A DNA stretch of 55,173 nt from a gamma proteobacterium endosymbiont of Lamellibrachia anaximandri. GTDB lineage: Bacteria > Pseudomonadota > Gammaproteobacteria > Chromatiales > Chromatiaceae. How positions within the stretch are numbered: position 1 is the stretch's first letter; each line of letters begins with the position of its first letter. Location: assembly GCA_016756855.1 (NCBI GenBank), contig JAESPD010000022.1, forward strand, positions 1 to 55,173, read 5' to 3'. This document shows positions 1 to 55,173 of the stretch, piece by piece. The translations under genes were made by a program, and so were the position numbers. Below the pieces are notes generated by a model, which worked only from the letters and a program-made list of their open reading frames with translations, had not been told where the DNA came from and searched no databases.

Positions 1-98
1 CCAGCTACTTACAGACCATGGCGAATCAGGGATACAATCCGCTGGTCGCTATTCAGTTGGCGCTTTCTGGTCAGCTTTATGCGGATGGGGGTGAGTAG
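1..98 (+). CDS. C-terminal end of a Sel1/TPR-like protein (partial)
   Basis: An open frame enters from the left edge and stops with TAG at 96-98, giving about 32 residues. The tail (MANQGYNPLVAIQLAL followed by SGQLYADGG) has the small-residue, Leu/Ala-rich look of a Sel1 or TPR helix pair. The next gene also has such repeats and starts 18 bp downstream, so the two may be related members of one operon. The N-terminal part lies outside the window, so nothing can be said about its real function. Confidence 0.45.
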   Translation, partial: SYLQTMANQGYNPLVAIQLALSGQLYADGGE

Positions 99-115
99 TT
101 ACAAATGAAGAAGAT

Positions 116-1066
116 ATGGCAGCATTAGCATTTAGATTAATAGATGAAGTAGCTGCACATCCTTCTGATCCTCAGAACTCAATGGATGTGGTAGGCAGGA
201 GTGATGAGGAATTAGCGGAGGTACCACCTGAAGAAATTGCTGAACTTATAGAATTCGCACTGCCTTATGCCGAAGCGAAAACAGGGGAGTCCCGATATAT
301 ATTTGCCTTGGGGAGAGCGGCACTGGTTTACGGTGATGAAGAACTTGCCTTAGAGCTCCTCGAAAAAGCTTCCCAGCGGGGGTCATCAGCTGCCGATGCA
401 TATATCGCGCATCTAACAGAAGATCTGGATGAGACGGCGAAGTATCTTCGCCGTGCTGTAAAAGGAGGATTTAGGCCAGCTAAAGACTGGCTTGTGGAAG
501 TGGAGGCGGCTATTGCCAAGGAACAGATGCAAACATCTTCTGCTCTGCCTTCCAGCCAATTTCCTCAATTCAATCCAGATAACTTTAATCGCCCAGACCT
601 GATCAATGCTTTTTATACAGGAAATACCACTCCACTTCAGACGGAGCTCCTCAATAACATCACATATGTCTCAACTATACACAACTTTCTGTCTGACACT
701 ACGAGTGTATTGTTTATCACAGATAATCGGATGATTGTTACTGAAATTGATCCGAACTTGTCTTATGAGATAGAGAAAAAATTACTGACGAGTCGGCGTG
801 GATTGAATCAGTCGTTGGATGCTGGGTTAAAATCTGTACTTGCTCCTTTTTTTGCAATAGCGAACACTCGTAAAAGTGGTGGTTCAATTCAGGATGAGTT
901 ACTGGCCTCAAATACAGCTATTGTAAATAGCCCGCTAGTAAAGTTGGATGTACTCAAGAAGCAAGCTTATCAAGATGCTCAGCGCCTTGCGATTCTTTAT
1001 GATTCGGATCCAGATGCATTTCGCCGTGTATATAGAGGTTTAAAAAAGTTTGTTGTTGAGAATTAG
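116..1066 (+). CDS. Sel1/TPR-like repeat protein of unknown function
   Basis: A 316-residue protein without an evident signal peptide. Residues about 60-135 form helical repeats of the Sel1/TPR type (YGDEELALELLEKASQRG, then DLDETAKYLRRAVKGG), which usually serve protein-protein contact. The C-terminal half (about 150-316) is not recognised; it is polar, predicted mixed alpha/beta, and ends in a basic helix. The ATG at 116 follows a purine-rich GAAGAAG stretch. The stop is 2 bp before the next gene, which encodes an exported toxin-like protein, so co-transcription is likely and this protein could be an accessory or adaptor. Base composition is more AT-rich than the housekeeping genes from 2359 onwards. 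The function is not known. Confidence 0.6.
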   Translation: MAALAFRLIDEVAAHPSDPQNSMDVVGRSDEELAEVPPEEIAELIEFALPYAEAKTGESRYIFALGRAALVYGDEELALELLEKASQRGSSAADAYIAHLTEDLDETAKYLRRAVKGGFRPAKDWLVEVEAAIAKEQMQTSSALPSSQFPQFNPDNFNRPDLINAFYTGNTTPLQTELLNNITYVSTIHNFLSDTTSVLFITDNRMIVTEIDPNLSYEIEKKLLTSRRGLNQSLDAGLKSVLAPFFAIANTRKSGGSIQDELLASNTAIVNSPLVKLDVLKKQAYQDAQRLAILYDSDPDAFRRVYRGLKKFVVEN

Positions 1067-1068
1067 AT

Positions 1069-1863
1069 ATGAAATCTGTTCTTGCTGCGTTTATAGTCAC
1101 ATGTTTCTTTATTGTTACTTTTTTTCCAGTTGCCAATATTAGTAGTGAAGGTATTGCCTATGCGAGTGTAAAGAAACCACCTCCACAGAAAGTCAAATCT
1201 AGGAGGGTAAAACAAAAGTCAGTCAAGCCAAAGAAGTCTTCTGGCAGTCTGGGGTTTCGGAAAAAATTAAAGCCTAAAGGAAAGTCTTTAAGTAATAATC
1301 TGAAGCTTAAGAATGGTCAGAAAGTTAATCTTAAGCCTGGTACTGTGAAGGCTTTTAAAAACGTAGATTCTGTAAAATCGCTACTAAGCAAAGCCAAAGT
1401 AAAGCTTACTAAATCTGGCCAGGAGAATTCCAGACTAAGGGCAAAGAATTATAATAATCCTTACAAGCGTGGAACTTCAGTATTAACTAGGACAACAACG
1501 AAGCCTGAAAAATTTGTACGTGTCTTCACAAAAGGAAAAACTACTGCACAGGGAAAATGGCTTATGAGAGCCAGAGACATTCGTGGCCTGACTCCGGCCC
1601 AAATCAAACGAAAATTTGCCTTGCCTCATGTTCCCACTCATTTTGTTCATGTTACTGTTCCGCAAAAGACCAAGGTTTCAATGGGTATTGCGGGTAGGCA
1701 AACTTATCGAAAGAATGGTAAGACAGCGCTGGGTGGAGGCGTTCAGTATGAGCTACGGCCACAATATAATCGCCAAAATAAATCTTTTAATAAGGTTGAC
1801 TTGAAGGTATCCAAGGCAGTTCCTATAGGAAAGAAAGTGTCAGAACGGGTAAAGGCAAGGTGA
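1069..1863 (+). CDS. Putative exported toxin with polymorphic-toxin-like C-terminal domain
   Basis: A 264-residue protein. Residues 1-32 form a signal-like hydrophobic N-terminus ending near YASVKK. Residues about 33-130 are an extremely Lys/Ser/Pro-rich basic linker. Residues about 135-255 form a compact domain with RGLTPAQIKRKFALP, PTHFVHVTVPQKTKV and a Gly-rich GGGVQYEL strand. I associate this pattern with C-terminal domains of Rhs/CdiA-type polymorphic toxins, but I cannot name the enzyme class or catalytic residues. The gene sits between a repeat protein and a small acidic ORF, the usual order of effector then immunity gene. AT-rich codon use suggests transfer. Alternative: a secreted basic protein unrelated to toxins. 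Export prediction is good; toxin identity is moderate. Confidence 0.5.
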   Translation: MKSVLAAFIVTCFFIVTFFPVANISSEGIAYASVKKPPPQKVKSRRVKQKSVKPKKSSGSLGFRKKLKPKGKSLSNNLKLKNGQKVNLKPGTVKAFKNVDSVKSLLSKAKVKLTKSGQENSRLRAKNYNNPYKRGTSVLTRTTTKPEKFVRVFTKGKTTAQGKWLMRARDIRGLTPAQIKRKFALPHVPTHFVHVTVPQKTKVSMGIAGRQTYRKNGKTALGGGVQYELRPQYNRQNKSFNKVDLKVSKAVPIGKKVSERVKAR

Positions 1864-1877
1864 AAGAAGATGGTGGC

Positions 1878-2171
1878 ATGCTTGGTACAGTAATAGATAG
1901 CATAGAGTATGATGGCTTTCGCCTTTATTTATATGATATTCCTGCCGACGTTCGTATACCGAGAAATTACATTAATTTAAAATTAGTTGATAGTGAAGGG
2001 ACGAGGGTCGATTTGGAATTCACTGGATCACCATACTTAAATTCAAATGAGCCTGATTATTTCGTTGGTATTAATAAAACCGAAGGACTTTCAGCAATAT
2101 CCTTTTGTTGTTTGAGATACAAAATTAATATGGAAAAAGGAAAGTTGATATATCGGGAAACACTCAAGTAA
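1878..2171 (+). CDS. Small immunity-like protein downstream of putative toxin
   Basis: A protein of about 97 residues without signal peptide or membrane segment. It is rich in Asp, Glu, Tyr and Ile and looks beta-rich (YDGFRLYLYDIPADVRIP, then RVDLEFTGSPYL). I chose the ATG at 1878 because AAAGAAGA lies 8 bp upstream. A GTG at 1860 in the same frame overlaps the stop of the toxin-like gene and would add six residues. The acidic cytoplasmic character next to a very basic exported protein is what an immunity partner would show, but no immunity family is recognised, so the role is inferred from position only. Confidence 0.5.
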   Translation: MLGTVIDSIEYDGFRLYLYDIPADVRIPRNYINLKLVDSEGTRVDLEFTGSPYLNSNEPDYFVGINKTEGLSAISFCCLRYKINMEKGKLIYRETLK

Positions 2172-2358
2172 ATGTATGTTTACTCTAAAAAAGTGTAATT
2201 TAATCTTGGTTCTTTCCCTGATCCAATGGGTGACTCTCGCTTAATCAACCCAGCAGGACAAATATCCAGTCCTCCAAGGTAAAAGTAGATTGCTTTGGCA
2301 AACAGTTTCTTGTTACGAAAGCTTTAGGGGCGATTAAAAAAGATGGGAACGCAGCTCG

Positions 2359-3093
2359 TCAGCCGGCAAGATCCCCCCACAGGATTTGCATGGCTGAGAT
2401 GGCTGCCAGTGGGGCGGTTTCGGTACGCAGTACCCTGGGTCCCAACCGGATGCCGGTGAACCCCTTCTCTTTTGCAATCTCTCTCTCTGCACCGGAGAGC
2501 CCCCCCTCCGGGCCAACCAGTATCTGCACATCCTGACTGGGAGCAGGGACGTCTGTTAACGTGAGATCGCTTCGGTGATCAAGCAATATACGGAGTCTGG
2601 CAGAGCTGTTTTCAACTGCGGAGCTATAACCGACTGGCTTATGCAGGATGGGGATATGGCAACGCCCGGACTGCTCACAGGCGCCGATGATGATCTTCTG
2701 CCAATGATCCATGCGCCGTGCAAGCCGCTTGTCGTCCAATTTAACCACGCAACGTTCGGAAAAGATCGGCTGGATTTCAGTAACGCCGAGTTCCACTGAT
2801 TTCTGTAGTGCAAAATCCATGCGCTCGCCACGGGAGATGCCGATGGTCAGATGGATGTGCAATGGTGGGGGCGGCTCATGCCGAAGACAGTGGGTTAGTT
2901 CAGCTTCAACGGCGTTTTTCTGACAGGTTAGCAGGCGTGCGGCATATTCATTGCCGTTACCGTTGAAGAGCAGCAGATCTGCACCCGGTTTGAGGCGCAG
3001 CACCTGGCTGAGGTGGCGTGAAGGTTCCTTCTCCAGGGTGACCGAACCGGTGTGGGTTAGGTCTTGATTGGTAAAGATGCGGGGGATACGCAT
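2359..3093 (-). CDS. rsmE: 16S rRNA m3U1498 methyltransferase RsmE
   Basis: A 244-residue SPOUT-class methyltransferase that methylates N3 of U1498 in 16S rRNA using S-adenosylmethionine. The N-terminal PUA-like part (MRIPRIF, then HLSQVLRLKPGADLLLFNG) is followed by the trefoil-knot domain. The cofactor loop VGPEGGLSGAERE lies near residue 195 and LGPRVLRTETA near 217, the two RsmE signatures. Length is normal for the family. It starts 1 bp after the stop of rsxE and is probably read from the same transcript. In E. coli the rsx operon is followed by nth instead, so this linkage is a lineage difference with no obvious functional link. Confidence 0.93.
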   Translation of the reverse strand: MRIPRIFTNQDLTHTGSVTLEKEPSRHLSQVLRLKPGADLLLFNGNGNEYAARLLTCQKNAVEAELTHCLRHEPPPPLHIHLTIGISRGERMDFALQKSVELGVTEIQPIFSERCVVKLDDKRLARRMDHWQKIIIGACEQSGRCHIPILHKPVGYSSAVENSSARLRILLDHRSDLTLTDVPAPSQDVQILVGPEGGLSGAEREIAKEKGFTGIRLGPRVLRTETAPLAAISAMQILWGDLAG

Positions 3094-3094
3094 C

Positions 3095-3793
3095 TCAGGA
3101 CGTGCCGGCTTCAGCTCCGGATTCGATGGCCTCTGGTTTTGTCGCAGTTGTCTGTGCCAGCCGTTTATCGATCAGATTCTTTATTGCAATCATCAGGCCC
3201 AGACCGATGAATGCCCCTGGCGGCAGAATCGCAAGCAGCATGCCATGAAAATCACTGCCCAGTGACAGACTCATGCCCTCAGCGGCGGCACCGAACATCA
3301 GATGGGCCTGGTCGAAAAGTGTGCCCTGGCCGATCAATTCGCGCATGCCTCCCAGTGTGACCAATACCAGCGTGAAACCCACGCCGACACTCAGACCATC
3401 CACCAGCGAACGCAGCAGGTTGTTTTTGGATGCAAAGGCTTCAGCACGACCGATGATGGCGCAGTTGGTAACGATCAGGGGGATAAAGATACCGAGGATC
3501 TTGTGCAGTTCATGGAAGTAGGCGTTCATGCTCAATTCGATGGCGGTCACGAAGGAGGCGATGACCAGTACGAAGACCGGCAGCCGCACCTCTGATCTGA
3601 CCAGATTGCGGATCAGCGATACCGTGCCGTTGGAAGCCACCAGCACTGCGGTGGTGGCAATGCCAAGCCCCAAGCCGTTGATTGCGGTGTTGGTCACTGC
3701 CAGCAGTGGGCAGAGACCGAGCAGGGCTACCAGTGCCTGGTTGCTGCTCCAGAGGCCGTTTTTTATGATCGGGCCGAATCCGCTATTGCTCAT
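3095..3793 (-). CDS. rsxE: Electron transport complex subunit RsxE/RnfE
   Basis: A 232-residue inner-membrane subunit of the Rnf/Rsx complex, which couples electron transfer between ferredoxin and NAD to ion movement or, in E. coli, reduces SoxR. It has about six hydrophobic helices, including the family segments [19 protein letters not shown] and [19 protein letters not shown], and is homologous to RsxA in the same operon. The start overlaps the end of rsxG by 4 bp. The C-terminal tail (about 25 residues, Ala/Glu/Ser-rich) is cytoplasmic and poorly conserved. It is the last rsx gene; rsmE follows immediately. Confidence 0.96.
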
Positions 3794-4443
3794 GGCTTCT
3801 TATTCTCTTTTGGCTCTGGATCGGAGGCGGCTTTTTTGTCATAGAGCGCATCACGGTGGTCTTTGACATAGAGTAGGGTTTTCTTGACCGCCTCGACGAT
3901 AGAGCGGGGCGTGATGGTGGCGCCGGTGAACTGATCGAAGACGCCACCGTCCCGTTTGACCTTCCACTCCTTGAGTTTTGGGTTGTCCAGGGATTTGTTG
4001 TCGAAGCTGTAGATCCAGTCGGAGCGTGACTCCTCGATCTTGTCTCCGAGTCCTGGCGTCTCTTTATGGGAGATGACGCGTACGCCACCCAATGTGCCGT
4101 CGTAACGTACGGCTACCAGCAGCTTGATTGGGCCGCTGTAGCCGCCGGGCACCACAGAGGTTAGTACGGTGGCCACCGGTTGTCCCATCAAACGCCCCCG
4201 ATAGACGGCGGTCTCTGGACTGCCGAGCATCTCTGGATCATTGACGGTCAGGCTATCGGTGGTCATGTCATTGTCCACCGTGTTGGAGGGCACCATGGCG
4301 CGCAGGCTGCGCAGCAGGGTCTCCCGCTCGTTGGCGGCGATACGGTCCTTGGTGAAATCATGGGTGAAGGCAACCAGTGTGCTACCGGCAACGGCAAACA
4401 TGGCCAGAATCGAGCCCGCAATCACTACTGGATGTTTAACCAT
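3790..4443 (-). CDS. rsxG: Electron transport complex subunit RsxG/RnfG (covalent FMN)
   Basis: RsxG carries one N-terminal membrane helix ([21 protein letters not shown]) and a periplasmic domain with covalently bound FMN. The flavinylation motif [10 protein letters not shown] is present, with the acceptor Thr at about residue 176. I place the start at the ATG at 4443 (MVKHPVV), preceded by GGGGAT and overlapping rsxD by 8 bp. An upstream extension to 4488 is open but would lie inside rsxD and adds a non-conserved leader. It overlaps rsxE by 4 bp. The mature part has the expected length of about 218 residues. Confidence 0.95.
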
Positions 4444-5476
4444 GGTTATCCCCATGGCCGAACACCTGTGGCCGGGTGTAGTAGTCAATGGTGGGGGCCG
4501 CCATGTTCAGCAGCAGTACAGCGAAGGCCACGGCATCGGGGTAGCCGCCCCAGGTACGGATGACATAGACCAGCATGCCGATGGCGATACCGTAGATCAG
4601 TTGTCCCTTTCTGGTTGTACAGGCAGTCACCGGGTCAGTGGCGATAAAAAAGGCCCCGAGAATTGCGCCACCGCTAAAGACATGGAACAGGGCGAAGGGG
4701 TAGCTTTCCGGGTCGAACAGGAAGGTGATCATTGCCAGCCCAGTCAGGCCTGCAAAGAAGGCCAGTGGGATATGCCAGGTGATGGTGCGCTTGTAGATGA
4801 GCCAGAGGCCGCCCATCAGAAACCAGTTGCCGACCCACTCCCAACCGAGACCACCAAAATCGCCCCACACCGGACTTTGGAAAATCTCGCTGATCATCTG
4901 ACCCTGGTCGAGATTGGTGCGCATTCCGTCCAGCGGTGTCGCCATGGTAATGGCATCCCACTCAAGTCCAGTTGGTGGTGAGCCGGTAAAGATGGCACTG
5001 ACTATCTGCATGAAATCCAGCGGGTTGGTGCTGAGTACCACTGGCGGCAGCCAGCTGGTCATGGGTATTGGCCATGAGATAAGCAGCAGCACATAGGCGG
5101 CCATGGCAGGGTTGAATGGGTTGTAACCCAGGCCACCGTACAGCTGTTTCACCATGATAATGGCGAAGGCCATGCCGATGACTGTCAGCCACCAGGGCAG
5201 CAGTGGTGGCACGGCGATGGCGAACAGAATGGCGGTGACTACGGCACTGAGGTCGTAGAGGGTGGGCATCACCGGCCGCTTGCGCAGTTTCAACACCAGC
5301 GCCTCGAAGGCCACTGCCGAGAGCGTGGCGATGACGATGTTGATCAATACGCCTGGACCGAAATACCAGGTCATGGCAAGTACGCCCGGCAGCAGCGCAA
5401 GAATCACCTGCAGCATCACCTTGTCGACGCTGTTGGGCCGTCGGGTGTGTGGAGAACTGAAGGTCTGGAACTGCAT
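4436..5476 (-). CDS. rsxD: Electron transport complex subunit RsxD/RnfD (covalent FMN)
   Basis: A 346-residue polytopic inner-membrane subunit of the Rnf complex, related to NqrB. Family segments seen are QLYGGLGYNPFNPAMAAYV near 112-130 and TDPVTACTTRKGQLIYG near the C-terminus. The Thr in DAITMAT (about residue 180) is the expected covalent FMN site; this corresponds to the S/T-x-A-T motif of RnfD. It lies 8 bp downstream of rsxC and overlaps rsxG. Length and order (A-B-C-D-G-E) match the standard operon. Confidence 0.96.
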   Translation of the reverse strand: MQFQTFSSPHTRRPNSVDKVMLQVILALLPGVLAMTWYFGPGVLINIVIATLSAVAFEALVLKLRKRPVMPTLYDLSAVVTAILFAIAVPPLLPWWLTVIGMAFAIIMVKQLYGGLGYNPFNPAMAAYVLLLISWPIPMTSWLPPVVLSTNPLDFMQIVSAIFTGSPPTGLEWDAITMATPLDGMRTNLDQGQMISEIFQSPVWGDFGGLGWEWVGNWFLMGGLWLIYKRTITWHIPLAFFAGLTGLAMITFLFDPESYPFALFHVFSGGAILGAFFIATDPVTACTTRKGQLIYGIAIGMLVYVIRTWGGYPDAVAFAVLLLNMAAPTIDYYTRPQVFGHGDNHG

Positions 5477-5484
5477 TCCGTAAA

Positions 5485-7146
5485 TTACTCCTGGTCGGCT
5501 GTTGTTTCAGCGCGGTTTTTATCGACCGCATCGACCTGCTTCTGCTGAGCCGGTGTCAGATTGTCTGTGTTCTTGGGGGGGCTCTGCAGAGCTGCCTTTT
5601 TCGCAGCAGCCCGTTTCATCGCGGCTTCGATGGCTGCCTTTTTGGCATCCTCCCCCTTGGCTGCCGGTTTTGGCGGTTTTTTCTTGCCGAGATCTTCCTT
5701 CTTCTTGCGCAGGCGGGCCTTGCGTTCCGCGTCGAGTCGCTCCAGCCTGGCGATACGGAAGTCGTGCCGTTTTTTGGCGATATCAGCTGCCTGCTGTTCC
5801 TTTTCCTTTGCCCAGCTTTCGGTTTTGGCAAAGCGGAAATAGTGCACCAGAGGGATATGGGAGGGGCAGACATGAGAGCAGCAACCGCACTCGATACAGT
5901 CGAAAAGATTGTAGTCCTGAACCTTCTCCAGCTCTTTGGCTCGACTGAACCAGTACATCTGTTGGGGTAACAGATTCACTGGGCAGACCTCGGCGCAGCG
6001 GCCACAGCGGATGCAGGCAAGCGCGGAGCCTGTGGTAGGTACTTCCTCCTCGCTGGGGACGAGCAGGCAGTTACTGCCCTTGGTGACCGGAACCTGATCG
6101 GTGGAGAGATTGAAGCCCATCATCGGGCCGCCCATGATCAACTGTGATGATTTACCGGTATAGCCGCCGGCCTGTTCGATCAGGTTGGCGGCTGTGATAC
6201 CAAGAGGCACTTCCATGTTGCAGGGGTTAGCGATGCCCTCTCCGGTGAGGGTCACCAGGCGTGAGATCAGTGGTCGTCCTTCGAGTACCGCATCGGCGAT
6301 GGCGGCGGTGGTGGCCACATTGTGGCAGATCACGCCGAGTTGTGCGGGAAAGCCGCCGCTGGGCACCTCTTGCCCGGTCAGGATGCGGATCAGTTGCTTC
6401 TCGCCGCCGCTGGGGTAGAGGGTGGGGATGCGCACTACCTCGATCGAGTCATCGTCTGTGAGGTGGCTGCGCAGGGTGCTGATGGCGTCCGGCTTGTTGT
6501 CCTCGATACCGATCAGACACTCTTCCGCGCCGAGAATGTGCTGCAGGATGCGTACGCCGTTCAGTATCCGGTCCGGAGCGCCCTGCATCAGCCGGTCGTC
6601 ACAGGTGATGAAGGGTTCGCACTCGGCGCCGTTGATGATCAGGGTCTTGATCGCTTTGCCTGGATTGAGCTTGATCGCTGCCGGGAAGGCGGCGCCGCCC
6701 AAACCGACGATACCCGCCTCACGAACCCGTTGCAGCAACAGGCTTTTATCGACATTTTGGAAGTCTTTGATTGGCGCCGGCAGATCGATCCACTCCTCCT
6801 TACCGTCAACTTCGAGCACTATCGCCGGGCCGTTCAGACCAGAGGGGTGGGGAATTGGATGCGCTTCGATCCCTTTGATGATTCCCGATGTGGGGGCATG
6901 GATGGGTGCGCAGACAGGAGCAGTATTGTCGGCGATCTTTTCTCCTTTCAGCACCCGGTCGCCAGGTTTTACCAGAGGGATCGCGGGTTCGCCGATGTGC
7001 TGACGCAGCGGCAGGATCAGCAGAGCGGGCATCGTGGCGGATGTCACGTCAGTCTGTAGAGACTGCCGTTTGTTGTCCGGCAGGTGCAGGCCGCCATGAA
7101 AATCCCATAGCCGCCGTATCTTTCCTTTGCTTGATTCAACGTACAT
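5485..7146 (-). CDS. rsxC: Electron transport complex subunit RsxC/RnfC
   Basis: A 553-residue membrane-associated subunit that carries the NADH/FMN-binding region and two [4Fe-4S] clusters. The start region WDFHGGLHLPDNK is the RnfC signature; GLGGAAFPAAIKL and NGAECEPFITCDDR belong to the nucleotide/flavin domain. Cluster motifs CIRCGRCAEVCP and CIECGCCSHVCP lie near residues 375-425. The last about 110 residues are a Lys/Ala/Arg-rich helical tail, which varies in length in gammaproteobacteria. It begins 9 bp after rsxB. The exact start is uncertain, since the first 12 residues before LWDFHGG are not family-conserved. Confidence 0.96.
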   Translation of the reverse strand: MYVESSKGKIRRLWDFHGGLHLPDNKRQSLQTDVTSATMPALLILPLRQHIGEPAIPLVKPGDRVLKGEKIADNTAPVCAPIHAPTSGIIKGIEAHPIPHPSGLNGPAIVLEVDGKEEWIDLPAPIKDFQNVDKSLLLQRVREAGIVGLGGAAFPAAIKLNPGKAIKTLIINGAECEPFITCDDRLMQGAPDRILNGVRILQHILGAEECLIGIEDNKPDAISTLRSHLTDDDSIEVVRIPTLYPSGGEKQLIRILTGQEVPSGGFPAQLGVICHNVATTAAIADAVLEGRPLISRLVTLTGEGIANPCNMEVPLGITAANLIEQAGGYTGKSSQLIMGGPMMGFNLSTDQVPVTKGSNCLLVPSEEEVPTTGSALACIRCGRCAEVCPVNLLPQQMYWFSRAKELEKVQDYNLFDCIECGCCSHVCPSHIPLVHYFRFAKTESWAKEKEQQAADIAKKRHDFRIARLERLDAERKARLRKKKEDLGKKKPPKPAAKGEDAKKAAIEAAMKRAAAKKAALQSPPKNTDNLTPAQQKQVDAVDKNRAETTADQE

Positions 7147-7155
7147 GCTGCTGGT

Positions 7156-7722
7156 CTACTGCGGTGGTGCCGAGACGATCTCGGGATGTTCGCTGTCCGG
7201 GAAAGGCCAGCGCCAACCACCGCTCTCCTGTGAAATCGGTTCCATCACGATGCAGTCCACCGGACAGGGCGGCAGACAGCGTTCGCAGCCGGTGCATTCG
7301 GAGGCGATGACCACATGCATCTGCTTGGCGGCACCGATGATCGCATCCACTGGGCAGGCCTGCAGGCAGAGGGTACAGCCGATGCACTCCTGCTCTTTGA
7401 TCAGCGCAATCGCCTTGGGTTTCTCTTCGGCGGTTTCTTCGGAGAGCGGTACCGGATCGCGTCCCAGCAGGTCGGAGAGGGCAATCATGGTGGCTTCGCC
7501 ACCGGGAGGGCATAGATTGATCTCAGACTCTCCGTCGGCGATGGCCTCTGCGTAGGGGCGACAACCCGCAAAGCCACACTGACCGCATTGGGTCTGGGGC
7601 AGCAGCGCCTCTATCTGATCGGTAACCGGATCCCCCTCGACATGGAAACGGATATTGGCATAACCCAGCAGCAGGCCGAAGGCGGTGGCGAGTCCGGTGA
7701 TGGTGAGAATGGCGATCAGCAT
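7156..7722 (-). CDS. rsxB: Electron transport complex subunit RsxB/RnfB
   Basis: RsxB anchors by an N-terminal helix ([21 protein letters not shown]) and carries an NADH-dehydrogenase-like iron-sulfur motif CGQCGFAGC plus a distant Cys (INLCPPGG), followed by two ferredoxin-type [4Fe-4S] motifs, [12 protein letters not shown] and [13 protein letters not shown] prefer the ATG at 7722, which starts the protein right at the membrane helix as in known RnfB. A longer reading from 7758 overlaps rsxA and adds an unlikely leader. The C-terminal about 30 residues are Pro/Glu-rich and not conserved. Confidence 0.95.
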
Positions 7723-7735
7723 GGTTTCACCACTC

Positions 7736-8317
7736 TCAGTTGGCCACCAGGCCGGCAAAACCCATAAAGGCCATCGACATCAGACCTGCGGTGATCAATG
7801 CAATGGCATTGCCCTGAAAGGGCTCTGGAACGTCGGCGACGGCGATTCGTTCACGCATCGCGGCAAAGAGGACCAGCACCAGGGAGAAGCCGGCGGCAGC
7901 ACCAAATCCATAGAGGGCGGATTCGATGAAGTTGTGCTGCTCCTGGGTATTCAACAGTGCGACGCCGAGCACGGCGCAGTTGGTGGTGATCAGGGGCAGG
8001 AAGATGCCGAGCACCTGGTAGAGCATCGGGCTGGTCTTGTGCATCACCATCTCGGTGAACTGCACCACTACCGCGATCACCAGAATAAAGGCAATGGTGC
8101 GCAGGAACTCCAGACCGAGGGGCAGTAAGAGATATTCGTTGATCAGATAGGCGCAAACGGATGAAAGTGTGAGCACGAAGGTGGTGGCCAGCCCCATGCC
8201 GGTGGCGGTTTCCAGCTTGCGGGAGACACCCATGAAGGGGCAGAGTCCCAGAAACTTCACCAATACGAAGTTGTTCACCAGGACGGTGCTGATTAGGATG
8301 AGGGCGTACTCTTTCAT
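7736..8317 (-). CDS. rsxA: Electron transport complex subunit RsxA/RnfA
   Basis: A 193-residue, six-helix inner-membrane subunit. It starts [20 protein letters not shown] and contains [20 protein letters not shown] and [17 protein letters not shown], all typical of RnfA and mirrored in RsxE. RnfA and RnfE together hold an intramembrane iron-sulfur cluster through the Cys residues in these segments (family knowledge). It is the first gene of the minus-strand rsxABCDGE-rsmE operon; the promoter must lie in 8318-8627. Confidence 0.96.
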
Positions 8318-8627
8318 CTATGGGTGTCAGGGCCTGTTAGCACAAAATTCAAACATCCGTCTAAGAATAGGCAACCGGGCCAATGGAAACAACTATCAGG
8401 TTATAGGTTATTTGCAGGAGCCGCTTCTGTTCAGAGGTCCCTTTGTTCATCTGTGGCTGGATTCCATTGTCATTATGGGCTGGCGGAGCCTTCAATTCCT
8501 TGATGATCCGCAACTTAGCTGGGTTCGCAGGCCGGTTCAGGCGCAGGGAACCGGCAACTGATGCAATCCGTTATCCTGGAGCCGCCCGATCCGCTGCGCT
8601 TGGTGGGCCTGCATCGACTGTCATGGG
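8318..8627. other. Intergenic region between metG and rsxA with REP-like palindrome
   Basis: 310 bp without a convincing gene. The part next to rsxA (8318-8525) should hold the rsx promoter; I see no clear -35/-10 pair. The part next to the metG stop holds the REP-like inverted repeat listed separately at 8527-8612, a usual place for such elements just after a gene end. Confidence 0.5.
8527..8612. repeat. REP-like palindromic doublet (copy 1)
   Basis: Left half begins GCAGGCCGGTTCAGGCGCAG and ends in GAACCGGC; right half reads CGCCCGATCCGCTGCGCTTG then GGGCCTGC. The right half is the near reverse complement of the left, so two REP-type hairpins face each other around a 27 bp spacer. The same unit occurs at 48829-48917 (doublet) and 52913-52944 (single). 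All three are intergenic, as REP elements are. These elements are normally moved by REP-associated tyrosine transposases (RAYT) encoded elsewhere; none is visible here. Confidence 0.75.
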
Positions 8628-10679
8628 CTATTTTACTTTCATCCCAGGCTGCGCGCCTTCATCCGGATTGAGAATAAAGAGGTCCTTGCCGCCGGGACCG
8701 GCTGCCAACACCATGCCCTCGGAGAGACCGAAGCGCATCTTGCGCGGCGCCAGATTGGCCACCATCACCGTCAGTCTGCCCTGCAGGTCTTCGGGACGAT
8801 AGGCCGACTTGATACCGGCGAAGACGTTGCGGGTTTCGCCGCCGATATCCAGTGTCAGTTGCAGCAGCTTGTCAGCGCCCTCCACAGGATTGGCCTCGAC
8901 GATCTTTGCGATCCGCAGGTCGAGTTTGGCGAAGTCGTCGAATTCGATGGTGTCGGCGATCGGGTTTTCAGCCAGGGGACCGGCGGCCTTTGCGGGTTCG
9001 GCTGTCTGTTTTGCACCCTCTTCCTTCAAATCTTCCTTGGAGTGTTCCAGCATGGCATCGATCTGTTTTTCATCGACCCGGGTCATCAGCGGTTTGAACT
9101 TTGTGATCTGGTGTCCGGTAAGTGGCGTGGCGAGTCTGTCCCAGGTTAGCGGTTCCACCTGCAGGAACGCCTCGGACTTCTCTGCCGTGCCCGGCAGGAT
9201 GGGAGACAGATAGCCGATCAGCACACGGAACAGGTTGATGCCCATGGAACAGATGTCGTGCAGCTCCTGGTCCTTGCCTTCCTCCTTGGCGATCACCCAG
9301 GGCTGTTTCTCGTCGATGTACTGGTTGGCCTTGTCGGCAAGTCCCATGATGGCGCGCACGGCATGGCTGAACTCCCGCTTTTCGTACTGCTCCGCGATGC
9401 CCTTGCCGGCGGTAATGAATTCGTCGAACAGGGCCTGTTCGGAGAGACTGTCGGAAAGTTTGCCGTCGAAACGCTTCTTGATAAAACCGGCGCAACGGCT
9501 GGCGATGTTGACCACCTTGCCCACCAGGTCTGAGTTCACCCGCTGGGCGAAGTCTTTCAGGTTGAGGTCGATGTCGTCCACGCCGGAGCCGAGTTTGGCG
9601 GCGAAGTAGTAACGCAGGTACTCCGGATTCAAATGGTCCAGGTAGGTGCTGGCTTTGATGAAGGTGCCGCGGGACTTTGACATCTTCTTGCCGTCCACGG
9701 TGAGAAATCCGTGGGCGAAGATGGCGCTGGGGGTGCGGAAACCTGCGCCGTGCAGCATTGCCGGCCAGAACAGCGCGTGGAAATAGATGATGTCCTTGCC
9801 GATGAAATGGTAGAGCTCGGTGGTGGAGTCCGGCTGCCAGAAGGCGTCGAAGTCCAGATCCTCAGTCTTGTCGCAGAGATTGCGGAAACTCGCCATGTAA
9901 CCGATGGGGGCGTCGAGCCAGACGTAGAAATATTTACCGGGATGATCGGGAATCTCAAAGCCGAAATAGGGCGCGTCACGGGAGATATCCCACTCCTGCA
10001 GACCGGTCTCGAACCACTCGTCGAGTTTGTTGGAGACCTCTGCCTGCAGGTGGCCGCCTTTGGTCCAGCTCTGCAGCATCTCCTCGAAATCGGCCAGTTT
10101 GAAGAAGTAGTGATCCGATTTGCGCTCTTCGGGTTTGGCGCCGGAGACGGCGGAGACCGGGTTTATCAATTCGGCCGGGGAGTAGCTGGCGCCACAGACC
10201 TCGCAGTTGTCGCCATACTGGTCTTCGGCTCCGCACTTGGGACAGGTGCCTTTGATGAAACGGTCCGGCAGGAACATCTTCTCTACAGGGTCGTAGGCTT
10301 GGGTGATCTCCCGTCGCGCGATGTGTCCACTATCCCGGTTGTGTTCGTAGATGGTGGTGGCGCAGACTCTGTTCTCTTCCGAGTGGGTCGAGTGGTAGTT
10401 GTCGAAACCGACGCGAAAGGCGCTGAAATCAGCCTGGTGTTCTTCGGCAACCCGGGCGATGAGTTGTTCCGGCTCGATCCCTTCCAACCGGGCACGCAAC
10501 ATGATCGGCGTGCCGTGGGCATCGTCGGCGCAGCAGTAGATGCACTGGTTTCCACGCATCTTCTGGAATCGTACCCAGATGTCGGTCTGAATGTACTCCA
10601 CCAGGTGGCCGATATGGATCGGTCCGTTGGCATAGGGCAGGGCGCTGGTGACGAGGATTTTGCGCGGTGTGTCGTTCAT
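8628..10679 (-). CDS. metG: Methionyl-tRNA synthetase
   Basis: A 683-residue class I synthetase that charges tRNA-Met. The HIGH motif appears as [10 protein letters not shown] near residue 22 and KMSKS as [11 protein letters not shown] near 340. A four-Cys zinc knuckle ([18 protein letters not shown]) lies at about 145-162, typical of the E. coli-type enzyme. The C-terminal about 105 residues form the tRNA-binding OB domain ([20 protein letters not shown]), which drives dimerisation. Length matches the E. coli enzyme of 677 residues. In E. coli metG is divergent from apbC (mrp); here apbC lies 15.7 kb away beyond a signalling block. Confidence 0.97.
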
Positions 10680-10981
10680 CGTGTAACGGTTCCGGTGGAT
10701 CGGGTTCCAAGTTCACCCCGGCGCAGGGTGAAAGCGCATCATTGTCGCATATTTAGGTTGGAGAAAGGAGTCTGTATGGGGGATGTTCTCTCCAGCAGTC
10801 GGGCGACTTTATCGCCAGGTGTCAGGTAGTCCATCTGAGGTTATGACAACTGATTCAGTCAGAGTTGCCGGGCTGTCAGAACCAAGGCAGCTTCCGAGAC
10901 GGCCAGTCGATCTGTCTCGTTAAAGTTTCCGCTGTTCCAGTCGATTGAATGGTATAGATCCGGAAATCGTTTTTGGGTTGG
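10680..10981. other. Divergent intergenic region metG / sensor kinase
   Basis: About 300 bp between two divergent genes, so it must carry the metG promoter (minus) and that of the signalling operon (plus). I see an imperfect hairpin CAACTGATTCAGTCAGAGTTG-like around 10848-10868 but no convincing -35/-10 pair or known operator. A purine-rich GGAGAAAGGAG at 10761-10771 is not followed by a convincing gene. Confidence 0.4.
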
Positions 10982-13177
10982 ATGTATCTCTCGTCGAGAA
11001 CAGTGGAAATGCGTGTGGATTTTACTCAATTGCCTGTGCCGGCTGCCAGCGGGGACAATGTCCGACCGCTTCGGGTGCTTATTGTAGATGATGATCCCGA
11101 TTATGTGTCTGAGCTCATGGTTGCGATAACAATGCCTGTAGAGGCGTCAGCGTTGAGCATGACCTGTCAGTCTGCAGGGTCTGTGCATGAGACGATAAAA
11201 CTGATCAGGCATCAGCTATTCGATATCATTTTGCTTGGAACCACGCTTGCCGATCTGCCCACTCCCTCAGCGATATCGGTGTTGCGCAACGCCTTCGCCT
11301 ATTCACCTATTATCGCAATCTCAAAATACCCGGATGAGGCGTTGGCGTTGGAATGGGTGGAGGCTGGGGCAGATGACTGCCTCTATGAAGGGGTGATCAA
11401 CCCGCATATTCTACATAGAGTCATTACCTATGCAGTCAAGCGTGCGATTACCTACAGGGAATTGCACCAGAAAAGTCAGAACCGGCATATTATCAATGAA
11501 CTGCTCAATCTGTCATTGCAGGATCTTCCTCTGGACGAACTGCTGCAGCGGTGCCTGGAGATCATCCTTTCAGCCCCGTTTGCCGAGATTCAGAACAAAG
11601 GTGGTATCTTCCTGGCGGATGAAGAGCAGCAGATGCTGCATCTTGTGGCCAAGTCTCAACTGGAAGAAAAAATCGCAATAATGTGCAACCAAGTGTCTTT
11701 TGGCACCTGTCTCTGTGGTAGAGCCGCTGAACAGAAGCAGCTGGTCCATGCCAAGTGTGTCGATGAAAGGCATGAAATCCGCTTTGAAGGCATGCAGGAC
11801 CATGGTCACTACTGCGTGCCGATTGTTGCGAAGGATACTGTCCTTGGTGTGCTCGTACTCTACTTGGACCAAGGACATACCGTCACTGACGATGAGCATG
11901 CTTTTCTTAATGGTGTTGCCAGTACGCTGGCAGGCATTATTCAGCATGGGCGGACGCAGGAACAGCTTGTCAAGATGCACAATCAGAACAGTGCATTGCT
12001 CGCCTCCATCAAAAGCATCCTGATCGGGGTGGACAATGATGACTGTATCAGCCATTGGAATGGGGCAGCGGAGGCCTGTTTTGGCCTTTCTGCCGAGCAG
12101 GTCATGGGGCGGCGGATTATGGAGATCGGGATCAAGTGGGATTGGGAAAAGATGTTGCAGAACATTCTCGCGTGTATGACCGAACCCTATGAAACAAGGC
12201 GCTTTGATGCCAGATTTGAACACGCTGAGGGTATCAATGGCCTGCTTTCTGTTGTGGCGACCCCCTTTATGGACCCGGGTGGAGTGCACACGGGTTTTTT
12301 GTTGATCGGAGATGATGTCACCGAACAGAAGAGCAGGGAGAGTCGTCTGCAGCAGGTGCAGAAACTGCAGTCGATTGGACAGTTGGCTGCAGGCATTGCT
12401 CACGAGATCAATACGCCCATCCAGTACGTTGGGGACAATGTACGTTTCTTACTGGAAGCGTTTGAGGACATAAATCGCGTCATTGACCAAGGACGGGTGA
12501 TTTTCTCCGAAGCAAAGGAGAGTGCCGTTTCGCTGAAGGCTCTGCAGAAAGTGGAACAGATGATGGAAGATATCGATCTGGATTACCTGCAGGAGGAGAT
12601 TCCCAGCGCTATTGAGCAGACTCTGGGAGGTATCAGCCGGGTGGCCGATATCGTCCGCGCGATGAAAGAGTTTTCCCATCCGGGATCGGAGAAACGGGTG
12701 GCCACCGATATCAACCGCGCCATTGAAAGTACCATCACGGTTTCCCGCAATGTATGGAAATACCAGGCGGATGTCGTGACCTCTTTCGATGATTTCCTGG
12801 CTTCTGTGCCCTGTATTGCCGGCCCTTTCAATGAAGTGATTCTTAATGTCATCGTCAATGCAGCCCATGCGATTAATGATGTTGTTGGTGATGGATCAGA
12901 CGGCAAGGGAGTGATAAAAGTGTCAACAAAGTGCTTGGATGATTGGGTGGAGATACGTGTCAGTGATACAGGAACTGGCATACCCAAGGATGTTCAGCCC
13001 CATGTATTCGATCCCTTTTTTACCACTAAGGAAGTGGGGGAGGGAACAGGACAGGGTTTGGCGCTGAGTCATGACATTATTGTGGGCAAGCACGAAGGCG
13101 AGTTCACGTTCGAGACCGAAATTGGAAAGGGCACCACATTTATAATTCGGCTGCCACTGATAGAGGAAGGTGGTTGA
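10982..13177 (+). CDS. Hybrid sensor kinase: pseudo-receiver, GAF, PAS, HisKA/HATPase
   Basis: About 731 residues, cytoplasmic. Order: receiver-like domain (about 28-150), GAF (about 175-325), PAS (about 330-455), then histidine kinase with the phospho-acceptor at about His474 in AAGIAHEINTP. The ATP-binding domain shows EVILNVIVNAAHAIND, VSDTGTGIPKD, VFDPFFTTKEVGEGTGQGLAL. The receiver keeps the acidic pocket (LIVDDDPD), but the phospho-acceptor Asp is Gly (DIILLGTTLAD, codon 11237-11239) and the conserved Lys is Glu, so it should not be phosphorylated. The kinase half closely resembles the kinase at 13788-15158. Starts possible at TTG 10973, ATG 10982 or ATG 11009; none has a strong ribosome site. 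First gene of the H-NOX group. Confidence 0.88.
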   Translation: MYLSSRTVEMRVDFTQLPVPAASGDNVRPLRVLIVDDDPDYVSELMVAITMPVEASALSMTCQSAGSVHETIKLIRHQLFDIILLGTTLADLPTPSAISVLRNAFAYSPIIAISKYPDEALALEWVEAGADDCLYEGVINPHILHRVITYAVKRAITYRELHQKSQNRHIINELLNLSLQDLPLDELLQRCLEIILSAPFAEIQNKGGIFLADEEQQMLHLVAKSQLEEKIAIMCNQVSFGTCLCGRAAEQKQLVHAKCVDERHEIRFEGMQDHGHYCVPIVAKDTVLGVLVLYLDQGHTVTDDEHAFLNGVASTLAGIIQHGRTQEQLVKMHNQNSALLASIKSILIGVDNDDCISHWNGAAEACFGLSAEQVMGRRIMEIGIKWDWEKMLQNILACMTEPYETRRFDARFEHAEGINGLLSVVATPFMDPGGVHTGFLLIGDDVTEQKSRESRLQQVQKLQSIGQLAAGIAHEINTPIQYVGDNVRFLLEAFEDINRVIDQGRVIFSEAKESAVSLKALQKVEQMMEDIDLDYLQEEIPSAIEQTLGGISRVADIVRAMKEFSHPGSEKRVATDINRAIESTITVSRNVWKYQADVVTSFDDFLASVPCIAGPFNEVILNVIVNAAHAINDVVGDGSDGKGVIKVSTKCLDDWVEIRVSDTGTGIPKDVQPHVFDPFFTTKEVGEGTGQGLALSHDIIVGKHEGEFTFETEIGKGTTFIIRLPLIEEGG

Positions 13178-13239
13178 GTCAGTGAATGAAAGAGACGGAT
13201 TGTTGATCCCCCATTGAAAAAACTGTTGGAGAAGTAAGC

Positions 13240-13782
13240 ATGAAAGGTATCGTATTTTCTGAGTTTTTGGAGTTCGTTGAACAGCAGTTTGGGGCTGATT
13301 TTGTAGATGACATGATCGAACTCGCTGACCCCGCCTCCAGAGGTGCCTACACATCCGTTGGTACCTATGATCATAAAGAGATTATACAACTCGTTGTTGC
13401 TCTCAGCGAGCTGACAAAAATACCGGGATCTGACCTCGTTGTGATTTTCGGAAAGCATCTTTTTGGCCGCCTGGCGGCCACCTACCCACAATTGCTTGAA
13501 GGTGCTGAAACCCTGTTCCCCTTCCTGCAGAGTATCGAGAATCACATTCATGTCGAGGTGCGAAAGCTCTACCCTGATGCAGAGTTGCCACAATTCACTT
13601 GCGACTTTCCGGGGCCAAGACAGATGTCAATGACATACCACTCCAAGCGGCCCTTTGCTGATCTTGCTCAAGGGCTGATAGAGGGGAGTTTGGATCACTT
13701 CAATGAAGATATCACTATCGAGCGAGAGGAACTCCCTGTTGTTGATGGTTTTTCAACACGCTTTCTATTGACCCGGCAGTGA
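13240..13782 (+). CDS. hnoX: H-NOX heme nitric-oxide sensor protein
   Basis: A 180-residue stand-alone heme-nitric oxide/oxygen-binding domain. It begins MKGIVFSEFLEFVEQQFG, the family opening. The proximal heme ligand is expected at His104 in IHVEVRKLYPDA, and the propionate-binding Y-x-S-x-R motif is Tyr133-Ser135-Arg137 (TYHSKRP). No Tyr stands at the distal position near 140 (Ala in PFADLA), so it should bind NO rather than O2. Bacterial H-NOX proteins control a neighbouring histidine kinase; here kinases lie on both sides. Start ATG is preceded by GGAGAAG at about 13228. The stop is 5 bp before the next kinase. Confidence 0.93.
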   Translation: MKGIVFSEFLEFVEQQFGADFVDDMIELADPASRGAYTSVGTYDHKEIIQLVVALSELTKIPGSDLVVIFGKHLFGRLAATYPQLLEGAETLFPFLQSIENHIHVEVRKLYPDAELPQFTCDFPGPRQMSMTYHSKRPFADLAQGLIEGSLDHFNEDITIEREELPVVDGFSTRFLLTRQ

Positions 13783-13787
13783 TTCCA

Positions 13788-15158
13788 ATGAATCAAGTCG
13801 AACGCTTTGCCCGCCGCTGTGAAAGGGAACGCTCGGCACGCAATCAGGCGGAAAGACTCCTCGAAGAGAAAAGTCTTGAGCTCTACCATGCAAATGTAGG
13901 GTTAAAGCAACTGGCCAGAGATTTGGCAGAGAAGGAGCAACGCAGCAGTTCCATTCTGGATGCCGCAGTGGATGGCATTGTGACTGTGGATGAACAGGGT
14001 CGAATCGATTCGTTCAATCATGCAGCTGAGATGATCTTTGGTTGTTCGCAGAAAGAGGCAATAGGGCTTGATTTTAGTCTATTCATGGAAAGTGATGAGA
14101 TGAACGGGGGATCCATCGGTGATCTGTCGGTCGGTGTTTTGGGTAACAGGACGATGATCCGTGAAATCAATGGAAAGCGCAGTGATGAAACAATCTTCCC
14201 CATGGACTTGGCTCTCAGCGAGACGTATCTTGGCGAACGCAGGTTGTTGATACTGGTGATCCGGGATATCAGCCAACGCAAACAGGCGGAGCTGGAGCGT
14301 GTAAAGATGGAACTACAATTGCGACAGGCACAGAAGCTCGAGGCTATTGGTCAACTGGCAGCGGGCATTGCCCATGAGATCAACACGCCGACGCAATTCG
14401 TGAGTGATAACACCAGTTTCCTGCAGGATGCTTTTCAGGATATCAAAAAATTGTGTGGCTTTCGCCATCGCGTGATTGAGGCAGTTGAAGCCGATACGCT
14501 TACCCCGGAGCTGATCGAGACGGCGAAGGCTGTTGCAGATGATATCGATATCGACTATCTCCATGATGAGATACCCGAGGCGATCGAACAGTCACTGGAA
14601 GGGTTGCGGCGAATCAAAAAGATCGTCGGGGCGATGAAAGAATTTTCTCACCCCGGGACCGAAGAGAAAAGTTGTATCGATATCAACCAAGCGATTCGCA
14701 GCACCGTGGAGGTTTCCCGCAACGAGTGGAAGTACTTTGCAGAGATGGTGTTGGAGCTGGATCCGGCGTTGCCAGCCACACCCTGTCTGCCGGGAGAACT
14801 GAATCAAGCCATTCTGAATCTTATCGTTAATGCAGCTCATGCCATCGAAGACCAGGCAGAGGATGATTCAGATAGCCTGGGAACTATAACTATTAGAACC
14901 TTGAAACGCGATGAACGTGTCGAGATCAAGGTCACTGATACGGGCTGTGGTGTTTCTGAGGATATCAGCGGCAGAATTTTTGACCCATTTTTCACTACCA
15001 AGCAAGTGGGAAAAGGCACTGGACAGGGGTTGGCAATTGCTTACTCATCCATTGTGGATCGGCATGGCGGAACAATTGGTTTGGAGAGCGAAATCGGTCG
15101 CGGCACGACCTTTACAATTACGCTTCCCGTCAATATGGCCAGTGTGAAAACAGGTTAA
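13788..15158 (+). CDS. PAS histidine kinase, probable H-NOX-associated kinase (HnoK-like)
   Basis: About 456 residues, cytoplasmic. An N-terminal coiled coil (RERSARNQAERLLEEKSLEL) leads to a PAS domain (about 45-165), then HisKA with His196 in AAGIAHEINTP and a full ATP-binding domain (QAILNLIVNAAHAIED, DTGCGVSED, FDPFFTTKQVGKGTGQGLA). Position directly after hnoX makes it the likely partner that NO-bound H-NOX inhibits, as in Shewanella and Vibrio (family knowledge). The kinase part shares long stretches with the kinase at 10982-13177 (DIDIDYLHDEIP, AMKEFSHPG), so the two are duplicates. GTG 13779 is an alternative start; ATG 13788 chosen. The REC-HDOD gene follows after 4 bp. Confidence 0.9.
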   Translation: MNQVERFARRCERERSARNQAERLLEEKSLELYHANVGLKQLARDLAEKEQRSSSILDAAVDGIVTVDEQGRIDSFNHAAEMIFGCSQKEAIGLDFSLFMESDEMNGGSIGDLSVGVLGNRTMIREINGKRSDETIFPMDLALSETYLGERRLLILVIRDISQRKQAELERVKMELQLRQAQKLEAIGQLAAGIAHEINTPTQFVSDNTSFLQDAFQDIKKLCGFRHRVIEAVEADTLTPELIETAKAVADDIDIDYLHDEIPEAIEQSLEGLRRIKKIVGAMKEFSHPGTEEKSCIDINQAIRSTVEVSRNEWKYFAEMVLELDPALPATPCLPGELNQAILNLIVNAAHAIEDQAEDDSDSLGTITIRTLKRDERVEIKVTDTGCGVSEDISGRIFDPFFTTKQVGKGTGQGLAIAYSSIVDRHGGTIGLESEIGRGTTFTITLPVNMASVKTG

Positions 15159-15162
15159 ACAT

Positions 15163-16347
15163 ATGAAAAAAAGGATTCTGTTTGTGGACGACGAGCGCGA
15201 TCTGCTCAATGGCTTGAGGCGTGCATTGCGCGGTCAGAGAAAGGAGTGGGAGATGACTTTTGTGGGCAGTGGCAAGGAGGCCCTGGAGTTGGCGGAGAGT
15301 AACCCTTTTGATGCGATAGTGACCGATATGCGCATGCCTGGTATGGATGGCGCGCAATTGTTGGAAGAACTGGTACATCTTCAACCTGATATTGTGCGTA
15401 TCGTGCTCTCTGGACAATCCGACAAGGAGATGGTGATGAAGTCGGTGTTGCCGGCTCATCAATATCTGAACAAACCCTGTGATATTGATCATCTTAAAAA
15501 CGCAATCATCCGTGCCTTTGCGCTCAGAGAGCTGATCCATGACGATAAACTGGTGGCGCTTATTTCCGGCATGGAGTCTTTGCCAAGCCTTCCCTCCCTT
15601 TATTTGAAGCTCGTTGGCATGCTGCAGGATAGTGACGTCACTGTACGGGCAGTGGGGGAGATGTTAGCAAAAGACCTCGCTATGACAAGCAAGGTTTTGC
15701 AACTGGTTAATTCCGCTTTTTTTGGTCTGGGTCGTCGCATCACGAACCCAGTGGATGCAGCCTCTTTGCTTGGCATGAATGTCATCAAGGGGTTGGTGCT
15801 CTCTATTGGTATTTTCTCCCAGTGTGATCAGAGCAAACTCCAGTCGCAGGGCTTTTCAGTCGATCGACTCTGGGCACACAGTAGCAAAGTCGCCTCCATC
15901 GCAAAGCGTATTGCCGTGGCTGAGCATGCGGAAAAGAGTGTGGTTGAGGACAGCATGCTGGCTGGTTTTCTACATGATATCGGAAAATTAATACTGGCAC
16001 TGAACTTGCCGGAGATTCTGCAGCAGTTACAGATGGCCAGTCAGGATGGAGGACTGGCTGGACTGCATCATGCAGAAGAGATGGCTTTGGGTACAACGCA
16101 TGGTGGTGTCGGTGCCTATCTGCTTGGACTCTGGGGTTTGCCAGAGGGCGTGGTGTCGGCTGTGGCCTTTCATCATGATCCCGGTGCTCTGCCGGATGCT
16201 GAATTCAGTGCGCTTACCGCAGTACACGTAGCCGATGTGTTGGCTAATGACGATGCATCGGATGGATATGATTTCGACCACGATTACCTGCAAAGACTCG
16301 GAATCGAAGATCGAATCGAAGCTTGGCGTCAACTGGCCTTGGAGTAG
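15163..16347 (+). CDS. Response regulator with HDOD output domain
   Basis: A 394-residue protein. The receiver (1-120) is complete: acidic pair in LFVDDERD, phospho-acceptor Asp in AIVTDMRMPGMDG, Thr/Ser switch in VLSGQS and Lys in YLNKPCD. The HDOD domain (about 135-335) shows LVNSAFFGLGRRI, AGFLHDIGKLI and the later AFHHDP. HDOD proteins are HD-related, mostly non-enzymatic regulators. It is the last plus-strand gene of the H-NOX group and lies 4 bp after the PAS kinase, so it is a probable phosphorylation target. What its output controls cannot be read from sequence. Confidence 0.9.
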   Translation: MKKRILFVDDERDLLNGLRRALRGQRKEWEMTFVGSGKEALELAESNPFDAIVTDMRMPGMDGAQLLEELVHLQPDIVRIVLSGQSDKEMVMKSVLPAHQYLNKPCDIDHLKNAIIRAFALRELIHDDKLVALISGMESLPSLPSLYLKLVGMLQDSDVTVRAVGEMLAKDLAMTSKVLQLVNSAFFGLGRRITNPVDAASLLGMNVIKGLVLSIGIFSQCDQSKLQSQGFSVDRLWAHSSKVASIAKRIAVAEHAEKSVVEDSMLAGFLHDIGKLILALNLPEILQQLQMASQDGGLAGLHHAEEMALGTTHGGVGAYLLGLWGLPEGVVSAVAFHHDPGALPDAEFSALTAVHVADVLANDDASDGYDFDHDYLQRLGIEDRIEAWRQLALE

Positions 16348-16395
16348 ATTACTCCCACAGTGGCGGGCGAGAGAGCAGATTCCATTTCTAACAGA

Positions 16396-18126
16396 TTAGG
16401 TGATAAGTGCCAGCTCGTCCAGTGGTTTGGGCTTGCCAATAAGGTAGCCCTGTATGAAATCCACGCCTAAGGTTATCAGTTCTTGTTTGATAGCTTCATT
16501 CTCGACAAATTCCGCAATGGTTTTTTTTCCCATGGTCTTGCCGATCTCGTTGATCGATTTCACCATGGCCCGATCTATGGAGTTTTGATCGATTTGTTTC
16601 ACGAAGGTGCCGTCTATCTTGAGGTAATCCACCGGCAGGTTTTTCAGGTAGGCGAATGAGGAGACGCCGGTACCGAAATCGTCGAGGGAAAAATAAAACC
16701 CAGCCTGTTTGAGGATTCTGATGAACTCCACGGTGCTGCTCAACTGACTTACGGCCGCTGTTTCTGTGACTTCAAAACAGAACTTCTCTGCAGGCAGTCC
16801 GGTTCGATTGAACTGATCGATGATAAACTTGAGCATCTCGGGTTTGCCTAGGGAGTGTCCCGACAGATTGATGGAACAGAGGGTGAGTCGCGCCAGACTT
16901 TGGGGGTGGTTGAGGTACCAGTTCACTGCAGTGCTGATGACCCATCGGTCCAATCGGCTGGAAAGATGGAAGTTTTCTGCTGCACTCAGGAATTCCCCCG
17001 GAGGAACGATATTGCCCTCTTCATCCTCGAGTCGGACCAGCAGTTCATAGTGCTCACCGGATTCACGGTTGTTGCCGATGGGGGTTATTGTCTGATAGTA
17101 GAGATGGAAACGGTCCTCTTCCAGAGCTGCGTTGATTCTCGATACCCACTGCATTTCACCCAGTCTTGAGGTCAGTTCCTGGTCATTTTTATTGCTGACA
17201 TGGAGTTGGTTGCGACCCTGATCCTTGGCTACATTACAGGCAGTTTCCGCAGCTCCAAACAGTGATGCGACATCCTCGCTGTTGTTGGTAACCGGTACCA
17301 GTCCTATGCTGACACTGGGGCTGAACTGTCGTTCCTCCCATTGAAAACGAAACAGTCTGATTTTGTCATGCAGAGTCTCGATGATTCGCTGTGCCTCGCT
17401 CAGTGGGCAGTCACTTAGCAGGATGCCAAAATGGTCACCGGAAAGGCGTGCCACCAAGTCGCCTCGGCGTCGTTGAGTGGAGAGTATCAGGCTGACCTCA
17501 CGTAGCAGTTCATCTCCCGCAATATTGCCACAAGTGTCGTTGATGACATGGAAATGATCCAGATCAAGATAGCAGAGTGCGTGTTCGCGGCCCTCCCGGT
17601 AGCTTGCACTCAAAGCCGACTCCATTCTGAGCTCAAAGGTGCTGCGGTTGGCCAGTCCGGTGAGAATGTCATGGCGTGACTGATAGGATAGTTTTCTGGT
17701 GAGCAGCTGTATCCGTTCGGCATCCCTCTCCCCCTGGTTTTTCATGATGAGCTGCATTTGAAAGCGTTCAACACTTTTCTGCAAGACGTCTGCCATCTCG
17801 CTTGAATCACAGGGTTTGGTCAGGAATCTAAAAACTTTACCTTTATTGACTGCATCCACTGCAGTCTGCTGATCGGCGTTTCCAGTCAGCATGACACGCA
17901 CGGTGTCAGGACTGGCTTCATGCAGTTGCTGCAGAAGTTCCAGGCCGTCCATCCCCGGCATACGCATGTCCGAAACCACCACTGCATAGGGGCTTCCGTC
18001 CGCTATCAGTTCAAGTGCCTCCCGGCCGCTGCCGGCGGTATCAAGGGTAAACCGATTACGTAAACTCCGTCGGTAGCCTTTGAGGATGAGCGGATCGTCG
18101 TCTACTATGAGAATTTTATCTTTCAT
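16396..18126 (-). CDS. Response regulator REC-GGDEF-EAL, likely c-di-GMP phosphodiesterase (HnoB-like)
   Basis: 576 residues. The receiver (1-120) has Asp in VVVSDMRMPGMDG and Lys in FLTKPCD. In the GGDEF domain (about 150-310) the signature reads SGDHF, losing Glu, so cyclase activity is unlikely. The EAL domain (about 320-570) keeps ELLVRL, INLSG, FEVTET, LDDFGTG, LKIDG, AEFVEN and QGYLIGKP, all residues needed to hydrolyse c-di-GMP. It overlaps the upstream REC/degenerate HD gene by 4 bp (ATGA), so they are co-translated, and is convergent to the REC-HDOD gene with 48 bp between. By content it matches HnoB, the EAL response regulator of the Shewanella H-NOX network. Confidence 0.9.
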   Translation of the reverse strand: MKDKILIVDDDPLILKGYRRSLRNRFTLDTAGSGREALELIADGSPYAVVVSDMRMPGMDGLELLQQLHEASPDTVRVMLTGNADQQTAVDAVNKGKVFRFLTKPCDSSEMADVLQKSVERFQMQLIMKNQGERDAERIQLLTRKLSYQSRHDILTGLANRSTFELRMESALSASYREGREHALCYLDLDHFHVINDTCGNIAGDELLREVSLILSTQRRRGDLVARLSGDHFGILLSDCPLSEAQRIIETLHDKIRLFRFQWEERQFSPSVSIGLVPVTNNSEDVASLFGAAETACNVAKDQGRNQLHVSNKNDQELTSRLGEMQWVSRINAALEEDRFHLYYQTITPIGNNRESGEHYELLVRLEDEEGNIVPPGEFLSAAENFHLSSRLDRWVISTAVNWYLNHPQSLARLTLCSINLSGHSLGKPEMLKFIIDQFNRTGLPAEKFCFEVTETAAVSQLSSTVEFIRILKQAGFYFSLDDFGTGVSSFAYLKNLPVDYLKIDGTFVKQIDQNSIDRAMVKSINEIGKTMGKKTIAEFVENEAIKQELITLGVDFIQGYLIGKPKPLDELALIT

Positions 18127-19274
18127 GTAGAAGTTACCACTACCTGGATCGGGCCAGTGATGATCTCATTTTTTTCTGATGCCTGAAGTCTGAGAATGAC
18201 CGCCTGACTCAACTCCTGGCCTTTTGCCACCAGCAATATTTCACCATGAGAGAGAATGTTTTGATCCAGTATCATCTCCGGTGCCAATCTGCTTATTGGT
18301 AGTTTCATAACTTTGACAGCCATGCTGTCATCATCACCAGCAGCCAGCGCTTTCACCAGAGCAGGATCGTAGACCTGAGGCAGGTCTTTCAGTAAGGCCA
18401 ATGCCTCTTTTTCAGTCTCCCCATGGTTTAACAGGTTATCGAAAGCGATGGCAACCTTGAGCAGTTGTCCGCCCATTACCCCTTTTTCACCCTGATTGAG
18501 TTTCTCCTTGAACGCCACAGTGCTCCCCTCGTCAGCCTGGTGTTCCACCATGGTAGCAACGGTTTCAAGCCGGGGAATGTGTTTCAACAAACGGCCGGCA
18601 ATCTGTGGATGACCCTGCACCATCGAGCGCTCTGTATCAGACAGCTCCTTGCCTGTGTTGAGTTTATCCAGTAATTCTGCCGGTAAGGTGATGCAACCGA
18701 GTTGCGACAGCATCGCCGCCAACTCATAATTCCAGCTGTCTTCCAGTGAGAGGTGTTTAACCATGGTGCGTACATGGCGTTTGATGCGAGAAGCCTGGCT
18801 GAAAGAGGTAGGATTGACCAGGCTGAGTATGTCTGTGAGCAGATCAACTGCCCCTTTCAATGTTTTTGTGATGAGTATCTTTTCCGCTGTAACCAGCCTA
18901 TATTGGCGTACACCATCAGTGATGGCCTTGTAGAGTGTATCTGTTTCTACAGGTTTGTTGAGAAAGCGGAAGATATTGCCTTCGTTGATGGCATCTATCG
19001 CCACGTTGAGATTGGCATTGCCTGTCAGCATGATGCGAACGGTATTGGGCGCTATCTGGCGGACTTTGCTGAGAAACTCAATTCCATCCATATTCGGCAT
19101 CTGCATATCGGAGATGGCTACCGCAAAGGACCCGTCATCACGCACCGCTTGAATACCGTCGGCTCCACTGGTTGCAGTCACCAGATTGAGCTTTTTCCTG
19201 AATTGCCGTTTGAAGGCATCCAGAAGATTCCTGTCGTCGTCTACGAGCAGGATTTTGTCGTTGAGTGCAGACAT
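18123..19274 (-). CDS. Response regulator with catalytically dead HD-GYP domain (HnoD-like)
   Basis: About 383 residues from ATG 19274 (MSALNDKILLVDDD); a longer open frame to 19445 adds an unlikely leader. The receiver (about 5-125) is complete (AISDMQMPNMDG, FLNKPVE). The second domain aligns with HD-GYP but has AAMLSQLGCITLP where active proteins have HDIGK, and MVEHQADEGS where HHE-x-DGxGYP is expected. Metal and substrate ligands are therefore gone. In Shewanella, HnoD is a response regulator with a degenerate HD-GYP that inhibits the EAL protein HnoB; coupling by a 4 bp overlap to an EAL gene here fits the same role. Confidence 0.85.
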   Translation of the reverse strand: MSALNDKILLVDDDRNLLDAFKRQFRKKLNLVTATSGADGIQAVRDDGSFAVAISDMQMPNMDGIEFLSKVRQIAPNTVRIMLTGNANLNVAIDAINEGNIFRFLNKPVETDTLYKAITDGVRQYRLVTAEKILITKTLKGAVDLLTDILSLVNPTSFSQASRIKRHVRTMVKHLSLEDSWNYELAAMLSQLGCITLPAELLDKLNTGKELSDTERSMVQGHPQIAGRLLKHIPRLETVATMVEHQADEGSTVAFKEKLNQGEKGVMGGQLLKVAIAFDNLLNHGETEKEALALLKDLPQVYDPALVKALAAGDDDSMAVKVMKLPISRLAPEMILDQNILSHGEILLVAKGQELSQAVILRLQASEKNEIITGPIQVVVTST

Positions 19275-19527
19275 TCGTTGTAGGCCTGTTTGTTGTGACT
19301 CCAATATGAATGTAATCGGCCGCCTGGCGGTAATATTGAGCTGCGTCAGCTGATATTTAGTAGGGTAGAGGTGGATATCATCCTTCTGTTCATCAAAATA
19401 GCTTTTATGAGATTTTGTACGTGCCTGTGAGGCTTCGAAGGGCAAGCATGCCGCCTAACTCTTATGGAATAAGGGGGCATTCGATTGGGCAGGTTACCTG
19501 ACAGCAGTGATCCTGATTAACAATTTT

Positions 19528-20613
19528 TCAGCCCTGTTGCAGGAGATCCCGCAGGTCGATCACTGCGGCATTGGCTCGTGAGATATAGGAACTCATCACC
19601 AGAGAGTAGTTGGTGACAAAACCAAAGCCGCGACCATTCAACACCATGGGGCTGAATATCGGCTGCTGAGCTGCCTCCAGTTCGCGGATGATCTGGCGCA
19701 GACTGATCAGGGCATTCTTCTTTTTCAGGATTGCCTGAAAATCGAGCTCGATGGCGTGCAGAATCTGCACCAGCGCCCAGGTTGAGCCACGGGCCTCGTA
19801 GAATACATCGTCGATCTCCAGCCAGGGGGTCTTGATCGACAACCGGTCAGGGGTGTTGGTCGACTGGGTGGCGTCCGGCTCCCCGGCGAGGTCTGTATTC
19901 ACCCGCTCCTGCCCCACACTGGCACTGAGGCGCTGCGAAAGGCTGCCGAGCCGCTTTTCGACGATGGAGAGCCAGTCTCTCAGGTTGTCTGCCCTGGCGT
20001 AGAATTGAGTGCCCTGGTTTGTTTTGCTTGAAAGGTCATTCAGATACTGATGCATGGCCTTAATGCCCTTGCGGTATTCACTTTCGGTCGCAGGGAGAAT
20101 CCAGGAGTCGTTGTTGAAGTTGAACTGAGGTTCTGAGATAGCCAGGTACTTGTTCTCAATCGATTGGGATTGAGACCGGCTCATATCATTCCGCAGCGAG
20201 CGCGCCAGATCCCGAACCTGAACCAGCGCACCAAATTCCCAGTTTGGCATATTGTCCATCCAGACTGACGGGGGAATGACATCGTTGCTCAGATAGCCCC
20301 CCGGCTTGTCCAGCAGGGTCTCGATCACGCCGATCAGTGTGGCCGCGGTATAGCTTCCTGTGGCCGGCTCCAGTTCTGGTGACAGCTGGGCACGGGTGAC
20401 CCTCTGAATATCCAGTTGCCCGGGTTCCCGACTCCAATAGGCGCTAAGGCCGAGCATGATGATCAGTAGTGTCATCATGCCGACCGTAGTGGCCCAAACC
20501 CAACCTTTTTCCCGCAAGGTCCCGGGGTGATACAGCATCGCCAGGCTTTGGAACCAAGATGTCAACTGCAGAACCAATCGCTGGAATATGCCCATTCTCT
20601 CAATCCGTGCCAT
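19528..20613 (-). CDS. DUF2333 family membrane protein
   Basis: A 361-residue protein with one membrane segment near residues 40-62 (ATTVGMMTLLIIMLGLSAYW) and a large periplasmic domain. Segments such as PGGYLSNDVIPPSVWMDNMPNWEFGALVQVRDLAR in parts and DSWILPATESEYRKGI are those of the DUF2333 family found in many gammaproteobacteria; its function is unknown. It overlaps the preceding DUF4389 gene by 14 bp, so the two form a small operon. The linkage of these two domains is known to recur; the relation to the flanking signalling genes is unclear. Confidence 0.8.
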   Translation of the reverse strand: MARIERMGIFQRLVLQLTSWFQSLAMLYHPGTLREKGWVWATTVGMMTLLIIMLGLSAYWSREPGQLDIQRVTRAQLSPELEPATGSYTAATLIGVIETLLDKPGGYLSNDVIPPSVWMDNMPNWEFGALVQVRDLARSLRNDMSRSQSQSIENKYLAISEPQFNFNNDSWILPATESEYRKGIKAMHQYLNDLSSKTNQGTQFYARADNLRDWLSIVEKRLGSLSQRLSASVGQERVNTDLAGEPDATQSTNTPDRLSIKTPWLEIDDVFYEARGSTWALVQILHAIELDFQAILKKKNALISLRQIIRELEAAQQPIFSPMVLNGRGFGFVTNYSLVMSSYISRANAAVIDLRDLLQQG

Positions 20614-20920
20614 GGGTGGCAGGTGGCACGATCACATTTGAGTTTGCATCATCTGGCCAGGCGCTGAAGGGAAAGGGGCGGTAATCACTGTTGTAGGTCA
20701 GAAACATAAGGATGCGGTAGATATAATCAGCCACCTTTTTCCCCATTGCCTTCATCGGCTCATTGGTGTTGCCGCTGACCAGCCGGAACAGTACCTGGGC
20801 GATTACCAGAGCGATCAGCACGGTTTCCGCCACGCCATAGGCAAAGCCCAGCACCAGCATACTGATGATTCGCTTCCAGGTGGATCCATCTTTCAGAGCG
20901 TCATTGATAGATTGAGGCAT
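20600..20920 (-). CDS. DUF4389 family membrane protein
   Basis: A 106-residue protein with a long hydrophobic segment at about 18-48 (IISMLVLGFAYGVAETVLIALVIAQVLF read in parts) and the family-like block FLTYNSDYRPFPFSAWPD. This fits DUF4389, small inner-membrane proteins of unknown role. It is the first gene of a two-gene operon with DUF2333 and is preceded by 169 bp of AT-rich spacer with no recognised site. Confidence 0.75.
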   Translation of the reverse strand: MPQSINDALKDGSTWKRIISMLVLGFAYGVAETVLIALVIAQVLFRLVSGNTNEPMKAMGKKVADYIYRILMFLTYNSDYRPFPFSAWPDDANSNVIVPPATHGTD

Positions 20921-21089
20921 TTGATCTATCCATTAGTTGCTTGAGAACTTTGGATATGGGGCCTTACACTTTACTTATCAATATGTAGGTGGAGAAATAT
21001 GTTGCTTCTCTGCTGAGATATTCGTGGCAGACGGAGTTTTTGATCGTCCTTGATCTATGGAATTGTGGCTGGGTGGTGGAACTGACAAA

Positions 21090-22694
21090 TCAATCAGAAA
21101 ATAGCGCCCGGATCTCCAGCAGTTCTGGAAGTGCTTCAAAAAATGTATCAACGATACCGGGATCGAACTTGCTGCCCCGATGTTCCCGAAAATAGTCATA
21201 AATCCTTTCATCATTCCAGGCCGGGCGATAGATACGATCACTGCTCAGCGCATCGAAAACGTCTGAAACTGCAACGATGCGGGAAAATATATTGATCTCA
21301 TCGGCTTTCAGTCCTTGAGGATAGCCGCTGCCATCAAAATGCTCATGATGCTGATACGCAATGATTGATGCGGTCTTGAGCATTTCCCGTTTTGATTTTC
21401 CAAGAATCTTATGGCCAAGCACGGCGTGTTCCTTCATTACTTCGAACTCCGTTTCTGTCAGAGCGCCGGGTTTATTCAATATTGCATCGGGAATACCCAC
21501 CTTACCCACATCATGCAGCGCAGCGGCCACTTTCAGCAGATTTGCCTGCTTTATATCCAGCCCATAGCGCCGGGCCATGATTCGTGAAAATTCACCCACC
21601 CGCTTTACATGAAAACCTGTTTCGTAGGATCTGGCCTCGGTTACCTCGCCAAGCGTGTAGATAATCTCATGCTGGGTGTGTTCAATCTCCTGGGTGAGAT
21701 GCAGATTTTCGAAGGCGACAGAGATATTTGTGTTGAATACCTCAATCAATTCACGGTCGACTCCCTTTGTCGATAAATTACTTCCATGAACATAGAGTAC
21801 ATGGGTCTGGCCAATGCTGTTTTGAACCTGGCAGACAAAATAATCGGAACCGTACTGATTGGCTTGTTGGCCCACCGCATCCCTGATTCGGTTGAGGTCT
21901 TCTTCTTTGAGGATTTCATCCACAGGTTCTTCAAGATGATCTGTATAGTAGCCTGTACCCGCGAGGATTTTAAAATCACTCCGCTCCTGTATCGCTGAAA
22001 AGCCATCAACCTTGGTGTAGATGGAGTGGACATCCACCCCAGACAGACTTTCAAACTGCAACAGAACACCCTGAGCGAAATTACGCAGAGACTGAAGTTC
22101 AAAGATAGAGTTTGAAGCCTGGATGATCTTTTCCAGCCCCATCTTGTTCAGTGCTATCTTTTTTCGGTTCTCTTCAATCGTGACGAGATGATCATACTCC
22201 CGCAATGAGGCGACCAGGGTGGCGTAAAGTTTCTGATCAGTAAGTTCTGACTTCTCCTTATAGTCATTGATGTCATAGTCCACAATGACCTTCTTGAGAG
22301 GGACTAAACCCGGCTGGCCGGTACGCAGAATAATGCGTACAAAACGATTCTTCAGCACATTGCGAATATGCTCAACCAGTTTCAGACCCGAGTCATCCTG
22401 CTCCATGACAACGTCAAGCAGAATGAGGGAGATGTCAGGATGCTGTTCCAGCATCTGCCTTGCTTCAACATCCGAATAGGCGTGGTGGAACTCCAGGCTT
22501 CGTCCCATAAAAGTAAAGTCACCCAATACCAGGCAGGTCACCCGGTGGACGTCGGATTCATCATCAACAATCAGTAACTTCCAGGGATCCGGTGCCTCAT
22601 CGATGGAAGAGGGTTTGGCGATATCTTCATCGACAAACAAGAGTTCATCCGATGGACTGTTGCTTTCTATGTGCATGTTAATCTCACCACTCAT
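21090..22694 (-). CDS. Response regulator REC-DUF3369-HD-GYP phosphodiesterase
   Basis: 534 residues. The receiver (about 37-165) has acceptor Asp in LILLDVVMEQDDSG. DUF3369 (about 180-330) follows. The HD-GYP domain (about 345-520) is intact: ALHDVGKVGIPDAILNKPG and HHEHFDGSGYPQG, so it should hydrolyse c-di-GMP to pGpG/GMP. It overlaps the heme-sensor kinase gene by 4 bp and is the last gene of a three-gene operon with a diguanylate cyclase, kinase and phosphodiesterase. Its receiver belongs to the same subtype as that of the cyclase (VLGD, RTGQPG, then INDYKEKSELT), so one kinase may address both. Confidence 0.93.
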   Translation of the reverse strand: MSGEINMHIESNSPSDELLFVDEDIAKPSSIDEAPDPWKLLIVDDESDVHRVTCLVLGDFTFMGRSLEFHHAYSDVEARQMLEQHPDISLILLDVVMEQDDSGLKLVEHIRNVLKNRFVRIILRTGQPGLVPLKKVIVDYDINDYKEKSELTDQKLYATLVASLREYDHLVTIEENRKKIALNKMGLEKIIQASNSIFELQSLRNFAQGVLLQFESLSGVDVHSIYTKVDGFSAIQERSDFKILAGTGYYTDHLEEPVDEILKEEDLNRIRDAVGQQANQYGSDYFVCQVQNSIGQTHVLYVHGSNLSTKGVDRELIEVFNTNISVAFENLHLTQEIEHTQHEIIYTLGEVTEARSYETGFHVKRVGEFSRIMARRYGLDIKQANLLKVAAALHDVGKVGIPDAILNKPGALTETEFEVMKEHAVLGHKILGKSKREMLKTASIIAYQHHEHFDGSGYPQGLKADEINIFSRIVAVSDVFDALSSDRIYRPAWNDERIYDYFREHRGSKFDPGIVDTFFEALPELLEIRALFSD

Positions 22695-24571
22695 TCAGGA
22701 GATTTGGGGATATTAAGAACAAACTGGACACCCTCATTCAGTTTACTTGTGACGCTGATCGTACCTTTGAGAACCGTATAGATCAGATCGTGACTGATAT
22801 GCAGTCCGAGACCACTGCTTCCTTTACCCCGGCGAGTCGTAAAGAATGGTGCAAAAACATTCTCCAGATGCCCAGGGGCTATACCTTTTCCGTCATCCCT
22901 ATAGAAAATCTGCACCATCTTATCTTCATCCAGCACTTCAAAACGTAAATGACCCACACTATTTTGTGAGTAACCGTGCACCAATGAACTCATAATTAGA
23001 TTGGTGATGACCTGTGAAAGTGCCCCCGGATAGCTTTCAAGCTCGATATCGTCAGGGCATTCAATCTCTATGTTCAATTGGGTTTTTTTCAGTTCAGGCT
23101 TGAGTGTGAGAATCACATTGTCCATGTAGGTTTTCAGATTAAAGCGGCTTTTCTGTTCACTGGCCTGATCGGCAGCAATCTGCTTGAAGCTCTTGATCAT
23201 CTGCCCGGCACGTTGCAGATTCGAGAGGATGATGGCAGTCGACTCTTTGCAGAGATCAAGATAGTTAGCCAGAGCTGAACGCGAAAGTTTGTTGTCTGCC
23301 ACAGCCTGCACAAGATCTTTCGTCTGGTTTTCCAGATAGGAGGCTGAGGTGACAGAGACGCCGATGGGTGTATTAACCTCGTGCGCAACACCCGCAACCA
23401 TGCCACCCAGAGCTGACATGGTTTCTGATCTCACCAGTGTCTTCTCCATCTCCTTGCGCAGGGTAATATCCTGAAACAGAGTCACTGTTCCGGAGAATTC
23501 CGACCCTTCAAAAATGGGTGAAGATACATAGGAGACAGGTATCGAATGGCCCTCCTGATGTTTAAACACAGCCTCATTCACACGTACGACTCCGCCGTTC
23601 TGCGTCTCCACAGTAAGAGCAGCCTGGGTGACAGACTTTGTCGAGGCTATGAAACCAGGCGCTTCCGGCGCTTCATCTGACTCATCATCCCTCAACTTCC
23701 AGTCGCGCCAACCCAGGATGCGCAGCGCCTCAGGGTTGGCAAAAGTCACTATGCCCCGTCGATCCATACTGATAACGCCTTCTCCCACCGCATTGGTGAC
23801 ACTTCTCAGGAAATGTTCACGTCCCGCCAATATCTCCTTGGTATCGTTCACCAACTGCCATTGTTGGCGCAGTTTGGAAAGCAGAAACAGCGTGGTCCAT
23901 GTCAATAGAATGAATGCCACCAGATGGATTTGAACCACCTGAGATCTTGCCGTTGACTGGGCCGCGAGAATGGGATCTGCAGGCAGGGTCACACTGATGC
24001 CTCCACGCACATCACCCACCTCATACCCCTGTTTCTCATGGCACTTCATGCAGGCTTTCTTGGTAAACAGTGGTCCCATGTAGCGGTAGACCCGGCTGCT
24101 ATCCTGCCTGATATATTCCAGAATTTCCGGAACATCATTTTCGAACAGGTTAAGCGCCTGTGACTCCCACACATCCGGCACATTATTGGGATTGATTGGT
24201 TTGAGTGATGTGATGTGAAGAAGGATCCCGCTGTTTTTTCTGGCCACATCGGCTATCTGGCGTGTCATATAGGCAGGATTCAGCTTGGTTAACTTGACGC
24301 CGTCCAGCGTCTCCACGTCCCGGTCCGGTACTTCCAGATAGGGGTTTGAAGGTGTTGATTCGCTGACTGGCACATAAACCCCTCCGTGTTGTGCATTCCA
24401 GAGTCGTGTCATCTGCACCAGTCTGAACATGCTTTGCGCCCTCTCATAGGCCAGTCTTTCGGCCATGCCGTCCAGTTCGGAGAGATTCCACAGGGCAGAC
24501 AGTAAGGAGAGACCACCCCAGAGCAGTAGAGGAAAAAACCAGTAGAATCGCCTGTATGCGACGATGTTCAT
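22691..24571 (-). CDS. Membrane histidine kinase with c-type heme Tll0287-like sensor domain and PAS
   Basis: 626 residues. A membrane helix at about 10-28, then a periplasmic Tll0287-like (DUF3365) domain with QHGGVYVP, NPYLE and the heme c motif CMKCH (Cys174, Cys177, His178). A second helix lies at about 215-235. Then come PAS (about 255-385) and a kinase with the acceptor His in VAGVAHEVNTP and ATP site QVITNLIMSSLVHG, RDDGKGIAPGH, FFTTRRGKGSSGLGLH. The heme suggests redox or gas sensing outside the inner membrane. It overlaps the cyclase gene upstream and the HD-GYP gene downstream by 4 bp each, which ties it to c-di-GMP output. Confidence 0.92.
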   Translation of the reverse strand: MNIVAYRRFYWFFPLLLWGGLSLLSALWNLSELDGMAERLAYERAQSMFRLVQMTRLWNAQHGGVYVPVSESTPSNPYLEVPDRDVETLDGVKLTKLNPAYMTRQIADVARKNSGILLHITSLKPINPNNVPDVWESQALNLFENDVPEILEYIRQDSSRVYRYMGPLFTKKACMKCHEKQGYEVGDVRGGISVTLPADPILAAQSTARSQVVQIHLVAFILLTWTTLFLLSKLRQQWQLVNDTKEILAGREHFLRSVTNAVGEGVISMDRRGIVTFANPEALRILGWRDWKLRDDESDEAPEAPGFIASTKSVTQAALTVETQNGGVVRVNEAVFKHQEGHSIPVSYVSSPIFEGSEFSGTVTLFQDITLRKEMEKTLVRSETMSALGGMVAGVAHEVNTPIGVSVTSASYLENQTKDLVQAVADNKLSRSALANYLDLCKESTAIILSNLQRAGQMIKSFKQIAADQASEQKSRFNLKTYMDNVILTLKPELKKTQLNIEIECPDDIELESYPGALSQVITNLIMSSLVHGYSQNSVGHLRFEVLDEDKMVQIFYRDDGKGIAPGHLENVFAPFFTTRRGKGSSGLGLHISHDLIYTVLKGTISVTSKLNEGVQFVLNIPKSPE

Positions 24572-26034
24572 GAATCACTCTCTGTGCCGGATTCTTTGGT
24601 CGTATCTCCATCCATTTCAGGGAGAAAAAATCTATGGGTATTTCTTCCTTTTTGTTTGGCGTGATACATAGCCAGATCTGCTGTATGCAGAAGATATTCA
24701 ATATCCTGGGCATCATCCGGATATCGGCTTATCCCGATGCTGCATGCGATGTATACCTCCTTCCCGTCCAGATCAAAGGGTTTGGCTATTGCGACATTAA
24801 TTTTTTTCGCAACTATTTCGATGCGGGTGCAGTTGCTGGTGTTTGTGACAATAGCCGTGAATTCATCACCACCTACCCTGGCGACAGTATCTGATCGGCG
24901 AAGGCATTTATTCAAACGATCCGCCACTTCAATCAGCAGTTGATCACCATATTTGTGCCCCAGCTTGTCATTCACACTCTTGAAGTAATCCAGGTCGATA
25001 AATAGCAGTGCAAAACTTTGACCACCCCGCTCAGAGAGTGATATGGCATTCTCAAGGCGATCCAGAAAAAGATTTCTGTTGGGCAATGATGTCAAAGGAT
25101 CACGGGTTGCCCGCTCCAAAAGCTGTCTTTCCTGCTCCTTGATCTCGGTGATATCTGAAAACTGCATCGCAATTTCGCGATGGTGGTGATCTGTTATCTT
25201 TACTACGGAAGCAGAGAGCCGGATATTGATGTCGTTGAGAGATTTCGTTGCGCACCACAACTCCCCCTCCCACGAACCACTGTCGAGCAGATTATCCCAA
25301 GCCGCATTCAGAATGGTCTCATCGTTATTGTTCGACTTGAGGAAGTCAGCTCGCCTGCCAATTGAATGCTCAGCAGAAAAACCGGTCACTTTTTCAAATG
25401 CAGGATTTACCGCCTTGATCCGGTATTGATCATCAAGGACCAGTGTTGCCAACGATGTCTCCTGGAACACACTTGCCAGTGCCTTGAGTTGGTTGATACT
25501 CTTTTGTAGATTTTCGTGCTGTTGCCGCATCTCCTGCAGGCCGGAATATTCACGCAGTAGCGTCGTGATAGAGGCAAAGAGCTTTTCAACCGTCAGGTTC
25601 GCTTTGTCTTTAAAATCATTGATATTGTACTGAGCGGCAATCTGATACTGATTGAACATCCCCGGTTGTCCAGTCCTGATGAAGATTCGCACATCGCTGT
25701 TTCCCAGCTCGTTTCGAATCATCTCTACCAGCTCCAGTCCTGCGGTATCCGATTCCACGATGACATCAAGCAGAATCAAGGCGACATCAGGGTGCTCCTG
25801 CATCACCTCAATGGCCTGCTCGGAAGAGTAGGCATCAATGATGAAGACAGGGCGTCCCAGATAGTGATAATCACCAAGCACCATACGTGTGACCTGGTGG
25901 ATATCCTCCTCGTCATCCACCACCATGATTTTCCATGGGAGAGCGTCATCAGAACCCAGGTGTTTTGAATCCTCGGTCTCTTCCGCAAAGGAAAACCCGC
26001 TATCGGTGTTCACCAAATAATCTGTCGCCGTCAT
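24568..26034 (-). CDS. Response regulator REC-PAS-GGDEF diguanylate cyclase
   Basis: 488 residues. The receiver (about 33-165) has MVVDDEED and acceptor Asp in LILLDVIVESDTAG. PAS lies at about 185-310. The GGDEF domain (about 315-475) carries the intact motif VGGDEF and, five residues before it, an RRSD inhibitory I-site, so it should make c-di-GMP with product inhibition. It is the first gene of the three-gene operon with the heme kinase and HD-GYP protein. Cyclase and phosphodiesterase under one kinase suggest opposing control of the same pool. Confidence 0.93.
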   Translation of the reverse strand: MTATDYLVNTDSGFSFAEETEDSKHLGSDDALPWKIMVVDDEEDIHQVTRMVLGDYHYLGRPVFIIDAYSSEQAIEVMQEHPDVALILLDVIVESDTAGLELVEMIRNELGNSDVRIFIRTGQPGMFNQYQIAAQYNINDFKDKANLTVEKLFASITTLLREYSGLQEMRQQHENLQKSINQLKALASVFQETSLATLVLDDQYRIKAVNPAFEKVTGFSAEHSIGRRADFLKSNNNDETILNAAWDNLLDSGSWEGELWCATKSLNDINIRLSASVVKITDHHHREIAMQFSDITEIKEQERQLLERATRDPLTSLPNRNLFLDRLENAISLSERGGQSFALLFIDLDYFKSVNDKLGHKYGDQLLIEVADRLNKCLRRSDTVARVGGDEFTAIVTNTSNCTRIEIVAKKINVAIAKPFDLDGKEVYIACSIGISRYPDDAQDIEYLLHTADLAMYHAKQKGRNTHRFFLPEMDGDTTKESGTESDS

Positions 26035-26418
26035 CTCACACGCTGTTCAGTATCCTCTCTTGGGAAGCCCCAGAGAGTTACCAATCCGGACTGCAAAAGC
26101 ACCTCGCTCCAGCACAGGAACGGGTAGTAACCATAAAGGCGGCTGCTTTTATGGATTCTTTAAAATATGGGTGAACAATCGCTTCTGTACCTGCACATCT
26201 ATCTCCATCGACAATTCTTCACTTCGTGCCATGCAGTTCCGAAGCGGCTGGGGCGCAGGCCGACCAGATAGCCTTTTCACAGCGCTGAGAGGGGTGGCGA
26301 CCAAAAACCCAGCAAAATACTTGGTATATCCTTGTGATTTTGGTGTAGAATTGCCCGCCATAAATTTATGTGAATAGTTCAGGCACCGTTGGCGGCCTGA
26401 CGGCAGGAGAAATCAGCG
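26035..26418. other. Divergent intergenic region (cyclase operon / apbC)
   Basis: 384 bp, no gene seen. It must hold the promoter of the minus-strand cyclase-kinase-HD-GYP operon and that of apbC. A hairpin with 7 bp stem CCATAAA/TTTATGG lies at 26131-26154. For apbC a weak candidate pair is TTGGTA (26321-26326) and TAGAAT (26346-26351), with a rather long 19 bp spacer. A ribosome site GGAGAAA (26406-26412) precedes the apbC ATG. Confidence 0.4.
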
Positions 26419-27510
26419 ATGTCTGAAGTAACACAAGATCAGATCAAAGAGGCGATTAAAGGCTACGTCGAGCCTCATCTGGAGAAAGACCTGGTAAGCG
26501 CGCATGCCATCAAAGGTATTGATATCGATGGCGACAAGGTCAAGGTGACAGTCGAGGTCGGTTTTCCTGCCAAGGGTTGTGTGGATGACATTGCTGCTGC
26601 AGTGAAGGCTCAGGTAGAAGGGGTTGAAGGCGTAGCTACCGCTGAGGTGGACGCAAGCTGGAAGATCGTTGCCCATTCAGTGCAGAAGGCCCTCAAGCCG
26701 ATCGATAATATCAAAAATATCATTGCCGTTGCCTCTGGCAAGGGCGGCGTGGGCAAGTCCACCACCTCTGTGAATCTGGCGCTGGCGTTGGTTGAAGAGG
26801 GTGCCACCGTGGGCATACTTGACGCTGATATCTATGGTCCGTCACAGCCGCGTATGCTGGGTATCGATGGTAAGCCGGAGTCCAAGGACGGCAAGTCCCT
26901 GGAGCCCATGGAGGGTTATGGTCTCCAGGCGATGTCTATCGGTTTTCTGATCGACGAAGAGACTCCCATGATCTGGCGTGGTCCCATGGTCACCCAGGCA
27001 TTGGAACAGCTGCTCAATGACACCAACTGGTCAGAGCTTGATTATCTGGTGGTCGATCTGCCTCCGGGTACCGGTGACACCCAGCTGACCCTGGCGCAGA
27101 AGGTACCGGTCTCCGGTGCGGTAATTGTTACCACTCCTCAGGATATCGCCCTGCTTGATGCCCGCAAGGGTCTGAAGATGTTCGAGAAGGTAGAGGTACC
27201 TGTGTTGGGTATCGTGGAGAACATGAGCACCCACATCTGTTCGAACTGTGGCCATGAAGAGCATATATTCGGCGAAGGTGGCGGTTCCTCCATGGCGAAA
27301 CAGTACAATGTCGACCTGCTGGGTTCACTGCCTCTCGATATTCGTATTCGTGAAGAGACCGATGGCGGCAAACCGACCGTGGTTGCCGAGCCTGATGCAC
27401 GCATCTCCATGATCTACCGTGAGATTGCCCGTAAGACGGCAGCCAAACTTTCGCTGCAGGCCAAGGATTACGCAGCGAAGTTCCCGAATATAGTGATTCA
27501 GAATAACTGA
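26419..27510 (+). CDS. apbC: Iron-sulfur cluster carrier ATPase ApbC/Mrp
   Basis: A 363-residue P-loop NTPase that binds and hands over [4Fe-4S] clusters to apoproteins. The N-terminal MIP18/DUF59 domain (1-85) is followed by the deviant Walker A ASGKGGVGKST near 108 and DADIYGPSQPRMLG. PPGTGDTQLTLAQ is the Mrp signature. The CSNCG pair near 271-274 gives the cluster-bridging cysteines of the dimer. A strong terminator follows. In E. coli this gene is divergent from metG; here the same divergent orientation is kept but 15.7 kb separate them. Confidence 0.96.
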   Translation: MSEVTQDQIKEAIKGYVEPHLEKDLVSAHAIKGIDIDGDKVKVTVEVGFPAKGCVDDIAAAVKAQVEGVEGVATAEVDASWKIVAHSVQKALKPIDNIKNIIAVASGKGGVGKSTTSVNLALALVEEGATVGILDADIYGPSQPRMLGIDGKPESKDGKSLEPMEGYGLQAMSIGFLIDEETPMIWRGPMVTQALEQLLNDTNWSELDYLVVDLPPGTGDTQLTLAQKVPVSGAVIVTTPQDIALLDARKGLKMFEKVEVPVLGIVENMSTHICSNCGHEEHIFGEGGGSSMAKQYNVDLLGSLPLDIRIREETDGGKPTVVAEPDARISMIYREIARKTAAKLSLQAKDYAAKFPNIVIQNN

Positions 27511-27540
27511 TCAATATCAGTAGATACTCAGGTATCACCT

Positions 27541-27566
27541 AAGCCCGCGTTATGCGGGCTTTTTTG
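27541..27566 (+). terminator. Rho-independent terminator of apbC
   Basis: AAGCCCGC, loop GTTAT, GCGGGCTT followed by a T run (TTTTTT), 31 bp after the apbC stop. The GC-rich 8 bp stem and T tract are a textbook intrinsic terminator. Confidence 0.93.
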
Positions 27567-28301
27567 TGCCCTTTGTGTTGCTCCCAGTCTGCGTGATAAC
27601 CCCTGGACACACGCCACAGTTAGATGTTCGAAACCCGTCATGGCGGGAAAGGACCTCAGCAGCACATCCGCCTCTGCGCCGCGCTGTTCGTTAGCGCGAT
27701 ATCAAGGACCAAAGAACATGGCGATGATGGACATATCCTGGGAAATCGTGATGTCACAGTAGTCGTTGCCACTACCGTCGACACCCGTCGAATCGCACGA
27801 ATCGTTTCCACCCCAGCCTTCGAAGAAATTCAGCTCGGCGGGTAATGCCGTCAATCTCACGACGGTACCCTTGGCAAATCCATAGAGGCAGGTGTCTGGC
27901 GTGTTGCAGTCGATGCCGGCGGGGTCACTCGTCACGCTGCCGGAAGCGCCGCTTAGAAAATAGGGGACGCACCACGTTTTCTCAGACTGAGTGAGTAACT
28001 TTTAATTCCAGAACTGCTCCCCCTTTTCTGCCGATACCCACGAGTACAACATGTTCTCATTTACCAACAGTCACCCAATCAGATTGTGATCAGATTCCTA
28101 AAATACCTCAGATTAGTATCGATAATACAAACGCATTCGGTTTCTCTGGATTAGAATCATATGATCATTGAAGCTTAGACACTTGTTTTTTTTACTGCGT
28201 TTCTTGCCATCGAAGTGAACGCGGACAGTTCGACCCTAGAGGCGGCAATTGGTGGCGCCATCTAATTCCGTCCACACTAAATATCTCGAAGGAGAAGTAG
28301 A
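27567..28301. other. Gene-poor region with remnant sequence
   Basis: 735 bp between the apbC terminator and the next gene. It contains a minus-strand gene fragment (listed separately). The string GGGGACGCACCACGTTTTC at about 27963-27981 looks like an end piece of a dispersed element, but I cannot name it. The part 28000-28300 is AT-rich, with a T run at 28182-28191, and should hold the promoter of the small repeat protein. No RNA gene was recognised. Confidence 0.4.
27702..27935 (-). pseudogene. Fragment of a Cys-containing bacterial repeat-domain (surface) protein
   Basis: An open stretch of 77 codons encodes TSDPAGIDCNTPDTCLYGF, then GTVVRLTALPAELNFFEGWGG and a Cys pair, ending in ISQDMSIIAMFFGP. 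This is one unit of the beta-rich repeat (GxV-SxPxGIxC..G..V.LTA.P..g..F.GW.G) common at the ends of large secreted proteins. Here it stands alone with no export signal or start context; the frame stays open upstream to about 28005 but shows no gene-like sequence there. It is best read as a remnant of a deleted or transferred surface protein gene. Confidence 0.5.
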
Positions 28302-28676
28302 ATGAAATATCAAATTTGGAGGATCGTGTGCGCCAGCCTGCTTGCATTTTTTGCAGTTGTCGTCCAAGCCGAAGGGCATGATCCCAGTGCCTGGGAGAAG
28401 AGCAAACAGTTTAGCTCAGAGGCCTGGGAAGCCACTAGAAAGGCCTCTGGAAATGCCTGGCAGGCGACTAAAGAGACATCAAACGAAGTTTGGGATGCCA
28501 CCAAGGAGACCTCTGGAAAAGCCTGGAAGGCGACCAAGCAGAAGTCGGGTCTAGTCTGGCATGCTACCAAGAAGATGGGTAAGGAAGTGTGGGAAGATTC
28601 CAAGAGGATGGTCGGCAGCAAGGATAAACCTGATAATGGAAAACAGGTACAGGGTGCTCCGGTCAGTGAAATTTGA
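28302..28676 (+). CDS. Small exported protein of tandem 11-residue amphipathic repeats
   Basis: 124 residues. A signal peptide (about 1-23, cleaved after VVVQA) precedes about seven tandem 11-residue units of the form (A/V)W-x-ATK-x-x-S-x-x, e.g. AWQATKETSNE and VWDATKETSGK. The units are 33 bp each, from 28389 to about 28619. Every unit has one Trp and Lys/Glu-rich faces, which would make a long amphipathic helix of 11-mer type, as in apolipoprotein- or LEA-like proteins. A good ribosome site (AAGGAGAAG) and a downstream terminator mark it as a single-gene transcript. Likely periplasmic and perhaps membrane-surface binding; function unknown. Confidence 0.8.
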   Translation: MKYQIWRIVCASLLAFFAVVVQAEGHDPSAWEKSKQFSSEAWEATRKASGNAWQATKETSNEVWDATKETSGKAWKATKQKSGLVWHATKKMGKEVWEDSKRMVGSKDKPDNGKQVQGAPVSEI

Positions 28677-28720
28677 ATTACTGATTCAGAACAACTAATC
28701 GTTCTTCCGAATCTCCCTCA

Positions 28721-28763
28721 AACCCCTGTTATGTCCTTGTTCCAGGGCATTCAGGGGTTTTTT
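28721..28763 (+). terminator. Rho-independent terminator of the 11-mer repeat gene
   Basis: AACCCCTG at 28721 pairs with CAGGGGTT at about 28752-28759, followed by TTTT. The loop is long (about 23 nt) and contains a smaller stem. It lies 45 bp after the stop codon. Confidence 0.8.
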
Positions 28764-28972
28764 ATGTGCTCCGATTTTCCAGGGTCGACTAGCCTTTCGG
28801 TAACATCAGGGTCGATCGTGGACAAGGGACGGTTTTGCTGAATTGCTCTACTGGACAACTAAACCACTAAGGGCGTTCACGCGGGGCGGCGGATCGTCTC
28901 TATTTTCTGTAGAGTAAGCCATCAGACTCTGTCTGCCTGAGTCTTTTCTCATTACTATTTCCGGGGTATGGG

Positions 28973-31900
28973 ATGCACCGCTTTCTTCCAATGTTTTTGT
29001 TCCTGCTGATACTTGGGTTTCTGTCGGCTCCCTCGTCGGTGCAGGCGCTGGAGGTGGCAAAGATTGAGGAGAGGGTTTCCCGTCTGGAAAAACTGGAAGA
29101 GCCCAGGGAAGAGGCGGTCCAGGTGGAGTTGAATCTCTATCGGGAGGCGGTCGCTTCGTTGAAGTCGGCGAAGGCGTTTGCCGAAAAGGCAGCAGTCTAT
29201 AAACAGGCAGTGGTGGATACGCCGGCAGAGATCAAACGGCTGTCTGCTGAGATCGAGGGGCTGGCACGTCAATCCACGGAAGAGACGATATCTTCGCTTG
29301 GTCAGCTGTCGGACGCTGTGCTGGAGGCCCGGGTAAGGGAGGAGAGTGCCGCAATCGTCAGTCTTGGCGGGAGATTGGCGGAGCTCGTCCAATCCATCAG
29401 CACATTGCTGGCCCGCCCCGAATCAAATCGCCAGATGCTCTCTCTGGCCAATACCCGCCTGGAAGAGGTGGATGAGACCCTGCGCAAGACACCGCCGGCA
29501 GATAAAAGCCAAGAAGCAACCGAGGCCATGCTGGTGACCGCCCGAGCTGTGCGTATGGCGCTGTTGGCAGAAATAGAGATGCTCAACAATGAGCGTTTGA
29601 GTCACGACCTCCGTTTGCAGCTGCTTCAGGCCAAACGCCAGTTGCTGGAAAAACGGCTTGTCATGACCAAGCGATATGAGCAGGAGGGCAGGGACGAGAT
29701 CAACCGGCGACATGCCAGTGAGGCGAAGGCGGCGGAAGTGGAAGCTGCCCAGGCGAGGCAGGAGGCGGTCGGTAAGCATATCCTCATCTCTGTTGCGGCG
29801 GAGATGAATTCGGAGTGGAGTCGCCTGCTTAGTGAGTTGAGCCGGACCAATGAGGAAGAGACCGCACAGCTGAAATCGATTCGGACACAATATCAGCAGA
29901 TTGATCGCAACTACCAACGCTCCCTGCAACAATTGGAAATCACCCGGCTGGATCAACAGTTGGGGGATTTTCTTCGCAACCAACAGATCAAATTGCCCAA
30001 GGTTGCAGCGTATGAGAAAAAACGCTCGCTGAAACAGCGTGAACTGGATGAATCGCGGTTGGCCCAATTCCGGCTTCAGGAGTCGCTGAACGAGCTGCAG
30101 GATATCGCACAGGTGGTGGCGATGCTGCTCGCCGGCGAAAAGAAGGAGACCGCAACACTATCCCCCAGCCAACTGGAACAGCTGACCGGAGAGCTGCACC
30201 GGTTGATGGAAGACCGGAAGGCGCTTCTCAACAAGCTCGATGATGCCTATACACTCAAAATACAGTTGTTGGGGGAGTCGATCCAGGAACAGCAGAACCT
30301 TATCGATCGTGTAGACAAGTACGACGAGCTTCTGGATGAGAATCTATTGTGGATCGCAAATGCGGAACCGGTGGGTCTCCAGTGGATCGGGGCTTTCGGC
30401 AAACCGTTGTTGGTTCTGTTCTCCCCTGTAAATTGGTTTTCCGTCTTGCAGGCTTTGGTAAAAACTGCCATACAGTCTGCGCCAATCACCCTGATTGTGC
30501 TGCTCTTGTCATCAGCGTTGCTGGTGGGCAGGCACCGATTTAAAAAACGTTTGGGGGATATTGCCGCCAAGGTGGGGCTGGTCAAACAGGATCGATTCAG
30601 TTACACCCTGGTCGTATTGGTCATCACGTTGCTGCTGGCCATGCCCTGGCCGGTGCTGATGGCCTATGCAGGTTGGTTGCTGGGCCATGTACGGGCAGAT
30701 GCCTTTGTCGAGGCGGCGGGATTTGGTTTCAGGCGCAGTGCCTTTATCCTGGCAGCCTTCCTCTTTCTGCAGGCACTCTATGTCTCCAATGGTCTGGCAG
30801 AGATCCATTTTCGCTGGAAAGCGAGAACCCGTCGGCGTGTATCCGGCAACCTGACCTGGTTGATCCCGATCATGGTATGGGTCGCATTTTTGGTCGCGAT
30901 GACGGAATCATCCGATGCAGGCCTCTATCGGGATACCATCGGCAGGCTGGTGTTCAGCGTCGCGATGCTGGCTCTATTGCTCTTTATCTGGCGGGTGCTT
31001 CGGTTAAAAGAGAGTAACGTTGAGCGTCGTACCACGAGCCTCGTCTGGCGCAGTCGATATACCTGGTATCCGCTGCTGTTGTTGATCCCCTTTGCCTTGG
31101 TTATGTTGGCAGCACAAGGTTATCACTACACCAGTCTGCGGGTTGCAGGACTGATATTCAGCTCTCTCATTGTCCTTCTGGTAGCGCTGTTGATCTATTA
31201 TCTTGCTGTACGCTGGTTGTTGGTGGCGCAGCGCCGTCTTGCCCTCGCCAGGGCACTGGCCAAACGTCAGGCAGATATTGATTCACGGGCCAGCAGGGGG
31301 GTGGTGGAGCAGACAGGAGAGATTACACCTGAGGCGATCGAGATCCCTGAGATCGGCCTTGCCACCATCAATGATCAGACCCGTCGCCTGTTACGGTTGT
31401 CGCTTACTGTTTTGGTGGGTTTGATTCTCTGGACATACTGGTCTGCGATCACCCCGGCCTTGGGGGTGCTGGATAGCGTTACCATTTGGGAGCATATGAC
31501 AAGCGCAGAAACGGGAGGCCAGCTTTTACCGATTACTCTTGCGGACGTTGGACTGGCTGTTCTGGTTCTGTTGTTGACCTTCGTTGCCGAGCGAAATCTG
31601 CCGGGCTTGTTGGAGATTGCACTACTGCAGCCTCTCCATGTGGAGCAGGGCAATCGCTACGCAGTTTCCGGTCTGATTCGTTACCTCATACTGGCGGTCG
31701 GCATCGTCATGTCGATCAACCTGGTTGGCGTTGGCTGGGGTGAGGTGCAGTGGCTGGTAGCGGCAGTCGGTGTCGGCTTGGGGTTTGGCCTGAAGGAGAT
31801 TTTCGCCAACTTCATATCCGGAATAGTCGTCCTGTTTGAACGGCCGGTTCGGGTTGGCGATACCGTTACTCTCGGTGATGTCAGCGGTGTGGTGAAGCGG

Positions 31901-32347
31901 ATACGGATGCGAGCCACAACCATTACGGATTTCGATAACAAGGAGTTGATCATCCCCAATCAGAATCTCATCATCGAGCCGTTGGTGAACTGGACCCTTA
32001 GCGATCAGGTCACCCGTGTTACCTTTATGGTGGGCATTGCCTATGGATCCGATACTGAACTGGCCCATCGCATTATGCTCAAAACGGTAACCGAACACTC
32101 GTTGGTGCTGGATGAACCCAAGCCGACGGTTTTTTTTACGGGCTTTGGCGACAGCTCCCTCGACTTCCAGGTGGCAGTGCATGTCAAGGAGCGAATCCAG
32201 CGCCGACTGTTGACCCATGATCTCCACATGGCGCTGGAAAAAACGTTGCGCGAAAATGGCGTTGAGATCCCTTTTCCTCAACGTGATCTACACTTGCGTA
32301 GTGTTGATGAGAACATTCAGCCTCTGGTCAATAACAAGGAGAATTAG
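28973..32347 (+). CDS. MscK/KefA-like large mechanosensitive channel
   Basis: 1124 residues. A signal peptide (about 1-25, ending SSVQA) leads into a periplasmic domain of about 450 residues that is strongly coiled-coil. About ten membrane helices follow between residues 480 and 940. The pore and beta domain of the MscS family are at the end: VGVGLGFGLKEIFANFISG, LFERPVRVGDTVTLGDVSG, IPNQNLI. This is the MscK/YjeP (MscM) type, which opens on membrane tension to release solutes; it is similar in size to those E. coli proteins. Start ATG follows GGGGTATGGG. A GGDEF-EAL gene follows in the same direction after 117 bp. Confidence 0.92.
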   Translation: MHRFLPMFLFLLILGFLSAPSSVQALEVAKIEERVSRLEKLEEPREEAVQVELNLYREAVASLKSAKAFAEKAAVYKQAVVDTPAEIKRLSAEIEGLARQSTEETISSLGQLSDAVLEARVREESAAIVSLGGRLAELVQSISTLLARPESNRQMLSLANTRLEEVDETLRKTPPADKSQEATEAMLVTARAVRMALLAEIEMLNNERLSHDLRLQLLQAKRQLLEKRLVMTKRYEQEGRDEINRRHASEAKAAEVEAAQARQEAVGKHILISVAAEMNSEWSRLLSELSRTNEEETAQLKSIRTQYQQIDRNYQRSLQQLEITRLDQQLGDFLRNQQIKLPKVAAYEKKRSLKQRELDESRLAQFRLQESLNELQDIAQVVAMLLAGEKKETATLSPSQLEQLTGELHRLMEDRKALLNKLDDAYTLKIQLLGESIQEQQNLIDRVDKYDELLDENLLWIANAEPVGLQWIGAFGKPLLVLFSPVNWFSVLQALVKTAIQSAPITLIVLLLSSALLVGRHRFKKRLGDIAAKVGLVKQDRFSYTLVVLVITLLLAMPWPVLMAYAGWLLGHVRADAFVEAAGFGFRRSAFILAAFLFLQALYVSNGLAEIHFRWKARTRRRVSGNLTWLIPIMVWVAFLVAMTESSDAGLYRDTIGRLVFSVAMLALLLFIWRVLRLKESNVERRTTSLVWRSRYTWYPLLLLIPFALVMLAAQGYHYTSLRVAGLIFSSLIVLLVALLIYYLAVRWLLVAQRRLALARALAKRQADIDSRASRGVVEQTGEITPEAIEIPEIGLATINDQTRRLLRLSLTVLVGLILWTYWSAITPALGVLDSVTIWEHMTSAETGGQLLPITLADVGLAVLVLLLTFVAERNLPGLLEIALLQPLHVEQGNRYAVSGLIRYLILAVGIVMSINLVGVGWGEVQWLVAAVGVGLGFGLKEIFANFISGIVVLFERPVRVGDTVTLGDVSGVVKRIRMRATTITDFDNKELIIPNQNLIIEPLVNWTLSDQVTRVTFMVGIAYGSDTELAHRIMLKTVTEHSLVLDEPKPTVFFTGFGDSSLDFQVAVHVKERIQRRLLTHDLHMALEKTLRENGVEIPFPQRDLHLRSVDENIQPLVNNKEN

Positions 32348-32464
32348 CCGTTATTTCAACTCGACCGCATCTGTTTGTCTGATGCTGGTGGTATCGATCG
32401 TGGTGGATTAGTACTTGGCGGGCTCGTAGAGTCACCAGGGATGGGACTTAGGGACTTGCAAATA

Positions 32465-35257
32465 ATGAACAATAAAGGATTCTACTGGCGTATTTTATCC
32501 CCGCCGATACTGGCCGTGTTCCTGCTTGGCGCGGCGGCCATAGGGGCCGTCTATTTCCACCTCCAGAACGGCTTGGCTATCCATGTCAACGGACAGACGG
32601 CGCTGTTTCAACAGCTCTATGACACACGGCTGTCTGAACTCCGTCTGGCCATGCTCCACAGGTGGGAAGCGTTGAGCCGCACTCCAGTCCCGCAGAAATT
32701 CCCACTGGAAACTCAAACAGGGAAAGAGGATTTCCAGACTTGGTATTTTGATGCATCCGGCACACTGTTGTTTCCTGAGCAGCGGTCCCTTCCGGCGCAG
32801 AGCGAATCCATCAGGCTGCTAGTGTATGAGGTCCTGGCCAGTGAGTTTCCTGTGCACGGACTGATCGCGGGGGCACGAGGCAGGCTTTCGATGGGGGTTG
32901 CCGGGGTGAGGCGTAAAGCGGGGCAGGTTGTTGGTGGCATCCTGTTGACCGCGAATATCGAGCCTGTCCTGATCAACACCGGAAAGGCGTTTCAGGAAAC
33001 GTTGTTGGTTGGTATCAATCGGGATGGCGGGATGGACGCAGATGTGGATATCCCAAACCCGGATGATCGGTTTTTCCATGTGCCTCAAATCCTCTCCTTT
33101 AATTCGGCTGCCGCCGGAACACTGATCCCCAGTCTGGAGCGGGTCGCCGGTTGGGGAAGCGATGCAGAGCATATCGTCTGGTCAGGTAGAAACCATCATC
33201 TGCGGCGGCTCTCTCTGCGAGATAACCTGGCGCAGCAGATCGGCGAGATCATCCTTTTCGTCGATGTGACCACCTTGTTCGGGCAGGCAAGGAGACAAGC
33301 CTGGATTGTGGCGGCTTCCGGGCTGCTGATTAGTGTTGTGTTGATGTTGATTCTCACAAATCAGTCTCGACGAACCCGTACCCAACTTGTGGCTTCACAA
33401 CAGGCACTGGAAAAACTCAATGAAAAACTCGAGTGGCGTTTCCTGGAACGTACCGAAGAGTTGCGCCGCAGTGAGGAGAACTATCGTGAACTGGTTGAAT
33501 CGGCCAACAGCATCATTCTGCGTTGGAATATCCAAGGGAAAATCACCTTTTTCAATCAGTTTGCCCTGCGTTTCTTTGGCTATTCCGAACAGGAGGTAGT
33601 GGGTCGGCATCTAATGGACTGTATTGTACCTGAGACTGAGTCAGGGTCGGGACGGGATCTGTCCGCCCTGATCCGGGATATCGCACTGCATCCTGATTTC
33701 TATATCAGCAATATTAATGAGAATGTCTGCAAGGATGGACGCAGGGTTTGGGTCTCCTGGGCGAATCGGGCGGTTCGCAATAAGCAGGGGAAGGTGGTGG
33801 AGATTCTCTCTATCGGTAACGATGTCAGTGATAAAAAACTGTTTGATGAGCGCATCTATCACCTCGCTCATTATGATGCGCTGACCAGCCTGCCCAATCG
33901 TGTACTGTTCTATGAGCGTCTCGACAAGGCTCTTGAGAACGCCGGACGCAAGAACCAGCAGTTGGTGGTGCTCTATCTCGATCTCGATCGTTTCAAACCG
34001 GTGAATGACTCTCTCGGTCATGCGATGGGTGACCTGCTGCTGCAACAGGTGGGAGAGCGGTTGCGTCGCTGTCTGCGTGAAGAGGACACGGTTGCGCGGA
34101 TGAGTGGGGACGAATTCACTGTACTGCTGGAAGGCGTGACCTCCCGGGCTGAAGTGCTGAATCTTGGTAGCCAGGTGGCAGAGAAGATTATCGATAAGCT
34201 GAGTCAGCCATTCGACCTGGATGGTTATGAAGTTTATGTCTCCGCGAGCGTGGGCGTGGCCGCCTATCCGCAGGACGGCACCGATCCGGTTCAGCTGATG
34301 AGCAATGTGGATATTGCGATGTACCACGCCAAGGGAGAAGGGCGTGGTCGTGTCGCATTCTATGAACCTCACATGAACGCGGAGGTGGACCGGCGTCTGC
34401 GGTTGGAACGGGATCTGCGCAAGGCACTGGAGCAGGATGAACTGACACTGTACTACCAGCCCTGCATCGATCTGGCGAACCGTTCCGTTGAGGTGGTTGA
34501 GGCGCTGTTGCGTTGGCACCACCCGGACTCAGGTAAGATTCCGCCTGCTGAGTTTGTCTCTTTGGCAGAGGAGACCGGGCTGGTGATTCCCCTTGGCACA
34601 TGGGCGCTGAAAACCGCACTGCGGCAGGCAAAACAGTGGCTGAGCCCAGAGGGTTCCGGTCCCCAACTGGCGGTGAACCTCTCCCTGGGACAGTTCAGGC
34701 ATCGTGACTTGGTGCAGATGGTGCGCGCGGAGTTACAGGCCTGTGATTTCCCGGCGGATCGCCTGGTGCTGGAGATTACCGAATCCACGGTGATGGACGG
34801 TCATGGTGAATCCTCGGGTCAGTTGGCTGAGTTGTCTGCAATGGGGATTGAGATCGCCATCGATGATTTTGGCACTGGCCACTCATCCCTCTCCCGCTTG
34901 CGGGAGATGCCGGTCAACAGTCTCAAGATCGATCGCAGCTTCGTGCAGGATTTGGGACGCGACCGCAATGATGAGAGCATCGTTGAAACCATTATCGCCA
35001 TGGGGCACAGTCTGCAGCTTATCGTCATCGCCGAGGGGGTGGAAACCTTCAAGCAGCTGTCATTCCTGCAGCAGCGAGGGTGCCATATGGTGCAGGGTTA
35101 TCTGCTCTACCGGCCCATGCCGGGCCCTGAGCTGCTGGAGGTGTTGCGCGAAGAGGAGGGGGTGGCTCGGCGTTTCAAACAGGAGGAAGATAGACAAATT
35201 GAAGAACCGGTGCCGGACAACGTCGCGTATCTGGAGAAGAAAGAGTCCGGAGAGTGA
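32465..35257 (+). CDS. Membrane PAS-GGDEF-EAL c-di-GMP protein
   Basis: About 930 residues from ATG 32465 (MNNKGFYWRIL); an upstream in-frame start at 32375 is less likely. A helix at about 10-32 and another at about 283-303 bracket a periplasmic sensor region of about 250 residues not assigned to a family. Then come a coiled coil, PAS (about 335-460), GGDEF (about 465-635; motif SGDEF with an REED I-site before it) and EAL (about 640-900; VEALLRWHHP, DDFGTG, LKIDRSF, AEGVE, QGYLLYRP). Both catalytic sites look intact, so it could be bifunctional. It probably responds to an extracytoplasmic signal. Confidence 0.92.
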   Translation: MNNKGFYWRILSPPILAVFLLGAAAIGAVYFHLQNGLAIHVNGQTALFQQLYDTRLSELRLAMLHRWEALSRTPVPQKFPLETQTGKEDFQTWYFDASGTLLFPEQRSLPAQSESIRLLVYEVLASEFPVHGLIAGARGRLSMGVAGVRRKAGQVVGGILLTANIEPVLINTGKAFQETLLVGINRDGGMDADVDIPNPDDRFFHVPQILSFNSAAAGTLIPSLERVAGWGSDAEHIVWSGRNHHLRRLSLRDNLAQQIGEIILFVDVTTLFGQARRQAWIVAASGLLISVVLMLILTNQSRRTRTQLVASQQALEKLNEKLEWRFLERTEELRRSEENYRELVESANSIILRWNIQGKITFFNQFALRFFGYSEQEVVGRHLMDCIVPETESGSGRDLSALIRDIALHPDFYISNINENVCKDGRRVWVSWANRAVRNKQGKVVEILSIGNDVSDKKLFDERIYHLAHYDALTSLPNRVLFYERLDKALENAGRKNQQLVVLYLDLDRFKPVNDSLGHAMGDLLLQQVGERLRRCLREEDTVARMSGDEFTVLLEGVTSRAEVLNLGSQVAEKIIDKLSQPFDLDGYEVYVSASVGVAAYPQDGTDPVQLMSNVDIAMYHAKGEGRGRVAFYEPHMNAEVDRRLRLERDLRKALEQDELTLYYQPCIDLANRSVEVVEALLRWHHPDSGKIPPAEFVSLAEETGLVIPLGTWALKTALRQAKQWLSPEGSGPQLAVNLSLGQFRHRDLVQMVRAELQACDFPADRLVLEITESTVMDGHGESSGQLAELSAMGIEIAIDDFGTGHSSLSRLREMPVNSLKIDRSFVQDLGRDRNDESIVETIIAMGHSLQLIVIAEGVETFKQLSFLQQRGCHMVQGYLLYRPMPGPELLEVLREEEGVARRFKQEEDRQIEEPVPDNVAYLEKKESGE

Positions 35258-35299
35258 TACTTTCCCCCAAACAGCAACAGAAAACAGGAGAAATGATCC

Positions 35300-35818
35300 A
35301 TGAGCATGAAGTGGGATACCCGTTTTCTCGGGCTGGCGGCTCACATCTCCGGATGGAGTAAAGACCCTTCATCCCAGGTGGGTGCCGTCATCACGGACGG
35401 CAATCGTATTATCTCGCTGGGCTACAACGGCTTTGCGGCCGGGGTGGAGGATGCGGAGAGCCGCCTCACCAACAGAGAGTGCAAACTGAACCTCACCATT
35501 CATGCGGAAGAGAACGCCATGATCTTCGCCAAGCGTGATCTGCGCGGCTGTACGGTCTATGTGACGCATCCCCCCTGTCCCCGCTGCGCCTCGAAGCTGA
35601 TCCAGGAGGAGATCGGCCGTGTGGTGTATATCAATCCGAGTCAGGATTTTCTTTCACGCTGGGCCGATGATATCGAGTTGTCGCAGCAGATGTACGGTGA
35701 AGCCGGAGTCGAAATGACAGGTTACGAGGTGGAACAGGTCAATGTTGAGGATGCGCAGATAACAGTGGCGCCTGGCGGTTTTTTCAGCAAGATTTTGAGT
35801 CGGCTGCTGCGGGTGTAG
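35300..35818 (+). CDS. Deoxycytidylate (dCMP) deaminase family protein
   Basis: 172 residues. Zinc deaminase motifs are HAEENA near residue 74 (catalytic Glu) and PPCPRCASKLIQ near 98. The N-terminus WDTRFLGLAAHISGWSKDPSSQVGA and the substrate loop GYNGF are those of dCMP deaminases, which convert dCMP to dUMP for thymidylate synthesis. The ribosome site AGGAG lies 8 bp before the ATG. The last about 40 residues are not conserved. An alternative specificity within the cytidine/deoxycytidylate deaminase superfamily cannot be ruled out. Confidence 0.88.
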   Translation: MSMKWDTRFLGLAAHISGWSKDPSSQVGAVITDGNRIISLGYNGFAAGVEDAESRLTNRECKLNLTIHAEENAMIFAKRDLRGCTVYVTHPPCPRCASKLIQEEIGRVVYINPSQDFLSRWADDIELSQQMYGEAGVEMTGYEVEQVNVEDAQITVAPGGFFSKILSRLLRV

Positions 35819-35872
35819 GCCCTCTTTAATAGGGAGTCTGGGAATTGGAGGGGCGTGAATCCCGCAGGGCTG

Positions 35873-36601
35873 CTATTTCAGCGTTAAATGTTTCAACTCC
35901 ATGCGATAGCGGCCCAAGACCCGATCCCGCTCGATACGCACCGGCAGGTAGTCGAGTGAAGGGGCGAACCAGATAGTGTAGTCGGGTGCCAGGCCCTCTT
36001 TGCTGCGGTTGACCTTGAGACACTTCAACCGGCCCAACGGGGTCTGAATCCACTCTCTGCCAACCACCCGGAACTGATAGCGCTTCAGACGCCCGCCGTC
36101 CGCCACCTGGTAGCTGACCTGCTGCCGACCATTGGCCAGATCGAAACGGATCGCCAGCTGTTGACTGAACTTGTCCTGCACGCCTGGTGAGATCTCCTGC
36201 GCCCAGCGGGTGCCGCCACTCTCTGTCCAGACCTGTTGCTCGGGCCAGTCGAACTGGAGCCGGGTCAGGTTCCTGATCTCCCCGTTTCCAAGCCGGTATT
36301 CGTAGGCGTGGGGCACGATGCGGCTGTTTTGCAGCACCCCTTCGCTGGTCTCCTGAATCTCGTCGGCCTGAAACCAATCGACCAGTCGTTCAGGGCGGGT
36401 GTGCGCATGATAGAGATATTCGCCATCCTCAGTGATGGTGAGTTGGAGCGTCAGACTTCCCAGGGGTACACCGTAGTTGGTGACCTGAAAACCGGCATCG
36501 AAGGATCTGAGCTGGAAGGGGGGTTCCGCGCTGAGTAGCGAGCTGCACAGCAGTAGTGGGATAGCAGCCAGCCAGTAGCGGAGGAGTCCGGTGTCCTTCA
36601 T
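35873..36601 (-). CDS. DUF3108 family periplasmic protein
   Basis: 242 residues with a signal peptide (about 1-25, LLLCSSLLSAEP). The rest is beta-rich with FQLRSFDAGFQVTNYGVPLG and APDYTIWFAPSLDYLPVRIE, the features of DUF3108. Its function is unknown; a periplasmic lipid- or cell-wall-linked role is only guessed. It starts 3 bp after the purN stop and is likely read from the purMN transcript. Confidence 0.85.
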   Translation of the reverse strand: MKDTGLLRYWLAAIPLLLCSSLLSAEPPFQLRSFDAGFQVTNYGVPLGSLTLQLTITEDGEYLYHAHTRPERLVDWFQADEIQETSEGVLQNSRIVPHAYEYRLGNGEIRNLTRLQFDWPEQQVWTESGGTRWAQEISPGVQDKFSQQLAIRFDLANGRQQVSYQVADGGRLKRYQFRVVGREWIQTPLGRLKCLKVNRSKEGLAPDYTIWFAPSLDYLPVRIERDRVLGRYRMELKHLTLK

Positions 36602-36604
36602 GGA

Positions 36605-37273
36605 TCAAACGATCTCCTGATCCGGTGTGAAGAGGATCGGCTGCTGTAGCGGTTGGTTGTCCAGATAGACCTGGCCACTATCTGCCAATCGCAGTCTCTG
36701 TTGGGCAAACCAGCGTATTGCCAGCGGATAGATGAGGTGTTCGCGCTGCAGTACCCGGTCGGCTAAAGTCCTGGCATCGTCACCATCCTGGACAGGTACC
36801 TGGGCCTGTACGATCAATGGGCCGCCATCCAACTCCTCGGTGACGAAGTGCACACTGGCGCCATGCAGGGTCTCTCCCTCATCCAGGGCCTGCTGATGGG
36901 TGTTGAGGCCACGGAACTTCGGTAGCAGTGAAGGGTGGATATTGAACAACCGGCCGGCGTAGTGGCGCACGAACCCTGGAGTGAGGATGCGCATGAAACC
37001 CGCCAGCACAACCAGCTTTGGCTGATACTCGTCGATGAGTTCGATCAGCGCCTGGTCGTAACTCTCCCGGTCAGGGAAGGTCTTGTGGTTCAGTACCCGG
37101 GAAGGGATGCCGGCGTTTTCTGCGCGGGTCAGGCCGTGCACATCGGGCTGATTGCTGATGACGGCGCGGATCTCCACAGGCAGATCGCCCACTGCGCCGT
37201 CGATGATCGCCTGCAGATTGGTGCCGCCACCGGAGATCAGGGCGACCAGCGGCAGTTTATGGTTATCGCTCAT
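36605..37273 (-). CDS. purN: Phosphoribosylglycinamide formyltransferase
   Basis: 222 residues; transfers a formyl group from 10-formyl-tetrahydrofolate to GAR in purine synthesis. Seen are the start [17 protein letters not shown], the catalytic block [13 protein letters not shown] near 108-120 (Asn, His) and [19 protein letters not shown] near 133-150 (catalytic Asp). It overlaps purM by 4 bp, as in many bacteria. Confidence 0.96.
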
Positions 37274-38343
37274 GCACCCAGGCTTCCGCTGATCTCGACC
37301 CCCGGTTCATCGCTGTCGCTGATTTCGATCTGTCCCAGTCGCCAGGCGGTCTCGCCGGCATCGTTCAGCATCCGCATCGCCCGTTCTGAGTCTTCGGCGG
37401 CGACACAGACCACCATACCCACGCCACAGTTGAAGGTTCGCAGCATCTCCGGCTGCGCCACGTTGCCTTTCGACTGCAGCCAGCTGAAGACCTCCGGCAG
37501 TTGCCAGGAGTCACTGTCGATGACTGCCTTGCTTCCGGCAGGCAGGACGCGGGGGAGGTTCTCAGGCAGGCCGCCGCCGGTGATGTGGGCGAGGGCGTGG
37601 ATATCAACCTCAGCCATCAGCGCCAGCAGGGATTTGACGTAGATATGGGTCGGTGCCAGCAGTGCTTCACCAAGCGTCCCTTCGCCCATGGGTTCGGCAA
37701 GATCGGCGCCGCTCACTTCGAGGATCTTGCGGATCAGCGAATAGCCGTTGGAGTGGGGGCCGGAAGCGGCGAGTCCGATCAGCACATCGCCGGGCTTTAC
37801 CTGTTCACCCTGGATCAGCTCGCCCTTCTCCACGATGCCGACGCAGAAACCGGCCAGATCGTAATCCCCCTCGCTGTACATGCCGGGCATCTCGGCGGTC
37901 TCACCGCCGGTGAGGGCAGCGCCCGCCAGCTCGCACCCCTTGGCGATGCCACTGACCACATCGGTGGCCACGTCCAGCTCCAGCTTGCCCGTGGCGTAGT
38001 AGTCGAGAAAGAAGAGCGGCTCAGCACCTGCCACCACGATATCGTTGACACACATGGCCACCAGATCGATGCCGATGGTGTCGTGGCGCTTGAGTTCCAG
38101 CGCCAGTTTAAGCTTGGTGCCCACCCCGTCGGTGCCGGAGACCAGTACCGGCTCGGAGTAGCGGTCGAGGGGCAGTTCGAACAGCGCGCCAAAACCGCCG
38201 AGGCCGGACAGTACGCCGGGCCTGAAGGTCTTTTTGACAATAGGCTTGATGCGTTCTATCAGGCTGTTGCCGGCATCTATGTTTACCCCGGCATCCCGGT
38301 AGCTGAGTTGTGTTTCGCTGTTGCGAGTACTGTCTTGGGCCAC
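37270..38343 (-). CDS. purM: Phosphoribosylformylglycinamidine cyclo-ligase (AIR synthetase)
   Basis: 357 residues; closes the imidazole ring of AIR with ATP. Motifs seen are [37 protein letters not shown] and [12 protein letters not shown], all in the expected order. The first about 14 residues are extra and weakly conserved. It forms an operon with purN and DUF3108 on the minus strand and is divergent from the DUF2066 gene, the common gammaproteobacterial arrangement. Confidence 0.96.
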
Positions 38344-38546
38344 AGGTTGACTCCCTGGTGGGCGGTTACTGTTGGCGGGGGATTTTAGCAGATCTTCCGC
38401 TACACCGTGATAGAGTTGCTGTTGCAGGATTTGTCCGGCTTTTCCGTTTCTGGATGAAGACTAACTTCTTAGACAGGCTTTCTGCTCCGCGCTAGAATCC
38501 CTGCGGTCAAAACGACTGAGATGAATTTAACTGGACGCATATTTCA

Positions 38547-39671
38547 ATGATCTTTAAACAGACATGGCTGATATTACTGCTTCTGCTGTGGTGTGCCGGA
38601 GCGTTGGCAGAGCGTGTGTCCGGACTCTACGAAGGGGCGGTGCCGGTGGTGGGGCAGGGTGCCGAAGCCCGCGCACCGGCCATACGGGATGCCTTCGGTC
38701 AGGTGCTGATCAAGATCTCCGGCAACCGCGACCTGTTACTGCGGGAAGATATTGCCAAGCGGCTGAAAAGAGCTCCCAGGTATGTTCAGCAGTACCGTTA
38801 CCGCATGTTGGAACAGCCCCTATCGGATGATCACGCGCTTGTGGTGGATCTGGAAAACCCATTGCCAGACCGGCTGCTCTGGGTGCGTTTTGATGCAAAA
38901 GCCGTGAATCGCCTGTTGCGTGAGGCCGGCGTGCCGGTCTGGGGCGGTACCCGGCCATCCACGCTGGTCTGGCTGACTCGTGATGCCAAAGGTCGTCGCA
39001 CCCTCTACCAGCAGGATTTGGAGCCGGAACTGGCAACTGCGGTAACTGAAGCGGCGGATCAGCGAGGTCTGCCGGTAGTGATGCCGCTGATGGATCTAGA
39101 AGATAGAAACGCCCTTCAGGTAAGTGACCTCTGGGGTGGTTTTGAAGAGAACATCCGTCGTGCCTCCCAGCGTTATCTACCCGATGTGATCCTGGCAGGC
39201 CGCCTGCACCGGCAAGGCAGTCAAACCTGGAGTGGCGACTGGATGCTCTATCTGCCGGGTGGAGTGGAGCAGTGGCAGATACAGGGCGAGAGTGATCTGG
39301 CGCTGGCCCGTGAGGGTGTGCAGCGGGCGGTGGATCTGTTGGCCGCCAGATTTGCGCCCCAGAGTACTTCTCAGGGTGTAGAAGCACTACGGATACGGGT
39401 TTCAGGTATGCTCAATCTGGCTGACTATGTTCTGGTCAAAGACTACCTGCAATCATTGGTGATGATAGAGCAGCTGGATCTGCTGGCGGCGGGTCCGGAG
39501 CAGGTCAGTTTTCTGGCCAGAGTGCAGGGGGGGCGTGAAGCGCTGGAGCGGGGTATCGTGCTCGGCGGTGTGCTGGAGTCGGTGGTCGCCTTTGATGAGG
39601 TGGTGGAAGCAGAGGCGTCGCCACCGGAAGATTTTGATGTACAGAGTCTCGACTACCGTTTGCGGCAGTGA
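38547..39671 (+). CDS. DUF2066 family exported protein
   Basis: 374 residues with a signal peptide (about 1-22, LLLLWCAGALAE). The N-terminal SGLYEGAVPVVGQG and DAFGQVLIKISGNRDLL blocks are those of DUF2066. The function is unknown. It is recurrently placed between purM and a CDP-alcohol phosphatidyltransferase/hda block in gammaproteobacteria, as here. The following gene starts about 200 bp later, beyond an inverted repeat element. Confidence 0.87.
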   Translation: MIFKQTWLILLLLLWCAGALAERVSGLYEGAVPVVGQGAEARAPAIRDAFGQVLIKISGNRDLLLREDIAKRLKRAPRYVQQYRYRMLEQPLSDDHALVVDLENPLPDRLLWVRFDAKAVNRLLREAGVPVWGGTRPSTLVWLTRDAKGRRTLYQQDLEPELATAVTEAADQRGLPVVMPLMDLEDRNALQVSDLWGGFEENIRRASQRYLPDVILAGRLHRQGSQTWSGDWMLYLPGGVEQWQIQGESDLALAREGVQRAVDLLAARFAPQSTSQGVEALRIRVSGMLNLADYVLVKDYLQSLVMIEQLDLLAAGPEQVSFLARVQGGREALERGIVLGGVLESVVAFDEVVEAEASPPEDFDVQSLDYRLRQ

Positions 39672-39696
39672 GCCAGTTTGGATTGTCTTCACTGAT

Positions 39697-39839
39697 TAAT
39701 GTTCGTCCATAACACTGTTTTTTTACCACGAAGAACACGAAGAGCACTAAGGCAAAGAGATTGATCAACCATATATTTTCTTTGTGTACTTCGTGCTCTT
39801 CGTGGTTAGAGATAAATTTTCGGACGGACACAAATTAAC
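39697..39839. repeat. CACGAAG-type inverted repeat element
   Basis: Core arms are ACCACGAAGAACACGAAGAG (from 39725) and its near complement ending CTCTTCGTGGT (to 39806), with an AT-rich centre. Outer parts also pair (TTAATGTTCGTCC against GGACGGACACAAATTAA). The arms themselves are made of short direct repeats ACGAAGA. Such CACGAAG palindromes occur dispersed in many bacterial genomes; their mobility mechanism is unknown to me. It separates the DUF2066 gene and the phosphatidyltransferase gene and could fold in RNA as a long hairpin. Confidence 0.75.
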
Positions 39840-39870
39840 CTCTCCAGTATCATCTGATAATTTGTAAAAA

Positions 39871-40425
39871 ATGCAGCCCAGAGACATACCCAACCTCATC
39901 AGCTTTTTACGCATACTGCTCTCGGTGCCAGTCGTGTGGCTGCTCTTTGAGCGGGAGTTTTCTGCGGCACTGATGTTATTTGCCATCGCCGGTATCTCCG
40001 ATGGCCTGGATGGTTTCCTGGCCAAACACTACGGCTGGGAGAGCCGCCTCGGCGGGATGCTCGACCCCCTGGCGGACAAGGCGCTGTTGATGAGTTCATT
40101 CCTGGTGCTCGGTGCATTGGGTCTGGTCCCTGTCTGGTTGGTAATCCTGGTGATATTCCGCGATCTGGTGATCATTGGCGGTGCGCTCTATTACCACTTC
40201 AGTGTCGAAGACCTGCAGGCCGATCCAAGTCTTATCAGCAAACTCAACACCCTGTTGCAGATATTGCTGGTCATCCTTGTGGTGACGGATGCAGGCCCCT
40301 ATCCACTTCCTGCAGTGCTGATTTCAACCCTGGTCTGGAGTACGTTGGCCACTACGGTAGCCAGCGGAGTGGGTTATGTCTGGGTCTGGTCGCGTAAGGC
40401 GAAGGAGAAAGGGTTGCGGAGTTGA
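39871..40425 (+). CDS. CDP-alcohol phosphatidyltransferase family protein (PgsA-like)
   Basis: 184 residues, several membrane helices. It begins RDIPNLISFLRILLSVPVVWLL and carries the catalytic motif SDGLDGFLAKHYG, then GGMLDPLADK (D-G-x2-A-x-x8-G-x3-D-x3-D, with Lys in place of the usual Arg after Ala). This makes phospholipids from CDP-diacylglycerol and an alcohol, most likely glycerol-3-phosphate. A second, canonical pgsA may exist elsewhere, because this copy at the hda locus is often the paralogue. No ribosome site is obvious before the ATG. Confidence 0.88.
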   Translation: MQPRDIPNLISFLRILLSVPVVWLLFEREFSAALMLFAIAGISDGLDGFLAKHYGWESRLGGMLDPLADKALLMSSFLVLGALGLVPVWLVILVIFRDLVIIGGALYYHFSVEDLQADPSLISKLNTLLQILLVILVVTDAGPYPLPAVLISTLVWSTLATTVASGVGYVWVWSRKAKEKGLRS

Positions 40426-40476
40426 TGGCTGGCACCCACATTGGCTTTCTGATGTGCAGGGTATTTGGTGTTGGCC

Positions 40477-41157
40477 CTATAACCCAAGCACTTCCCGGAC
40501 AAACGGGATGGTCAGTTTTCTTTTCGCAGCGAGCGATGCCTGATCGAGCTGTTCCAATAGACCGGTTATCGAACTGATGTCCCGGGGAATCCGGTGCAGC
40601 AGGTAGCTTGCGGTGTCTTTAGAAAGTTCCAGTCCACGTTGCTGCGAGAGCTGGGTCAGCAGTATCAGGCGGCCATCGTCATCCAGGGGTAGCAGGTGGT
40701 AACAGGGGCCCCAGGTGAGGCGGGAGGCGAGATCTGCCAGACGGATGTCCACTCCGGCAGGGGCAGAGTTTGCCGTTATCAGCAGTCGGGCATCACGCTC
40801 CCGAAGCTGGTTGAAGAGGTTGAAGAGGGCGGTCTCCCACGCCGGGTTGCCGGCCACTTTTTCCAGATCGTCCAGACAGACCAGATCCAGGGCCTCCAGT
40901 CCCTCCAGAATACCGGGTTCCAACTCGTTGATTTGCGCCAGGGGAATATAGGCGCAGGTGCCACCGGATGTATCCTGTTGGTGACAGGATGCCTGCAACA
41001 GATGAGTTTTGCCGGAACCGACCTCTCCCCAAAGGTAGATGAACGGATCGGTTCCTGTCAGCAGACGCGAAAGGGCCTCACCATTACGGCCGGGAATAAA
41101 GCCGCTGAAGTTGACCGTAGGTTTTAACCCTATCCCCAGGGCAAGCTGACTGGACAT
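40477..41157 (-). CDS. hda: DnaA regulatory inactivator Hda
   Basis: About 226 residues from ATG 41157 (MSSQLALGIGLKPTV); a longer open frame runs into the upstream wrbA gene and is not used. Hda is an AAA+ protein that with the beta clamp triggers ATP hydrolysis on DnaA after initiation. The N-terminal QLALGIGL fits the clamp-binding motif of Hda. Walker A is LWGEVGSGKTHLL, Walker B VCLDDLEKV, and the Arg-finger region ITANSAPAGVDIRLADLASRL in parts. Context with the arsC-like gene next door matches E. coli hda-yfgD. Confidence 0.93.
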   Translation of the reverse strand: MSSQLALGIGLKPTVNFSGFIPGRNGEALSRLLTGTDPFIYLWGEVGSGKTHLLQASCHQQDTSGGTCAYIPLAQINELEPGILEGLEALDLVCLDDLEKVAGNPAWETALFNLFNQLRERDARLLITANSAPAGVDIRLADLASRLTWGPCYHLLPLDDDGRLILLTQLSQQRGLELSKDTASYLLHRIPRDISSITGLLEQLDQASLAAKRKLTIPFVREVLGL

Positions 41158-41170
41158 TTTTCTGGTGTGG

Positions 41171-42119
<949 letters not shown>

Positions 42120-42231
42120 TGGGTTATTCTCCGGCTGAAAAACGCCTATTGTAACCATCGTGCAGGACGACGTCTCCCCACGGTCGCTGGTTGGTGGCAT
42201 ACTGTTCTTCTACACTTTGCAAGGTAATGAC

Positions 42232-43470
42232 ATGAGCATGGATCCTGCGGCAAGAGGCCGTTTCTATCTGCACCGTATCCGGCAGTTCAGTGCGTTGCTG
42301 CTGCACCATTTTATCAAGGATGGGGGGGTGCAGAATACGGCGGCCCTGACCTACACCACGCTGCTCTCGTTGGTCCCCCTGATGACCGTCATGCTGGCAC
42401 TGTTTTCGGTTTTTCCCGCCTCGGAGCGGGTGGCGGTGGAGATCGAGGAGTTTGTTTTCGAAAACTTTGTCCCTGCGGCGGGGGAAGTGGTACATGAGCA
42501 TCTGAGTAATTTCAGCAGCAAGGCGGCAAAGCTCTCCGGTGTGGGGTTCGCTTTTCTGCTGGTTGCTGCGCTGATGTTGATGGGCAATATCGACAAGGCG
42601 TTCAACACCATCTGGCATGTGCGCAAGAAACGTGGGGCCATGTCGACCTTCATGGTCTACTGGGCAATCCTCTCCTTGGGACCTGTGTTGATCGTGTTCA
42701 GTGTGGGCGTGACCTCCTATCTGGTCTCAATCCCGATTCTCAATGATGATGAGACGGTGCAGCAGTTGCGTTCGCGCTTTCTGAGTATGAGTCCGATTAT
42801 TATCTCCGCCTTTGCTTTTACCCTGCTTTATGCTGTGGTGCCGAATCGGAAGGTGCCGCTGCGCCATGCCCTCGCAGGAGGCATCCTCGCTGCCCTGTTG
42901 TTTGAGAGCGCAAAGCGGGGTTTTGCCCTCTATGTCACCCATTTCCCCACCTACGAGGCAATCTACGGTGCCATGGCGGTGATCCCGATATTCCTGATCT
43001 GGATCTACCTTTCCTGGTTGGTGACACTGCTGGGGGCGGAGTTTACCTACTGCCTCGGCATCTTCCGGGACGATTGGCACGAGCGCTTAAACACTCGCGG
43101 TAGCAACTTTCTGTTGGCGCTTCGTCTGATTGGCCTTCTGCGGGAGGCGCAGATGCTGGGGGAGCAGCGTTCATGCCAGGATCTGTCAAAGCGGGAACCT
43201 GAAGTCTCTGAAGAGCACCTGGAGGCGTCGCTGTATACCCTGCAGGAGGCGAAGCTGGTGTTGCGTACCGAGGAGAAGAGCTGGGCGCTTGCCAGGAACC
43301 TGCAGGAGATGAAACTCAGTGATCTCTACCGTGCAGCGCCTTTTGTGCTGCCGGATGCAGATAAGCTGGATGAGGGGTCAGTGGTATTGTCGAGTATTCT
43401 GCAGACTATCGAGAGAGATATTGAAAAGGGTATGAATTGCCCGCTGGAAGCGCTCTACCGTCAGGTTTAG
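42232..43470 (+). CDS. YihY/BrkB family inner-membrane protein
   Basis: About 412 residues from ATG 42232; an upstream GTG at 42160 is open but overlaps the promoter region of the divergent arsC-like gene. Five to six membrane helices include NTAALTYTTLLSLVPLMTVMLALF (in parts), the family hallmark, and EAIYGAMAVIPIFLIWIYLSWLV. The soluble C-terminal about 130 residues contain a winged-helix-like region. This is the UPF0761/YihY family, once called ribonuclease BN by mistake; function unknown. Confidence 0.9.
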   Translation: MSMDPAARGRFYLHRIRQFSALLLHHFIKDGGVQNTAALTYTTLLSLVPLMTVMLALFSVFPASERVAVEIEEFVFENFVPAAGEVVHEHLSNFSSKAAKLSGVGFAFLLVAALMLMGNIDKAFNTIWHVRKKRGAMSTFMVYWAILSLGPVLIVFSVGVTSYLVSIPILNDDETVQQLRSRFLSMSPIIISAFAFTLLYAVVPNRKVPLRHALAGGILAALLFESAKRGFALYVTHFPTYEAIYGAMAVIPIFLIWIYLSWLVTLLGAEFTYCLGIFRDDWHERLNTRGSNFLLALRLIGLLREAQMLGEQRSCQDLSKREPEVSEEHLEASLYTLQEAKLVLRTEEKSWALARNLQEMKLSDLYRAAPFVLPDADKLDEGSVVLSSILQTIERDIEKGMNCPLEALYRQV

Positions 43471-43492
43471 AATCAGAATTGCTGAAGCGATG

Positions 43493-45106
43493 CTATTTGT
43501 ATCTGAACTTCAGTCGCTCGTAATAGGGGCTCGATGACGCCTGTTCCGTCGGCACTATAACTGGTGCCGGTATCTGTTCCGCCACAAGATATTCGCGCCC
43601 GGTTTTGAGCTGTCCTTTGGTAGACAGTAGAGTATTTTTTTTCGGGACTCCCCGGTCGACGTAGAGACAAGGCTGTGTGCGGAGGTCGCCACCACTCCCT
43701 CCGATGGGGTTGAGAGTAACCGGCATTACGTGCCCCTTTAGAAACTGTATCCCCAACTCCAACATATCACTGCCTCTCTTGAGTGCGCGTCTTACTTCAC
43801 CGATTTTCAGGCTGTCCGGCTGGTCGGGATGTTTTTCAGTGATCAATACCAGTTGACCGACCATTTTAAGACTCGAGCTTTGCAGCGGCAGATGAATCGC
43901 TACACCAGTTTTGCTGCAGTTGGTCAGTTTGCAGGTGAAGCGTTGGTGGCGGGGTTTGAAACCTCCGCCCAGATTGCCGGATGCCAGAGTCACCGACTCG
44001 CCTTCCTCCTCATCGGGTCTGCTGACTGCAGGAGTGGCAATACCAAGAAAGTGGTGGATCGAACTGATGCCGATGGCAACGGTAACCTGGCCATAGGTAT
44101 CCTGTCTTTTACTGTTGCGTTCCACACGGATATGCCAGGATTTCAGCATGTCGCGCAGCGTCCCTGCAGCATCTTCTGAACTGAGGTGTTGCAATCCCAT
44201 TGGGGGGGCTTCGCCACGTAACTCGATCTTTCGCAGACTCTGGTGCAGGCGTTTGCTGACTGGATTGATGTTGAGCAGGCGGAAGCGGGGAGATGCCAAT
44301 GTGCCGGAGGTATCGGGATCGAAAATCCGCGGGGGTACCTCGCCCATCATATCGATGATATAGCGACCGGCCGGATCCGCTTCTAATTTCAGTTCTTCGA
44401 AACGTGCCTTGCCTGCAAATTGGTTCAGATAGCCGTAGCAGAGTCGTGCCTCCCCTGCCTTCAGATGGCAGGGGTCGAGTAGTGCCAGCAGCAGGATACG
44501 TTTCAGTTGATGGGCGACAGAGGCGTTCTTAGGTTCGGCTTGGTCACGGTCGTCAACCAGATCGTGTTGTTGGTTCTGCTGTTCCGCCAGATTGTAGAGC
44601 TGGAGAATTTCACGCCAGGCATTGGTGCCCTGGCAGTCATAGCCTTCGAAAGTGGTCAGTTGGTCAAGAGAGAGAAACTTGATGGCGTAATAGATCCCCC
44701 CCAACAGTCTTTTGCGGTGTTTGAGCCATGATTTCTGGCGCAGACATTCATTGACGATATGTTTGTGACCGTAGGCCATCTCCTGCATCAGCTGGCGGAT
44801 CTGTTCTACGCTGGGTGCTCCGGGTTTATTTGAGGCGATCCGGCAGAGCCGGGTTGTGGGCAAACGGTAGAGTTCCATCAACTCTATGCGATCTGTGACC
44901 CGTCCAGGAAAACGGTTGAGCTGCGCAAGATTGGTGGTAATCGCCTCAGCCACGCGCGCTGGACTGGCGTAAGGGAGGGAAGCGATCCATTGGCGCAGGG
45001 ATCCGGGATGTGTCTCCACATGCGGGTTTTCGATGGTATCGGGTGCAGGAACTGTGAACTTGGGACGCCGCATCGAATCATTTGGTCTGCTGAAAATTTG
45101 AAACAT
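43493..45106 (-). CDS. Large cytoplasmic protein with PilZ-like C-terminal domain
   Basis: About 537 residues; ATG 45106 (MFQIFSRPND) chosen, with GTG 45139 or ATG 45073 possible. No signal or membrane segment. The first about 340 residues are helical and not assigned (LRQWIASLPYASPARVAEAI; LYRLPTTRLCRIASN). Near 385-460 a beta-rich stretch has RHQRFTCKLTNCSKTGVAIHL and VGQLVLI, then LELGIQFL. The NCSKTG fits the N/D-x-S-x-x-G motif of PilZ c-di-GMP receptors, with Arg residues shortly before it. The Arg motif (RxxxR) is not clean, so nucleotide binding is uncertain. It is convergent with the YihY gene. Confidence 0.65.
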   Translation of the reverse strand: MFQIFSRPNDSMRRPKFTVPAPDTIENPHVETHPGSLRQWIASLPYASPARVAEAITTNLAQLNRFPGRVTDRIELMELYRLPTTRLCRIASNKPGAPSVEQIRQLMQEMAYGHKHIVNECLRQKSWLKHRKRLLGGIYYAIKFLSLDQLTTFEGYDCQGTNAWREILQLYNLAEQQNQQHDLVDDRDQAEPKNASVAHQLKRILLLALLDPCHLKAGEARLCYGYLNQFAGKARFEELKLEADPAGRYIIDMMGEVPPRIFDPDTSGTLASPRFRLLNINPVSKRLHQSLRKIELRGEAPPMGLQHLSSEDAAGTLRDMLKSWHIRVERNSKRQDTYGQVTVAIGISSIHHFLGIATPAVSRPDEEEGESVTLASGNLGGGFKPRHQRFTCKLTNCSKTGVAIHLPLQSSSLKMVGQLVLITEKHPDQPDSLKIGEVRRALKRGSDMLELGIQFLKGHVMPVTLNPIGGSGGDLRTQPCLYVDRGVPKKNTLLSTKGQLKTGREYLVAEQIPAPVIVPTEQASSSPYYERLKFRYK

Positions 45107-45345
45107 GTTGATAGTATCGATATTCCGTGGTGGGTTCACCCTTCATAAGTTTCTGCTGATTGATGCAGTCCGACGCTTCTTGGCTGGTTATCGGCGGTTA
45201 TCGTCAAATCTTGAAAAATCGAGCTGCGGTATAGTGTTCATGATTGAAATCCCCGGAATTTATCCCGACAATGGGGGTCGGATAATTGAGGGTGCCGTTG
45301 CCGGCGCTTCTCTCCAGAAGAATCAACAAGTACCAGAGGCACCCT

Positions 45346-45828
45346 ATGCGCAATCCACCCCCAGTGTGGCGGCTACTACTATTGGGCTGTTTGGCCCTGT
45401 TCAGCACGGCATCGTTCTCAGAGCCCGTGGACTTTGAGCTGCCGGGACTCGATGGCAAGATTCACAAGCTTTCCGACTACCGGGGCAAGTGGGTGTTGGT
45501 CAACTACTGGGCTACCTGGTGCCCTCCCTGCAGGGAGGAGTTGCCGGAGCTGGAGGTCTTTCACTCCACCCACAAGGACAAGGATGCAGTGGTGTTGGGT
45601 GTGGCCTTTGAGCGCATTGATAAAAAACGCCTGAGCCGCTTTGTCGAAGAGCAGTTTCTCAGCTATCCGATTTTGTTGGGCAAACCTGCTGCTGACTCGG
45701 AGTTAGGGAAAATCCCCGGCCTGCCGACCTCTTTTTTAATCTCGCCAAGTGGTGAAGTGGCGGCTCGGCAGGTGGGGCCGTTAACCGCACAGGATCTGGA
45801 AAGTTTTATTGCCGACAATGCTGAATAG
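45346..45828 (+). CDS. Exported TlpA-like thioredoxin-fold protein
   Basis: About 160 residues from ATG 45346 (MRNPPPVWRLL), preceded by CCAGAGGCACC. A signal peptide (to about 26, STASFSEP) precedes the TlpA/ResA-like domain: VDFELPGLDGKIHKLSDYRGK, active site WATWCPPCREELP and cis-Pro in GLPTSFLI. It would act as periplasmic thiol reductant, e.g. in cytochrome c maturation or for sulfur enzymes. It overlaps the next thioredoxin-fold gene by 11 bp. Confidence 0.88.
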   Translation: MRNPPPVWRLLLLGCLALFSTASFSEPVDFELPGLDGKIHKLSDYRGKWVLVNYWATWCPPCREELPELEVFHSTHKDKDAVVLGVAFERIDKKRLSRFVEEQFLSYPILLGKPAADSELGKIPGLPTSFLISPSGEVAARQVGPLTAQDLESFIADNAE

Positions 45829-46369
45829 GCGGCTCGATGTGAGGATTTTCCTCTCCATTGTCCTTATGCTGTTCATGCTCTCTGCCGGAGCGGTGACCAG
45901 AGACCCTGCCGATCACTTTTTTGATCAGTCGCTGGGGGATTTCAATGAGGAGCTGGAACTTGCCCGTGAGGAGGGTAAAACGGGTATCCTCATCATGTTC
46001 GAGATGGATGAGTGTCCATTTTGTCACCGTATGAAAGATACCGTGCTGAATCAGTCCGAGATCCAGGACTACTATAAACAGCACTTTCTGATTTTCACTG
46101 TGGACATTGAGGGTGACGTGGCGATCACCAACTTTCAGGGGGAGCAAGTCTCGCAGAAGGATTTCGCCTTTAAACAGTTTCGTGTGCGAGCCACGCCGGT
46201 ATTCGGTTTTTTCGATCTGGAGGGTAAACTGATCAGTCGTTTTACAGGTGCCACCCGGGATGCCCAGGAGTTTCTCTGGCTTGGAGAGTATGTGGTGAAC
46301 GGCGAGTATAAAAAGATCAGTTTTTCCCGCTATAAACGACAAAAGAGAAAGGAAAAAAGAGCGCGGTGA
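45818..46369 (+). CDS. SoxW-like exported thioredoxin-fold protein
   Basis: About 183 residues from ATG 45818. A signal-like helix (IFLSIVLMLFMLSAGAV) is followed by a thioredoxin_2/SoxW-like domain with the active site ECPFCHRMKDTVLN near 64-76 and cis-Pro in RATPVFGFFD. The family includes SoxW of sulfur oxidisers, but no sox gene lies in the window. The C-terminus is very basic (about 12 Lys/Arg). It overlaps the preceding TlpA-like gene by 11 bp and the TolC-like gene by 4 bp, so all are translationally linked. Confidence 0.82.
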   Translation: MLNRRLDVRIFLSIVLMLFMLSAGAVTRDPADHFFDQSLGDFNEELELAREEGKTGILIMFEMDECPFCHRMKDTVLNQSEIQDYYKQHFLIFTVDIEGDVAITNFQGEQVSQKDFAFKQFRVRATPVFGFFDLEGKLISRFTGATRDAQEFLWLGEYVVNGEYKKISFSRYKRQKRKEKRAR

Positions 46370-47697
46370 TCCGCCTTCGAATCCCGACAATCTTGATTGC
46401 TGCTCTGGCTGGATGGATCTGCTTCGCGCCGGTCCGGGCGACTGATAGCCTATCTGAGCCACTCCCATCCCCTCTGACGCTGCAACAGGCACTGAGACTG
46501 GCCGATGGCGTGCATCCCGATCGGGAGCTGGCTGATGCGGCGCTGCAGCGCGCCCGCGCGGAGCAGTCCGGTGTCGATGCCAGCGATGACCTGCAGCTTG
46601 GTTTCGAGGCGGCCCTGAAGGTGGTCAACCCCTCGTACAACGCCGTCGATCAATCCAGCAACGACAGCTGGGCGAAACTGAAACTGAGCAAACGGCTGTA
46701 TGATTTTGGCCGCACCGACAATGCACTGGCCGCAGCGGATGCGGCACGACGAAGCGAGGAGTGGAATCTGCTGGATGTACGCCAACAGCGGCGACTGGAA
46801 GTGATGGCCAGATTCTTCGATGTGCTGCTGGCGGATCTGGAGTATGCGCGGGAGAATGAGGCGATGTCGATCGCCTTCGTCCGGTTGGACAAGGCTCGCA
46901 GCCGATCCGAACTGGGTGGAATCTCTGATCTGGAGCTGCTGCGGCTCGAAAACCTCTTTCAGAAGGTAAGGCGGCGAACCATCAGCAGCCAGAACAAGCA
47001 GCGTATTACCCGCTCGCGTCTCGCTATCAGTCTCAATCGTCCCGATGACCTGCCTGCCGATCTTGTTTCTCCCGACCTGCCTGTACTGTCGGTGCCTGAG
47101 AGTGTGGAAGCGCTGACCCAGCGTATTATTGATAGAAATCCCAGGTTGAAGTCGCTGCGTGCACAGATGGATGCAGCTGAGCAGCAGATGCGTGCAGCCA
47201 GGGCAGGCGACAATCCGATAATCCGCGGGGAAGTCGAAGCCGCCACCTATAATCGGGAGTTGGGGGGGCGTAATCCTCTGTCAGCGGCACTGGTGCTGGA
47301 GGTGCCGCTCTTTACCGGCAACCGGGTTGGTGCCGAGGTAGCCCTGGAGCGCGCCCATCTACGGGAGCGCCGGGCGGAGCTGGCGGTATTGGAGCTCGAT
47401 CTGCGGCAGTCGGCGCTGGAGCTCTGGCTGGAACTTGACCGGTTACGGGTAAGGCGGGAGGAGTTGGAGGTGACCGGGGACTTTCGTGATCTCTCTCTTG
47501 ATCGCAGCCGTACCCTCTACGATCTGGAGGTCTCCACCGACCTGGGTGATTCCATGGTCAGAATCTCCGACTGGCGCCTGCAGCAGGCTGAGACCGATTT
47601 TGAAATTGCGCTGGCGCATGCACGACTTGATGCATTGGCCGGGATGCTGTTGGATGAATTTGATATTACAGTGGGAAGTAAGGGGGAGGGGAAATGA
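46366..47697 (+). CDS. TolC-family outer-membrane efflux protein
   Basis: 443 residues from a GTG start that overlaps the preceding TGA. A signal peptide (to about 26, ICFAPVRATD) precedes two OEP repeats of long helical hairpins (PLTLQQALRLADGVHPDRE; RTISSQNKQRITRSRLAISLNRPDDLP in parts) and beta parts (NPLSAALVLEVPLFTGNRV). It forms an outer-membrane/periplasmic exit duct. Its stop overlaps the adaptor gene by 4 bp. No inner-membrane pump gene is adjacent. Confidence 0.88.
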   Translation: MIRLRIPTILIAALAGWICFAPVRATDSLSEPLPSPLTLQQALRLADGVHPDRELADAALQRARAEQSGVDASDDLQLGFEAALKVVNPSYNAVDQSSNDSWAKLKLSKRLYDFGRTDNALAAADAARRSEEWNLLDVRQQRRLEVMARFFDVLLADLEYARENEAMSIAFVRLDKARSRSELGGISDLELLRLENLFQKVRRRTISSQNKQRITRSRLAISLNRPDDLPADLVSPDLPVLSVPESVEALTQRIIDRNPRLKSLRAQMDAAEQQMRAARAGDNPIIRGEVEAATYNRELGGRNPLSAALVLEVPLFTGNRVGAEVALERAHLRERRAELAVLELDLRQSALELWLELDRLRVRREELEVTGDFRDLSLDRSRTLYDLEVSTDLGDSMVRISDWRLQQAETDFEIALAHARLDALAGMLLDEFDITVGSKGEGK

Positions 47698-48467
47698 AAA
47701 GAATGATTCGTGTAGCTATCTGTTGTGGACTGCTCTTTTGCGGCACATTGCAGGCCCAGGATCTGGAGGCCCAGTTGGAGTGGCAGCAACGGGTGGAGTT
47801 GGGAACTGTGGTGAACGGGATCGTGGGCCGGGTCAATGTGACGGCAGGCGAGCCGGTTATCCGGGGGGCTTTGCTGGTCGAGTTGGACCAACGGCCGTTG
47901 CAAGCCAGGTTGGTAAAGGCAGTAGCGCAGAAAGAGGCAGCCAAGCAACAGATGGATGAGGCCAAGCGGGAGTTGGACCGCTCCCTGGAACTCTACGATC
48001 GAACATTGCTCTCTGACCATGAGCGGCAGCTTGCTGAGATCGATGCAGCAAAAGCGGATGCCTATCTGCGTGCAGTCGAGGCGGAGCTGATTCTGGTAAA
48101 ACTTGCACGTGAGTACAGCCGCATCAAGGCGCCGTTCAACGGCCGGGTGCTGGTGGTGAACGTCCAGCAGGGACAGGCTGTGGTCAACCATCTGCAGATC
48201 ATGCCGTTGGTGGTAATGGTCAATGATCGGGAGATGAAAGCGGTGACTGCCGTTGACAGTGAAATGGCAGCAAGGCTGCAGCCGGGGCAGGCAGCCAAGG
48301 TCGGTGTTCACGGCAAATGGCTGCCGGGGGTAATTCAGTCCGTCGGGTTGGAGCCATTGGCGGGTAGCGGGATGCCACGTCACTACCGTCTCGTAGTCGT
48401 CTTCAAGACCCCGAAGGGGCAGCAGTTGCGTCTTGGTGAGAAAGCCGTGGTGAGAATCAATGGGTAA
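47694..48467 (+). CDS. Membrane-fusion (HlyD/RND-type) periplasmic adaptor
   Basis: 257 residues with a signal peptide (to about 21, CGTLQAQ). The lipoyl half-motifs are VNGIVGRVNVTAGEPV and YSRIKAPFNGRVLVVNVQQGQAV, separated by a coiled-coil hairpin (about 65-130), with a beta-barrel domain after. It is short for an adaptor (typical 330-400), lacking the membrane-proximal domain. It is coupled to the TolC-like gene; the pump partner is not in the window. The acylphosphatase gene starts inside its last codons. Confidence 0.86.
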   Translation: MKRMIRVAICCGLLFCGTLQAQDLEAQLEWQQRVELGTVVNGIVGRVNVTAGEPVIRGALLVELDQRPLQARLVKAVAQKEAAKQQMDEAKRELDRSLELYDRTLLSDHERQLAEIDAAKADAYLRAVEAELILVKLAREYSRIKAPFNGRVLVVNVQQGQAVVNHLQIMPLVVMVNDREMKAVTAVDSEMAARLQPGQAAKVGVHGKWLPGVIQSVGLEPLAGSGMPRHYRLVVVFKTPKGQQLRLGEKAVVRING

Positions 48468-48753
48468 AGCCGTGCAAACAGCACACCCGGTCTGTGTCCG
48501 CTGTCTTGTGGCGGGTCGGGTGCAGGGGGTCTTCTTTCGGGCCAGTGCCCGTTACGAGGCGCAGAGAAGGGGCATCACCGGATATGCAAAAAATCTTCAT
48601 GACGGCCGAGTCGAAGTGATTGCCTGCGGTGATCCAGAGGCAATCAATGAACTGCGAGACTGGTTGCGTCAGGGACCGGCCAATGCCGATGTTTCTGGCG
48701 TTGCCTGTGAGAACCTGCATTTCCAGGAGTATTCCCACTTCTCAATCACCTAA
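48460..48753 (+). CDS. Acylphosphatase
   Basis: 97 residues. The phosphate loop GRVQGVFFRAS with catalytic Arg, and the Asn in GYAKNLHDGRVEVIACG, are both present. It hydrolyses acyl phosphates such as acetyl phosphate or carbamoyl phosphate. It overlaps the adaptor gene by 8 bp. One N-terminal Cys (HPVCVRCLVAG) pair is unusual but not catalytic. Confidence 0.93.
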   Translation: MGKAVQTAHPVCVRCLVAGRVQGVFFRASARYEAQRRGITGYAKNLHDGRVEVIACGDPEAINELRDWLRQGPANADVSGVACENLHFQEYSHFSIT

Positions 48754-48828
48754 CCGCATAGTACACCGTCCACATGGACGGAATTGTGCTCAATCAGAAA
48801 CTCAAGTTTCGGAATTCAACTCCTTTCC

Positions 48829-48917
48829 GTAGGCCGGTTCAAGCGTAGCGGAACCGGCGACCCGTATCATTCTGCCATAACCTGAATGCCCGATCCGCTA
48901 CGCTTGATCGGGCCTAC
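48829..48917. repeat. REP-like palindromic doublet (copy 2)
   Basis: Left half GTAGGCCGGTTCAAGCGTAG then CGGAACCGGC; right half GCCCGATCCGCTACGCTTGA then TCGGGCCTAC. The arms are near-perfect complements of each other around a 29 bp spacer. It lies between the convergent acylphosphatase and YG-rich protein genes and may act as a bidirectional transcript end. Same element as 8527-8612 and 52913-52944. Confidence 0.8.
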
Positions 48918-48950
48918 CGGCAGTTTGAACTCCGAAGCGTGAGTAGAAAG

Positions 48951-50027
48951 TTACTGCTGCTGAGGGGCTGCCGGGACGTCCACACTCCCATTGGTCGCAT
49001 CGGTTGCGGTCTCCTCCATCGGACGGAAGACGGCGGGTTGCCCGTTGGCCAGGGTGGCTGTCTTCTGTTCCTCCTTGACGACAGGCGCTGTGGGAACCGC
49101 CGCTGTCTCTTGAGCCTGAGCCATAGGGGCCGGCTCCGGGTAGCTGAGAGGGGCTAGAGGTTCCTGGAAAGCAGGAGCAGGAGTCGGCGCTGTGGGGGGC
49201 TCAATCGGCGCGGATTGTGATACCACTGGCGCCATTGGCTGCGGCATCTCAATTGGTGGGGGTGTCATCTCACCAGTCGCTGCCGGTTGCATAGGACGAT
49301 AACTGTATTCGCCCGGAGGAGTGTAATCGCTTTGCGGCGGCTGTGGTGGTGCGTAGCTGGGGTATTGCGGATAAGTTTGGCTGCTGCCGCTGGTTCCGTA
49401 GTCGTAGCTCGGTGCATATTGCTGTTGTGGAGCTGTGTCATAAGTTGGCGGGTTATAGGCCGGCGCTCTGTAGACGGGTTGCTGCTCACGATATGGCTGG
49501 GTGGTTGCGTAGTCGTTGTATTGTTGCGGATAGCCGCCCTGAGGGGGGGCATTGTAGTAGCTGGGGCTGTTTCCGTAGGGAGCATAGCCGCTGCCAGGCT
49601 GAGCGCCATACCCGTAGGCCGGTGGCGCCTGGTAGGCCGGTGCACCGCCATACCCGTAGCCATATCCCTGATTATAATTTGGTTGTTGTGCGGGATAGTA
49701 GGGTTCCGGGTAGCGGTCTTCACGCCGATTGGAATTGAACATGTTATTCATGGGGTTTGGCGCCCCCGTCATCATGTTCATCGGATTCATATTGAACTGT
49801 CTGTTGTTGTTCCGGTTGTCGCCGCGATATGCCGGAGCGGCGTATTGAGGCGTTTGTGTGCCGTAGCCTTGAGCGCCATAAACCGGCTCGTTGTAGGCGG
49901 GCGCCTGCTGTCCCATTGCGGAAGGATTGTCATAGTATCCCCCCTGTGTGGGATAGCCCTCGTCAGACTGCGCATTTGACAGGCAGAACGTAGTGATACA
50001 GGCGGTGAGCCATAGTTCACGCTTCAT
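48951..50027 (-). CDS. Secreted low-complexity Tyr/Gly/Gln/Pro-rich protein
   Basis: 358 residues with a signal peptide (about 1-19, MKRELWLTACITTFCLSNA). The rest has almost no hydrophobic core. Residues about 20-245 are rich in Tyr, Gly, Gln, Asn and Pro (AYNEPVYGAQGYGTQTPQY; NYNQGYGYGYGGAPAY), and residues about 245-358 in Pro, Ala, Glu and Thr. There are no Cys residues in the mature part. This is a disordered, prion-like composition. Start ATG has a strong GAGGAGTG site. A divergent sfsA follows. It could be a surface, matrix or envelope linker protein; no family was recognised. Confidence 0.8.
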   Translation of the reverse strand: MKRELWLTACITTFCLSNAQSDEGYPTQGGYYDNPSAMGQQAPAYNEPVYGAQGYGTQTPQYAAPAYRGDNRNNNRQFNMNPMNMMTGAPNPMNNMFNSNRREDRYPEPYYPAQQPNYNQGYGYGYGGAPAYQAPPAYGYGAQPGSGYAPYGNSPSYYNAPPQGGYPQQYNDYATTQPYREQQPVYRAPAYNPPTYDTAPQQQYAPSYDYGTSGSSQTYPQYPSYAPPQPPQSDYTPPGEYSYRPMQPAATGEMTPPPIEMPQPMAPVVSQSAPIEPPTAPTPAPAFQEPLAPLSYPEPAPMAQAQETAAVPTAPVVKEEQKTATLANGQPAVFRPMEETATDATNGSVDVPAAPQQQ

Positions 50028-50138
50028 TATTCACTCCTCTTCAGAGAGTTTTTCCGTTGATTCGGCGAAGACCCTAATATAAGCCCCAGCCGTGGTCGTG
50101 TAAAATTAGGGATTGCCCTAGGAGACCGAGTCAGGCCC

Positions 50139-50852
50139 ATGTTGCTTCCACTACTCACCAACGGACATATACTAAAACGCTACAAACGATTTCTGGCGGA
50201 TGTCGAATTGACCGATGGTTCCGTAGTAACCGCCCATTGTCCCAATACCGGTAGTATGCGTGGATGCTGGGAGCCTGGAGCGCTGGTACAGATCAGCCAC
50301 AGTGACAATCCGCGCCGTAAGCTTGCCTGGACGCTTGAACGGGTGGATATGGGCACAGGCTGGATCGGCGTACATACAGGCCGGACGAATCCGGTGATCA
50401 GCGAGGCGTTGCGTGAAGGGTTGATCCCAGGTCTGGAGGGGTACCGGGATGTGCGGACTGAAGTGACCTTCGAGGCACCGGGTTTTCCCCGTTCCCGCTT
50501 CGATATGTTTCTGAGTAATGGCCCGGCGGCGGATGTCTGGGTCGAGGTCAAAAATGTCACGCTCTGGGAGGGGGGTGAGTCACTCAGTTTCCCGGATGCG
50601 GTCACTGCGCGTGGGTTGAAACATCTTGAGCTACTCGCGGAGGCCTGCAGCCAGGGTTATCGTGGCGTGATGATCTATGCGCTCAATCGGCCGGAGGGGA
50701 CGTGTTTCCGCCCAGCCGATGAGATCGATCCCGTATATGGAAAAACGCTGCGCAGGGTGGTCGAGGCTGGTGTTGAAGTGGTGGCCGTGCGTATTCTGCA
50801 TCTGCCGCAGGCGATGAAGGTGGGTGATCCGGTAGCGGTGGATTTGAGTTGA
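50139..50852 (+). CDS. sfsA: SfsA sugar fermentation stimulation protein
   Basis: 237 residues. The N-terminal OB-like part KRYKRFLADVELTDG and HCPNTGSMRGC, and the nuclease-like part SRFDMFLSN, VWVEVKNVTLW and FPDAVTARGLKHLEL, are all SfsA signatures. It is described as a sugar fermentation regulator/DNA-binding protein; the Asp/Glu-x-Lys core resembles restriction-type nucleases. It converges on cpdA with 39 bp between. Confidence 0.95.
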   Translation: MLLPLLTNGHILKRYKRFLADVELTDGSVVTAHCPNTGSMRGCWEPGALVQISHSDNPRRKLAWTLERVDMGTGWIGVHTGRTNPVISEALREGLIPGLEGYRDVRTEVTFEAPGFPRSRFDMFLSNGPAADVWVEVKNVTLWEGGESLSFPDAVTARGLKHLELLAEACSQGYRGVMIYALNRPEGTCFRPADEIDPVYGKTLRRVVEAGVEVVAVRILHLPQAMKVGDPVAVDLS

Positions 50853-50891
50853 AGTTTCATACGGGATCGAAAAGCAGCAGGGATGTTTGGT

Positions 50892-51719
50892 TCAATAGCC
50901 GCTGGAATTGAACTCCACACCCTCGGGCATTTCCGGCAGTAATTCCACGCCGCTACGGATTTCACCATCCGGCAACAGGGCGAGCCAGCGATAACCCGGG
51001 GGGGTGTCGGCAAGACCGAATTTGTCCTGGCCTGCGATGAACTGGATACAGGTAGAGGGCGAACCAAGCAGCAACAGGTTGTGGTAGTTGCGCTCAAATT
51101 CCTGGTGGATATGGCCGCATAGGATGCCTTTCACCTGTTGGTGTTTTGCCAGCAGTTTGAAGAGCGGTTCAGGATTGTTCAGGGCCATGCTATCCATCCA
51201 TGCGCTGTCCACCGGAATCGGATGGTGATGCATGCAGATCAGCGTATGCTTGTCCGGGTGTTTTTGCAGTTCATCCTCAAGCAGTTCCAGCTGACTCTCA
51301 TCGAGATGGCCACCGGGCTTCTTGGGGATGGTGGAGTCCAGAAAGATCAGTGACCAGCCTCCCTGCTGTGTGCTGGGAATGGTGGAGATGCCGTCCTGAT
51401 TCAACAAGCGGGCCATAATTTCGGGAATGTCGTGGTTCCCGGGCAGGCAGAAGGTTGGCGCGCCGAATCCGGCAAACTGCTCCCTGAGCCGCCGGTAGCC
51501 GGTCTCAGAAGCGTCGTGAACCAGATCGCCGGTGGCAAGGATCATGTCGGGAGTCCCCATCTGCTCCAGCGCCATTGCCGAGACCAGGTTGAGTGTCTCC
51601 TGTGTATTCAAGCCGAGCAGACAGCGCGAGGTGTCAGCATAGAGATGAAAGTCCGTCAGCTGCAGTACTTTCAGGCTGCCTTCAGGCAGGTTTTGGAATG
51701 TGTTGGTGTCTGCGGACAT
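50892..51719 (-). CDS. cpdA: 3',5'-cyclic-AMP phosphodiesterase CpdA
   Basis: 275 residues, class III phosphodiesterase with a bimetal calcineurin-like site: LTDFHLY, ATGDLVHD, LPGNHDIP, CMHHHPIP and GHIHQE appear in order. It lowers cAMP and so tunes Crp-dependent genes. Divergent from oxyR across 235 bp with repeats (listed separately). Confidence 0.93.
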   Translation of the reverse strand: MSADTNTFQNLPEGSLKVLQLTDFHLYADTSRCLLGLNTQETLNLVSAMALEQMGTPDMILATGDLVHDASETGYRRLREQFAGFGAPTFCLPGNHDIPEIMARLLNQDGISTIPSTQQGGWSLIFLDSTIPKKPGGHLDESQLELLEDELQKHPDKHTLICMHHHPIPVDSAWMDSMALNNPEPLFKLLAKHQQVKGILCGHIHQEFERNYHNLLLLGSPSTCIQFIAGQDKFGLADTPPGYRWLALLPDGEIRSGVELLPEMPEGVEFNSSGY

Positions 51720-51783
51720 CGGTGACGGTTGGTCAAGCCTTGAAAGTTCTGGTTACCGGGCATACTCCGGCGAACCCTTGTAA

Positions 51784-51826
51784 AACAGATTTTCAGTCTG
51801 ATTATAGTAGTCTAATAAAATCTGTT
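51784..51826. promoter_or_regulatory. Perfect 10 bp inverted repeat in the cpdA-oxyR spacer
   Basis: AACAGATTTT at 51784-51793 and AAAATCTGTT at 51817-51826 are exact reverse complements with a 23 bp centre that itself has AGTCTGATTAT and AGTCTAATAA direct repeats. It lies 65 bp upstream of the cpdA start. It may be an operator or a hairpin; no known motif is matched. Confidence 0.5.
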
Positions 51827-51860
51827 GAAACAATGAAGCGGGTGCGCTTTTTATGAAAAA

Positions 51861-51890
51861 TGTGCATTAGATTCTGTTTATTGTGCATAA
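51861..51890. promoter_or_regulatory. Direct repeat TGTGCAT(T/A)A upstream of oxyR
   Basis: TGTGCATTA (51861-51869) and TGTGCATAA (51882-51890) are 21 bp apart, two helical turns, and 65-94 bp upstream of the oxyR ATG. This spacing suits a dimeric or tetrameric regulator such as a LysR-type protein, possibly OxyR itself, but it does not match the E. coli OxyR consensus. Confidence 0.35.
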
Positions 51891-51954
51891 TTTAACCATT
51901 ATTGTGGGCTTTAGTACTGATGCATGCCTATTTTTTCCTTAAGGCCAGTTTACC

Positions 51955-52881
51955 ATGACCCTGAATGAACTCCGATACATTGTAGCTGTTGCGCGTGAGC
52001 GTCACTTTGGGCGTGCTGCGGAAGGCTGTTTTGTCAGCCAACCGACCTTGAGCGTGGCAGTGAAAAAACTGGAGGCGGATCTGGGAATCAGTCTGTTCGA
52101 ACGTGGTCTGGGTGAAGTTACACTGACACCGGCGGGTGAACGCATCGTTGTTCAGGCTCAGAGGGTGCTGGAGGAGGCTGGTTTCATCCGAACCCTGGCA
52201 ATGCAGAGTAAAGATCAACTGGTGGATCCCTTACGGGTTGGTGCCATCTACACCATTGGTCCCTACCTTTTTCCCCATCTGATTCCTGAACTGACCCGGC
52301 GGGTCTCCAGGATGCCGCTGGTCATTCGGGAAAACTTCACCGCAGTGCTGTCAGAGCAGCTGAAACAGGGTGAATTGGATGTGGTTATCATCTCGCTTCC
52401 CTATGATGAACCGGGCATTCAGACCCGGCCACTCTATGATGAGCCCTTTTCCGTGCTACTGCCCGTAGCGCATCGGCTGACTGAGTTGGATGCCATCTCC
52501 ACCGCCGATCTCAGCGAGGAGAGCGTGCTTCTGCTGGGTGATGGGCACTGCTTCCGCGATCAGGTGCTGCAAGTCTGTCCGGGCTGTCTGCAGCCCAGTT
52601 CCAGTGAAGGCAGCTTGCAACGCAATATGGAAGGGGGTTCTTTGGAGACCATCCGCTACATGGTCGCGGGTGGTATCGGGATAACCGTGTTGCCGGATAC
52701 AGCAATCAACCCAAATCCTACATCGGATGAATTGGTCACTACTCGCCCCTTCAAGGGAGATCCCCCCTATCGCCGGGTCGCCCTTGCCTGGCGCAAGAGT
52801 TTCCCCCGCCCGGAAGCTGTCGATCTGCTCTGGGAGACGATACGGGCCTGCCCGATTCGAGGTGTTTCTCTGGTCGAGTAG
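51955..52881 (+). CDS. oxyR: Hydrogen-peroxide sensing LysR-type regulator OxyR
   Basis: 308 residues. N-terminal winged helix (LRYIVAVARERHFGRAAEGC; SQPTLSVAVKKLEADLG) and a substrate-binding-like domain. The redox pair is exact: Cys199 in GHCFRD and Cys208 in VCPGC, which form the disulfide upon peroxide oxidation. A third Cys lies at 211. Targets are expected to include catalase and peroxidase genes; none lies in the window. Confidence 0.93.
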   Translation: MTLNELRYIVAVARERHFGRAAEGCFVSQPTLSVAVKKLEADLGISLFERGLGEVTLTPAGERIVVQAQRVLEEAGFIRTLAMQSKDQLVDPLRVGAIYTIGPYLFPHLIPELTRRVSRMPLVIRENFTAVLSEQLKQGELDVVIISLPYDEPGIQTRPLYDEPFSVLLPVAHRLTELDAISTADLSEESVLLLGDGHCFRDQVLQVCPGCLQPSSSEGSLQRNMEGGSLETIRYMVAGGIGITVLPDTAINPNPTSDELVTTRPFKGDPPYRRVALAWRKSFPRPEAVDLLWETIRACPIRGVSLVE

Positions 52882-52912
52882 TCGCGCAAGCCTCAACAGA
52901 ATTCCGCCGGGT

Positions 52913-52944
52913 GTAGGTCGGTTCAAGCGCAGCGGAACCGGCAA
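52913..52944. repeat. REP-like single palindrome (copy 3)
   Basis: GTAGGTCGGTTCAAGCGCAG then CGGAACCGGCAA, 32 bp after oxyR. It matches the left arms of the doublets at 8527 and 48829 with few changes. It can form a hairpin (CCGGTTC/GAACCGG type) and may end the oxyR transcript. Confidence 0.75.
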
Positions 52945-53124
52945 CTCTTGCGCCCTGCGGATATGAAAACTCGGGGATCACTTTTTATAATGTGAACTGA
53001 GTCACAAAAAGACACTGCTGGATGGGGTTTTTCTTCCCTTCCCGTGTTATCTATTCCAGCGCGAACCGGGAATGTTCGCCAGACAGGGATTTGATGCAGC
53101 GTCATCAAAGCAAAAAAACAGTAC

Positions 53125-54672
53125 ATGGACAGTATGAAAAAGAATAATATCGGACTGGATATTCTGGCCCTGCTTGCCGGCATGGCTCTGGTTTTCGCCT
53201 TTGCCCCCTTTGATCTGCCGTGGCTGGCGCTGGTCTCCTTTGCTGCCCTGTTTCTGATCTGGAGCCGTCCAACACCCCTACGTGCCGCATGGCGCGGTTT
53301 TCTCTTCGGTTCGGCCTTCTACGGTGTGGGTCTTCATTGGCTCTTCAGCACACTGGGTGGGGTTGACGAGAGCTTTCTGCCGATACTCACTATTGCCATG
53401 ACAGGTCTGGTCCTGGCTAACATCTGCCTTCCCGGCGTTTGCGGTTATATCTATGTCAGCTTGAGTCGACAAAGAGCACCTTTGATATCTGTTCTGCTGT
53501 TTGCTTCGGTCTGGACACTCGGTGAATGGGTCAGAACCTGGTGGATGAGCGGTTTCCCCCACTACATGGCGGGTTACGGCTTTATCGACACTCCGCTGGC
53601 AGGGTTTGCCCCATACATTGGCGTCCTGGGTCTAACTTTTCTTGTTTTACTGGCGGGTGGTTTGCTCGCGTTGGTGCTGATCGGTCCGGGGAAAAAGATG
53701 AGGCTGTCGGCATCAGCCGCACTCTTGTCGCTAATCCTGTCAGGAACTTTCTTGGGACATCTGGAATGGACTCAGCCAGTATCCAAACCGCTTGAAGTGC
53801 GTCTGATACATGGAAATCAGAATGAGGAGCGGAAGTTTCGGCGCTACAAGGTGACTGATACCATCGAACGCTATCTGGCGATGAGCCAGGTGGAGCCTCG
53901 TCCGGATCTTGTATTGTGGCATGAGTCCTCAGTGGCCTACGAACTGAAGGGCGTCTACCGTTTTCTGGATGCGCAGGCGGACAGCTTGCGTGAAGCGGGG
54001 ACAGAGCTGCTGCTGGGCAGCTATATCGAACGTGACGGCAAATCTTATAACGCCCTGTTTGTCGGCGCGGAACCCAAACTTCGCTATATAAAACGTCACT
54101 TGATCCCCTTTGGCGAGTTTACCCCCGATATCCCGTTTTTGAGCGATATGGGAGATATGCCCAATGTCGAAATGGACTCTCTGACAAGTGGACCGCCAGA
54201 GCAGGGACTGCTGGAGATAAAAGGCGTACCACTGGCCAGTTCCATCTGCTTCGAAAATCACTTCGGCAACGAATTACGGCATGAGTGGAAAGATGCGCAA
54301 CTACTTGTGCATGTGAGCGATGTGAGTTGGTTCGAAGAGACGTGGTTACCAGAGCAGGCCCTGCAGATAGCCAGAATGCGGGTGCTGGAGAGCGGCAAGC
54401 CCATGCTGCATGCCACCAATAAGGGGATCAGCGCCATTATCGGCCCTCGCGGGGGGCTCATTGAGACCCGAAGGGGGGGAGAGAGCTGGTTCGACGGCAG
54501 CATACAGCCCAGACGCGGTCAGACCCCCTATACGGTCTGGGGTGAGTGGCCTCTGCTGCTACTGACGTTTACTCTCCTGCTGCTTGCGCTGGCAGCAAAG
54601 ATACGGATTATTCGATATACGTCATTTTCAACACATAAAACTTCGATGCCTGTTGCGTCGGTGGTTGAATAA
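53125..54672 (+). CDS. Apolipoprotein N-acyltransferase-like protein (Lnt family)
   Basis: 515 residues. About six N-terminal membrane helices (to about 205), a nitrilase-like periplasmic domain (about 225-475), and a last helix near 490. The catalytic triad is present: Glu267 (LVLWHESS), Lys323 (YIKRHLIPFGEF) and Cys375 (SSICFENHFG). HVSDVSWFEETWLPEQALQIARMRVLESG fits the Lnt block in parts, and TNKGISAIIGPRG follows. Lnt adds the third acyl chain to lipoproteins. It is somewhat divergent (WHE instead of WPE) and is not beside ybeX, the usual lnt neighbour, so it may be a second copy. ATG 53134 is an alternative start. Confidence 0.88.
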   Translation: MDSMKKNNIGLDILALLAGMALVFAFAPFDLPWLALVSFAALFLIWSRPTPLRAAWRGFLFGSAFYGVGLHWLFSTLGGVDESFLPILTIAMTGLVLANICLPGVCGYIYVSLSRQRAPLISVLLFASVWTLGEWVRTWWMSGFPHYMAGYGFIDTPLAGFAPYIGVLGLTFLVLLAGGLLALVLIGPGKKMRLSASAALLSLILSGTFLGHLEWTQPVSKPLEVRLIHGNQNEERKFRRYKVTDTIERYLAMSQVEPRPDLVLWHESSVAYELKGVYRFLDAQADSLREAGTELLLGSYIERDGKSYNALFVGAEPKLRYIKRHLIPFGEFTPDIPFLSDMGDMPNVEMDSLTSGPPEQGLLEIKGVPLASSICFENHFGNELRHEWKDAQLLVHVSDVSWFEETWLPEQALQIARMRVLESGKPMLHATNKGISAIIGPRGGLIETRRGGESWFDGSIQPRRGQTPYTVWGEWPLLLLTFTLLLLALAAKIRIIRYTSFSTHKTSMPVASVVE

Positions 54673-54692
54673 ACAAAAATGGAAAACAGAGA

Positions 54693-55064
54693 ATGAAGAG
54701 ACCGATCGTAATTATTGGGGCGAGTGTTATCTCCGTTATAGCGGTGTTAGTTATTGCAATGAATACCGGTGAGATTGAGCCGGTGGCAGTTGAAGAAACG
54801 GTCGCACTGCCGGAACGAACACTACGTAATGTGGTAAAGGATTTCCTGCAAATTGAGGTTGACGCATCTGAAGGTCCGGCCAGTGAACTTGCTGTGGGCG
54901 AACTGCGAAAAGAGCAAGACCGCCTGGTGGTGAATGACGCACTCCCCCCTGCGGCGGAAACATTACGAACCTCGGTGGAAGAGATGCGGCTGGAGGTTGA
55001 ACGGATCAACCAGGAAGCGGAGGAAGCGGAAGGCCGGGTGGGTGACAAGGATGGTGTGCCGTAG
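54693..55064 (+). CDS. Small membrane-anchored coiled-coil protein
   Basis: 123 residues. One N-terminal helix (VIIGASVISVIAVLVIAM), then an acidic periplasmic part with a predicted coiled coil at about 90-115 (EEMRLEVERINQEAEEAEG). No known family. It starts 20 bp after the lnt-like gene with an ACAGAGA ribosome site, so it is probably co-transcribed. The signal helix has no lipobox Cys, so it is an anchored rather than lipidated protein. Its function may relate to the acyltransferase, by position only. Confidence 0.65.
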   Translation: MKRPIVIIGASVISVIAVLVIAMNTGEIEPVAVEETVALPERTLRNVVKDFLQIEVDASEGPASELAVGELRKEQDRLVVNDALPPAAETLRTSVEEMRLEVERINQEAEEAEGRVGDKDGVP

Positions 55065-55101
55065 AGGCACAGATAAGGCCGGTCGTACGCGACTTGGCTT
55101 A

Positions 55102-55159
55102 CTGAGCTGTAAGCTCAGAGAGAGATGGTGGTAGGCCCACCGGAGTCTGCCGTCGGTGG
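55102..55159 (+). other. Hairpin-rich tail at the right window edge
   Basis: CTGAGCT-GTA-AGCTCAG (55102-55118) is a perfect 7 bp hairpin. After it, CCACC (55137-55141) can pair either with GGTGG at 55127-55131 or, extended as CCACCG, with CGGTGG at 55154-55159. There is no T run, so it is not a clear terminator. The segment is cut by the window end. Confidence 0.35.
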
Positions 55160-55173
55160 TCGGCTTCAAACCC

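Follow-up and report, generated by a model that had tools for sequence, protein, structure and literature searches.

Introduction

Among the closest described systems is the HnoX-HnoK-HnoB-HnoD network of Shewanella oneidensis and Vibrio cholerae (PMC8846402, in the excerpts available). HnoD has been described as an inactive DGC domain (PMC8738867). The same excerpts of PMC8846402 cover the NosP-NahK-NarR system of Legionella, which pairs a kinase controlled by an NO sensor with a receiver-GGDEF-EAL regulator. H-NOX can also control DGC/PDE enzymes directly, as in Shewanella woodyi and Paracoccus (PMC8846402 and PMC12582929, both in excerpt). On the H-NOX side, the contact has been mapped to helices A-C and F (PMC7108781, in excerpt). 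No conserved partner-side segment for H-NOX was found among the open-access titles and abstracts listed. The locus described here touches the question of how a single small heme protein can control enzymes as unlike as histidine kinases and diguanylate cyclases.

Gene Content of the Locus

The window, defined here as the whole stretch of DNA that was analysed, is 55,173 nucleotides in length. The domain scan covered positions 10973 to 24571, and the features of the locus are listed in Table 1. The coordinates, spacings, and domains that a sequence-only reading had given for the five genes from H-NOX to REC-HD all agree with the domain scan and the sequence. The H-NOX stop codon is 5 bp from the HK1 ATG (position 13788), and HK1 is likewise 5 bp from the REC-HDOD start. 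The REC-HD and REC-GGDEF-EAL genes overlap by 4 bp (ATGA) and, as a pair, are convergent to the H-NOX, HK1, and HDOD genes. The second kinase mentioned in that reading was recovered as HK0 (REC-GAF-PAS-HK), upstream of H-NOX, and its statement that no HTH regulator (HnoC) is present holds for the 10 genes scanned.

Table 1. Features of the H-NOX locus, with positions as numbered in the window.
Feature	Position	Strand	Description
HK0	11009..13177	+	Pseudo-receiver-GAF-PAS-HEINTP kinase; HK1 paralogue without N-terminal segment
Stand-alone H-NOX, 180 aa	13240..13782	+	PF07700, 142 bits; NO-type by motif
HK1, 456 aa	13788..15158	+	N-terminal H-NOX-linked segment, PAS, HEINTP-type HisKA/HATPase
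N-terminal segment of HK1, 46 residues	13797..13934	+	Proposed H-NOX docking helix
REC-HDOD response regulator, 394 aa	15163..16347	+	Receiver Asp and Lys present
REC-GGDEF-EAL, 576 aa	16396..18126	-	Candidate c-di-GMP phosphodiesterase, HnoB/NarR-like role
REC-HD (REC plus degenerate HD-GYP-like domain), 383 aa	18123..19274	-	Candidate HnoD-like regulator

A scan of the window found no more promoter-like and terminator-like sites than are present in shuffles. FNR-like matches with two mismatches numbered 51 (26 expected), were scattered over the window, and gave nothing usable. REC-HD was not assigned to NosR (NF053512), since the match scored 218 bits and the cut-off is 400. NcbiFam names for the locus proteins were otherwise limited to general kinase or receiver matches.

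Residue States of H-NOX and the Regulators

The H-NOX gene is the single PF07700 match in the genome carrying the locus. NO-type H-NOX proteins are assigned by the distal-Tyr rule. The HNOB fold, proximal His, Pro, and Y-x-S-x-R motif are present and the distal Tyr is absent (residues 138-150 contain no Tyr), which is consistent with the NO-type label of the sequence-only reading. An alignment of 10 relatives shows no variation at His104, Pro117, Tyr133, Ser135, or Arg137. With a single Cys, the protein lacks the 3-Cys zinc site. H-NOX is absent from four of six genus members. The cd1-type nitrite reductase family (PF02239) was tried as an explanation of H-NOX presence and rejected, since it occurs in 6/6 congeners and does not track H-NOX.

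REC-HD aligns with HD_5 (88.9 bits), yet its HD reads SQ and the HHE and GYP motifs are gone, as the earlier description of a degenerate HD gene would predict. It thus fails the HD, HHE, and GYP motif test for a catalytic HD-GYP phosphodiesterase, for which the intact neighbour at 21090-22694 served as control. H-NOX operons do not always carry a dead HD, because the HD regulator of another such operon (G147) retains HDIGK.

The GGDEF, RxxD, EAL, and receiver motifs were read with their usual meanings. The GGDEF of REC-GGDEF-EAL is degenerate (SGDHF) with the RxxD I-site kept, while the EAL signature residues look intact; judged by these residues, the protein is a likely PDE response regulator. 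The HK0 receiver has neither the phospho-acceptor Asp nor the Lys. The degenerate GGDEF, the EAL residues, and the HK0 receiver state are all absent from the sequence-only reading.

The N-Terminal Segment of HK1

The first part of HK1 contains a 46-residue segment that is predicted to be helical and belongs to no Pfam family. It is the most general feature of the locus and was missed by the sequence-only reading. The consensus is approximately L-x-R-R-L-x-R-E-R-x-A-R-K-x-A-E-x-L-L-E-x-K-S-x-E-L-Y-x-A-N-x-x-L.

At E ≤ 1e-4, HK1 is the only match in its genome. The gene following H-NOX encodes the segment at all 80 named loci, and at all 76 when the four seed loci are set aside; the count applies to loci picked for their closeness to this H-NOX. 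These partners can be sorted into kinases, GGDEF/EAL proteins (GGDEF in 14 and EAL in 12 of the 80), and a nucleotide cyclase. In 13,212 frames, every match at E ≤ 1e-3 lies in a gene adjacent to H-NOX.

Across Pseudomonadota the segment occurs in 47 of 398 genomes, 46 of which also have H-NOX (44 of 45 without the two genomes supplying model rows); H-NOX itself occurs in 103 of the 398. In this phylum set, 30 of 63 stand-alone H-NOX genes have no adjacent segment, 17 of 61 genomes with a stand-alone H-NOX have no segment at E ≤ 1e-4, and none of 46 long-frame H-NOX genes has one adjacent. Segments not beside H-NOX (15 of 50 in the phylum set, 7 of 23 in the class set) all score 46 bits or less. 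Four loci (L021, L022, L147, and L148) have a high-scoring H-NOX and no segment. Plasmid regions were represented by 10 of 20 records, the others being near copies by organism, and two of the 10 (an archaeon and a Hymenobacter) contain no segment. FIST/NosP was considered as another carrier of the segment and rejected (0/30 loci, best E 0.095); the 30 loci are part of the places found, and some have no signalling gene beside FIST.

Conservation was counted from 106 rows; 97 of the segments were distinct, 46 residues long, and scored 25 bits or more, and 79 of them remained below 80% identity. Among these 79 the near-invariant polar residues are R10 (78), R15 (77), E19 (79), E23 (78), K25 (75), and N33 (72). 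The hydrophobic positions show a heptad-like spacing. When H-NOX and segment were joined in one chain, AlphaFold gave a 47-residue helix (mean pLDDT 87.1, pTM 0.72), a result that bears on the helix only and not on docking. For the fold alignment, 20 of the 25 in-frame pairs were kept; L027 and L151, the near copies L091 and L127, and L101 (two kinds of stop) were omitted.

The segment is somewhat favoured to be a portable docking helix, the shared interface through which one clade of stand-alone H-NOX would reach kinases, DGC/PDEs, and a nucleotide cyclase. The heptad-like spacing and the single long helix would also suit a signalling helix or a coiled coil for dimerisation, of the kind usual in soluble sensor-less kinases and cyclases. 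H-NOX would then bind elsewhere (for example the PAS, DHp, or ATPase domain), and shared operon ancestry would account for the link to H-NOX. A segment protein unlinked to H-NOX in a Rhodobacteraceae-like family (f223) also fits this account, which taken as a whole is considered unlikely, although it carries real weight. The near-invariant polar residues exceed the needs of dimer packing. Across 80 partner proteins whose outputs are unrelated, the segment is also the best-conserved part and contains the only fully invariant columns (R15, A18, E19, and E23). It is missing at all 30 FIST loci and from three close HK1 paralogues with no H-NOX partner (HK0, L063, and L064).

The sequence-only reading had taken both kinases as H-NOX targets, but the segment is on HK1 alone. 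Since HK0 lacks it, H-NOX probably acts on HK1 only.

If the docking helix is real, H-NOX partners could be read from sequence, even unlinked ones (PAS kinases, Rhodobacteraceae-like genomes), and listed genome by genome. Any H-NOX system could then be tested directly by mutation, and the helix would be a building part for NO-controlled enzymes.

Recurrence of the Module

A comparison of gene order and domain content in related genomes had been suggested with the sequence-only reading, and in it the five genes recur. All are present in a congener (G120) at 88-96% identity. A member of another genus of the family (G054) has H-NOX together with HK1 (53%), HDOD (49%), REC-HD (59%), and GGDEF-EAL (53%), in a relative orientation that differs from that of this locus. 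Part of the set is found in Planctomycetota (L093, L097, L075, and L115). Because the set recurs in this way, the five-gene combination is a real module and not a chance cluster.

A HEINTP kinase of at least 300 bits adjoins H-NOX at six of the 80 named loci. An HDOD or REC-HD relative of at least 100 bits is present at four of these six and at 0 of the 74 others (Fisher p 9e-6); at the remaining two (L107 and L130) neither was found in 20 kb. No report of H-NOX paired with HDOD was found in the open-access literature.

The recurrence can be read differently, as a general HEINTP module of HDOD and REC-HD with swappable inputs, where H-NOX is a recent input, HDOD the conserved output, and c-di-GMP not the main one. 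In congeners G099 and G138, HDOD and REC-HD are accompanied by two other PAS kinases, and the fetched stretch has no H-NOX, segment, or GGDEF-EAL. The four genus members without H-NOX and the Planctomycete modules, which have no clear GGDEF-EAL partner, point the same way. Against it, G120 and G054, which have the H-NOX form, both retain GGDEF-EAL (96% and 53% identity, respectively). This reading is tentative and less likely than not, and it is in part compatible with control of the module by H-NOX.

Proposed Mechanism

The genes present, the states of their residues, the conservation of this module, and the very close tie of the segment to H-NOX are direct observations, beside which the following scheme is set. 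An H-NOX-controlled two-component module, with H-NOX reaching HK1 via the segment and HK1 feeding three receivers, is the explanation preferred here and is held with some confidence. From its motifs, H-NOX would sense NO. It would contact HK1 through the N-terminal helical segment and, by analogy with characterised H-NOX/HK pairs in the literature, NO-bound H-NOX would restrain HK1 autophosphorylation. HK1 may phosphorylate all three receivers of the cluster. Phosphorylation of the EAL protein would increase c-di-GMP breakdown, that of the degenerate HD protein would release the EAL protein from a brake, and the HDOD regulator would be the third target. In this scheme NO would lead to higher c-di-GMP and promote attachment. 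Through HK0, a second signal borne by its GAF/PAS domains probably reaches these receivers as well. The signalling genes of the locus probably tune surface attachment.

Comparison with Known Systems

To known H-NOX networks the locus adds a second kinase and an HDOD branch, and it recurs across phyla. A similar row occurs on a Pseudoalteromonas xiamenensis plasmid (NZ_CP099918), with HD and HDOD regulators, H-NOX, and a segment-bearing kinase. That kinase is of HEINNP type, however, the HDOD is distant (25% identity, 72 bits), and the row has no GGDEF-EAL regulator.

HnoD is a dead HD-GYP protein. The sequence-only reading saw the same roles here as in the Shewanella network, and by domain this stands: a stand-alone NO-type H-NOX lies beside a soluble kinase, an EAL regulator matches HnoB in domain and residues, and a degenerate HD regulator resembles HnoD by motif. 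The segment is also found on partner kinases of So/Vc-like H-NOX (L172, L236, and L237). As orthology the claim is not supported. HK1 groups with HEINTP kinases in a clade of 15 rows (support 100/100), separate from HEINNP-type kinases that adjoin So/Vc-type H-NOX; these HnoK-like kinases stand in for HnoK in the tree, and the comparison with HnoB and HnoD is by domain and motif. The EAL regulator here has an extra degenerate GGDEF, an HDOD regulator and a second kinase are added, and an HnoC-like HTH regulator is absent from the locus. A plain copy of the Shewanella/Vibrio network is very improbable. The module appears to resemble that network in its working and is no copy of it, because the core of HK1 falls outside the set of HnoK-like kinases in the tree.

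The locus and the NosP-NahK-NarR system share a receiver-GGDEF-EAL response regulator under an NO-sensor-controlled kinase. The sensor there is a FIST protein (NosP), a kind with no segment at the loci scanned, and the GGDEF here is degenerate. None of the 10 genes scanned encodes a FIST sensor, and three FIST genes are on other contigs. In direct H-NOX-DGC/PDE pairs, the partners that were fetched bear the same N-terminal segment as HK1, whereas the adjacent partner here is a kinase.

Gene Layout and H-NOX

The sequence-only reading had proposed a set and order of genes around H-NOX, with REC-HD overlapping REC-GGDEF-EAL by 4 bp, and the same arrangement was found in the window. Coordinates are listed in the table.

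Features of the H-NOX module and of related loci
Feature	Position	Strand	Basis or remark
HK0, REC-GAF-PAS-kinase	11009-13177	+	domain scan
H-NOX	13240-13782	+	domain scan, PF07700
HK1, PAS-kinase	13788-15158	+	domain scan
REC-HDOD	15163-16347	+	domain scan
REC-GGDEF-EAL	16396-18126	-	domain scan
REC-HD	18123-19274	-	overlaps REC-GGDEF-EAL by 4 bp
Paenibacillus, Cohnella, and Brevibacillus loci (L067, L068, L070, L080, L083, L085, L090, L094, L095, L106, L119)	about 8930-10000		

Across the 4.26 Mb genome, PF07700 matches just one protein, the window H-NOX, whose nearest solved structures are H-NOX chains (6ocv, 162 bits). The residues singled out earlier (His104, Tyr133, Ser135, and Arg137) and Pro117 do not vary across 10 aligned relatives. 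The genome also has three FIST (NosP-type) genes (G000:C132:38837, C176:565, and C173:13413) and thus two kinds of candidate NO sensor. A second two-component pair lies at 21090-24571 (-): the gene for a Tll0287-PAS kinase overlaps that for a DUF3369 regulator, whose HD-GYP is intact.

Receivers and Output Domains

The receivers of the HDOD, GGDEF-EAL, and REC-HD proteins all contain the acidic pair, Asp, and Lys. The receiver of HK0, the upstream second kinase, has Gly at the expected Asp position and lacks the Lys. In REC-GGDEF-EAL the GGDEF motif reads SGDHF (SDDKF in the counterpart of G054, from another genus of the same family) with an RxxD ahead of it, and the EAL signature residues are present. 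REC-HD is degenerate, as had been claimed: SQ replaces HD and GYP is missing. This loss is common to 8 of 8 aligned relatives, the window copy included, whereas the HD-GYP of the neighbor at 21090-22694 is intact.

The N-Terminal Segment of HK1

Aligned relatives of HK1, the PAS kinase just after H-NOX, share an N-terminal stretch ahead of the PAS domain (46 residues in HK1). No Pfam family was found to cover it. A model built from 7 seeds was run on 13,212 stop-to-stop frames, and all its matches at E <= 1e-3 were in genes that follow H-NOX. A search with an H-NOX alignment gave 494 confirmed matches, and the best 80 were taken as named loci. The segment is present in all 80; with the 4 seed loci set aside, it is in 76 of 76. 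Its spacing from H-NOX is mostly less than 50 bp, with a maximum of 296 bp. Judged by their record titles, these loci come from Pseudomonadota, Bacillota (Paenibacillus and its relatives), Verrucomicrobiota, Planctomycetota, Nitrospirota, Bacteroidota, and further groups. In the Paenibacillus, Cohnella, and Brevibacillus loci, an HD-GYP gene of ~350 aa ends just before H-NOX and the segment gene comes after. The review PMC8738867 was aware of no NO-sensing H-NOX described from Gram-positive bacteria. The segment is present in 10 of 18 H-NOX neighborhoods examined in the window's family and in 8 of 10 plasmid H-NOX loci examined, always adjoining H-NOX in the latter. Eight named genomes (2.4-9.5 Mb) have one segment each, except Emticicia, which has two, the second adjoining an apparent second H-NOX.

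The 80 partners comprise kinases (65 have HATPase_c), GGDEF proteins (14, of which 12 also have EAL), and a single nucleotide cyclase. The only columns invariant throughout the 80-partner alignment are R15, A18, E19, and E23, all in the segment; near-invariant columns are R10, E11, A14, K25, N33, and L36 of the segment and four further on. Across 79 non-redundant segments, hydrophobic positions return every three to four residues, and the near-invariant polar residues are R10, R15, E19, E23, K25, and N33. AlphaFold, run on a joined chain, folds the segment as one helix; this run gives the fold and cannot show docking. The association with H-NOX, together with published mapping of the contact on H-NOX itself to helices A-C and F (in the available text of PMC7108781), suggests that the segment is the partner-side H-NOX docking helix.

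Genome Co-Occurrence

Among 369 gammaproteobacterial genomes, 26 contain H-NOX, 18 the segment, and 15 both (p 3e-17; because related genomes are not independent, this and the following co-occurrence p values are a guide only). Without the 8 model-row genomes, H-NOX is present in 7 of 10 segment genomes (p 2e-8). The gene after H-NOX holds 16 of the 23 segments. In G173 (L205 4737-6785, -), the protein encoded after H-NOX bears a receiver and has its segment internally, at residues 376-418, instead of N-terminally. The remaining seven (two each in G215 and G344, one each in G315 and G415, and the second in G491) all score at most 46 bits. No PF07700 match was found in the incomplete genomes G215 and G344, whose GGDEF proteins (L199 and L200) have weaker segments, arranged in tandem in L200.

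The Pseudomonadota set (398 genomes, a few also in the previous set) has H-NOX in 103, the segment in 47, and both in 46 (p 4e-30); without two model genomes, 44 of 45 segment genomes contain H-NOX. Here 35 of 50 segments adjoin H-NOX, and the rest all score below 38 bits. Most of the latter are PAS proteins of a Rhodobacteraceae-like family (f223), far from H-NOX in genomes that contain it; an N-terminal segment is seen in L271 and L272 (G824 and G798) and in other members. These proteins are candidate unlinked H-NOX partners. An adjacent segment was found for 33 of 63 stand-alone H-NOX and for 0 of 46 H-NOX matches inside long open frames.

Module Conservation and Kinase Tree

Comparison of gene order and content with related genomes, proposed as a check, showed that the module recurs in G120 and G054. 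The congener G120 has all genes at 88-97% identity. In G054, HK1 (53%), HDOD (49%), and REC-HD (59%) run in one direction with GGDEF-EAL (53%) convergent, and a partial H-NOX is present at a contig end.

A kinase with the HEINTP core (at least 300 bits) directly follows H-NOX in 6 of the 80 named loci (L075, L093, L097, L107, L115, and L130). An HDOD or REC-HD relative of at least 100 bits is present in four of these six, all Planctomycetota (L075, L093, L097, and L115, whose stretch ends within the HDOD gene), versus 0 of 74 others (p 9e-6). None was found in the examined stretches of L107 and L130. In Neorhodopirellula (L093), two kinases, HDOD, and REC-HD are consecutive. A Pseudoalteromonas xiamenensis plasmid has a distant version with HD and HDOD regulators, H-NOX, and a kinase.

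H-NOX was not found in 4 of 6 congeners. G099 and G138 keep HDOD and REC-HD beside two related kinases that lack the segment and have N-termini that, judged by eye, look membrane-spanning. Broken extra kinase copies adjoin the intact one in G138 (L064 10908-15812), and the G099 HDOD gene has one in-frame stop (TAG). No close HK1 or REC-HD was found in G020 and G068. Judging from these natural variants, the HDOD and REC-HD regulators can exist alongside other inputs.

In a tree of 21 kinase cores, HEINTP kinases form a single group (15 rows, 100/100), separate from the HEINNP kinases beside Shewanella/Vibrio-like H-NOX. H-NOX adjacency requires 4 changes on this tree, and HK1 groups with the G099 and G138 kinases, which have no H-NOX (88/84; fork not firm). 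Thus, neither H-NOX adjacency nor the segment tracks kinase ancestry.

Proposed Mechanism and Known Systems

NO-bound H-NOX would restrain HK1. Following the HnoX-K-B-D scheme in the available text of PMC8846402, HK1 phosphate would drive the EAL protein and release the brake by the degenerate HD protein, so NO would raise c-di-GMP. The cell may be a source of NO in its own right, since cytochrome cd1-type genes (PF02239) occur both in the window genome and in its 5 congeners.

The available text of PMC8738867 describes an H-NOX neighborhood network based on Pfam, which would be blind to the segment since Pfam lacks it. The segment is not mentioned in the available portions of open-access PMC8846402, PMC8738867, PMC12329717, PMC7108781, PMC12582929, and PMC10746521. 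A different H-NOX operon, L303 1809-6100 of G147, contains H-NOX, a segment kinase, a REC-HD that retains HDIGK, and a REC-sigma54-Fis regulator. Its layout closely resembles the Shewanella set, the HnoC-like gene included.
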